Shown here: positions 1 through 40,413 of the stretch, piece after piece | Numbering within the stretch: the stretch's first letter is position 1 | Layout of the letters: every line of letters starts with the position of its first letter | Assembly (NCBI GenBank): GCA_025358205.1 | Contig: JANYKG010000147.1 | Coordinates: forward strand, 1 to 40,413 | Direction: 5' to 3' | Length of the DNA stretch: 40,413 nucleotides | DNA from: Armatimonadota bacterium | Lineage (GTDB): Bacteria; Armatimonadota; UBA5829; DTJY01 | The notes under the pieces: model-generated | Databases searched by the model: none | What the model was told of the DNA's origin: nothing | Seen by the model: the letters and a program-made list of their open reading frames with translations, nothing else | Made by a program: the position numbers and the translations under genes

Positions 1-1971
1 CACCGAATCGTGGAAGACCGCCTCATACAACGGCAGGCGGTATCGCGGATCGTAGAAGAAAGTCTCGTACTCCGGCTTGATCGGCACCTGCTGAGTGAAC
101 ACCCTCGGCCCGTCCGCCGGATAGTATGCGCCGAGGTAGAAAGGCGATTTCTTGTCGGTCAGATCAGTGTCGCCCCACCCGAACGACGGCCCGAACATCC
201 CCTCGGCCACATGAATCGCCGGTGCGGCATAGGCGCTCCCGCCCTCTGAACCGACCACCGCGTGGAAAGCCGCCGATATCCATGACAACCGCTTCACCCT
301 GGCGGCGATGTCCTGCGCTTGGGTCGCCGGATGCAGCGGTGAGTAGTCGTCATACGCCTCGCCGAACGCATCACAGTCAATGAAATAGTAGTTTAACGGC
401 ACGCTCGCCATGTTCTCGCTCACGCGTTTCTTCACGTAAGGCCAAGCCGCGATCGGGCTGAGCTTATACCCGGCACGCTTGAACCCGCTGAGCTTCGTCC
501 CGTCCTTACGGACTATCGCCCCAGTGTCGTAGAGCTTCTGGTCGAACTGCGCGGTCTCCCAGGTGGCCTCAGTTCCGTTCAGCGCAGGGTTATGGATGCT
601 GTGGTATGAGTCGTAAGTACCGAAAAGGTAGCCCATCTTGTCCGCTTCCTCGGCCACTTCCGGGCGTTTCTCAACGCTGGACACGCCGCCCACGCACAGC
701 ATCATCCGATCAAATCCTGCATCCTTGAACCGCTTGAGCATCTTGACCGACACGCCGTCGCCCCACTCATCCACCGGCAAGAGTGCGTCGGGATACGCCG
801 ATTGGAGCAGCAGGCAGTTCATGCGGCAGAGCTCCGGCGTCGAGAGCTTTGCGCGTGCCAGAAGCCGAGTTGCCTCATCGGGCAGAGCGACGCCCGTCCA
901 CGACGCCTTGTCATAGAAGCCAGCCAGCGCGAACAGACGGGACAATTCAAAGGTCACCGCATCCTTGATGAACGCGTAGGGGTACTGGAGGCCGCTGATC
1001 TCTTCCACCTGCGCCCATTGCGCAGAAGCCATCAACTCCTTGAGCCGCTTGCCAACCGATGGCCCGTCCGCCTTGCTCTGCTCGACCAGATCTCGACACC
1101 ACGGCTGCCACTGGTTCGCGCGGATATCATGCCTGGTCAGCAGTCCGTCGCCCCAAAGATAGACGTGCGGCGCTCCGAGCAGTCGTTCCGCCTTCGGAAC
1201 GCTCTTTAGCTTCTGCTGCATGCTGACGAACTTGCCGTTCTCCACCAGCCATTTGCGAAACTGCCGCGCAGGTTCCACGGGCGAAGGATTACTCGCCAAC
1301 CGGATGACGAACCCGTATTCCTTGACCGGATTATTGGAGGTAAACTCGTGAGTGAAGCCGGACTGCAGTCGTCCGTTAGGTTTGCTGAACACGATACCGT
1401 TGTTGCACGGGTTGGTCACTATGCAGGTCAGCGAATAGTCGCCGCAATCCAGCCCCCAGAACGGCATAGTGATGCCTTCCAGGGTATTCCACTCGCCGTA
1501 GCTCACGAGGTAGTCGGTCCACTTGGCGTCATCCAGTGGTATGAAGCAGCCTTCCCACCTCGGCCAGATGAGCGCCTTCGCGGGCTTGGTATACGGTATG
1601 ACCGGCCAGGTGAACTTGCCATCCTTGGTGGATCGGATGTTTATACGAAGATCGTTACCGACCAAGTCCATGGAAATACTGATGGACTCAGTCGGGAGTT
1701 GCCATTGAAGATGTGATCCCTTGTGCGTTAGGCCGTGAACTGCTCCCAGACCGCTCTGCGGGGAAGCCAATCTCAAGACAACCCTGCCCGTGGGTTGCAC
1801 CATTACCGACATGGTGTCCGGCTGGACAGTCACCGTCCACTTGTCGTTCTTAAGAATGACGGCTTGCTGTTTGCCGATCGCCGACGACGCCAGCGCGAAC
1901 ACCGCGAACAGAACCACAGCAACCTTGAGTCCCTGTCCGCCTCTGCGTTTTCCCCAACTAACAACTAACAT
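1..1971 (-). CDS. Secreted glycoside hydrolase, GH101/GH129-like, 3' end outside window
   Basis: Translating the minus strand from the ATG at 1971 gives 657 codons without a stop, so the C-terminus lies beyond the left edge. The N-terminus is a basic stretch and a hydrophobic segment (about residues 16-33, ending ALASSAIG), which reads as an export signal. A region with YYFIDCDAFGEAYDDYSPLH (about 525-544) and a later VVGSEGGSAYAAP (about 572-584) resembles the nucleophile Asp and acid/base Glu regions of GH101/GH129 alpha-N-acetylgalactosaminidases. The candidates are D532 or D534 and E576, about 43 residues apart. This is from memory of those families; no alignment was run. It is the last visible gene of a minus-strand cluster, 46 bp after the alpha/beta hydrolase. 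Its start codon and a possible Shine-Dalgarno AGGTGG lie inside a 7-bp repeat array (1956-1990), so the exact start is less certain than the gene. Another alpha-galactosidase-like TIM-barrel family is possible. Confidence 0.72.
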   Translation of the reverse strand, partial: MLVVSWGKRRGGQGLKVAVVLFAVFALASSAIGKQQAVILKNDKWTVTVQPDTMSVMVQPTGRVVLRLASPQSGLGAVHGLTHKGSHLQWQLPTESISISMDLVGNDLRINIRSTKDGKFTWPVIPYTKPAKALIWPRWEGCFIPLDDAKWTDYLVSYGEWNTLEGITMPFWGLDCGDYSLTCIVTNPCNNGIVFSKPNGRLQSGFTHEFTSNNPVKEYGFVIRLASNPSPVEPARQFRKWLVENGKFVSMQQKLKSVPKAERLLGAPHVYLWGDGLLTRHDIRANQWQPWCRDLVEQSKADGPSVGKRLKELMASAQWAQVEEISGLQYPYAFIKDAVTFELSRLFALAGFYDKASWTGVALPDEATRLLARAKLSTPELCRMNCLLLQSAYPDALLPVDEWGDGVSVKMLKRFKDAGFDRMMLCVGGVSSVEKRPEVAEEADKMGYLFGTYDSYHSIHNPALNGTEATWETAQFDQKLYDTGAIVRKDGTKLSGFKRAGYKLSPIAAWPYVKKRVSENMASVPLNYYFIDCDAFGEAYDDYSPLHPATQAQDIAARVKRLSWISAAFHAVVGSEGGSAYAAPAIHVAEGMFGPSFGWGDTDLTDKKSPFYLGAYYPADGPRVFTQQVPIKPEYETFFYDPRYRLPLYEAVFHDSV

Positions 1972-1990
1972 CAACCACCTAACACCTTCC
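1956..1990. repeat. Heptamer word array, GGTGTTA class, over a start codon
   Basis: Five consecutive 7-bp units: AACTAAC, AACTAAC, ATCAACC, ACCTAAC, ACCTTCC. On the minus strand they read GGAAGGT GTTAGGT GGTTGAT GTTAGTT GTTAGTT, the same vocabulary as the array at 7258-7373. It is followed by the companion word CATCAGCCAT (1994-2003), which also accompanies the array at 7258-7373. The ATG of the GH101/GH129-like gene (1971) is inside the third unit, and an AGGTGG that could act as ribosome binding site is formed by the fourth and third units. Confidence 0.75.
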
Positions 1991-2017
1991 CCCATCAGCC
2001 ATTTCCCCGTGGTTACC

Positions 2018-2974
2018 CTACTTCCCCACCACGATATCCTTGTGGTTGGCCGAGTTGATCTGCGTCTGAGTCACGCTCTGCTGGAGATTCTTTGGGGCCT
2101 CGGGCGCAACCGGCGGCGGATTGGTCGGGTGCATGTATAGATGGAACCAGTTCTCGGCGTACATGCGGATGATGTCCCTGGGCAGATTGTGGCTCTTCCC
2201 CTCGTAGATCACCAGTCGGAAACGGTCCGGATCAGCCGTGTAGAACGGGCGCGCTTTCTCCTCGAAAGCCCTCGCAGACTTAGGGGCAACAACCTTGTCC
2301 GCGCCGCCGTTGACCATCAGCACTGCGCAGGGGTAGAGGCTGTCCACGTGCAGAATCGGGTCCCATTCTTTCAGGATGGAGAGCGTCTCCGGCCAAAGCT
2401 CAGGGGTCTTACCGACCCACAGGCCGTTCGGAATCCAGGTGTCCAGCCACTCCTTGTACGCCCCTGTCGCCACGAACGCCACGATGGCAGCTAGCCTCGG
2501 TTCGTGGCATGCGACCGATAGCCCCGGTATAGCGGTTGAGGAACTCCCGAGCCAGCCGATCTTCTGCGGGTGTACGTCCTTTCGGGCAACAAGGTAGTCA
2601 ATCACCCGCGCGGTATCCTTGGGCGCGCGCATCCCGCCGAGGACATAGCTGTGGGCGAACCGCTGATCGAAAACCAGCCATTGTGCGCGTTTGGAGGGAT
2701 CGGGGTCCGGCGGGTAATCGGCAGCGAATGCGGCGAGCATGTACCCCTCGTCCACCAGCCCGGCGCTCCAGTCGGGGAGCTTGTCCTTCTCAATGCTCCC
2801 GAGCATGAGAATGACCGGATGCTGCTTCACCGCGACATTCTTCCAGGCGACACACACGGTGATCGCCGGATCGCTCTCCTTGAGGACCACCGTCTCAAAG
2901 TGAAGCGTGTTTCTCTTGGCCGAACAGGTGGATACCGCCGCCACCAACAATGCGATAACCAGCACAATCTTCAT
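2018..2974 (-). CDS. Secreted alpha/beta hydrolase (dienelactone hydrolase/esterase-like)
   Basis: 318 aa from the ATG at 2974, chosen because GGAGGG lies 7 bp upstream and a signal peptide begins at once (MKIVLVIALLVAAVSTCSA). An in-frame upstream extension to 3106 would encode only the repeat-rich leader. The fold is suggested by the nucleophile elbow GWLGSSSTA (S145 is the probable nucleophile), NGGADKVVAP with D226, and GKSHNLP with H262, in the Ser-Asp-His order of alpha/beta hydrolases. The elbow lacks the final Gly of G-x-S-x-G (T147 instead), which is unusual but occurs. The C-terminal 40 residues are Pro/Gln-rich and look like a tail. It lies between the DUF4838 gene (76 bp upstream) and the GH101/GH129-like gene (46 bp downstream). 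An acyl or acetyl esterase that deacetylates the same glycan is likely but inferred. Confidence 0.85.
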   Translation of the reverse strand: MKIVLVIALLVAAVSTCSAKRNTLHFETVVLKESDPAITVCVAWKNVAVKQHPVILMLGSIEKDKLPDWSAGLVDEGYMLAAFAADYPPDPDPSKRAQWLVFDQRFAHSYVLGGMRAPKDTARVIDYLVARKDVHPQKIGWLGSSSTAIPGLSVACHEPRLAAIVAFVATGAYKEWLDTWIPNGLWVGKTPELWPETLSILKEWDPILHVDSLYPCAVLMVNGGADKVVAPKSARAFEEKARPFYTADPDRFRLVIYEGKSHNLPRDIIRMYAENWFHLYMHPTNPPPVAPEAPKNLQQSVTQTQINSANHKDIVVGK

Positions 2975-2989
2975 ACCACGGCCCTCCAC

Positions 2990-3034
2990 TTGACCATTGA
3001 CCATCTGACCATTAGACCATGCATCCCTGACCAT
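2990..3034. repeat. Word array, TTGACCA class, in a 5' leader
   Basis: Units TTGACCA (2990), TTGACCA (2997), TCTGACCA (3004), TTAGACCA (3012), then one degenerate unit and TGACCAT (3028). The period is 7-8 bp. On the transcribed strand the word is TGGTCAA/TGGTCAG. The array fills most of the spacer between the DUF4838 gene and the hydrolase start at 2974, ending about 16 bp from that start codon. Confidence 0.7.
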
Positions 3035-3050
3035 TCCCCTCTGGCTAGCC

Positions 3051-4940
3051 CTACCATTCTCGCTTCTTCGCGCTTCGCTCGGCAATCCACTTCTCTTCCT
3101 CGTCAAGCCAGCCGTCGAAGCTCATCTTGATGAACCCGTCCACCTCGCGACCGTCAATCAGCCCGATCCCCAGATCGGAAAGCGATCTCATGAAGGCTAG
3201 GAGCGCTTCCTTGTGCGCGCGGACCTTGGGTAGTAGTTCAGCGGCCTTGCCAAAGTCCCCGGCCACCCTCGCCTCCTCGATCTTATCGCGCCGACGGTAG
3301 AACTCCTCAAGTCGCTCCGCCATTTCGTGGAGTTTGGCGACCTTGCCAACCCGATGCGCCAGCACAGGGTCGTTCCTCACCGCGTCCACCGCCGGGTCTA
3401 TGTACAGGCACCGCTGCTGGGCCAGCATCGCCGCATCGCTGTCGTTCGCTATCCCCTTCAGGCGGTAGCACAGGTCTATCTCAGTCGCCCACTGCCCGTA
3501 GTACGCCGCCATCAGCGGACCCGCGCTCGGGCCGAAGTAATGAACGGCAAATTCAGAAAGCACATCATAGGCCTTCTTGTCCCAATAATAATGGCAGATG
3601 CCGGCCATGTAGTTGTTGAAGCCGTGATTCCACCAGTAGCCCTCGGGGTAGACCAGCATGTACATCCCGCTGATGTTCTTGTCGCGGATGTACTTCCGGT
3701 CACCCTCAGTCACCGTGGTGTACGGCGCGGAGATCCACGGCGTGGCGAAGTTGTCTGTATAGTATTGACAGAGGGTCAGCCTGCCCGGAAACGCTTTGCG
3801 CCATGTCTCCAGGTTGACAATCCGGTCGTAGCGCGGGTCATCATATCCGTAGCCCATGTACCTGCCCCAGTGCGCCCAGATCACGCGCAGCTTCTGGTGC
3901 GGTTTGGTGTGCAGGGGCGGATCGTCAACCGGGGAGTACCCGCCGGACATCTCAACCACGATGTGCGGCGCACTACCCGCCAGCCGTTCTACAATTTGAT
4001 TCTGGATCGTCAGCATCAGGTCGCCTGGCGTTGACTTCGCACACTCCGGGCATGTACACGCCGCGCCTCCGTCCCAGCCGAGCGAACACAGGATGTCCAA
4101 GCCCGGGCTGGCGAGGACGAACTTCTCAACGTTGTCCACAAACTCCTTGCGCGCGTCGGTGTTCGACCAGCAGAACTGCGCGCCGCCGAAGACCTGCTTC
4201 ACGCGCTTACCGTCTTTCATGCCGAACCAGTCCTGATGAGCCTCATAGTAGTCATTGCCCAGGAAATGCTGGAAGCTGTGAGCAGGGCCGTGAAGCAGCA
4301 TCCCCCGCTTTTTCATTTCGCCGATGACGCCGGTTGACTCCAGTTCCTTGTACTGATCGCCGACGAATGTGCGATGATCGCACTGCCAGCCCATGCCGTT
4401 GTACCGCGCCTTCATGGCCGCGTCTAACTGCGCCTTCATCAGTGTCGGAACGATGTCGAAGAAAAATGCGCTGGCATTACAGATGCGGTACTGCACAGGA
4501 GAGGCATAGGATACCGATGCGCTCTTGACCTCAAGTGCCGGCAGACTTGGGACCACCTCCGCGTCCTTCGCGTCCTGCTGAGGGTAGAACCACCTGCAGC
4601 CGAACCGCTCCAGCAAGTCGTAAACGCCGTAGACCACCCCGCGCTCGGTGTCACCCGCGATGACGATGCGCGTGTCGGTAATCGCCAGTGAGTACCCGTC
4701 GAAGCCATCGGCGCGAGCGGAGAGGTGCCGAGCGTCCTCAGACTCGATATCACTGCGCATGCCGACCACGATGGCATATGCTGTATCATACGTGCTGCCG
4801 TCCGCAAACACGCAGCCATTCATCTGCTTCATGTACTTCCGCAGCTCGTCAACCGCGAACCGGCAGACACTGCTGCTCTCTGAGGCGCTCACAATGCGCC
4901 AGTCGGTATTGCCGCTATCAGCGATCATGATCCTAGCCAT
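3051..4940 (-). CDS. DUF4838 domain protein (glycan-active, no signal peptide)
   Basis: 629 aa from the ATG at 4940, with GGGAG 7 bp upstream. Residues about 15-135 look like the alpha-glucuronidase/GH20-type N-terminal domain (FAVDELRKYMKQMNG, then GVVYGVYDLLERFGCRWFYP). Residues about 150-450 match the DUF4838 type, with GPAHSFQHFL near 220 and a Cys cluster C295/C297/C300 (ACTCPEC) that could bind metal. The family is found near polysaccharide-utilisation genes and is thought to be hydrolase-related, but its reaction is not known to me. Unlike its neighbours it shows no export signal and begins directly with MARIMIADSGNTDWRIV, so it may act in the cytoplasm. It is 20 bp downstream of the concanavalin-like gene and probably co-transcribed with it. 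Confidence 0.85.
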   Translation of the reverse strand: MARIMIADSGNTDWRIVSASESSSVCRFAVDELRKYMKQMNGCVFADGSTYDTAYAIVVGMRSDIESEDARHLSARADGFDGYSLAITDTRIVIAGDTERGVVYGVYDLLERFGCRWFYPQQDAKDAEVVPSLPALEVKSASVSYASPVQYRICNASAFFFDIVPTLMKAQLDAAMKARYNGMGWQCDHRTFVGDQYKELESTGVIGEMKKRGMLLHGPAHSFQHFLGNDYYEAHQDWFGMKDGKRVKQVFGGAQFCWSNTDARKEFVDNVEKFVLASPGLDILCSLGWDGGAACTCPECAKSTPGDLMLTIQNQIVERLAGSAPHIVVEMSGGYSPVDDPPLHTKPHQKLRVIWAHWGRYMGYGYDDPRYDRIVNLETWRKAFPGRLTLCQYYTDNFATPWISAPYTTVTEGDRKYIRDKNISGMYMLVYPEGYWWNHGFNNYMAGICHYYWDKKAYDVLSEFAVHYFGPSAGPLMAAYYGQWATEIDLCYRLKGIANDSDAAMLAQQRCLYIDPAVDAVRNDPVLAHRVGKVAKLHEMAERLEEFYRRRDKIEEARVAGDFGKAAELLPKVRAHKEALLAFMRSLSDLGIGLIDGREVDGFIKMSFDGWLDEEEKWIAERSAKKREW

Positions 4941-4960
4941 GTCATACTCCCATCTCGAAC

Positions 4961-5683
4961 TTAGTCTTGATCTGGTAAAAGCCGCCCAAACTCCACGTCA
5001 TCCCACCACACGTTGCTGCTCCACGTACGGAGCGCGAACTTGCCGGAGGGAAGCGGCTCGGGGTCAACCACATCGTGCCATTTCTTCCCATTGATGTAGT
5101 AACGAATCCGCCCATCCTGCAACGTCACCACTACCGCGTATTCCTTGCCGACCTCCGAACGCACCTCGGCCTCATGCAGCATGTTGAATCCGGGGTCACG
5201 CCGCACCCGGCTCCAACCCGGCTGAACCCCACCGGTGAGAGTCACGATATAGTTGGGTATCTTGTGGTAGTCTGCATACGCCCCGCTGCGCCCGAACTTG
5301 AGGGGGCTGCCGTCAAGCTCGCGAGCGTGGATGAAGACGTTCAGGTTAGCGGAGTTGTTCTCAGCAGGCGGCAGAACCTTCGTCCTGAACCGGACGACCA
5401 GGTTCTTCGGCAGGTCTTGGCGATACCATATCGTGGCATTCGGCTTCCCTGTGGCGAGGCCTTGCGCGCAGAGCCTTCCATCCTGAGCCTTCACCTCGGC
5501 ATTGCCCTCTACGGCCCAGCGCGAGGTCCACTTCGCGTCCCACCGTTCGCGGTGGAGCCACTGAACGCGGTAGATATCCCCGTCAATCTTCACAGACTCG
5601 ACCTTAGGCTTTTCGGCCGCCGCAGGGCATAGGCCGAGCGATGCCACCAATAGAACAAGAGTCAATGCAGTCAGGGTCCGCAT
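4961..5683 (-). CDS. Secreted concanavalin-like protein (DUF1080/3-keto-disaccharide hydrolase-like)
   Basis: 240 aa. A signal peptide is clear (MRTLTALTLVLLVASLGLCP, cleavage near PAAA-EKP). The body is a beta-rich jelly-roll type: WKHV-like core strands, IWYRQDLPKNLVVRFRTKV, NLNVFIHARELDGSP, then VVVTLQDGRIRYYINGKKWH and the C-terminal WWDDVEFGRLL strand typical of DUF1080/DUF1961/DUF6250-type laminin-G-like domains. Such domains bind or cleave glycans (some are 3-keto-disaccharide hydrolases); which one applies here cannot be told. No Shine-Dalgarno is visible, but the start is only 10 bp after the sulfatase stop, so translational coupling is probable. Confidence 0.8.
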   Translation of the reverse strand: MRTLTALTLVLLVASLGLCPAAAEKPKVESVKIDGDIYRVQWLHRERWDAKWTSRWAVEGNAEVKAQDGRLCAQGLATGKPNATIWYRQDLPKNLVVRFRTKVLPPAENNSANLNVFIHARELDGSPLKFGRSGAYADYHKIPNYIVTLTGGVQPGWSRVRRDPGFNMLHEAEVRSEVGKEYAVVVTLQDGRIRYYINGKKWHDVVDPEPLPSGKFALRTWSSNVWWDDVEFGRLLPDQD

Positions 5684-5693
5684 GATTTGGGCG

Positions 5694-7232
5694 TTACTTG
5701 CCCTTGACCAGAGCAGCCTTGTAGCCGTCGTGAAGCATCTTGCTGAGTTTGGCGGAAAGCTCCTTGTTCTCGGGAAGATTGGCGATATTCACATTGCCCT
5801 TAGGGTCGGTCTTGTAGTCATACAGCTCCACGCCCACGGGGGCTTTCCCCTTCTCAGCCCACTCCGTGTACCTATAGCGATCAGTCCGCATGGTGTAGCC
5901 CATGATGTTCCCGGGGCGCGGATACTGGCTAAACGCGGCTGACTTGACTGACACCTTTGGATTGTTCATGACCGGAACCAGGCTCGTTCCCTCAAGACCC
6001 TTGGGCATGGGAAGCCCGGCCAGGCTGCAGAGAGTCGGGTAGACATCCACGAACTCCGCGAACGAATCTGACTTCGCGCCCTTGTGCTTCTGGTTCGGCG
6101 CGCTGATGATCAGCGGCACGCGTGTCGCTTCTTCAAAGTTGGTATGCTTGCACCACTCGCCGTGCTCGCCAAGCTGCCACCCATGATCGCCCCAGAGGAC
6201 TATGATCGTCTTCTCTCGTAGACCAAGCCTGTCCAATTCGCCGATCACTCGCCCGACCTGTGCATCGGTATAACTGGCGGCAGCGTGGTAGCCCCGAATC
6301 AACTCCAGAGCTATCTTGTCGGTCATCGGAGCGCCGTTCTTCGGCATGCCCTTATATGCGCGCAACTCGCCCCAGTTCGTCAGCGCAACCTCCGGACAGT
6401 CCTTGGGAGCGAATGGGTTATCCGCCACGGTGAACTTCGTATCGGCATACAGATCGTAGTATTTCTTTGGCGCAACGAACGGCAGATGCGGCTTCAGAAA
6501 CCCGACCGCCAGGAAGAACTTCTTGTCCTTCAACTCCTTGAGGCACTCGACCGCTTTGTCAGCCGTCATGCCGTCCGCAAACGTGTTGTCGGGCACATCG
6601 TCGCTCTCCCAAGCCGGGCCTTTGGGTATCGTGCCTGGCCTGATTTTGGTGTTCACGCCGGTCTTCGCATCGCTCTCGACAGCGCCTGGAGGAACGTACT
6701 TCCCCTGCGCCTTTAGCTGCTTTATCTCACCGTCAATGGCTTTTATCGCCTCGGGGTCGCCGTAGTTGCGGGCGTTCGGTTGCCAGTGCGGCACACTCCA
6801 GGATGCCGGATCATCCAGGCCGGGGTGGTATATCTTGCTCAGTCCCTGAGTGAAATAGCCTTGCTGCTTGAAGTACTGCGGGAGCGTGACGACATCAGGG
6901 ATAAACCTGCGGAAGTGGTCCTCCAGGTTGTAGACCTTCGTGGTATCCGGCCTGCACCCTGTGAGCAGAGAAGTCCTGGTGGGACTGCACACCGCCTGCT
7001 GGCAGTACGCCCGGTTGAACTGCGTGCCGTGCGCCGCAAGAGCGTCTATGTTCGGGGTCTTGGCTTTTGATATACCGTAGCAGCCCAATTCCGGACGCAG
7101 ATCATCCACCGCGAAAAAGAGCACGTTGTACCCGTTCTCCTTCGCCTCCAGCACCGACGGCATAATGCCCGCCAACCCGGCACACGCCCCAGCCGCAAGC
7201 CCCGCCTTCAGGAAATCCCGCCTAGTTAGCAC
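5694..7232 (-). CDS. Tat-exported sulfatase, iduronate-2-sulfatase-like
   Basis: 512 aa from a GTG at 7232, preferred over an upstream ATG because GGGAGGGG lies 4-5 bp before it and a twin-arginine signal follows immediately (LTRRDFLKAGLAAGACAGLA). The formylglycine-type motif is Cys: AVCSPTRTSLLTG with C82 in C-x-P-x-R. Metal ligands are D43/D44 (FAVDDLRPELGCYG) and WGDHGWQLGEHGEW further on. The stretch HFRRFIPDVVTLPQYFKQQG and the GFLKPHLPFVAPKKYYDLY block are typical of iduronate-2-sulfatase-like S1 enzymes. C-terminal residues about 430-512 form the usual sulfatase subdomain. Cys must be converted to formylglycine by a maturase not present in the window. It sits between the DUF4380-like gene, from which a long repeat-built hairpin separates it, and the concanavalin-like gene. 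Substrate is inferred only. Confidence 0.93.
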   Translation of the reverse strand: MLTRRDFLKAGLAAGACAGLAGIMPSVLEAKENGYNVLFFAVDDLRPELGCYGISKAKTPNIDALAAHGTQFNRAYCQQAVCSPTRTSLLTGCRPDTTKVYNLEDHFRRFIPDVVTLPQYFKQQGYFTQGLSKIYHPGLDDPASWSVPHWQPNARNYGDPEAIKAIDGEIKQLKAQGKYVPPGAVESDAKTGVNTKIRPGTIPKGPAWESDDVPDNTFADGMTADKAVECLKELKDKKFFLAVGFLKPHLPFVAPKKYYDLYADTKFTVADNPFAPKDCPEVALTNWGELRAYKGMPKNGAPMTDKIALELIRGYHAAASYTDAQVGRVIGELDRLGLREKTIIVLWGDHGWQLGEHGEWCKHTNFEEATRVPLIISAPNQKHKGAKSDSFAEFVDVYPTLCSLAGLPMPKGLEGTSLVPVMNNPKVSVKSAAFSQYPRPGNIMGYTMRTDRYRYTEWAEKGKAPVGVELYDYKTDPKGNVNIANLPENKELSAKLSKMLHDGYKAALVKGK

Positions 7233-7257
7233 TATGCCCCTCCCATCGTTTGCATAA

Positions 7258-7373
7258 GGTGTTAGTTGGTAGGTGGTAGGTGTTAGGCCGGAACAGCCAT
7301 CAGCCATCTTCCCTTAACCATCAGCCATCTTCTCTTAGCCATTCTCCCATCCTAACACCAACCACCTACCACC
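7258..7373. repeat. Inverted heptamer arrays (GGTGTTA class) forming a long hairpin
   Basis: Left arm 7258-7285: GGTGTTA, GTTGGTA, GGTGGTA, GGTGTTA, exact 7-bp period. Right arm 7353-7373: TAACACC, AACCACC, TACCACC. Positions 7268-7287 and 7351-7370 are reverse complements over 20 bp with one mismatch. The 63-nt loop carries a second vocabulary: CAGCCAT (7294), CAGCCAT (7301), CATCAGCCAT (7318) and CTTCTCTTAGCCAT. The right arm overlaps the stop codon of the DUF4380-like gene, and the left arm ends about 26 bp before the sulfatase start. The RNA hairpin could affect processing or read-through between the two genes; no U tract follows it. Confidence 0.8.
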
Positions 7374-8374
7374 TATTTCGCCGCCACCTTCGCCAGCAAC
7401 GGCTTCAGCGCGGACTCCAGCGTCTCTTCCGTCGCACCGGCGTCCACACCCTTGAAGAGGTTCCAGTGCTCAACGTAACTGACGCTCTTACCGGCATCCA
7501 AGTTCACGAGCGGGGCAAGCGATTCCAATTCCATGAACGTGCCCGCCGTGTACGTCTCGCAGTTGCAGCCGCCGTCCGGGTACTTCGCGCCCTCTTCGTA
7601 GGTGAACGACTTGATGAACATCTCGCCCTTGCGAAGGTAGCCCGCCCAGCCCTGCTTGTCGGCTACTCCCACCTTCTGCGGCTCGTCAATCTTCTCATCC
7701 GTGCTAACGCGGATGTACTTCTTGCCAAGTTTCCAGCGCGAATCGCTGAAATCGGTGTAGTGCCAGATCGCCATCACGCGGGCGGGGAGCAGCTTTTCGT
7801 CGTGCGAGATGTACGGCTCGTTCGGGATGATGGTCGTGCCGCCGCCGTTCATGATCGTCAACGCCCACGGCGCAAGCTCGATCGTCCACAGCCCCTTGTT
7901 CCGCAGCGTATGGGTGACGGTGACTCTCGTACCCGTCTCATCGAGGTGGACCATCATGATCTTCTCGATTCCGGTCGCTTCCTCCACGTCCTCGGTGAGC
8001 GAGATCGTGCGTCGGCCCATCTGCTCCACCTTCACCGGCTTGTTGTCCGGCACATATGTGCGCGGCAGAACCTCGGGGGCATGCCACAGACGGTGGCCGC
8101 CGTAGGGATGCCAGTCGCCAAGCTCGGTCTTGATCGTCGGGCCTGTGCCCAGTTCGGCCAGGATATTCTCGCCGCCGATGAAGCTGTAACGAATGATCCT
8201 CGGGCCGATGTCCGAGGTCACGATAACCTCCACCTCGCCGTTAGAAAGCTTGTAGCAGTTCGGCTGGTCGAAATACTTCACTTTTTCGATGTTCACGGAA
8301 TCCCCTCCACAGGCTGATGTTATGGCGATAATCGCCAGAATAGTGACAAGTACTGCAAGTCTGATCGAACGCAT
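7373..8374 (-). CDS. DUF4380-like secreted protein (galactose-mutarotase-like fold)
   Basis: 333 aa, with a perfect GGAGGT 6 bp before the ATG. The N-terminus is an export signal (RLAVLVTILAIIAITSACGG); C22 might be lipidated, but the -3 residue is Thr, so the lipobox is weak. The motifs KLSNGEVEVIVTSDIGPRII, ENILAEL and WHPYGGHRLWHAPEVLPR are those of DUF4380 proteins, beta-sandwiches related to aldose-1-epimerases. The family often accompanies glycoside hydrolases; its activity is unknown to me. It is the first gene of the minus-strand cluster. The last codons and the stop run into the inverted heptamer array. The region upstream (8375-8678) is almost wholly word repeats, so I could not place a promoter. 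Confidence 0.82.
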   Translation of the reverse strand: MRSIRLAVLVTILAIIAITSACGGDSVNIEKVKYFDQPNCYKLSNGEVEVIVTSDIGPRIIRYSFIGGENILAELGTGPTIKTELGDWHPYGGHRLWHAPEVLPRTYVPDNKPVKVEQMGRRTISLTEDVEEATGIEKIMMVHLDETGTRVTVTHTLRNKGLWTIELAPWALTIMNGGGTTIIPNEPYISHDEKLLPARVMAIWHYTDFSDSRWKLGKKYIRVSTDEKIDEPQKVGVADKQGWAGYLRKGEMFIKSFTYEEGAKYPDGGCNCETYTAGTFMELESLAPLVNLDAGKSVSYVEHWNLFKGVDAGATEETLESALKPLLAKVAAK

Positions 8375-8465
8375 GGTAATACCTCCGCTGCAAAAACTGG
8401 CAGATTCAGGAGAGTGTTCGTCGTAGGGGTAAGACTATCCTTTGTGGAGCACGCAACTCGTGGAT

Positions 8466-8608
8466 CTCGCTCTTTCTCGTTCTCGTACTCTTACTCTTAC
8501 TCTTACGCTTGCTCTGAATCTGCATGACCGACGAAACCGAGTACGAGCAGGATTCACGAGTACGATTCACGAGCGCTCACAGAAGAGAAAGAGACACGAC
8601 TCACGACT
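8466..8608. repeat. Hexamer word array (CTCGTA class) with inverted partner
   Basis: From 8466 there are eight 6-bp units (CTCGCT, CTTTCT, CGTTCT, CGTACT, CTTACT, CTTACT, CTTACG, CTTGCT). The opposite orientation follows: CTCGTACTC (8482-8490) is matched by GAGTACGAG (8539-8547), and CTCTTTCTC (8470-8478) by GAGAAAGAG (8585-8593), so the pairs nest. In between, ATTCACGAGTACG-type words occur twice, and CACGACT is repeated in tandem at 8595 and 8602. This fills the space between the ccsA/hemX-like gene and the DUF4380-like gene together with the array at 8630-8671. I see no gene in 8375-8678. Confidence 0.75.
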
Positions 8609-8629
8609 CCCCGGTACTGCTCGTCTCTA

Positions 8630-8671
8630 CTTCGATGTTGGAAGTTGAGCGTTCGGCGTTCGATGTTCGCG
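8630..8671. repeat. Heptamer word array, GTTCGAT class
   Basis: Six contiguous 7-bp units: CTTCGAT, GTTGGAA, GTTGAGC, GTTCGGC, GTTCGAT, GTTCGCG. It ends 7 bp before the stop codon (8679) of the second CcsA-like gene. The same units, in the same orientation on the plus strand, recur at 24822-24863 and inside a gene at 23256-23366. Confidence 0.82.
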
Positions 8672-8678
8672 CCCTCGC

Positions 8679-9506
8679 CTACCAGTTGTACTTGTGCATA
8701 CCGTGGGAGAGCGCGTTCACGCCGATGAAGGTGACTATCACTGAGACGAAGCCGGTGAGAAGCAGGCGGTTGGCACGCTTGCCGCGCCAGCCCTGCATCA
8801 CTCGGACGTGCAGATACGCCGCGTAGATCAGCCAGGTGATCAGCGCCCAGGTCTCCTTCGGGTCCCAGCTCCAGTAGCTGCCCCAGGCGTCCTGCGCCCA
8901 CAACGCACCGGTGATAATCCCCAGCGTAAGCATCGGGAACGAGAGCGTCACCATGCGGTAAGCGAACCTGTCCAGCACGTCCAGCGGCGGCAGATGCTTC
9001 TGAATGGCGTTGATTCGCTTGGTCTTCAGCATGCGCTCCTGCAGCCAGTACCCGAGCGACGCCCCAAAGGCCAGCACAAACCCGGAGTAGCTGAGCACCG
9101 CCGAGCCGATGTGAACCGTGCTCCACTTGTTCTGAAGCGCGGGTATCAATCTGACGCTCACATCCCTGGGCAGCATCAACACACAGGCGGTTACAGCCGC
9201 AGCCATAACGCACACGAATGTGCCAAGCGACACAATCTTGCACCGTCTCTCAACCGCCAGGTACAACGCCACCATCCCCCACGCGAAGAACGAAAGCGCA
9301 CCGAACAGATTCGTGAAGGGCATGCTTTGTCTGTGAAAGCCGTACTCCATCAGCGCCGCGGTATGTGCTAGCAAACCCAGTCCCGCCACGCCGTAAGCGC
9401 CCATAGACAGACGCCGCGAACCTGAGAACATGCGAACTGCGAACATGATGCCCGCAACAAAGTAAAGAGCCAAAGTGACTTGCAGGAGCGCGGTTATCTG
9501 GTTCAT
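8679..9506 (-). CDS. Second CcsA/ResC family protein, HemX-like position
   Basis: 275 aa, about eight predicted membrane spans, belonging to the CcsA/CcmF/HemX cytochrome c assembly family. The haem-handling WWD motif is complete (WGSYWSWDPKETW, residues 208-220). His residues at 48 (LLAHTA), 132 (VHIGSA) and 268 (LSHGMHKY) are in places expected for haem-ligating residues. Its ATG overlaps the hemA stop (ATGA), the arrangement expected of translational coupling. In Bacillus-type operons a CcsA-family protein, HemX, sits next to hemA and influences its level. So this copy is either a HemX analogue or a second cytochrome c synthase subunit. It resembles the CcsA at 11443-12267 closely around the WWD motif but is divergent elsewhere. 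It is the last gene of the operon. Confidence 0.9.
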   Translation of the reverse strand: MNQITALLQVTLALYFVAGIMFAVRMFSGSRRLSMGAYGVAGLGLLAHTAALMEYGFHRQSMPFTNLFGALSFFAWGMVALYLAVERRCKIVSLGTFVCVMAAAVTACVLMLPRDVSVRLIPALQNKWSTVHIGSAVLSYSGFVLAFGASLGYWLQERMLKTKRINAIQKHLPPLDVLDRFAYRMVTLSFPMLTLGIITGALWAQDAWGSYWSWDPKETWALITWLIYAAYLHVRVMQGWRGKRANRLLLTGFVSVIVTFIGVNALSHGMHKYNW

Positions 9507-10813
9507 TGGCCTGGCTCGCTATCTCCCGGTTCGGCGGGTTTCTCAGCTTCGTTTGGGCAGATGCCGAAGACCTCGCATATCGTCGCCAGCTTTTCTGACG
9601 AACTCTGGTCGGCGGCATAGCCCTTGATCTGAATCATCGGGTTGTGGCATATCTTGTTCACCACGGATCGCATGGCGGCGTTGACTGCCTCGCGCTGGTC
9701 CGGCGACAGGTCCGGCAACTTGGTCATCAGCTTATCGAACTCCGAAGAGCGGATGTCCTCCAGCTTGTCGCGTAGTGCGGTTATCACGGGCACGGCGTCG
9801 AGGCTTCTGAACCATACCAGAAACTCCACGATCTCCTCGGCGATGATGGTCTCAACCCTGGCGGCCTCCACCTGACGCCCGGCTGAGTGTGCGGATACCA
9901 CGGCCTGCAGGTCGTCTATGTTGTACAAAAATACGTTGTCCAGTTCACCGACACCAGGCTCGATATCGCGAGGGACAGCCATGTCTATGAAGAAGACCGG
10001 ACGTCCGCGCCTGGCGTGGTGGGCGGCGGCGGCCATTTTCCGCGTGATGATCGGTTCGCTGGAACCCGTGGAGGTGATGACTATATCCGCGGATTCGAGG
10101 ACGCTCGCTAAGTCGTCAAATAGCGCTGCTCTCCCGCAGTACTGATTGGCAAGCGCGACAGCCTTCTCGTGCGTCCTGTTCGCCACCAATATGTCGGTCA
10201 CTCCGGCGGATACAAGGTGCGCTATCGCCAGTTCGCTCATCTTCCCGGCGCCTATGACCAGCGCCGTGCATCGGCTAAGGTTGTCGAAGATGGACCCGGC
10301 AAGCTGCACCGCCACAGAGCCGACGGAGAACGCGCCTTTGCTTATCTCGGTCTCCGTTCGCGCGCGCTTGCCCACGGTAATTGCCTGCTGAAAAAGGTTG
10401 TTCAACACCGTACCCGTGAATTGACCCTGGCGCGCGGCGGCATACGCGCTCTTCACCTGGCCCAGAATCTGCGCCTCACCGACCACCATGGAATCAACGC
10501 CGGACGCCACGCGAAACAGGTGTTCGGCGGCCTTGTGACCCGCATATGAATAGAGATGGGGCGAGACGGCCTCTTCCAAAATGTGAAAATACCTCGCCAA
10601 CCATCCAGCTATTGCAGTATCGTGCGCGCCGGACTCAGTGACGGCGTAGACCTCGGTGCGGTTGCATGTGGATAGTATGAGGCATTCAGAGGTCAGCCTG
10701 CTGGATTTGAGACTGGCCAGTGCGTCCGAGAGCGCATCATTGGAGATGCTCAGTTTCTCTCTGATCTCCACCGGCGCGGTTTTGTGGTTCAGCCCGATAA
10801 CAACTAGATGCAC
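9503..10813 (-). CDS. hemA: Glutamyl-tRNA reductase
   Basis: 436 aa, usual length. It reduces glutamyl-tRNA to glutamate-1-semialdehyde with NADPH, the first committed step of the C5 tetrapyrrole pathway, in the cytoplasm. The N-terminal motif is GLNHKTAPVEIREKLSI, the catalytic cysteine C50 lies in LILSTCNRTEVYAV, and the Rossmann segment reads ALVIGAGKMSELAIAHL. The C-terminal dimerisation domain ends in KICHNPMIQIKGYA and a short acidic tail. The start is a GTG at 10813, overlapping the precorrin-2 dehydrogenase gene by 10 bp without a clear ribosome binding site, so translation is probably coupled. The downstream gene overlaps by 4 bp. Confidence 0.97.
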   Translation of the reverse strand: MHLVVIGLNHKTAPVEIREKLSISNDALSDALASLKSSRLTSECLILSTCNRTEVYAVTESGAHDTAIAGWLARYFHILEEAVSPHLYSYAGHKAAEHLFRVASGVDSMVVGEAQILGQVKSAYAAARQGQFTGTVLNNLFQQAITVGKRARTETEISKGAFSVGSVAVQLAGSIFDNLSRCTALVIGAGKMSELAIAHLVSAGVTDILVANRTHEKAVALANQYCGRAALFDDLASVLESADIVITSTGSSEPIITRKMAAAAHHARRGRPVFFIDMAVPRDIEPGVGELDNVFLYNIDDLQAVVSAHSAGRQVEAARVETIIAEEIVEFLVWFRSLDAVPVITALRDKLEDIRSSEFDKLMTKLPDLSPDQREAVNAAMRSVVNKICHNPMIQIKGYAADQSSSEKLATICEVFGICPNEAEKPAEPGDSEPGQ

Positions 10814-11427
10814 GTTCGCGCTTTCTGCAGTGCCTCGGCACTCTTGCCCTGCTTCAGCAGATCAAGCACATCGGACGCTATAACCCGCTGATAGGCTTGG
10901 CTTCTGCTCTCCATGTCGGGATACTTCTCTTTCACCTCGTCACGCAACCGGCCCAGTATCTCGGTGAGTTCGCCGTATTCAGGGCCAAACTGCGGTTCCA
11001 GCAGCTCGCGCACGTGCTTCGCCAGACTCGGGCTGCTGCCTGAGGTGGAAACGCTAATCATGAATTCTCCATGTTTCAGGGTGGAGGGCACAAAGAATCT
11101 GCAATAATCAGGATCATCCACAACATTTGCGAGAATGCCGCGCCGCTCGCATTCTTCGTAAATCGCGCGATTCACAGCACGCTCGCCCGTCGCCGCGATA
11201 ACGAGAAAGACATTGTGCAGCATGTCGGGTCTGTAGACGGTATGAATCAGGCGTACTGAACCGTTCTCTGCAAGCTCACGCAGTCTGGACGTAACGACCG
11301 GCGCAACCAAGACCACCGCCGCGTCATACTCCAGTAGAGTTTCAACCTTGCGCTCGCCCACGGACCCGCCGCCGATGACCAGACATCTCTTACCACGCAA
11401 GTCCAGGTTTATTGGGTAGTGTGCCAT
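10804..11427 (-). CDS. sirC: Precorrin-2 dehydrogenase (sirohaem synthase N-terminal type)
   Basis: 207 aa, the length of stand-alone SirC/Met8-like proteins. It oxidises precorrin-2 to sirohydrochlorin with NAD, and some members also chelate iron. The start MAHYPINLDLRGKRCLVIGG carries the GGGSVGERKV nucleotide-binding loop. Next come VVLVAP, then NVVDDPDYCRFFVPSTLKHG, the segment diagnostic of the family, and ISVSTSGSSPSLAKHVRELLE. The ATG at 11427 has AGGA upstream. It lies 15 bp after ccsA and overlaps hemA by 10 bp. Its place before hemA is common in bacteria that start sirohaem and haem synthesis from one operon. No methyltransferase domain is fused. The symbol follows the Bacillus naming. 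Confidence 0.92.
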   Translation of the reverse strand: MAHYPINLDLRGKRCLVIGGGSVGERKVETLLEYDAAVVLVAPVVTSRLRELAENGSVRLIHTVYRPDMLHNVFLVIAATGERAVNRAIYEECERRGILANVVDDPDYCRFFVPSTLKHGEFMISVSTSGSSPSLAKHVRELLEPQFGPEYGELTEILGRLRDEVKEKYPDMESRSQAYQRVIASDVLDLLKQGKSAEALQKARTCI

Positions 11428-11442
11428 TCAGATATCCTGTGA

Positions 11443-12267
11443 TCAAGCATAGCTGTGAAGACCGCTCATCAGAAAGGCCACGCCAAACAGAGTGAACAAC
11501 GTCGCCACAAACCCGATAACTGCCATAATCGCCGATTTTCTGCCCTGCCAGCCCATCTGGGTGCGTGTGTGCAGATATACGGCATATATCAGCCAGGTAA
11601 TCAGCGCCCATGTCTCTTTGGGGTCCCAGCTCCAGTAGCTGCCCCATGCGCGTTCGGCCCAAATAGCGCCGGTAATGAGCAGCAGCGTCTGCATCAGGAA
11701 TCCGAATGCGATGGTGCGGTAGATAGTCCTGTCCATGACCTTCAGTGACGGAAGCCTCGTCGCCCAGAACGATCCTGTTTTGCCCTCATTCTTCTCTGCC
11801 AGAAGGTACATGATCGCCACGCCGAATGCAATCGCAAAGGCTGAATAGGCGAGGATAGCTGTTCCGATGTGAGGCGTCCGCCAGGCGCTTTCCAGCGCGG
11901 GCATTGTGGGATTGACCTCACTCGGCAGCCGCATCGTCATGAAGGCGAACGCTGTTACCAAAGGCACCACGAATGAGCCGTATGCCCTGCTCTTGGTGAG
12001 AAGCTCCAGCGCAAGGTAGACGACCATCGCACCCCATGTGAGTGACAGCATGTACTCATACAGGTTCAGAAACGGCATTCGGTGGGCGGCATTCGTGCGC
12101 ACAACCAACGAGGCCGTGTGTGCAATCAAGCCAACGATCAGTATCCACCGGCCGGTCTTCACCACTGCCTCGTTCCTGGTGAACAGGTGGACGACATAAC
12201 ACAGGGCCGCGAGAGCATACACGGCAAACGCGACGCGAAACAGCGTGACTCCAAGCTCGACTGTCAT
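11443..12267 (-). CDS. ccsA: System II cytochrome c biogenesis protein CcsA/ResC
   Basis: 274 aa from the ATG at 12267, which has GGAGG 9 bp upstream; a TTG two codons earlier is too close to that site. It is a polytopic membrane protein. The WWD haem-handling motif AWGSYWSWDPKETWALI lies near residues 207-223. Further conserved segments are GLIAHTAS, AAHRMPFLNLYEYM, WRTPHIGTAILAYS and the C-terminal SGLHSYA with a likely periplasmic haem ligand. With ResB it exports haem and attaches it to CxxCH motifs of apocytochromes. It follows the multihaem cytochrome gene by 25 bp and resB two genes back, so the operon holds both synthase subunits and a substrate. Confidence 0.94.
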   Translation of the reverse strand: MTVELGVTLFRVAFAVYALAALCYVVHLFTRNEAVVKTGRWILIVGLIAHTASLVVRTNAAHRMPFLNLYEYMLSLTWGAMVVYLALELLTKSRAYGSFVVPLVTAFAFMTMRLPSEVNPTMPALESAWRTPHIGTAILAYSAFAIAFGVAIMYLLAEKNEGKTGSFWATRLPSLKVMDRTIYRTIAFGFLMQTLLLITGAIWAERAWGSYWSWDPKETWALITWLIYAVYLHTRTQMGWQGRKSAIMAVIGFVATLFTLFGVAFLMSGLHSYA

Positions 12268-12292
12268 GAACAAAATCCTCCCGACGATTCAG

Positions 12293-13216
12293 CTATTTCT
12301 GCGGTTTGTTGAAGAAGTGTTCACCGCCGTGCATATGGCATGTGGCACATGTGGCATCGGCAGCCGCGGTCGGCGCATGTGTCTTCATATCGGTGATCTT
12401 CGCGGCATGACAGGACAGACACAGCTCGTTGATCGGCTTTATCAACTGGTGCTCCAATCCCGATTTGCCGTGCGGATCGTGGCAGGAAGTACACCCAATC
12501 CCAGCCTTGAACTTGCTGCTCTGGATGAACTCCGAATACTGCTGATTTCTTCCGGTGACGGTCGGCTTTGCATCCACGAAGCACTTGGTCAGATCATCGC
12601 CGGGCCTGTAGCCGACAGGGAACGCAAACTTACCCGTGGGGTCTTTGCCTATGGAGTGGCACTGGCCGCAGACCATGGACTGCTTAGTCTTGTCCAGGGT
12701 TTTCAGATGCAGGATGGCCTTCGTGTCGCCCGCTGTATGTTCGCTGCCCGGCCCATGGCAGGCTTCGCAAGTCACGCCCAGTTCATTGTACGTCTTTTTC
12801 GCCGGATCATACCCGGTGGTATGACAGCCGATGCACTGAGCGGCGCCGTCCCCAGCCTCCTGCGGTTTCCAGGACTTAGATTTCACGTCCCATTTCGCCG
12901 GCAACACCTTGTAGTTGGCATCCAGGTATGCCTGCTCCCTGATCCCCTTGCCAAAAACAAAAGCTACCTGTTCCTTCTTGAATGACGGACTCGCTGCAAT
13001 GTCCGTGACCGCCGCGCCTTCCGTTGCCACCGCCGCCATTGCCTTCACATGGCCGCCCTTCTCAAACCCGGCGACCAAGTCCTTATGCATCAACTTATGA
13101 CACATTTTGCACGTGGTGGAACCCTTGAACAGGGCGGTATGTGCGTCTGCCATGACCAATGCCGCCAGCGCTCCCACCGCACCAATTGCCGCAACTACTG
13201 CTAAGTACCTTTTCAT
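12293..13216 (-). CDS. Periplasmic seven-haem c-type cytochrome (cytochrome c554-like)
   Basis: 307 aa with a signal peptide (MKRYLAVVAAIGAVGALAAL, cleavage near VMADA). Seven CxxCH haem-binding motifs are visible, starting at C36, C128, C150, C183, C242, C266 and C290. Extra His residues (for example H45, H56, H160, H300) could be distal ligands. The CEACHGPGSEH segment and the spacing of motifs recall the cytochrome c554 family of multihaem electron carriers. It likely transfers electrons in the periplasm; the partner is unknown, and no reductase with recognisable catalytic sites is adjacent. It lies between resB and ccsA with spacers of 22 and 25 bp, so it is probably matured by the products of its own operon. 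Confidence 0.92.
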   Translation of the reverse strand: MKRYLAVVAAIGAVGALAALVMADAHTALFKGSTTCKMCHKLMHKDLVAGFEKGGHVKAMAAVATEGAAVTDIAASPSFKKEQVAFVFGKGIREQAYLDANYKVLPAKWDVKSKSWKPQEAGDGAAQCIGCHTTGYDPAKKTYNELGVTCEACHGPGSEHTAGDTKAILHLKTLDKTKQSMVCGQCHSIGKDPTGKFAFPVGYRPGDDLTKCFVDAKPTVTGRNQQYSEFIQSSKFKAGIGCTSCHDPHGKSGLEHQLIKPINELCLSCHAAKITDMKTHAPTAAADATCATCHMHGGEHFFNKPQK

Positions 13217-13238
13217 GTTCTGCTCCTTGAAAACATTC

Positions 13239-14699
13239 CTATTTCAGTATCTCGCGCAATCGCAAGAAATCAGCGTCGAAAACCTCAGGGTCTGTCCGCG
13301 AGTTACCGCCTACCAGCGCCGTCGCGCCGTCCGCGTCACCGGTCACTCTCACGCGCACAGATCGCCTGCTCACATAGAACGAAACGAATACGCCGATCAG
13401 AATCAGCCCAAAACCTGCATAAACCACCGGCAGCCCGGGATTCCTGGCCACCTGCAGCGCGGTATACTTCACCACGTCTGTAACCTCAACCTTGTATCCC
13501 TTATACCCAGCCGACTTCGATTCCAGCAACCATCCCAGATCAGTCCATGCGTCCATGCCTTTGTATGCGGGCATTCGGTCGTTCACCATCACACGAACCG
13601 CCGGGTTCAGCGGCATATCAGTCATGCTTATCTTTTCACCGCCGATGTAGTCCGGCGCGAGATCGTGGGCAAATACCGTCAATCGCTTGCCCGCGAGCAC
13701 GAATTGTTCAAACGCCATATCGCCTGATGACCCAACGAGAACATACTGCGTGCCATGGTCGCTCTGTTGCTTCTGTACCTGAAACACCAGAATTTTGGAG
13801 TCACCGTTCGGCGCAGTCACTTTCAGCGTAACATCGCTCAGTCCAAAGTACGACTGGTAGAACGTTATACCCTTGTATGTCAACGGATGGTTCACGTCAA
13901 TAGTTCTTTTCAGCGCGACGCGATTGCCTTCCATTGCCTCCAGTTCGCTCCGATAGCTGGTAGGATTGTGGCCTTTGTCATACCCTATGGTAAAGCTCTT
14001 CAACGCCAGCTTATACCCGAGCGGTTGGGCATCACCCTTCCGAGTGTAGCACTGATCCGTGAACCGACCCTCGTCAATGCTAGTGAAGCCCGAGAACCCC
14101 AGCTTTGCGCCGACTACCGCACCTATGAAAATCACCAATATGCTGAGATGCGTGAGATACGGACCCCAGAAACTGAGTCTACCCTTTGCGGCATAGATCA
14201 CGTGGTCACCCGCGTCTTCCGCACCCAATACATGATACGCTGATGAGCGCAGTGCAGTTTCAACCGCCGCCGCCGCCTCGCTCACAGACATCCGAGTATG
14301 GAACGTCTCCACTCTCTGCATACCGGATATCTGCTTCTCTGAGGCCACGATCTGCGGATGGAATACTCGACGTTTGACGGAGTTGAACCGCTTCAGACTG
14401 CAGACCAGAAGGTTGATACCAATCAGAATTAGCAGCCCCAGATACCAAAAGGAATCATAGGCTGTATCCAGTTGCATGGCATGGATAAGTCTGTACCCGA
14501 CTGCGCCGTACTTGGCTGAAATTTCCGTGGCGGTCGCGCCCATCGAAATCTGAGGAACCACAGTGCCGATCACGGAACCTGCCGAGAGGATCAACAATAG
14601 CGTGATGGCCGTCTTCATCGAACTGAAGAAGCCCCAAATCGCTTCGATGAACCCTACATCCGCCTGATCTTTTTTCGCGCTGGGCGCTTGTTTTGCCAA
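13239..14699 (-). CDS. resB: System II cytochrome c biogenesis protein ResB/Ccs1
   Basis: 486 aa from a TTG at 14699, with AAGGAG 9 bp upstream. The ResB topology is visible: membrane spans at about 29-47, 84-101 and 178-198 (WGPYLTHLSILVIFIGAVVG, with the conserved H184), a large periplasmic domain of about 200 residues, and a last span near 415-440 (VVYAGFGLILIGVFVSFYV). Blocks such as GFSGFTSIDEG and HPLTYKGITFYQSYFG are typical. ResB holds apocytochrome and haem together with CcsA. It is 22 bp after the NHL gene and 22 bp before the seven-haem cytochrome. Confidence 0.94.
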   Translation of the reverse strand: MAKQAPSAKKDQADVGFIEAIWGFFSSMKTAITLLLILSAGSVIGTVVPQISMGATATEISAKYGAVGYRLIHAMQLDTAYDSFWYLGLLILIGINLLVCSLKRFNSVKRRVFHPQIVASEKQISGMQRVETFHTRMSVSEAAAAVETALRSSAYHVLGAEDAGDHVIYAAKGRLSFWGPYLTHLSILVIFIGAVVGAKLGFSGFTSIDEGRFTDQCYTRKGDAQPLGYKLALKSFTIGYDKGHNPTSYRSELEAMEGNRVALKRTIDVNHPLTYKGITFYQSYFGLSDVTLKVTAPNGDSKILVFQVQKQQSDHGTQYVLVGSSGDMAFEQFVLAGKRLTVFAHDLAPDYIGGEKISMTDMPLNPAVRVMVNDRMPAYKGMDAWTDLGWLLESKSAGYKGYKVEVTDVVKYTALQVARNPGLPVVYAGFGLILIGVFVSFYVSRRSVRVRVTGDADGATALVGGNSRTDPEVFDADFLRLREILK

Positions 14700-14721
14700 G
14701 AGCCTGTCTCCTTAGTCTTTG

Positions 14722-15696
14722 TCAAAGCCCCTGTGGGCTGAACGGTTCAAACGGTCTGCTGAGCGAGAAGACCTGCACACGCCTCGCACCCGCCTCTGCA
14801 ACGTAAACCCGTCCGAGTCCATCCATCACCGCATCAGCCGGCTGAAAGAGGAATCCCTCGTCCACGCCGTACTTGCCCAGTGCGCGGAGGAATGTGCCTG
14901 ATCTGTCGAAAACCTTCAGTGCGTGCCTGCCCCTATCGGTGACCCAAATCTGATCATTGCTGTCCACGAATATGCCTGAGGGATATGAGATGTCCTCACC
15001 ACCCTCGCCGCGAAACCCGAACTTGTAGATGTACTTGCCGTTCTTGTCAAAAACCTGTACCGGCGTTCCTTCTGAATCAAGCGCGTAAATCCTGCCTTGC
15101 CGGTCAACAGCTACATCCTGTAACGACTTGAACTGCCCGCGTTTGTCGCCCTTCGAGCCTACGGTGAGCCGTACCTTGCCTGCCGAATCCAGGACAACCA
15201 CACGGAAGTTCGCTCTGTCAACTACATACAGGACGCCGTTTCGGTCAAACTTCATCCGTCCCGGTGCGGTCGGCTCGCCGCTCGCAGGTGGAGGAATCTC
15301 AAGTTTCTTAAGCTCACCATCCAGCCCTATCACCTTGATCGGACCAGGCGACTTCTCAGCTATGTATACCTTCCCAAGCTTGTCAATGGAGACACCGATC
15401 GGTGTCTCCAGTCCCTTCTCAGCGCCATACTCAGTCTTCGGCACGCCCTGCAATGAGAAGGAATAGACCCTGCCGTACTTGGAATCAGCCAGCCAAAAAA
15501 CACCCCTGCCCTCGTCCAGCGCCAACGCAGTCGGCTCACCGAAGAACGTGTCCTGCGTGAAGCCGTTCACCCTGTACACGAGATCGAACGATCTGCTGTC
15601 ATCCTGCGCAAACTGAGCGACAACAGGCATCTGCGCAACGCACAGAAAAGCGCACCAGATCAGTACGGTTTTGCGGCATAAGAAATACAAGGGCAT
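14722..15696 (-). CDS. Secreted NHL-repeat beta-propeller protein
   Basis: 324 aa from the ATG at 15696 (GGTG 6 bp upstream); a GTG at 15705 in the same frame is an alternative. A signal peptide is present (CRKTVLIWCAFLCVAQMPVV, cleavage near AQ). At least five NHL-type repeats are seen, each with a G-x-V/I-Y-V/A-D/E pattern, for example GPIKVIGLDG, FDRNGVLYVVDRANFRVVV, VDRQGRIYALDSEGTPVQVF, VDSNDQIWVTDRGRHALKVF and MDGLGRVYVAEAGARRVQVF, giving a six-bladed propeller. Such proteins bind ligands or partners. Placed first in the cytochrome maturation operon, it may be a periplasmic scaffold, which is inference. Its promoter is probably the one at 15751-15780. Confidence 0.9.
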   Translation of the reverse strand: MPLYFLCRKTVLIWCAFLCVAQMPVVAQFAQDDSRSFDLVYRVNGFTQDTFFGEPTALALDEGRGVFWLADSKYGRVYSFSLQGVPKTEYGAEKGLETPIGVSIDKLGKVYIAEKSPGPIKVIGLDGELKKLEIPPPASGEPTAPGRMKFDRNGVLYVVDRANFRVVVLDSAGKVRLTVGSKGDKRGQFKSLQDVAVDRQGRIYALDSEGTPVQVFDKNGKYIYKFGFRGEGGEDISYPSGIFVDSNDQIWVTDRGRHALKVFDRSGTFLRALGKYGVDEGFLFQPADAVMDGLGRVYVAEAGARRVQVFSLSRPFEPFSPQGL

Positions 15697-15750
15697 GTAA
15701 TTCACCAGAGCGGAACCGGGTGCAAGCAGACCGCCCTTCCATCAAGAGTA

Positions 15751-15780
15751 ATCATAACCCATCTGTGAGTGCAATATCAA
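15751..15780 (-). promoter_or_regulatory. Candidate sigma-70-type promoter of the cytochrome/haem operon
   Basis: On the minus strand a -35 TTGATA (15780-15775), an 18-bp spacer and a -10 TATGAT (15756-15751), each one base from consensus. The expected start of transcription near 15744 gives a leader of about 40-50 nt before the NHL gene. Confidence 0.6.
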
Positions 15781-15836
15781 GGCAGATGAACATGCAAAAG
15801 AGGGTTGATATTCCTTCGCCCTTAAGGTATTCAGCC

Positions 15837-15866
15837 CTGATATGAGCGAGACATTCTGCCTATAAT
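15837..15866 (+). promoter_or_regulatory. Candidate promoter of fliG-cheX-fliM
   Basis: -10 TATAAT at 15861-15866 (consensus) with CTGATA 18 bp upstream (4 of 6 matches). The start of transcription near 15873 leaves about 58 nt before the fliG TTG. No sigma-28-type GCCGATAA element was seen. The 225-bp gap 15706-15930 holds this and the divergent promoter and nothing else I recognise. Confidence 0.55.
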
Positions 15867-15930
15867 GGAATATACGGGCAATAATTGCGCAACAAACTCA
15901 GACGAAATAGTCTTGTGAGGTCGAAAAGCT

Positions 15931-16932
15931 TTGACATCCATCACGGATCTGTCTGGAATAGAAAAGGCGGGACTGCTGCTCATCAACCTCGGCACAATTG
16001 GGGCGAGTGAGGTGCTGAAACACCTCACGCCTGATGAGGTTCAGCGTCTGGCCACTCAGATCGCCGAAAGCAAAGAGTTCGACCCTGAAGCCCAAACTAG
16101 CGTCGTCCGGGAGTTCAATCACGCCAGGCGGATAGGCGGCGGCACCGGCGGCATGATCTACGTCAAGGATCTACTGGAGCAATCACTCGGCCCGATCAAG
16201 GCCAGGGAGATAATTGACGACATCAATGCCGGCTCCAGTGGACGACCGTTTGACTGGGTGAAGAGTTCCAATGTAGGCCAACTTGTCAGCGCAATTCAGA
16301 AGGATCGCCCGCAGGTCATCGCGCTCATATTGGCACATCTACCGCCGAACCTGGCGGCTGATGTTATGTCTCAGCTTTCACCGGAATCACAGGGCGCCGT
16401 TGCATACAAACTGACCGGAATGCGCCCTTTGGCCCCTGAAACCGTGCGTGTGGTAGATGAACTGCTGAAAGACAAGCTGTCACGCGACCGAAGAGGTGCG
16501 CTAAGAGCCGTCGGCGGAATTCAATCATTGGTGACGATACTTAACATTGCTGACAGAACAACCGAATCCAAGATACTGGAATACTTGGAGGGCGCAGAAG
16601 CCAGTGTTGCCGAGAGCGTGCGACAGCTTATGTTCGTGTTCGACGATATCGTGACTCTGCCGGACCGCGCCATGCAGATCGTCATACGCGAACTGGAACC
16701 GGAAGATCTGAAACTCAGCATGAAGGGCGCGTCGGATGCACTGAAGGATATCTTCTTCAGGAATATGTCAGAGAGGGCTGTAGAAGTGCTCAAGGATGAC
16801 CTTGAGATGATGGGGGCGGTGAAACTGCGTGATGTGGAAGCCGCGAGACGCAAAGTGGTAGCCGTAGTACACAAACTGGATGAAATGGGCGAGATCAGCA
16901 TCCGCCCTGAGGAAGAAGAGGTCGTCATATAG
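15931..16932 (+). CDS. fliG: Flagellar motor switch protein FliG
   Basis: 333 aa from a TTG with GTGAGG about 10 bp upstream. FliG forms the rotor ring that meets the stators and sets torque and rotation direction. The N-terminal domain opens GIEKAGLLLINLGTIGASEV and contains IRE/armadillo helices. The middle domain has KDRPQVIALILAHLPPNLAA, the counterpart of the EHPQ motif. The MFxF motif follows as LMFVFDDIVTLPDR, then the C-terminal torque helix region with LKDIFFRNMSERAVEVLKDD. Length and order are normal. The cheX gene begins 1 bp after its stop. It is separated from the usual fliF/fliH neighbours, none of which lies in the window. Confidence 0.97.
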   Translation: MTSITDLSGIEKAGLLLINLGTIGASEVLKHLTPDEVQRLATQIAESKEFDPEAQTSVVREFNHARRIGGGTGGMIYVKDLLEQSLGPIKAREIIDDINAGSSGRPFDWVKSSNVGQLVSAIQKDRPQVIALILAHLPPNLAADVMSQLSPESQGAVAYKLTGMRPLAPETVRVVDELLKDKLSRDRRGALRAVGGIQSLVTILNIADRTTESKILEYLEGAEASVAESVRQLMFVFDDIVTLPDRAMQIVIRELEPEDLKLSMKGASDALKDIFFRNMSERAVEVLKDDLEMMGAVKLRDVEAARRKVVAVVHKLDEMGEISIRPEEEEVVI

Positions 16933-16933
16933 C

Positions 16934-17410
16934 ATGAAAGTGGAATTCATCGAACCATTTGTAAAAGCAGCATTTACGGTGTTGGAGACGATACAGTACG
17001 ATCCTGTGGAACGCGGTCAGTTGTCCATGCGGAGCGCCACTTTCACCACGAAGCAGGTAACGATAGTCGCTGGCGTAAACGGTGATGTAGCCGGCACAGC
17101 GCTTTACGGCATATCCCTGGTCACTGCTCAGAAAATAGCTTCTGCCATGATGGGAGAAAACTTAGCTGAAATGAGCGACATGGCCTGGAGCGCTGTCTCT
17201 GAGCTTGGTAATATGATAACCGGAAATGCTACCAGCCTACTCTACAACGCAGGATACAAATGCGATATTACGCCTCCATCTGTGATTGAGGGGGCAGACG
17301 TTCGAGTGTCAACGAAGGTGGCGGCGCTTGTCGTGCCGGTTATCACTTCATTCGGCAGGATGGAGATCAGTGTCGCACTGGCTGAATCCGGAATGCCTAA
17401 GGCTGCTTGA
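16934..17410 (+). CDS. cheX: CheX/CheC-type chemotaxis phosphatase
   Basis: 158 aa from the ATG at 16934, just after the fliG stop; a longer in-frame start at 16880 would lie inside fliG. MKVEFIEPFVKAAFTVLETI at the N-terminus and the E-x-x-N signature in AVSELGNMITGNA (E90, N93) match CheX, which dephosphorylates CheY-P in the cytoplasm. Length fits CheX (about 155 aa). Only one ExxN motif is present, as in CheX, whereas CheC has two. Lying between two switch genes, it may act at the motor, quenching the CheY-P signal where it binds FliM. Confidence 0.85.
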   Translation: MKVEFIEPFVKAAFTVLETIQYDPVERGQLSMRSATFTTKQVTIVAGVNGDVAGTALYGISLVTAQKIASAMMGENLAEMSDMAWSAVSELGNMITGNATSLLYNAGYKCDITPPSVIEGADVRVSTKVAALVVPVITSFGRMEISVALAESGMPKAA

Positions 17411-17419
17411 CGGAGCTAA

Positions 17420-17454
17420 ATCATTCCACATCGTTCGCAAAAACCGTGGATGAT
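17420..17454 (+). other. Possible hairpin in the cheX-fliM spacer
   Basis: ATCATTCCAC (17420-17429) can pair with GTGGATGAT (17446-17454) with one bulged base, around a 16-nt loop. It is in the 76-bp spacer between cheX and fliM, 25 bp before the fliM ribosome binding site. There is no U tract, so it is not a good terminator; it may only be chance. Confidence 0.3.
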
Positions 17455-17486
17455 GCGGGCTGACTTCGTACGCGGAGGAATTACGA

Positions 17487-18545
17487 TTGGCAGATATTCT
17501 TAGCCAAGATGAAATCAATGCCCTGATGGCGGCATATGGATCAGGAGGCGATTCTTCGCCTGCTGAGAGTTCACCTGGCTCACCAGGTCGTCAGGTGCGC
17601 ATATATGATTTCACGTCTCCTGATCGTTTCTCCAAGGAACATCTGCGTACCCTCACCGCCTTGCATTCAGACTTTGCAGCCAGCCTCACGAGTACACTGA
17701 CCGGCATGTATCAGCTTCAGACCAGAGTCAATCTGATAGGCGCCGATCAGGTCTCATATAAGGAATATCGGGCCTCCGTTCCAAGCAAGACCCTTATCGC
17801 CGAGATCACTGCGGAGCCGCTCGCATCCAGCATAATCCTTGAAGTAAACCCTAGTGTGGTGGGCCTGTGGGTAGACGTCCTTTGCGGTGCAAATCCTCAA
17901 AGTCAGTGCCTGCCCAGCGATCTGACACCGATAGATCTTTGCGTCGCCAAGCGTGTACTGGAAACTTGTTTGCAAACGTACGCAGATTCCTGGTCCGGCA
18001 TGGTAACCATTGACCCGCAGATCACCAAAGTCTCAAACAGCGAATCCTTTGATGAACCCATGTCGCCATCCGAAGCCATGCTGGTCTGCAGTTTCGAAAT
18101 AATTACCGGCGGACCGCTTGGTATGATGACGCTCTCTATCCCGGCCAACAGTGTGGAGCATGTGCTACCGAATTTGTCCGCAGCGAGACTCACCCGAAGC
18201 GGCGGCAAGCAGGATGTAAATGGGCCAACCAAAATCAGAAAGCATCTCGATCAGGTCAGTATTCCCTGCAAAGTCATGCTAGGTCACACTTCCATCTCGG
18301 TTCCTGATGCCCGCAACCTGAAGATCGGCGATGTCATCAGAACATCTCGTCCCGCGAATGGTCAGCTTGAAGTGATGGTAGGAAACAACCACCTGTTCAG
18401 CGGCAGGCCTGGCATTCGCAACAAGAACCTGGCGCTGGTGGTGACAAACGTCAAGACCCCGGCTGAATCGAAACCGGTTGAAGAGCCGCAGGCGCAGTCG
18501 CCTGACATCGAACCTGTGGCCGAATACGAACCCATCGCCGCATAG
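17487..18545 (+). CDS. fliM: Flagellar motor switch protein FliM
   Basis: 352 aa from a TTG at 17487 with GGAGGA 9-10 bp upstream. FliM binds CheY-P and passes the signal to FliG. The N-terminal CheY-binding segment is ADILSQDEINALMAAYG, followed by a Ser/Pro/Gly-rich linker (about 18-35). The FliM core begins YDFTSPDRFSKEHLRTL and continues through the two pseudo-CheC repeats. The C-terminal SpoA/FliN-like domain covers about 240-330 (IPCKVMLGHTSISVPD, LKIGDVIRT). A short Pro/Glu tail ends the protein. It stops 23 bp before the stop of the convergent aminotransferase gene. Confidence 0.96.
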   Translation: MADILSQDEINALMAAYGSGGDSSPAESSPGSPGRQVRIYDFTSPDRFSKEHLRTLTALHSDFAASLTSTLTGMYQLQTRVNLIGADQVSYKEYRASVPSKTLIAEITAEPLASSIILEVNPSVVGLWVDVLCGANPQSQCLPSDLTPIDLCVAKRVLETCLQTYADSWSGMVTIDPQITKVSNSESFDEPMSPSEAMLVCSFEIITGGPLGMMTLSIPANSVEHVLPNLSAARLTRSGGKQDVNGPTKIRKHLDQVSIPCKVMLGHTSISVPDARNLKIGDVIRTSRPANGQLEVMVGNNHLFSGRPGIRNKNLALVVTNVKTPAESKPVEEPQAQSPDIEPVAEYEPIAA

Positions 18546-18568
18546 CTGCCTCGTCTGGCGAATCGGCT

Positions 18569-19798
18569 TCAGGCGTCGGCAAGTTCAGCACGGCAGTCGA
18601 ACACCTTCGCCACGCCGTCAACAAAGTCGTCCATATCCGCCTTCGTTCCCAGCAGGAACGGATGGTGGAACGCTACGCACTCCTCGCCATAGGCCTTGTC
18701 ACACACCGGCAGATCGAACCGCGCAGGGTCTATCGCCTGCCAGTAATCCTCGCTCCAATGATGGCGCTTCTTCGTCTGTGGGTTGTACAGCGTGGCCTTG
18801 TTCAACGGCTCGAATATGATCCACGGGCCGAGGTTGATCTCCGCAGACAGTGCCTGCAGGAACGCCCGTCGAGGCGCGCCCCAGACCGTCTGGTCGTAGC
18901 GAAACACGAACGAGAAGTACGCCTGGCGCGTAACCTGCGGACGGCGCAGCATCGGTGTGATCCCCGGTATCTGCGCAAGCCGGCTGTTCAGGTAGATCGC
19001 GTTCTCATCCCTGCGGTTGGTCTGCTCTTCCAAACGTTCAAGTTGGGCCAGCAGCACCGCGGCCTGGAACTCGGTCATCCGATAGTTGCCGCTCTGAATC
19101 GGTGACACCTCGCCCTGCCTCGGTCGCCCGCAGTGCCTGAGCGCCGCAAGCCTGTCGTACAGATACTCATCGTTGGTGAGGCAGACTCCACCCTCGCCGG
19201 ACGTGATCACCTTACTGTGCTGCATGCTGAACGAGCCGATGTCGCCGATAACCCCAACGCCCATCTCCCGCCAACGAGAGCCGTGACTCTGCGCGCAGTC
19301 CTCCACTACCTTCAGATCATGCTTTCTGGCGATGTCCATGATTCTATCCATATCCGCCATGCTGCCGTAGAGGTGAACCGGGATGATCGCTTTGGTCCGC
19401 GGAGTGATGGCCGCCTCGACCAGATCGGGGTCTATGCAGTAGGTCTCAGGCTCAACGTCTACGATGATGGGGATGGCATTCACGTCCAGGCACGCCGCGG
19501 CGGTCGCCTGCCAGGTGTACCCAGGCACGATCACTTCGTCGCCCGCGCCGATGTCCAAGGCCTCCAATGCAAGCTGAAGGGTGACAGTGCCGTTCATCAG
19601 GCAGACGCAGTGGTTCGCGCGTGAGAATGCCGCAAACTTTGCGCAGAACTCCTCCTCCATCGGTCGGTTACCGGCGGCCCAATCCCCGCTCCTCAGCACC
19701 TGCAGCAGCAGTTCCTCTTCACGCTCGCCCTTGATCGGCCACGTCTGCCACGCCTTAGTTCGTACAGCCTCTCCACCCTTGATCGCTAGTCTTGCCAT
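18569..19798 (-). CDS. DegT/DnrJ/EryC1/StrS-family sugar aminotransferase
   Basis: 409 aa; the ATG at 19798 has AGGAG 8 bp upstream. This fold-type I PLP enzyme family aminates keto-sugars or keto-inositols from glutamate or glutamine. The Schiff-base lysine is K196 in SFSMQHSKVITSGEGG, the cofactor-binding Asp is D167 in KVVEDCAQSHGSRW, and NGTVTLQLALEALDIGAGDE is the N-terminal PLP phosphate region. Length is usual. No other nucleotide-sugar gene is nearby, so the substrate cannot be inferred; it might supply or recycle an amino sugar. It is convergent with fliM and divergent from the sulfatase at 19929, and the spacer there holds a 6-bp word array. Confidence 0.92.
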   Translation of the reverse strand: MARLAIKGGEAVRTKAWQTWPIKGEREEELLLQVLRSGDWAAGNRPMEEEFCAKFAAFSRANHCVCLMNGTVTLQLALEALDIGAGDEVIVPGYTWQATAAACLDVNAIPIIVDVEPETYCIDPDLVEAAITPRTKAIIPVHLYGSMADMDRIMDIARKHDLKVVEDCAQSHGSRWREMGVGVIGDIGSFSMQHSKVITSGEGGVCLTNDEYLYDRLAALRHCGRPRQGEVSPIQSGNYRMTEFQAAVLLAQLERLEEQTNRRDENAIYLNSRLAQIPGITPMLRRPQVTRQAYFSFVFRYDQTVWGAPRRAFLQALSAEINLGPWIIFEPLNKATLYNPQTKKRHHWSEDYWQAIDPARFDLPVCDKAYGEECVAFHHPFLLGTKADMDDFVDGVAKVFDCRAELADA

Positions 19799-19818
19799 TG
19801 GTCATCTCCTGTTCGTGT

Positions 19819-19848
19819 CTCGTATTCGTACTCTTACTCGTACTCGCT
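19819..19848. repeat. Hexamer word array, CTCGTA class
   Basis: Five 6-bp units: CTCGTA, TTCGTA, CTCTTA, CTCGTA, CTCGCT. They use the same vocabulary as 8466-8513. The array lies 21 bp upstream of the aminotransferase start and 81 bp upstream of the divergent sulfatase start. Confidence 0.72.
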
Positions 19849-19928
19849 TCCCCTTCCTCCCCAACAAGAGGATTTCTCACTCACGAGGCCGTACATTCCA
19901 CCAAAGACCTTTCGCGAGGGAGCATATC

Positions 19929-21380
19929 ATGAGCAGCATGACCAGACGTGACTTCATGGCAACCATCGGGCGCGGCGCACTCGGACTCGCAGCGGCAAGT
20001 CTCCTGCCGGAGTGCGCCTTCGCAGCCGACCAGCGCAGGCCGAACATCGTCTTCATACTGGTTGATGACATGGGCTGGCGCGACACCAGCGCATACGGCA
20101 GCAGGTTCTACGAAACCCCGAACGTGGAGAAGCTGGCCGCTCAGGGCATGAAGTTCACCCAGGCCTATGCCGCTTGCCCGGTCTGCTCCCCCACCCGCGC
20201 GAGCATCATGACCGGCAAGTATCCCGCGCGGCTGCACCTCACCGACTGGATTCCCGGCCACAAGTTCCCCTTCGCCAAGCTGAAACCCGCTGAAATGCAC
20301 ATGGAACTCCCGCTTGAGGAAACGACCATCGCGGAGGAACTCAAGAAGCTCGGGTACGCGACTGCCAGCATCGGCAAGTGGCACCTCGGCGGCAAGGAAT
20401 TCTACCCGACCCATCAGGGCTTTGACGTCAACATCGGTGGGTGCGAAAAGGGCAGTACGCCGAGCCATTTCGACCCATACAAGATTCCCACGCTGCCTGA
20501 CCGCAAGCCGGGTGAATACCTGGCCGACCGCCTGACCGACGAGGCGCTGGGCTTTATCGAAAAGAACAAGGACCGCCCATTTTTCCTGTACCTGCCGCAC
20601 TACGCCGTCCACACGCCCATCCAGGCGAAACCGGAGATCACCGAGAAGTACAAGGCGAAGATCAAGCCCGATGACCCGCAGAACAGGCCGGACTATGCCG
20701 CGATGGTGCAGAGCGTGGACGAGAGCGTCGGGCGCGTGATGGCAAAACTCGATGAACTGGGGATTGCGGACAACACGATCGTGTTCTTCAACTCGGATAA
20801 CGGCGGGGTCTTCGTGCCCAAGATCACGTCGAACGCTCCGCTCCGTGCGGGCAAAGGCACGATGTACGAGGGCGGAGTCCGTGAGCCGCTCATCATCCGC
20901 TGGCCGGGAAAGGTGAAGCCGGGGAGCGTGTGCGATACCCCTGTCATCAGCACCGACTACTTCTCCACGATACTGGACGCAGCGAAGGGGAGTAAGGCGC
21001 CTACACGCACTGCGGACGGCATGAGCCTGAAACCGCTGATCACCGGCGGCGATGCGCCCGAGAGAAAGGCTCTCTACTGGCACTATCCGCACTACCACCC
21101 CGGCGGCACGTCACCGGTTGGTGCGGTCCGAAGCGGCGACTGGAAGCTGATCGAGTATTTCGAGGACGGCAAGCTGGAGTTGTACAACCTGAGGGCCGAC
21201 CTGAGCGAGACAACCGATCTCTCGTCGAAGCTGACCGATATGACCACCAAGCTACACAAGATGCTCGTGGACTGGCGCAAGGCCGTAGGCGCCGTGATGC
21301 CAACCCCAAACCCGGCCTATGATCCGAAACGGGAGAAGGAACGGCCAGCAGCAGCGACTAAGGCGCCAACTCCAGAGTGA
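19929..21380 (+). CDS. Tat-exported sulfatase, arylsulfatase-A-like
   Basis: 483 aa from the ATG at 19929 (GAGGGA 8 bp upstream). The reading frame is open much further 5', but that part is antisense to the aminotransferase gene. The twin-arginine signal is MTRRDFMATIGRGALGLAAA. The formylglycine motif is of Cys type, CPVCSPTRASIMTG with C86. Metal ligands D46/D47 lie in FILVDDMGWRDTSAYGS and the second pair in FFNSDNGG. GKWHLGG, TPIQAKPEI and the C-terminal subdomain ELYNLRADLSETTDL are standard for S1 sulfatases. It hydrolyses sulfate esters outside the cytoplasm after Cys-to-formylglycine conversion. Its 3' end overlaps the convergent GH-A gene by 23 bp. Confidence 0.94.
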   Translation: MSSMTRRDFMATIGRGALGLAAASLLPECAFAADQRRPNIVFILVDDMGWRDTSAYGSRFYETPNVEKLAAQGMKFTQAYAACPVCSPTRASIMTGKYPARLHLTDWIPGHKFPFAKLKPAEMHMELPLEETTIAEELKKLGYATASIGKWHLGGKEFYPTHQGFDVNIGGCEKGSTPSHFDPYKIPTLPDRKPGEYLADRLTDEALGFIEKNKDRPFFLYLPHYAVHTPIQAKPEITEKYKAKIKPDDPQNRPDYAAMVQSVDESVGRVMAKLDELGIADNTIVFFNSDNGGVFVPKITSNAPLRAGKGTMYEGGVREPLIIRWPGKVKPGSVCDTPVISTDYFSTILDAAKGSKAPTRTADGMSLKPLITGGDAPERKALYWHYPHYHPGGTSPVGAVRSGDWKLIEYFEDGKLELYNLRADLSETTDLSSKLTDMTTKLHKMLVDWRKAVGAVMPTPNPAYDPKREKERPAAATKAPTPE

Positions 21381-24300
21381 CATACCATTTCTCGCCAAAA
21401 ACGAACTCACCGGCCACCATCTGGAAGCTGATGCGGGTTTCGGACGAGATGCCGTCAATCACCTTGAACTCCGCAACGGATGCGTCACCGAAGAACGGCG
21501 TGTCCTTCGCTATCGGCGCGTCAACGTGCGAGTCGGCAATTGTCGCTCTCAGGTACGCCGCGAACTTACCGGACGCCAGCCATTTCACCTCGGCGATGTT
21601 CCCAACCGATGCGCGCGCATACACGGGAGCACCTGCCTTGACCTTGATCTTCTTGCCGTCCGCCAGCGATACCCACTTGCCGGACGCGTTCTTGATCTCC
21701 AGCGAATTGAACTCCGCGTTCAAATACTTCGGCGGCTTCTGCCCGACCAAAGGCGTATCCCCAACCGCAACCTTCGGGAAGTTCGAGGTGTCCGTCCCGG
21801 TCGCCGGGGTCCGAAGGCCGACCGTCTTCCCCTCGGACACAGCCTTGCCGTACTCCACGCGCCGGTCCGCGAGCATGCCCGCGTATCCGTTCGTGTACTT
21901 GTCGCGGTCAACATCCATCCAGTAGTTCGGCGTCTTGGCGGGATACGGTTTCGCGGAAAGTTTGCCCATCCTGGTAAACTCCAGGGCGGACGGGCGAAGC
22001 GTGAAGTCCGGGTTGATGATGCTGTAATCGCTGTGCTCCCAGATCAGGTATCCGGGCCACCACCACGCCGCCGAACCCGACGAACGAGTCTCGTAGAACG
22101 TCTTGTAGATCTTCTCGTAGAACGCGCGCTGTGCCTCCAGCATCTCGTCGTTCGTCGGCATACCCGCGCTGAACCCCAGCTCCGCCCAGTAGACCGGCTT
22201 TCCACCGCCGGCGAACTTGCCGTAGAGCGTCGTGAATCCGCCCTCGCGGAAGGTCTGCAAGTCGCCGCTGAAGTTGTAGCCCTCGGGTGAGATGTAGTCC
22301 AGATGCTTCGCGCCGGAGAACAGGTCCACCGGCAGCGCAGGAACCGCATAGGCAGCAAGTGTACCCGTGCCGCCAAACCCGCTGCGCACACTGATAGGGT
22401 GATATGGGTCCATCTTCTTCATGAAGCGCTCGGTCTCCATGTACCGACGGCTGAGCTTGTCGTCCCAGAAGCGCCGATACGCGGCGACCATCCTGACCCA
22501 CGGACCGTCTACCATAACCTGATCGTCAGTGGGGCCGTGAACGCGCCCGTCCGCATCTTTCCGAAGCGCGAACTCCCAATCCTTCTCGGCGTTCTCCACA
22601 CTGCCGTAGCGGTCTTCCAGCCAGCGTTTCCAGCCGTTATCGAAAGCCTGACGCTTGGCCTCGCGACCGATGCAGACCTCCCAACCGAGGTCGTAGGCGA
22701 ACATGGCCGGACGCTCCGAGAGCCGCGCCGCCTCTATCAACTTCTTGGCTTTGGGGTAGTCCGGGAACATCGGCTCGGTGCCGGTGATGTAGACGTGGCA
22801 CTTCAGCCCGTGCTTGTGCGCGCGCTCCATGAAGTCAACGAACGCGGGCGGAACGGAGTCTATCGCCGGGTAGATAAGCGCGACGGTGTTCAGCCCGATC
22901 TTGTTCATCAGGCTGAGTTCCATCTCGACTATTTCGGCGTCATACTGGTCCGGGTGCGTCCAGTATTTCCAGAACGGCTTCTCCTCCATGGCTGCGACGT
23001 ACAGCGGGCGGTAGTTGATGCCCAGCGAATACCACGGCTTGCCCTTGTAGATAAACTGGTCGCCCTTGATGGTGACGAGGTCGCTCTTGTCCACCGGCTT
23101 CGATTCGACGATGGAGAACGGCTGGCGAATCTGGTCAACTAGCTTCCCGTCGCGCAGCATGGAGGTGGTCGCGATGTAGAACCCCGGCTTCAGTCCCTTG
23201 ACCGTCCCAAGCTCGCACACGGTTCTCTTTCCGGCCAGTGTGATCTTCTTCCCGAGTTGAGTGTTGAGCATTGAAGGTTGAACGTTGGACTTTCCCTTCC
23301 CATCTCTCTCCGTGTCCTCCGTGCCTCCGTGGTTGGATCCCGGCTGCTGAACGTTGGATGTTGCGTACTCCCCGTCAGCGGTGACAGAAATCTTGATCTC
23401 GACCTTTCCGGCCTCTCCGCCCAGGTTCAGCACCACCGCCCCTGCAACCGGATCACCCTCGAAATACGACGCCTTGTCCACCCCCCCGGAGAGCAGGTAG
23501 ATTCCACTATCAATTCGTTTGACCAGCGACACTACCTCGCGGACAACCGCATCCCTGTTCGCCGCCAGCGCCTTCGCATCGTCCAGCCCGAAACTCGCCC
23601 ACACGCAGCCCTTGTACTCCTCGTCATCCTGCACGTAGAGTGACGCCGCCGCCCCGCCGATGTGCCCATCCGCCATCTTCACCGCCAGCGCCGGAATCCA
23701 CCTGTGCGGCGCAGTCTTGTTGAAGCTCAGCCCGCGATACCTGGGAATGGAACACACAGTCCCATTCGCCCCCTCCAGCACTGAGTCACCCAGGACATCA
23801 TACGACCCATACGTCCGCACATAAGTCCCATTGGTCCTATACGTCTTATAGGCGGGACTGAGGGTTTCGAGGGTCGGCTGGCTAAAACTGGGGTTGCCAG
23901 CCGGATTCGGCATCGAGCAGATATCGGTTATCCAGAACTTCGCAGGCGCATTCGGGTCACGCAGGTTGTGGTTCTCGAAGCCGACCTTGAACTTGACCAC
24001 CTTGCTCACGTCAATCTTGTCATCATCGCCGCCTGGGCCTTTCCAGTGAGCGAACATGTCAGAGGTCAAAGCATAGCGTTTCCACTCGGTAGTAAGGTCA
24101 ATCTTCAGATTCCAGCGGGCGTCGTTCGAGTCAATCCACGCGACGGTAAGCTTCTGTGTGTTCGCGTCGCCCTTCGCCCAGAAGGTGGTCACGGTATCAC
24201 CTGCAGGGAACGGCCTGGTGATGGGAATATCCTGAAACTCCCAGTACTTGCAGCTTGGCAGGGAGACCTCGATCGCCGTGCCAGCGCCGAGAATGCTGTC

Positions 24301-24795
24301 TTCTGCAGGGCTGATCGTCGGGATGGTATCCGGCGTGCCGGTGTCACGATAGCTTGGCGAATACTTGTATTGGCCGAAATCCAGGATCGTCTCGTGCGAG
24401 GGATTGGCGGTCAACTTGTCCAGCAGCATCTGCTGGGTCAGCCAGTCGCCGTCCAGCTTCACGACCATATCCGAGAGCGGCGGCCCACCGATGGTAAACA
24501 GGTTCCCGCCTGCCGACAGGTACTGCTTCAGGGCAGGCACCGCGTCCCACGGGAAATACGCTGAGTTCGGGAGGATGAGCAGCTTGTCGGACATGTCTGC
24601 CGCGTCCGACCTGTCTGACCAGTCAGACACCTTGAACCCCTGCCCATCCAGCGAGGACTTCAGCGCACCAGCAAACGCCGCATCGCCGCCAGGGAACTGC
24701 TCACTCAGCATCAGGCACTCCAGCCTGCGCGCCTGTGACGAACTACCTAGTGCCATCATAACCACCACCATCACCAAGACCAATGTATGCTTCAA
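21358..24795 (-). CDS. Large secreted clan GH-A glycoside hydrolase with three repeat-array insertions
   Basis: 1145 aa from a TTG at 24795 preceded by GGGAG at 5 bp and followed by a signal peptide (KHTLVLVMVVVMMALGSSSQ). The frame continues upstream to 24891, but that part is a word array. Order: glutamine-amidotransferase-like segment (about 20-110, ending AGGNLFTIGGPPLSDMVV), jelly-roll CBM-like domain (about 160-270), a second amidotransferase-like part, a beta-sandwich (about 450-580), then a TIM barrel (about 590-930) with LGWEVCIG supplying a likely acid/base Glu and VYWAELGFSAG a likely nucleophile Glu. A C-terminal beta domain follows. It resembles GH5/GH42-like enzymes; no exact family can be named. 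Word arrays are in frame at about residues 56-70, 316-331 and 477-513. It lies downstream of a sulfatase. Confidence 0.88.
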   Translation of the reverse strand: MKHTLVLVMVVVMMALGSSSQARRLECLMLSEQFPGGDAAFAGALKSSLDGQGFKVSDWSDRSDAADMSDKLLILPNSAYFPWDAVPALKQYLSAGGNLFTIGGPPLSDMVVKLDGDWLTQQMLLDKLTANPSHETILDFGQYKYSPSYRDTGTPDTIPTISPAEDSILGAGTAIEVSLPSCKYWEFQDIPITRPFPAGDTVTTFWAKGDANTQKLTVAWIDSNDARWNLKIDLTTEWKRYALTSDMFAHWKGPGGDDDKIDVSKVVKFKVGFENHNLRDPNAPAKFWITDICSMPNPAGNPSFSQPTLETLSPAYKTYRTNGTYVRTYGSYDVLGDSVLEGANGTVCSIPRYRGLSFNKTAPHRWIPALAVKMADGHIGGAAASLYVQDDEEYKGCVWASFGLDDAKALAANRDAVVREVVSLVKRIDSGIYLLSGGVDKASYFEGDPVAGAVVLNLGGEAGKVEIKISVTADGEYATSNVQQPGSNHGGTEDTERDGKGKSNVQPSMLNTQLGKKITLAGKRTVCELGTVKGLKPGFYIATTSMLRDGKLVDQIRQPFSIVESKPVDKSDLVTIKGDQFIYKGKPWYSLGINYRPLYVAAMEEKPFWKYWTHPDQYDAEIVEMELSLMNKIGLNTVALIYPAIDSVPPAFVDFMERAHKHGLKCHVYITGTEPMFPDYPKAKKLIEAARLSERPAMFAYDLGWEVCIGREAKRQAFDNGWKRWLEDRYGSVENAEKDWEFALRKDADGRVHGPTDDQVMVDGPWVRMVAAYRRFWDDKLSRRYMETERFMKKMDPYHPISVRSGFGGTGTLAAYAVPALPVDLFSGAKHLDYISPEGYNFSGDLQTFREGGFTTLYGKFAGGGKPVYWAELGFSAGMPTNDEMLEAQRAFYEKIYKTFYETRSSGSAAWWWPGYLIWEHSDYSIINPDFTLRPSALEFTRMGKLSAKPYPAKTPNYWMDVDRDKYTNGYAGMLADRRVEYGKAVSEGKTVGLRTPATGTDTSNFPKVAVGDTPLVGQKPPKYLNAEFNSLEIKNASGKWVSLADGKKIKVKAGAPVYARASVGNIAEVKWLASGKFAAYLRATIADSHVDAPIAKDTPFFGDASVAEFKVIDGISSETRISFQMVAGEFVFGEKWYVTLELAP
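23256..23366. repeat. Composite word array inside the GH-A gene
   Basis: GTTGAGT, GTTGAGC, ATTGAAG, GTTGAAC, GTTGGAC (23256-23290, exact 7-bp period), a CT-rich link, three CTCCGTG words (23308, 23317, 23325), then GCTGAAC, GTTGGAT, GTTGCGT (23346-23366). The whole block is 111 bp, 37 codons. On the coding strand it encodes SNVQQPG, SNHGGTEDTER and SNVQPSMLNTQ, hydrophilic and unlike the beta-strand sequence on either side. Confidence 0.82.
23804..23849. repeat. 9-bp-period word array (GTCCTAT class) inside the GH-A gene
   Basis: Cores GACCCAT (23804), GTCCGCA (23813), GTCCCAT (23825), GTCCTAT (23834) and GTCTTAT (23843), mostly each followed by two free bases. The step is 9 bp except one of 12, so reading frame is kept. 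The protein reads KTYRTNGTYVRTYGSYD across it. The same core occurs three times at 38297-38321. Confidence 0.7.
24586..24628. repeat. 9-bp-period word array (GTCNGAC class) inside the GH-A gene
   Basis: Five cores: GTCGGAC (24586), GTCTGCC (24595), GTCCGAC (24604), GTCTGAC (24613) and GTCAGAC (24622), each followed by two free bases, with an exact 9-bp step. The core GTCNGAC is its own reverse complement. The protein reads SDWSDRSDAADMSDK near residue 56-70. Confidence 0.8.
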
Positions 24796-24821
24796 TGTAT
24801 CTCCCGTTCCCATTCCGGGCT

Positions 24822-24863
24822 GTTCGACGTTGAGCGTTGGGCGTTCGATGTTCGATGTTCGCC
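24822..24863. repeat. Heptamer word array, GTTCGAT class, in a 5' leader
   Basis: Six contiguous units: GTTCGAC, GTTGAGC, GTTGGGC, GTTCGAT, GTTCGAT, GTTCGCC. It occupies the spacer between the sulfatase stop (24898) and the start of the large GH-A gene (24795), 26 bp upstream of that start. If translated on the minus strand it would read TSNIERPTLNVEQ. Confidence 0.85.
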
Positions 24864-24897
24864 TCTTCCGCCCACACACCCATACCCCCACACATCG

Positions 24898-26331
24898 CTA
24901 CTCCTCAACCGGCAGTCCACGCAGATGTTTCTTACCAAGCTGACTCGCGAACCGCTTGTAGTAGACCTCCTGAGTCGCGAAATCATCGTCTGTGCGCTTC
25001 AACAGCTTCTGAAGCTCAGCCTCCATCTTCGCCTGCAGATCCTTGAACTCCGGCTTGTCTATCAGGTTGTTCATCTGATACGGGTCTTTCTCGTTGTCGA
25101 ACAGCAGCCAGCCTTTGTCTCGCCACCGCGCATAAGTATACCTGGGCGTCCGCACTCCGCGCCACTCGCCGTTGTTCTTACCGCCACCGCCGAGTATCCT
25201 CTGCAGCAGCACCGACTCGGGTTTCTTTCCGCCCTTGCCGAGCACAACGGCGGACAGGTCCGTACCCTGAACCGGCTTCGGGATCTGCACTCCGCACAAC
25301 GAGAGCAGCGTGGGCATCACGTCCACGGAGTTGAGCAGCGCATCCGTCTTGCCGCCTGCCTTCACCTTCGCCGGGTACCTGACCAGGAACGGTACGCGGA
25401 TGCTCTCATCGTAAGGCACGTTCTTGCCCTGAAGCCCCTGACTCGCCAGCATGTCGCCGTGATCGCTGGAGAAGCAGACGATGGTGTTGTCCGCAATCCC
25501 CAGGTCGTCCAGCGCCTTCATGATCCTGCCGATGTTGTCGTCCAGGCTGGTTATCTGCCCGTAGTAGATCGTCTTGTTCGATCTGTCATCCACGTCCTTC
25601 GGTACATTCGCGCGCTGACCCAGCTTGTCGGACGGGTACATGTCGGAGAACTTTTTGGGCACGTCTCGCGGGGGATGCGGCGGCTTCCAACCCATGACGA
25701 GGCAGAACGGCTCGGCCTTGTGTTTCTTCATGAAGTCTATCGCCAGCCCGGTCTGAACGTCGGCCTCGTATCCCTCAAACGGCACTTCATCCGGCGTATC
25801 CAGACAGTAGAATCCGCCTGTCTGCTCTCCGCCGAGGTTGCGCGACGCCCAGTACGCGTCGAATCCGAGTCGCCTCTCCTTCGGCACGAAGGGGGCGTGT
25901 GTCTTCTCGAGGTGCCACTTGCCGATGAACCCGCACTTGTACCCGCTCTGCGTCAGCGCCTTCGCGATGGTGATCTCGGAAGCGGGAAGCTCGATCTCGT
26001 TTCCTACTTCGCCGGTCTTGTGGCCATACCTGCCGGTGAGCAGCATGGCCCTGTACGGCGAGCAGAGCGGATAGCCGCTGATGGCGTGGGTGAACGTTAG
26101 CCCCTCTTTGGCGAGTTTGTCCATGTTCGGAGTCTTGATCTCTTTGTCGCCCATGCAGCCCATAGAGAACGCGCGCATCTGATCCGCGAATATGAAGAGT
26201 ACGTTCGGCCTCTTTGCAGGCGCGGCGGACGATACCGCCTTCACCAACGTCCCTGCCAAAGTGGCACCTGCCAGCGCCCCCGCCCCTCGTGTGATGAACT
26301 CCCGTCTGGTCAATGTTTTCTGTTCAGTCAT
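24898..26331 (-). CDS. Tat-exported sulfatase, S1 family
   Basis: 477 aa from the ATG at 26331, chosen for GGGAGGGG 4-5 bp upstream and the twin-arginine signal that follows (LTRREFITRGAGALAGATLA). The longer frame to 26418 reads through a repeat array. The formylglycine motif is GYPLCSPYRAMLLTG with C90. The first metal site is IFADQMRAFSMGCMG (D50, with Gln next to it instead of the usual second Asp), the second SSDHGDMLASQG. FIGKWHLEKTHAPFVPKERR contains the active-site Lys/His. The form is nearest to choline-sulfatase/arylsulfatase-like S1 enzymes of marine-type polysaccharide degraders. The GH-A gene follows about 100 bp downstream. Confidence 0.94.
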   Translation of the reverse strand: MTEQKTLTRREFITRGAGALAGATLAGTLVKAVSSAAPAKRPNVLFIFADQMRAFSMGCMGDKEIKTPNMDKLAKEGLTFTHAISGYPLCSPYRAMLLTGRYGHKTGEVGNEIELPASEITIAKALTQSGYKCGFIGKWHLEKTHAPFVPKERRLGFDAYWASRNLGGEQTGGFYCLDTPDEVPFEGYEADVQTGLAIDFMKKHKAEPFCLVMGWKPPHPPRDVPKKFSDMYPSDKLGQRANVPKDVDDRSNKTIYYGQITSLDDNIGRIMKALDDLGIADNTIVCFSSDHGDMLASQGLQGKNVPYDESIRVPFLVRYPAKVKAGGKTDALLNSVDVMPTLLSLCGVQIPKPVQGTDLSAVVLGKGGKKPESVLLQRILGGGGKNNGEWRGVRTPRYTYARWRDKGWLLFDNEKDPYQMNNLIDKPEFKDLQAKMEAELQKLLKRTDDDFATQEVYYKRFASQLGKKHLRGLPVEE

Positions 26332-26386
26332 TTTCCCCTCCCGGTTGAGAACCTTTTGCACTTTTCCTGTGATGTTTCCTGCATCC

Positions 26387-26474
26387 GTGATGAGTGATGA
26401 GTGATACGTGAACTGCATCGGAAGCGGGTACTAACCGTCCGGGACTAGTTCACTCATCACTCGTCATTCATCTT
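26387..26474. repeat. Inverted heptamer arrays (GTGATGA class) forming a long hairpin
   Basis: Left arm: GTGATGA (26387), GTGATGA (26394), GTGATAC (26401), GTGAACT (26408). Right arm: AGTTCAC (26447), TCATCAC (26454), TCGTCAT (26461), TCATCTT (26468). Positions 26389-26414 and 26447-26472 are reverse complements at 22 of 26 positions, around a 32-nt loop. It lies in the divergent spacer 26332-26605, 56 bp upstream of the sulfatase start. Confidence 0.82.
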
Positions 26475-26493
26475 CCCCGGCCCCGCGTCCCGA

Positions 26494-26507
26494 TTCACTG
26501 TTCACTG
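26494..26507. repeat. Short TTCACTG tandem pair
   Basis: TTCACTG occurs twice in tandem (26494 and 26501), followed by GTGACTT in the opposite sense. It is a further fragment of the GTGATGA-class vocabulary in the same divergent spacer. Confidence 0.5.
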
Positions 26508-26522
26508 GTGACTTACGCCCTC

Positions 26523-26552
26523 TTGACACCTAGACGCCCAGAAGCGTATCGT
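26523..26552 (+). promoter_or_regulatory. Candidate promoter of the ceramidase-like gene
   Basis: TTGACA at 26523-26528, 18-bp spacer, TATCGT at 26547-26552 (4 of 6 matches to TATAAT). The start of transcription near 26559 would give a leader of about 47 nt. Confidence 0.45.
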
Positions 26553-26576
26553 TGTTCAAACGAGTGGAATCTGAGT

Positions 26577-26590
26577 TCGTCACTCATCAC
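26577..26590. repeat. Two TCATCAC-class heptamers before a ribosome binding site
   Basis: TCGTCAC (26577) and TCATCAC (26584) stand in tandem directly before the CAGGAG ribosome binding site of the ceramidase-like gene. They match the right arm of the array at 26447-26474. Confidence 0.5.
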
Positions 26591-26605
26591 TTCCCAGGAG
26601 TCATC

Positions 26606-27892
26606 ATGTTCAGAGCCGGAGCCGCCTCGACCATCATCAACCCACCGCTGGGTGTTTCGCTGGGTGGATACTTTCACGAGCGTCCGTGCGAGAGCGTCCT
26701 CGACGACCTGCTCGCGAAGGCGCTTGTTCTCGACGACGGAACCACCACCGTCGCGTTCGTCGTGTGCGATCTTCAGGCCATCGAGTCCACCGAGGTCAAC
26801 ACTGCTAGAAAGCTCGCATCGCAGGCAACCGGCATACCCGCCGAGAATATCATGATCTCAACGACCCACACGCACACGGGTCCGCAGGTTCGCCGCAACC
26901 GCACGGTCCCGACGAGCCAGGACTACCTCGACAGGCTTCCCGGCCTGATCGCCGATGCCGTCACGAAGGCGCATGCCGCCCTCCGACCAGCCACCCTGCG
27001 ACTTGGCGAGGAGTATGAGGACAGGCTCGCGTTCAACCGGCGGTTCCGAATGGCGGACGGGAGTGTGGTGTTCAACCCCCGGAAGTGCGCGGACGGCATT
27101 CTGGGGCCGGACGGACCGATTGACCCGCAGCTAAATGTGCTGAGAGTTGACGGCGAGGACGGCCAACCGCTCGCAATTCTCGCCAACTTCGCGATGCACC
27201 CCGATGTGATGGGTGGGTGTCACGCCTCCGCCGATTTCCCCGGCAAGGCGTCCCGTCTGGTCAGCGGCATGTATGACAGCAAGCCGTTGGTAATCTACAT
27301 GCAGGGCGCAGCGGGAAACATCAACCAGCGCGACATCGAGAACCCTGATACGCAGAACGGGCCGGACTGGGTGCTGAAGATCGGGCGCATTCTGGCGGGC
27401 AAGATTCTCGCGGCATCCGAGCTTTCTGAACCCATGGAGTCCACGGCAATCAGTACCGCCAGACAGATTCTGGACATCAGGTACCACGCCCTAACGGACG
27501 ATCTTCGCACGAAGGCAGAGCGAGTTCTCGCCGACCCAAACGCCGGTGAGTTCGACCGCGCGCAGGCTGAGGCGATCAGCAGATATCAGCTTGACGGCAA
27601 GTCGGCTGAGGTAGAGGTTCAGGCGATTCGGATTGGTGACACGGCGTTCGTCGGCATCCCCGGCGAGTACTTCGTGGAGCACGGGCTGAGCATCAAGGAG
27701 TGGTCGCCGTTCGCGCAGACCTTCGTCATTGAGCTTGCCAACAACACCTTCGGCTACATCCCCACGCTGGACGCCTTCCACCCCGGCACTTACGAGACCA
27801 TGCCGATTGTCTCCGCCACCCTGGAGCCATCCGCCGGTGTTCAGATGTCCAACGCAGCAGGACGACTTCTTCTTTCACTAGCAGCCGACTGA
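26606..27892 (+). CDS. Neutral/alkaline ceramidase N-terminal-like protein
   Basis: 428 aa from the ATG at 26606 (CAGGAG 6 bp upstream); the frame is open 5' but without homology. The start FRAGAASTIINPPLGVSLGG, DDLLAKALVLDDG and ISTTHTHTGPQ (H88, H90 as probable zinc ligands) match the neutral ceramidase N-terminal domain. FAMHPDVMGG and LVIYMQGAAGNINQRD continue that domain, and GEYFVEHGLSIKEWSPF comes later. True ceramidases are exported and have an extra C-terminal Ig-like domain. This one lacks a signal peptide and that domain, as do many bacterial members near carbohydrate genes, whose substrate is unknown. It is transcribed away from the sulfatase. Confidence 0.88.
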   Translation: MFRAGAASTIINPPLGVSLGGYFHERPCESVLDDLLAKALVLDDGTTTVAFVVCDLQAIESTEVNTARKLASQATGIPAENIMISTTHTHTGPQVRRNRTVPTSQDYLDRLPGLIADAVTKAHAALRPATLRLGEEYEDRLAFNRRFRMADGSVVFNPRKCADGILGPDGPIDPQLNVLRVDGEDGQPLAILANFAMHPDVMGGCHASADFPGKASRLVSGMYDSKPLVIYMQGAAGNINQRDIENPDTQNGPDWVLKIGRILAGKILAASELSEPMESTAISTARQILDIRYHALTDDLRTKAERVLADPNAGEFDRAQAEAISRYQLDGKSAEVEVQAIRIGDTAFVGIPGEYFVEHGLSIKEWSPFAQTFVIELANNTFGYIPTLDAFHPGTYETMPIVSATLEPSAGVQMSNAAGRLLLSLAAD

Positions 27893-28279
27893 CGCAGACG
27901 ATCAGTGGTCGTTATAAGGGAAGAACCTCCTGCCACTGGTGAAGGAGAATGAGACAAGTCTGTGGAAGAGAACCAAATATGGGCAGTGGGTGCATACCAA
28001 CCAACCTATAAACCCGATCTCGGCAGAAGGCCTCCGGTTGGTACTATCATTACGCTGTGGTTGAGGATCCAATCTCCGACATGGTACTTGCCGTATGTGT
28101 AGGATCAACTGCCATAGCCTCAGCCCCTGCAGCCTACATCCGAATGTACCGCAAGTACATGATCACGGCACTGCTGTTTGCTACGGATTCAGAAGCTAGT
28201 TATGTTATCAGCAATCACTCGGACTCTAATACTACTCGGCAGATCAGTAAGTTCTTTCGTCTGTCTCTTGCTAAGGCAG

Positions 28280-31138
28280 ATGCAAGTGAGGAGCATACTC
28301 GCGACTACCGCAGTGTTAGCCACGTTCTGGTTGGCGGGCCGCATGTCTTGGCTGGTCTGGATACCACTCCTGGCTGTCCTCGCCCTCGAAGCATATATGA
28401 TCTACCTCATGATATGCATTCGGCGTAGCTGGTCCCTACCGGCTAAGCCGGATGTGCTAGCAAAGGCTGGAGTTGTTCTTCATCTGACCCCTGTACTACT
28501 CATAATCCTGGCAACATACCTACTAGGCCACTGGCGTGGTATCAGTGAACGCAGCCACGCTGAACCGAGATTACCTAGCATACATATACAGGGAGACTAC
28601 GACAAAGATATTAGCTCTGTCATAGCGGCTTGGGATGCCAGCCTGCAGCAGAGACTGGACAACTGCAGCGGGTATTACGGTCAGGAGGGCACAGATTATG
28701 AAAGACGATTGCTGAGGTCAAGACGCACCAGCAAGAAGGATAAAGCGTCTGCCAAAGCCATGCTCAGCAATAAGGATGTGTTCGATGCGTCTTGGAAACA
28801 GGGCATGGAGGCACTATCCAAGAGCCGTGCGTATGCACACCGCAGGCAATACCTACAGGCACTGTGGGCGCTCAGCAGCTGTCTTGCCGCCGTAACTCGG
28901 TGTGACAGCTGCTCCGCGCCCACAAATGAAGTGGTGAGAGCTATGAACGCGAATGCGAAGAACTATGTTTGGAATCAGCCAGATTTCGCCGGTTCCAGAA
29001 CGGTGCAGGCTCTTGAGTGGCGTATTGCGGAGAACTACTGCGAATATTTCCAGTACTTTCAGATCCAACAGTACTCTGGTCACCAAGCACTGGCTAACCG
29101 CAGCCCGGTTCAGGATCTTGGCTCCTACATAAGCTGGTATACCTTGCGGGAGTATTGCAGTCTGTTAGGAGATATCAGAGGTGCGCAAGGCATATTGCCT
29201 GACCAGCGGTTGTTTCATGAGTGGATCAAGGACTTTCCCACAACAAGCATTAGACGTGCTCAGTCTATAGCCACAGGCGTGATCAAGTCCTCCAGGGCAC
29301 ATCCTCTTGACAGGCGCGATTTGCAGGATAATCTGGGCATATTGCGGAGTTGGACACAGCGACCAGATGACCTTGTGTATGCCTTCACGTACGGGATTGG
29401 CACTTGGAAACAAGCGGTGGATATTCGATCATGGGCAGAACAAACTAGCAGCCTTCAACTGGCGAGAAAGACGGACAGATCGCTGAGCAAGGCGCGGGCG
29501 GCCATACGCGGGCTGCGAGCGTTGGGAGCAGATGGGGTAATCTGCGAATACGCATTGCTGGGCAATGCTCTGTATGAATCCAACATCCCACAGGACATGC
29601 GGCATGCCGATTCCACGGTTGCGTATGAGGTTTCCCGTCCTCGGCAGAACGCGGGCAGGTCGGATCGTTATAGGCATCGCTTGATAGTAAAGATAATGCG
29701 CAAGGACAGGGTTCCGGCTTCTGACTGGGTGGAAGGCGAATGGAGGGTGGAGAAGCACAGGAAGAAAGGTGTGCGACTATTACATTGCGACAGCGGACAG
29801 CCGCTTGTGTGGTCATTCTACTACGACACGAAAGTAAGGATGAGGATTGCTGGGACTGGCGAATGGGGGCCAGAAGTCACGCTGGAGGGCAAAGGAAGCG
29901 AAGCCCACTACAATATGCGAACTGCGCTTCCATTCTCCAGGGCTGAGTATTGCTCCAGCATCGCTTCATCAGAGGTAGCAGCACAACTAGCCGGTGAAAT
30001 GGCTAGATTCCTACAAAATGGTACTGATCCTAAACGCTTAGTAGAGGTAGATCAACGACATGTAGTATCAAGTCTTCAGGGAGATGAATACATCAGCCAT
30101 ACAGAGATGACATCGGTTCGAAATCCAGGCACTCGTTCTGCTGCCTACTACTTTGATGGATACAGACCGCGCGATAAGCTATCCTACAGATTGTCAGTGA
30201 CCGATGGGTCGGGAACCCATGGTATAGATGTTGACTCATCGGTGCAATGGATTGACAAGGATGCCGGATATTTCGTCCATCGCGTGACAGTGCCAGCGCA
30301 CTCCGTCGTTGACATCTCTGAGAAGGCGGATTATGACGTTGCCAGAACACAAGATACCCTCTGGTACCCATTCAACAGGCCCAAGGTGTTCTTTACTAGG
30401 GTCTATCCAGGCGAGCACAAGAGCCACAGGTTTGACGTCCAACTAAAGGTGCCAGGATATACGCTTGATTCCGCGTCTGGCACCTACCGCGTGGTCGAGA
30501 TCCCCGTCACTCGGGAGGGATGGCCAGACGTTGACAATGCCGTCTACAAGCAAGTCAAGCCATTTCGCCCGGAGACGGGGGGCGCCTATCACCTGGTGGA
30601 TACATTCGACTGCTATAACAGCAAAGAGATACGCATGATTCTGAGACCCACGTGGCCAGGTCCCTGGTCGTTGGGGGTATTGGGCTTGCTCACATTGGCA
30701 CTGTGTTGCATGTACTGCGGGCAGTATTATGGGAAGATGGGACCGTTCCGCCCAGGACAGATGTGGTACTTCGTATGTGGTCTGCTGCGCATACCGTTCC
30801 CCGGTGAACCAGGCGCGCTTTGCTTCTATGTTCATCGGGTGCCAAATGAAGGCGGGAAATGCATCACTGTGTCGCCCGCACTGGCGCTACTGGTGACCTG
30901 CGCAGTATGGGGATCGGTCTGTGTAGCCATCAAGTGCCCGCCCGGAGCGTTTCTCTTTGAGTTCTCTCCGTTGCTGATCGTACTGATGTTCATCTTGGCA
31001 TTGCTTCTACTTGCGCTCTACAGTCTCCCAGGCTTGATGATGCTAAGGCTGATGAGCTTCCTCAGATCACTGCTGGGTGATCGAGTTTATGCGATGCAAG
31101 GCCATACGCGACCGCAGGGAGATCGGGACGCACACTAA
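28280..31138 (+). CDS. Large membrane protein of unknown function
   Basis: 952 aa from the ATG at 28280; a TTG at 28178 in frame gives 986 aa, and neither has a strong ribosome binding site (AAGG before the ATG). I do not recognise it. Two or three membrane spans lie near the N-terminus (RSILATTAVLATFWLAG, WIPLLAVLALEAYMIYLMIC, VVLHLTPVLLIILATYLLG). Some 700 hydrophilic residues follow, with a beta-rich part in the last third (YFDGYRPRDKLSYRLSVTDG, YPFNRPKVFFTRVYPGEHKS). Four spans near the C-terminus end in PLLIVLMFILALLLLALYSL. The topology suggests a large extracytoplasmic domain held by both ends. Base composition is lower in G+C than all neighbours and codons ending in A/T are common, pointing to recent acquisition. 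The 387 bp before it hold no gene I can support; a 7-bp inverted repeat ACCAACC/GGTTGGT (28000-28042) is the only structure seen. Confidence 0.7.
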   Translation: MQVRSILATTAVLATFWLAGRMSWLVWIPLLAVLALEAYMIYLMICIRRSWSLPAKPDVLAKAGVVLHLTPVLLIILATYLLGHWRGISERSHAEPRLPSIHIQGDYDKDISSVIAAWDASLQQRLDNCSGYYGQEGTDYERRLLRSRRTSKKDKASAKAMLSNKDVFDASWKQGMEALSKSRAYAHRRQYLQALWALSSCLAAVTRCDSCSAPTNEVVRAMNANAKNYVWNQPDFAGSRTVQALEWRIAENYCEYFQYFQIQQYSGHQALANRSPVQDLGSYISWYTLREYCSLLGDIRGAQGILPDQRLFHEWIKDFPTTSIRRAQSIATGVIKSSRAHPLDRRDLQDNLGILRSWTQRPDDLVYAFTYGIGTWKQAVDIRSWAEQTSSLQLARKTDRSLSKARAAIRGLRALGADGVICEYALLGNALYESNIPQDMRHADSTVAYEVSRPRQNAGRSDRYRHRLIVKIMRKDRVPASDWVEGEWRVEKHRKKGVRLLHCDSGQPLVWSFYYDTKVRMRIAGTGEWGPEVTLEGKGSEAHYNMRTALPFSRAEYCSSIASSEVAAQLAGEMARFLQNGTDPKRLVEVDQRHVVSSLQGDEYISHTEMTSVRNPGTRSAAYYFDGYRPRDKLSYRLSVTDGSGTHGIDVDSSVQWIDKDAGYFVHRVTVPAHSVVDISEKADYDVARTQDTLWYPFNRPKVFFTRVYPGEHKSHRFDVQLKVPGYTLDSASGTYRVVEIPVTREGWPDVDNAVYKQVKPFRPETGGAYHLVDTFDCYNSKEIRMILRPTWPGPWSLGVLGLLTLALCCMYCGQYYGKMGPFRPGQMWYFVCGLLRIPFPGEPGALCFYVHRVPNEGGKCITVSPALALLVTCAVWGSVCVAIKCPPGAFLFEFSPLLIVLMFILALLLLALYSLPGLMMLRLMSFLRSLLGDRVYAMQGHTRPQGDRDAH

Positions 31139-31165
31139 TGATGTGCCGTGCGAAAATGGTGGCGG

Positions 31166-32197
31166 CTATGGGATGCGCCAGTCCTCCGCCGCCTGCACCA
31201 GCGCATCAATGTTCTCCGCCGGGGTGCCGGAGGAGACGCCGCCGCCTGCTGAGAGGATAATCCGACCGCCCGTCGCGTTCAGGCAGTACTCCGCGCACTC
31301 CTTGACCTCGGCCGCCGTTCCGCGAGCCAGGACGCTCAGCGGCGCGACGTTGCCCAGCAGCGTCACCTTGTCCCCTATCCGCTCGAACGCCTCCGCCGTG
31401 TCGAAGTTGAAGCTGAAGTTGAGGATATCGAACCCGGACTCCGCCAGTCGCTCGGCAAACGGCTCGATGTTCGCGTCGTTGTGGTAGATCTTCAGCATGC
31501 CGGGGAACGCGTCGAATATCCGGCTCAGGTACGGGTGCGCGAACTCCTCGTACATCGAGGGCGACAGCATGCCGGGGATGTCGTCCAGCACCATTATCCC
31601 CTCGCAATCGGGTACGTTCTCCGCCTGAGCCTGCAGCCATCGGATCACGGTCTCGGTGCAGAGGTCCAGCAGCCGCTTCGAGTCTTCCGGCTCGATCATG
31701 ATGTCGGTCAGGAACCCGGTGACGCCGCGCAGATGAGTCGCCAGCGCCAGCGGCCCGCGCGCGGAGACCATGCGCGTGGAGTAGCCCAACGGCTGAATCT
31801 GCTTCTGAACCCACCGCTGAAGGTGCAGGGCGAGCGGCATCAGGCCGTCGTTCTGCGGCAGCGGGACCGACATGTCATGCACTTCACTGATGTCCTTCAT
31901 CATCGGGTTCGCTGACGGCGGGTGATCCTTCCACCACGAGACCTTGCTCCCGAACGCGGACGGCTCGATGGCCATCCCGTACTCCACCCAGAAGCCGGAG
32001 AGGAAGACGACCTCGGGGAACCGCTCAACCATTTCCAGGTTCGCCCGCAGCCATTTGTCCGGCTCAAGGAAATACTCCAAGGCGTCCAGCCCGGCATAGC
32101 CCGGTATCCACGGACTGTCCACGATAAGCGCGGCAAAGGGTTTCTGGATCTTCCCCTTCGCGGCCGATTTTAGTAGTTCGAATTGTTGTTTTGTCAT
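31166..32197 (-). CDS. Uroporphyrinogen decarboxylase (URO-D) family protein
   Basis: 343 aa from the ATG at 32197 (GGGAG 4 bp upstream). The frame runs up to 32236 through a word array, which I exclude. The TIM-barrel URO-D superfamily is shown by VTGFLTDIMIEPEDSKRLLD, GIMVLDDIPGMLSPSMYEEF, LKIYHNDANIEPFAERLAES and VTLLGNVAPLSVLARGTAAE. True HemE has an N-terminal FxxRPPVWxMRQ-like segment that is absent. This is closer to the corrinoid/methyl-transfer or uncharacterised branch common in organisms with many glycoside hydrolases. The HND in place of the H-x-C zinc site of MtaA/CmuA leaves methyltransferase activity doubtful. No corrinoid protein gene is adjacent. Confidence 0.88.
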   Translation of the reverse strand: MTKQQFELLKSAAKGKIQKPFAALIVDSPWIPGYAGLDALEYFLEPDKWLRANLEMVERFPEVVFLSGFWVEYGMAIEPSAFGSKVSWWKDHPPSANPMMKDISEVHDMSVPLPQNDGLMPLALHLQRWVQKQIQPLGYSTRMVSARGPLALATHLRGVTGFLTDIMIEPEDSKRLLDLCTETVIRWLQAQAENVPDCEGIMVLDDIPGMLSPSMYEEFAHPYLSRIFDAFPGMLKIYHNDANIEPFAERLAESGFDILNFSFNFDTAEAFERIGDKVTLLGNVAPLSVLARGTAAEVKECAEYCLNATGGRIILSAGGGVSSGTPAENIDALVQAAEDWRIP

Positions 32198-32211
32198 GTT
32201 TCTCCCAGTCT

Positions 32212-32243
32212 CCGTGTCCCCGTGTCGCCCCGTCACCGTGTCC
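32212..32243. repeat. 8-bp word array, CCGTGTCC class, in a 5' leader
   Basis: Four contiguous 8-bp units: CCGTGTCC (32212), CCGTGTCG (32220), CCCCGTCA (32228), CCGTGTCC (32236). It lies between the stop of the GH-A gene (32248) and the URO-D-family start (32197), and ends just before the ribosome binding site. Confidence 0.75.
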
Positions 32244-32247
32244 CAAC

Positions 32248-35055
32248 CTACGGCATATTCACTTCGCCCGGCGGGATCTTGCTGCCCAGCGCCGCGCCCT
32301 TCTCCAAGCCGGATATCCGCGAGGTCGAATCCTTCGCGTTCTTCCAGAACCGGAGAACAAAGTCAGTCGCCGCAGCCCGAACCTCGTCGGTTGTCACCCC
32401 TGCCAGGTAGAGCCACTGACGCCCGTTCCCCTTGTCATCGAGTATCACCATGCCCTTGCCGGTATCAAGCGGTCTGGCGCCTTCGTGCTGAGTCTGCACA
32501 AAAGTGCCTATCAGAATCAGATTCCCGGAGTCCGTATAGCTTTTCGGGACATCGGGGGTCGAGCAGAGGTAGACGAACCGGCCCGTCGCGCACTGGAGGG
32601 TGTTTCGCAGTTGATACGCCATCTCCATCTCGACGATTGGACAATCCTTGGCAAACACGATACAGATCGGCTTGCTGTAGTCGAACTTGTTCACGATGTC
32701 CGCGCCACCCACGTATTCAACCAGGTCCGGCATCACAGGCGCGTCAAACTTAGGAGCACCCTGCTTTCGCACAGTGCCCCAGCCGTACGACGATCCACCG
32801 GCAGACTCGGCTTTCACAAAGTAGTGATAGGTCCCCGGCAGTGCGTCCTTGGCAATGAGCACGTTTAGCATCCCATTGCACTTCTCTCGGGGCTTCAGCG
32901 TGATAGCTGCCTTAGTGGTCAGCTTGCAAGTCAGACCTTGGAACGACTCGACAGAGAGCTTGACCGATACCGGTTTCACCGTCTTGTTGGCGATACTGAA
33001 GGGCACGCTCACTGTGCCGCCCTGACTCATAGCGACCGGTGTAACTGCTATCGGCAGCGCGCGCACCGGCGAACTCGGATTCGCATACTTGCGTATCAGT
33101 GACATAAGTTCCAGCGCCTCGGGCTTCGGCGTGCGGTCCAGGTTGATCGTCTCATAGTGCCGAATCCCCTGCCGGGTCAGGCGCGGGTTCACGCTCATCG
33201 TCTCCTGCCAGTGGAACTGGAAGATGTTGGGAATCGCGCGCGGCTCCAGCATCTTCGCGTAGATCTTGCCGACCTCTTTTCCTCGGGCTTCGGGCGACCA
33301 TGCGGTCAGGAGCTTCCAGTTGAACTCGCCCAGCACCGCTGGCTTGCCATAGTCGGTCGCCTGGTTCGCAACACCGAGCATCACGGACGGTATGGATTCG
33401 TCGAAGGCCGCACCGTGCTTGTAGTTGTGGAAGCCTATCCTGTCGAACGGCACGCCGAGGTAGGTCAGGCGGTCGAACATCCCCTGGTTGCACGCGCCGG
33501 TGAGGAACGCCTGGGTGTTCGGCGCAACCTTCTTCACCGCATTGTACTGACCGGTCCACCGCTCGGGCGCACCCTTGGGGATGCCGGGGATCAGTATCTC
33601 GTTCTCGATCTCGACGAACTTCACGACATCCTTGTACCTGCCCACGACCGAGCATACCCACTCGTCGGAACCTGCCGTGTCGAAGAGCACCTTCAGCCCC
33701 AACTTGCGGCATTCACCCATGTAGAAATCGAGGAAAGCGAAGGCGTTCTTCCTATCCATCTCGCCGAGCAGTTCCAGGTGATGCAGTCGCACGTAGTCGA
33801 ACCCCATCGCCTTAATGATGCGGATGTCCGTCGCCATCTGCGGCTGGAACGCCTTCCAGTTCTCCCACATTTTCGGCGAGAACGGCCACCAGCCCTCGCG
33901 GTCCAGATCTGCCGTGCGATAGTAATCAAAGTTCTCGGTCATGGTGGAGTACGGGAAGTAGCTGGTGCCAAACTCCACATAAGGCACACCGAGGTCAACC
34001 ACCGCCTTGTCCTTCATCTGAATAACGTTGCGGTATCCGGCGGTGACATAGAGCTGGCTCTTCTCCCAGTCCGCCTTAGGTGACTGGGCCATAGCAAGCC
34101 GCCACTTCAGGATAACAGGCTCATTCTTCTGCGGAGGGCAGTACGCCCGGACGCCCATGTACTTGCCGTTGTCCTGAGAAAGATTAGCGCCCGCTACCTC
34201 TGATACCAGGTAGATGCTGCCATCCTTGTCGGCGGCCTTCTCCCACGTGTAGAAGTGGTTGGCCGGTATCCACTTGCCCTTGCTGTCCTGACAGGTGTAC
34301 CCCGCGCTGAACTGGTTGACCGCGGCCCACGATAGCCCGCCGGACTTCCACGAACACCAGTCAACGCCCTTGGTGAGCGTCGCAATTCGATCAGTAATCG
34401 CCGGATCGTCCGTGCCATTCATTATCACGCCGTTCCAGTCGGTTTTGACGCCGGTCACGTCGGGCATGGTCACTTTGCGGATGAGTGCAAGGTAGACGGG
34501 GTCGGATTTGTCTGATGTGTAGGTGATCTTCGCCTGGCAGTCGAGCCAACCGCCCGAGTTCGGGTCCAGGGTCATCTCAACCTGGTAATCACCTACGGTG
34601 GCCTTGCCCAAGTATGTGCCATTGTGCTGTTGAGTGAAGGTGATATCGAGCGGATTGAACGAGGCGACCGCCTGGGCGAATGTGCCAACCTTGCCGGGGA
34701 TGACCGCAAGCCCGAACTCGACTCGGCCAAGATCGTTGCCAGCGTTGTGAATGGTCATCCCGCCGGAGATCGAGCTGTACGATATGAGCAGTGGGGCAAA
34801 CGCCCCTGCCTCGACGCGTTGCAGAGTGACCGATGAACTGCCCTTGACATGCACTGTGGCGCTAGCGACACCATCCACCACGATGGCCTCGCCTCCGCTG
34901 CCCTTGTACAAGCCGTCGGTGAGCGTGGTCTTGAATGACACCGGCCCGGCGTAGTCGAAATCATGGTTATTGCGAACGACGATTGTCGGCACTGCGAATC
35001 CCACAACCGGAAGCACAAGCGCCAGGATCACTGTCAGGATAATTGCTGCTCGCAT
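32248..35055 (-). CDS. Secreted clan GH-A glycoside hydrolase (GH5/GH39-like)
   Basis: 935 aa from the ATG at 35055, with GGAGGAG 10 bp upstream; a GTG at 35073 overlaps that site and is less likely. Signal peptide: MRAAIILTVILALVLPVVGF. The N-terminal 350 residues are a beta-sandwich region. The TIM barrel covers about 370-680: YVRLHHLELLGEMDR, then VEIENEILIPG with E486 as likely acid/base, and AVLGEFNWKLL with E577 as likely nucleophile. A C-terminal Ig-like part (about 710-800) precedes a last domain with IVFAKDCPIVEMEMA. The exact family and substrate are uncertain. It is divergent from the GH42-like gene; a good promoter lies at 35096-35125. Confidence 0.9.
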   Translation of the reverse strand: MRAAIILTVILALVLPVVGFAVPTIVVRNNHDFDYAGPVSFKTTLTDGLYKGSGGEAIVVDGVASATVHVKGSSSVTLQRVEAGAFAPLLISYSSISGGMTIHNAGNDLGRVEFGLAVIPGKVGTFAQAVASFNPLDITFTQQHNGTYLGKATVGDYQVEMTLDPNSGGWLDCQAKITYTSDKSDPVYLALIRKVTMPDVTGVKTDWNGVIMNGTDDPAITDRIATLTKGVDWCSWKSGGLSWAAVNQFSAGYTCQDSKGKWIPANHFYTWEKAADKDGSIYLVSEVAGANLSQDNGKYMGVRAYCPPQKNEPVILKWRLAMAQSPKADWEKSQLYVTAGYRNVIQMKDKAVVDLGVPYVEFGTSYFPYSTMTENFDYYRTADLDREGWWPFSPKMWENWKAFQPQMATDIRIIKAMGFDYVRLHHLELLGEMDRKNAFAFLDFYMGECRKLGLKVLFDTAGSDEWVCSVVGRYKDVVKFVEIENEILIPGIPKGAPERWTGQYNAVKKVAPNTQAFLTGACNQGMFDRLTYLGVPFDRIGFHNYKHGAAFDESIPSVMLGVANQATDYGKPAVLGEFNWKLLTAWSPEARGKEVGKIYAKMLEPRAIPNIFQFHWQETMSVNPRLTRQGIRHYETINLDRTPKPEALELMSLIRKYANPSSPVRALPIAVTPVAMSQGGTVSVPFSIANKTVKPVSVKLSVESFQGLTCKLTTKAAITLKPREKCNGMLNVLIAKDALPGTYHYFVKAESAGGSSYGWGTVRKQGAPKFDAPVMPDLVEYVGGADIVNKFDYSKPICIVFAKDCPIVEMEMAYQLRNTLQCATGRFVYLCSTPDVPKSYTDSGNLILIGTFVQTQHEGARPLDTGKGMVILDDKGNGRQWLYLAGVTTDEVRAAATDFVLRFWKNAKDSTSRISGLEKGAALGSKIPPGEVNMP

Positions 35056-35095
35056 ATTTAATGTCTCCTCCACTGCGATTCGATCCGATGCTGCT

Positions 35096-35125
35096 ATGAT
35101 AGCCCTGAGTACACGAACATGTCAA
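35096..35125 (-). promoter_or_regulatory. Candidate promoter of the GH5/GH39-like gene
   Basis: On the minus strand TTGACA (35125-35120, consensus), 18-bp spacer, TATCAT (35101-35096, 5 of 6). The start near 35089 gives a leader of about 35 nt. On the other strand TTGACA at 35136-35141 is followed at 18 bp by a poor CATTGT, only a weak candidate for the GH42-like gene. Confidence 0.6.
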
Positions 35126-35201
35126 CGAACAACGCTTGACAAGCACCCGCTCTGAGTGGCATTGTTATGTCATCAATCCGCTCGTTTCACGGAGGACCCA
35201 A

Positions 35202-38186
35202 ATGCGAACCATCGCCTTAATCTTGATCTGCATCGCGCTGGCAGTCCCAATCTGCGCCGCCTCGCTCATGCCGGCCATCGCCAATCCCGGCTTCGAGAGC
35301 GTAGTTCCGGGGAACGCCGCACCCGGCTGGGCATGGTGGAACAGTGCGGCGGCAGGCTTCGACTCCAGCACGGTTAACCCTCACTCCGGCAACCGGTGTA
35401 TGGTCTTCAACAACGCGAGCGACCTTGCGCCGAATGTCTACGGACGGCTCTCGCAGGGCGTGGGCGTAATGCCGGATACGGAGTATGAACTCACTGCCTG
35501 GGTCAGAGGCGAGGATGTCGCGCCGGGCATTCATTTCACGGACTGGGATTCATACACAATGAATCTACCCAGCGGCACCTTCGGATGGCAGAAGGTCTCG
35601 CTCAGGTTCCGCACAAGACCGAGCCAGACCGGCCTGAACCTGGGCATCAACATCGTGAACCGGTGCAAAGCGCTTGCGATTGACGACATCTCACTGCGCC
35701 CCATCGGCATAGCCTTTATGGGCAAGGGACTGAGCGGTTCGGTCCTCGCGCCGGGCCAGGTTCAGGGTGACAATCAGCAGGCGTTCGTCTTCATAGAACT
35801 GAAATCGGAGTTCGCCGGAACCGCCCACGCCATTATCAAGGCGGGTGATAAGGTCATATTCGACAAAGCGGCGCCGCTGAAGCAGGGCGAGAACGCCTTC
35901 GAGTGGGAATGGAATACAGGCACATCAGGCGCTAGAAACCTCAATCTCACGGTTCGCGTGGCGGATCAGCAGAATAACCTCATCGCAACCGCTGACCGAA
36001 AGATCGAAAAGCTCAGCGCGGGAGTTCTCTCCGCCGACCTGGACGCCGTTGAAACGCGCCTCAAGCAGTTCGACGCACTCTATGCCAAGTGCAAGGCGAA
36101 GGGCATCCCGCTGGACTACCCGACCGTGACGCGCACCATGCTAACCCAGTTTATTCCGCTGGAGCGGGTAGACATCCGCAGGGGTGAGCTGCGCCGCGCA
36201 GGGTTCGCTATCACGGACTTCAATCGCTCGATTGACACTGCAATCACAGAGATGACCGCTTACCTGAAGAACGCGAGCGCCGCCCCAAACGCAGTCCGAT
36301 ACAAGACCAGCGCCATGCAAATCAACGGACTCACCCAGATCGCCGACAGACAGGATGCGAAGGGGAAAGAGACCCGCGGGCCGGTGTTCTTCGCCGGGAT
36401 GGGTCACTTCTACCAGGTGCGTAAGGATATGTTCCGCTGGCCCGGATACGGAGTGAACATCATCCAGATCGAGGTCGGCCCAAGCGCGACACTCACGGCA
36501 GAAGACAAAGTTGACCTCACGGCGGCGCAGGACATAGCGAAGGTTTTGGACGAGGCGGCAAAAAAGAACGTCAAGGTGAACGTCCTGCTCTCGCCGCACT
36601 ATTTCCCGGAGTGGGCGCTGGCGAAGTGGCCGCAACTAAGGCAGGGCGGAGGCGGGTTCCTCCCCTTCACTGTGGACGCGCCCGAAGCCAAGCAGGTGAT
36701 GGAGAAGTTCCTGCGAACGGTCATACCGCTGCTCAAAGACAAGCCCGCTCTGCACAGTTTCTGTCTGTCCAACGAGCCGCTCTTTGACCGGTCCCAAACC
36801 GCCAACGCAGCGCCGATGTGGGCCGCCTATCTGGAAACCGTTCACGGCGATGTGGCGACTATGAACGAACGCTACGGCACAAAGTATGCCTCTTTCGCCG
36901 AGGTGCCGATGCCGGGCAACGGCGACTACGGCGCGCCTCAGTTCTACGACTACTGCGTCTTCAACCAGAAGCGGTTCGCGGGGTGGCACCAGTGGATGGC
37001 GGACATCATCCACGAGATGGCGCCGAATGTGCCGGTTCACGCAAAGGTCATGGGCTGGACGTTCTTCATGCGGAGTTGCATCGCATGGGGAACGAGCGCA
37101 GAAATGTTCGGGCAGTTCGGGCAGATGAACGGCAATGACTGCACCATGTGGCCCGGCGGAGGCCCGCAATGGGCGGCTCAATGGAGTACGCAGAACATGG
37201 TTTACGATCTGCAACGCTCGCTGAACGCCAAGCCGATCTTTAACTCTGAGAACCACCTGACGCCCGATGGGTCTTCGTACTACGTAGCGCCGGAGCATTT
37301 CCGAACCGCGCTGTGGCAAGGGGCGATTCACGGCCAGGGAGCCACCACGATCTGGGTATGGGAGCGGACTCTCGATCCAACTAACCCGTCTTACGCAGCA
37401 ACCACTTGCTTCTACGGCAACGTGATGGACCGACCGGGCTGCGCGGAAGCGGTCGGCCGCACCTGCCTTGATCTCAACCGCTTTGCCGATGAGGTGACGG
37501 CTCTGGAAACCGCCAAATCGCCTGTCGCCATCGTCTACTCAATGGCATCGCAAGCCAGGAACCCCAAGCACATAGACGCGATGGGCCGCGTATACACCGC
37601 ACTGAACTTCCTGGGCGTGAAGGTGGACTTCATCTCGGAAGCACAACTCGCGGACGGCAAAGGCGAGGGATACCGAATGATTGTGCTCCCCGAGGCCACC
37701 CACCTGCCGTTGAAGGCATTCGACGCGCTGATCACGCTCCCGAACACCGTGATCGTGGGCAACGGCCCGGAAAAGGACCAGTATGGAAACGGCCTCATGT
37801 TCGACCTGGTTGCGAAGAAGTCCGTCATGTTGCCCGGCGACGGTGACGCAGAGAAGGTGTTGTGGCCGCAGTTCGAGGCGCTTCTGAGCAAGCTCGGCGC
37901 ACTTCCAGATGTGCGGGTAGTAGACGCCAAGACCGGAAGGCCGGTATGGGGAGTCGAGTGGCTGCCGGTCAAGGTCAAAGGCCGGACGGTCATCAACATG
38001 ATCAACCTGACTGCCAAGCCGGTCGATGTGAAGGTGATGGGCATCGGCGGTGGTAATCCAATGGCCCAGCAGCCGGGATTCAACCGGACACTGGATGCGC
38101 GGGACCTGCTGAGCATAGGTGGCGCGGCGAAGGCAAAGATGCTGCTGCCCATTACACCGGTACTGGCGGAGATCGGAACGAAGTAG
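35202..38186 (+). CDS. Secreted GH42-like glycoside hydrolase with N-terminal CBM-like domain
   Basis: 994 aa from the ATG at 35202 (GGAGG 6 bp upstream). Signal peptide: MRTIALILICIALAVPICAA. Residues about 25-170 form a CBM4/9-like jelly roll (NPGFESVVPGNAAPGWAWW, SGNRCMVFNN, DTEYELTAWVRG, LAIDDISLRP). A coiled linker region follows (about 270-360). The barrel starts near 395 (FFAGMGHFYQVRKDMFRWPG). CLSNEPLF gives E525 as acid/base and IFNSENHLTP gives E683 as nucleophile. SPVAIVYSMASQ and the following part look like the GH42 trimerisation (class I amidotransferase-like) domain. GH42 enzymes are beta-galactosidases, but this branch is distant, so substrate is open. The GH10-like gene follows 83 bp downstream. 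Confidence 0.91.
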   Translation: MRTIALILICIALAVPICAASLMPAIANPGFESVVPGNAAPGWAWWNSAAAGFDSSTVNPHSGNRCMVFNNASDLAPNVYGRLSQGVGVMPDTEYELTAWVRGEDVAPGIHFTDWDSYTMNLPSGTFGWQKVSLRFRTRPSQTGLNLGINIVNRCKALAIDDISLRPIGIAFMGKGLSGSVLAPGQVQGDNQQAFVFIELKSEFAGTAHAIIKAGDKVIFDKAAPLKQGENAFEWEWNTGTSGARNLNLTVRVADQQNNLIATADRKIEKLSAGVLSADLDAVETRLKQFDALYAKCKAKGIPLDYPTVTRTMLTQFIPLERVDIRRGELRRAGFAITDFNRSIDTAITEMTAYLKNASAAPNAVRYKTSAMQINGLTQIADRQDAKGKETRGPVFFAGMGHFYQVRKDMFRWPGYGVNIIQIEVGPSATLTAEDKVDLTAAQDIAKVLDEAAKKNVKVNVLLSPHYFPEWALAKWPQLRQGGGGFLPFTVDAPEAKQVMEKFLRTVIPLLKDKPALHSFCLSNEPLFDRSQTANAAPMWAAYLETVHGDVATMNERYGTKYASFAEVPMPGNGDYGAPQFYDYCVFNQKRFAGWHQWMADIIHEMAPNVPVHAKVMGWTFFMRSCIAWGTSAEMFGQFGQMNGNDCTMWPGGGPQWAAQWSTQNMVYDLQRSLNAKPIFNSENHLTPDGSSYYVAPEHFRTALWQGAIHGQGATTIWVWERTLDPTNPSYAATTCFYGNVMDRPGCAEAVGRTCLDLNRFADEVTALETAKSPVAIVYSMASQARNPKHIDAMGRVYTALNFLGVKVDFISEAQLADGKGEGYRMIVLPEATHLPLKAFDALITLPNTVIVGNGPEKDQYGNGLMFDLVAKKSVMLPGDGDAEKVLWPQFEALLSKLGALPDVRVVDAKTGRPVWGVEWLPVKVKGRTVINMINLTAKPVDVKVMGIGGGNPMAQQPGFNRTLDARDLLSIGGAAKAKMLLPITPVLAEIGTK

Positions 38187-38207
38187 CCGCCGATGTCTCA
38201 CCCGACA

Positions 38208-38230
38208 GCGTTCGCCGGGATGGCGAATGC
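38208..38230 (+). other. Short hairpin between the GH42-like and GH10-like genes
   Basis: GCGTTCGCC (38208-38216) pairs with GGCGAATGC (38222-38230), one G-U pair in RNA, with a 5-nt loop. It lies 21 bp after the GH42-like stop. No U tract follows, so it more likely protects or attenuates the message than ends it. Confidence 0.4.
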
Positions 38231-38269
38231 GATAGGGAACGCCGATGAGCGCAGATGCGGGAGCAACAA

Positions 38270-39784
38270 ATGAGAATCAAAGCGATTCCGGCATATGTCC
38301 TATCTGTCCTATTCGTCCTATCATCGTGCGCACACGCCCAAACGCCTGAGTCGCAGAAGCTTCACCTGAAGTTCATCGGCATCAGCGGTAAGGCGATTCC
38401 GGCGACGGCGATCGGTCGGTTCCACTGTCGGGACATGGCGGATGAGCCTTTGCCCGCCCGGACCTACGTCCATGACGGTTCGGCCACGGTCGTGCTCCCA
38501 GGCAAGCCGTTCCAGGTCTGCGCGCTGGTCAATACTCCGGGCTTTGGCGAGGTCGTGGTCTACGCCGACAACAAGGGCCAGGGCTTCACTAAGCCGGGTT
38601 GGGTGGACTTCACATCAGAGGCCGCCGCAACCCGTCTCATGCGCGTGAAATCAGCATTGAAACAGGCCGAGGCGGAAGGCGTCCTCTTGTCCCAGGGGTT
38701 CTACCAGAGGCTGAGAGCCGCGGAGAAGGAGTCACCGCATAAGTCACTGGCGATCACCCTCAAAGCAGGTGAAGACCTGACAGTCGCACGAGCGCGCCAC
38801 AGAATCGCACAGATGAACGGACAACCAAGGGAAGGCTTCATTTTCGGGTGCAATGCCTTCGGGTATCCCGCGCGAGGACCGATCTACCAGGAGCGATTCA
38901 AGGAGCTTTTCAACCTGGGCATCACCAACGTCTACCTCAGCCACTACGCGCCGACTGAGACCACTCGCGACTTCACGCGGACGGACAACGAAACCGCATG
39001 GCTGCTCTCGAACGACATGCGGATGAAGCCCTGTCCGCCGTTCTACATGGCAAGCGGAGTGACCCCCGAATGGCTGAAGAACAGGCCGTACTCGGAAGTC
39101 AAACAGATCGCGCACGACCTGGTCAAAGAGGTCGCCGCACGGTACAAGGACAAAACCGAGTTCTGCGAGATCATGAACGAAGCGCACGACTACTCGAACT
39201 CCCTGCGTCTTACGCCCGACGAGATGACCGACCTCGCCGGAGTGACCTCAAGAGCTGCTCGCGAGGGCGACCCGGATGTGAAACGAATCATCAACTCCTG
39301 CCACCTCTGGGGCGAATACGCCGCTGAACCGACCAAGGATGGCAAGTACCGGCGCTCGCCTTACGTCTACCTGCGCGACTGCATTAACGCAGGGGTTGAC
39401 TTCGAGATCGTCGGCCTGCAGTTCTACTACCCGGAGTACGACCTGTTCGAGATTGACCGTCTGCTGGACAAGTTCTCCAAGCTCGGAAAGCCCATCCAGA
39501 TCACTGAAATGGGCTGCCAGTCCGCACCGGGGATTGACCCGAACGCCCAGCGCAAGAAAGGCTCAGCGGGTTGGCACAGCGACTGGACCGAGGCAATGCA
39601 GTCGGACTGGGTTACGAGTATCTACACTATCTGCTACAGCAAGCCATACGTGGAGGGCGTCTCCTGGTGGGACCTGGCGGATGCGGTATCGTTCTGGCCG
39701 TATGGCGGGCTGCTGAGAGGCGACTGCTCACCAAAGCCTGCGTATCTGCGCCTGAAGTCAATGAAGAAATCCTGGGGGTTCTAG
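38270..39784 (+). CDS. GH10-like endo-xylanase lipoprotein
   Basis: 504 aa from the ATG at 38270 (GGGAG 6 bp upstream; a further ATG at 38255 has no such site). The N-terminus is a lipoprotein-type signal with LSSC as probable lipobox (C20), otherwise cleavage at AHA-Q. Its hydrophobic core, residues 10-18, is encoded by a three-unit GTCCTAT array. Residues about 30-180 form a beta domain. The GH10-type barrel begins near 190: CNAFGYPARGPIYQERFKEL, CEIMNEAHDYSN (E304 acid/base) and IQITEMGCQS (E413 nucleophile). GH10 enzymes cut beta-1,4-xylan; this member is divergent in its first barrel strands. It is probably co-transcribed with the GH42-like gene. Confidence 0.9.
   Translation: MRIKAIPAYVLSVLFVLSSCAHAQTPESQKLHLKFIGISGKAIPATAIGRFHCRDMADEPLPARTYVHDGSATVVLPGKPFQVCALVNTPGFGEVVVYADNKGQGFTKPGWVDFTSEAAATRLMRVKSALKQAEAEGVLLSQGFYQRLRAAEKESPHKSLAITLKAGEDLTVARARHRIAQMNGQPREGFIFGCNAFGYPARGPIYQERFKELFNLGITNVYLSHYAPTETTRDFTRTDNETAWLLSNDMRMKPCPPFYMASGVTPEWLKNRPYSEVKQIAHDLVKEVAARYKDKTEFCEIMNEAHDYSNSLRLTPDEMTDLAGVTSRAAREGDPDVKRIINSCHLWGEYAAEPTKDGKYRRSPYVYLRDCINAGVDFEIVGLQFYYPEYDLFEIDRLLDKFSKLGKPIQITEMGCQSAPGIDPNAQRKKGSAGWHSDWTEAMQSDWVTSIYTICYSKPYVEGVSWWDLADAVSFWPYGGLLRGDCSPKPAYLRLKSMKKSWGF
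38297..38321 (+). repeat. 9-bp-period GTCCTAT array within a signal peptide
   Basis: Three perfect GTCCTAT cores at 38297, 38306 and 38315, with two-base spacers CT and TC. In frame they encode V-L-S, V-L-F, V-L-S (residues 10-18 of the GH10-like protein), the hydrophobic stretch of its export signal. Confidence 0.82.
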
Positions 39785-39793
39785 GTAAAGGAC

Positions 39794-39821
39794 ATGCCCC
39801 CGAAGTCACCTCCGGGGGCAT
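39794..39821. terminator. Bidirectional terminator-like hairpin
   Basis: ATGCCCCCG (39794-39802) pairs exactly with CGGGGGCAT (39813-39821) around a 10-nt loop. It stands 10 bp after the GH10-like stop and 34 bp before the stop of the convergent FN3 gene. The downstream T content is moderate (TTCACTATTCTCTCTC), so rho-independent action is plausible but not strong. Confidence 0.6.
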
Positions 39822-39855
39822 TCACTATTCTCTCTCAACCAGGCGGGTATCAGAC

Positions 39856-40413
39856 TCAATCCGCGTGTCTGACGATACTGCTATGATCCACCTCTGAGGA
39901 TCCTTCCCCGTCCGAACTGCTTCGTCTCTGTGTTGTAGCCGAAGCTCTGTTCGAGAAGTTGGAACTCCCAGCGCTATTGAACGAACACACCCGGTAGTAG
40001 TACGTCGTCGAAGCGGTGAGGCCGGCATTGGCATAGGATGTCACGCCCGCGCCCAATGTCGCTATCGTCGAGTATCGCCCAGAGCGGGTCGAAGACCGCT
40101 GAACGATGAATCCGGTCTCGTTGGAGGATCTATCCCTCCATTGCAGATTGATCCGGCTGGATGACACGGCTGAGGCGGTCAGGCCTGAGGGCGCAGCAGG
40201 GCGACGTACATTGGTCGGAACTGCTGTGGTAGCCGCTGATGCTGTCGCGTACCCCGAATCACCCGCCGTATTCGTCGCGCATACCCGGTAATAGTATGTC
40301 GTTAAGGCCGTCAGACCTGTATTGTTGTAGCTCGTGACACCTGCGCCAACGGTGGCTATCAGCGTGAACGGACCGCTCTCGCTTGCCGACCGCTCAACCT
40401 TGAAGCCGGTCTC
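39856..40413 (-). CDS. Fibronectin type III repeat protein, C-terminal end (5' end outside window)
   Basis: The minus-strand frame is open from the right edge to the stop at 39856, 185 codons. It holds one FN3 domain and most of a second: TGFKVERS...YYYRVCATNTAG, then the same order as TGFIVQRSS...YYYRVCSFNSAG. The repeat unit is 98 residues (294 bp between the two ETGF positions at 40413 and 40119). The domains are joined by a Pro-rich linker, and the protein ends in a Ser/Glu/Asp-rich tail. FN3 domains in bacteria mostly occur as spacers in extracellular enzymes or adhesins. The catalytic part, if any, lies beyond the window, so its function cannot be stated. Confidence 0.9.
   Translation of the reverse strand, partial: ETGFKVERSASESGPFTLIATVGAGVTSYNNTGLTALTTYYYRVCATNTAGDSGYATASAATTAVPTNVRRPAAPSGLTASAVSSSRINLQWRDRSSNETGFIVQRSSTRSGRYSTIATLGAGVTSYANAGLTASTTYYYRVCSFNSAGSSNFSNRASATTQRRSSSDGEGSSEVDHSSIVRHAD

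Follow-up and report, generated by a model that had tools for sequence, protein, structure and literature searches.

Arrays of degenerate seven-base words in and around a GH42-like gene of an Armatimonadota bacterium: a composite that reads as an in-frame insertion beside words that appear to have been written in place

STRR is the name used for the heptanucleotide repeats of cyanobacteria. Heptanucleotide tandem repeats have been described as TAACTGA in Beggiatoaceae (PMC4679880) and as GGGAATC in Xanthomonas and Nostoc (PMC4692102). Rickettsia palindromic elements (RPEs) are palindromes of 105–150 bp with terminal inverted repeats, and the product of the host gene appears to tolerate the element (PMC2229807, PMC10969869). 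Here, we describe short arrays of seven-base words in a 40,413-bp stretch of DNA from an Armatimonadota bacterium (the window; source genome G000) and in other genomes. A string search of the literature found no description of these words; the two papers that contain one of the strings each have titles on other subjects. We consider it likely that STRR-like heptamer arrays spread mainly between genes, that genic copies remain where length, frame and site allow, and that words with a period of 9 bp are written in place.

The host gene lies within a single intact open frame at 21358–24891 on the minus strand. The match of its product to GH42 is weak (residues 721–874), a comparison with PDB chains gave no match, and a single-sequence AlphaFold2 model of residues 301–660 had a pLDDT of 30. 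Homologues were found in 13 of the 21 genomes searched, with the closest in three genomes of the same family (G002, G003, and G004; 53–70% identity by piece). The host enzyme is probably intact because glutamates 738 and 904, which are candidates for the catalytic residues, are invariant in all 17 aligned sequences. At one locus of G004 (L029), the homologue is divided between two frames, one of 185 and one of 965 residues. The features of the gene are as follows.

21358–24813, minus strand: host gene for a GH42-like (GH-A) protein; probable start TTG 24795 or ATG 24813.
23256–23366, minus strand: segment 3, a composite that reads as an in-frame insertion in alignments, net ~25 codons relative to G002, G003, and G004.
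23257–23289, plus strand: GTTSRRY word array, one half of a split array, stop-free on the gene strand.
23308–23333, plus strand: CTCCGTG triplet of 26 bp, fitting a pattern found in ~15 phyla.
23346–23365, plus strand: GTTSRRY array, second half, by direct reading.
23804–23858, minus strand: segment 2, ATARGAC/GTCCTAT near-words with a 9-bp period over residues conserved in relatives; not an insertion.
24584–24628, no strand assigned: segment 1, five GTCNGAC units (a palindromic word) with a 9-bp period, read as Ser-Asp-x and apparently in place in a variable loop.
24822–24866, plus strand: leader GTTSRRY array, period exactly 7 bp, in the spacer that separates the sulfatase gene from the host gene.

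The words are real and beyond chance. Period-7 arrays number 76 in 368 kb of the source genome versus 3 in 298 kb of G002; the genome was sampled as stretches, and array densities are biased upwards because some of these were picked for matching the leader array. By the gene calls of a simple model made for this analysis, 46 of the 76 are intergenic, 17 lie at gene edges and 13 are inside called genes, in a sample of which 89% is called coding; some of the 13 are close to a gene start and may in fact lie outside the gene. The classes listed include GTTSRRY, NTNCGGA, GGTGKTW, GTGATGA, and CATSARC types, several arrays are arranged as inverted pairs, and neighboring words within arrays vary almost independently. 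The GTCNGAC and GTCCTAT classes have a period of 9 rather than 7, i.e., seven bases plus a variable 2-bp spacer. Tandem Repeats Finder reported none of the host-gene segments. A fifth-order Markov test of 7-mers failed to pick up the words, since the arrays themselves contribute to the background of the test, and period spectra were used instead.

The window holds further examples. GGTGKTW-type arrays form an inverted pair between two minus-strand genes (7255–7290 and 7350–7379), and GTGATGA/TCACTCA arrays form another at the start of the sulfatase gene (26381–26413 and 26449–26474). At the start of a GH10 gene (38290–38324), three exact GTCCTAT words with a 9-bp period encode VLSVLFVLSSCA; this stretch resembles the hydrophobic core plus lipobox found in signal peptides of lipoproteins. 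The original prediction had placed a fourth array in the leader of the host gene; the array is there, at 24822–24866, and lies upstream of the probable start. None was seen in the corresponding spacer of G003, and RNA folding of the leader DNA shows nothing special.

In whole-genome counts, each class is concentrated in a few genomes: G000 and G017 account for most matches to GTCCTAT and, together with G003, for most of those to GTCNGAC, and CTCYGTG triplets are mainly in G000 and G031. GTTSRRY occurs as mixed words in G000, and G016, G020, and G024 have it in the uniform form GTTGGGT. The reversed pattern, used as a control, gave 0–1 matches in nearly every genome. G032, of the same phylum, may hold a different word family, because there the reversed, noncomplemented GTTSRRY control matches 19 times (10 + 9) and the forward pattern never does. 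In G031, also of this phylum, CTCTGTG triplets form about fourteen inverted pairs, their starts separated by roughly 100–140 bp.

The original prediction held that three word classes had all been inserted in frame into the host gene. That the words exist and that they share one open frame were both borne out, and the GTCNGAC and GTCCTAT patterns exceed chance in shuffles, the latter more weakly; insertion, by contrast, stands for 23256–23366 and fails for 24586–24628 and 23804–23849. In segment 3 (TSNVQQPGSNHGGTEDTERDGKGKSNVQPSMLNTQL), GTTSRRY words (GTTGAAC at 23277) are interrupted by a CTCCGTG element (23308, 23317, and 23325). In protein and codon alignments, ~25 codons are missing from G002, G003, and G004 with continuous flanks, and the remaining homologues shown in the alignment are also short there. 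Thus, by comparison across genera, segment 3 appears to be a true in-frame insertion. The 11-bp sequence TGAACGTTGGA at 23348–23358 repeats 23279–23289 at a distance of 69 bp; this repeat around 23290–23347 may represent array words rather than a target duplication. The RNA fold of segment 3 is no better than that of shuffles (z = −0.05).

Could each in-gene array have grown in place by local slippage from a short seed and then diverged? Tandem order and constant period fit such an origin, and adjacent words are slightly more alike than words redistributed among arrays in two of three sets (25/1,000 and 11/1,000 shuffles). However, identical neighbors hardly exceed expectation for GTTSRRY (13.6% versus 12.3%) and are not above it for GTCNGAC in G003 (935/1,000 shuffles). 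Moreover, the CTCCGTG triplet of segment 3 fits a 26-bp sequence of many phyla, which slippage in a single gene cannot give. We regard slippage as distinctly improbable and prefer to view segment 3 as a surviving copy of a composite array that would have spread mainly between genes.

Segment 1 (KVSDWSDRSDAADMSDK) has GTCNGAC at 24586, 24604, 24613, and 24622, and the five-unit pattern fits 29 of 30 positions, a score reached by 1 of 500 same-protein codon shuffles and by none of 500 codon-order shuffles. It occupies a variable stretch in which the query is ~5 residues shorter than G002 and G003, and G003, which belongs to a different genus, carries GTCNGAC words of its own at this site. We therefore rejected segment 1 as an insertion. 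Segment 2 has a single exact GTCCTAT, at 23834, the rest being near-words; its pattern, for a word chosen post hoc, fits 24 of 35 positions. The original prediction had named conserved amino acids in distant homologues as the finding that would speak against insertion, and segment 2 aligns with YKTYRTTG...IRTFGSY (conserved pattern YKTYRT..RT[FY]GSY) of relatives without GTCCTAT arrays, the query being 1–2 residues shorter. With homologous residues in relatives and no added length, segment 2 was also rejected as an insertion. Absence from relatives with continuous flanks, as had been anticipated for all three segments, is thus found for segment 3 and not for segments 1 and 2. Likewise, the products of segments 1 and 3 are hydrophilic and of low complexity as described, while that of segment 2 is Tyr/Thr/Arg-rich and partly conserved.

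Segment 2 might simply be ordinary conserved coding sequence with a chance resemblance to GTCCTAT words, a reading that we rate as a serious possibility, if somewhat short of even. YKTYRT and RTFGSY stand at the same columns in relatives without such arrays, and there is just the one exact word. On the other hand, codon choice adds to the match, which 1 of 500 same-protein shuffles reached, and the GTCCTAT class is real elsewhere in the source genome, with four exact arrays.

Other genes add to both kinds of case. In the source genome, arrays occur inside GH38, GH42-like, ligA, trmFO, uvrA, apbE, hemN/hemW-like, SpoIID-like, and MutL-like genes. First, UvrA residues 239–267 (+29 amino acids) fall between the contiguous residues 260 and 261 of 9gxk; the insert is missing in six relatives, where the DNA directly adjoins to leave a seamless empty site. 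This site tolerates length change because G020, G018, and G007 carry different extra residues there. Second, TrmFO residues 338–365 (about +28) fall at residue 331 of 3g5q. Third, LigA residues 164–191 (+28) map to residue 159 of 2owo; the loop there also differs in length among relatives that lack words. As to the surface loops that had been predicted, homologues of known structure show only that the empty site is seamless, in positions of variable length among relatives. Judged by these alignments, the arrays in uvrA and trmFO appear to be in-frame insertions, and that in ligA is probably one. In-gene arrays showed no significant preference for the stop-free strand (8 of 10 asymmetric cases, P = 0.11).

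GTCNGAC words behave differently. In PfkB of G000 and G003, they align without gaps to word-poor relatives, and one exact word and some near-words are already present in PfkB of G002; in QueG of G003, they bring no net gain in length. We take these to be words in place, and segments 1 and 2 would belong with them. In-gene GTCNGAC arrays (G000, G003, and G017) are read as Ser-Asp-x in 10 of 10 cases with another stop-free frame available, a bias that is suggestive only because about eight of the ten arrays are independent. Ser-Asp repeats at the protein level are unlikely to be the sole cause of these words, with codon frequencies leading one to expect them in ~3% of SDxSD, in a sample biased by the fetching of loci.

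These in-place words bear on another explanation, namely that the words are sites under selection, for a DNA-binding protein, a methylase or an RNA hairpin, and that in-gene copies are functional. The in-place words of PfkB and QueG point to pressure acting at the DNA level, GTCNGAC is palindromic and keeps both half-sites while center and spacer are free, and segment 1 is able to form hairpins (z = −2.1). Yet the fixed half-sites are partly a product of the search pattern, the fold of the inserted composite is unremarkable (z = −0.05), intergenic arrays have no fixed position or orientation to genes, and close relatives are entirely without words. We consider selection on the words to have little probability.

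Altogether, these observations are best accommodated by the spread of heptamer arrays mainly between genes. Several families of degenerate seven-base words would form short tandem arrays with a period of 7, or of 7 + 2 = 9, and a copying process would accumulate these arrays mostly between genes. A period-7 or composite array inside a gene would persist only if its net length is a multiple of three, it is stop-free and the site is tolerant; segment 3 would be such a survivor. Period-9 words in genes sit where the sequence is variable and add no length, so they would have been written in place, by substitution or equal-length replacement; segments 1 and 2 would be of this type. The copying step, neutrality, the loop position and frame keeping as passive filtering are what we infer. 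The general idea of insertion with the frame kept was right, because segment 3 is joined by the arrays in uvrA, trmFO, and probably ligA; as for the selection invoked with it, loss of frame-breaking copies explains frame keeping adequately, and we favor passive survival. Nor is one gene with several classes special: more than one array is likewise found in the GH38 gene of locus L053 and in the SpoIID-like gene of L256, and intergenic regions often contain mixed clusters. The claim that insertion is active gains no support here: GTCNGAC words at two genes are common to different genera.

The CTCCGTG element also occurs well beyond this genome. Its 26-bp pattern occurs in at least 117 stretches of a collection of genome contigs, with ~0.004 matches expected by chance (uniform bases, own calculation). 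The 80 matches listed (L113–L192) span about 15 phyla by record titles, include isolates of Nostoc, Spirosoma, Sorangium, Geothrix, Verrucomicrobium, and Bowmanella, and contain the window's exact 26 bases in five genome loci. The pattern is also present in 75 stretches of viral contigs. Six viral contigs (L309, L320, L323, L352, L358, and L360) carry forward and reverse CTCYGTG triplets whose starts are exactly 508 bp apart. CTCYGTG copies often form inverted pairs whose interiors, judged by eye, seem unrelated, and the GGT side of the triplet tends to lie closer to a gene boundary (median 21–32 bp) than does the CTC side (121–142 bp; simple ORF calls). One could go further and propose that an undescribed copying process spreads degenerate words across many phyla, inserting period-7 composites between and inside genes and converting near-matches into period-9 words where they stand, by which proteins, UvrA and TrmFO among them, would gain word-encoded stretches, with the CTCYGTG triplet common to ~15 phyla; this proposal is speculative and on balance unlikely.

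Since the arrays include naturally occurring in-frame insertions in enzymes that are conserved and well studied, heptamer origin and movement become testable at exact empty sites, and the 26-base triplet common to ~15 phyla can be traced in public genomes. The arrays also suggest that heptamer repeats, like Rickettsia elements, can supply essential proteins with new stretches of sequence.

How, then, do these arrays compare with described systems? Like MITEs and other small dispersed repeats, they are small, dispersed and sometimes fused in frame, and CTCYGTG is often in inverted pairs. MITEs have terminal inverted repeats around a constant interior, with target-site duplication; here the inverted pairs have interiors that appear unrelated by eye, and the TGAACGTTGGA repeat may be a target duplication or array words. 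Like RPEs (PMC2229807, PMC10969869), they are small repeats found between genes and in frame in conserved genes, in-frame insertion into conserved protein genes being seen for GH segment 3, UvrA, and TrmFO. Unlike RPEs, segment 3 is a word array in which single words and triplets vary freely, with no notable fold and no long palindrome with a stable stem-loop (z = −0.05). The period-7 arrays are dispersed tandem seven-base units, mostly intergenic, in the STRR sense. As in the heptanucleotide repeats of other bacteria (PMC4679880, PMC4692102), seven-base units occur in few copies, mostly between genes, some inverted and few in ORFs, patchily among relatives and in distant lineages. Unlike those repeats, many classes coexist here, arrays mix their words, some classes have a 2-bp spacer, and in-frame insertions lie within conserved housekeeping genes.
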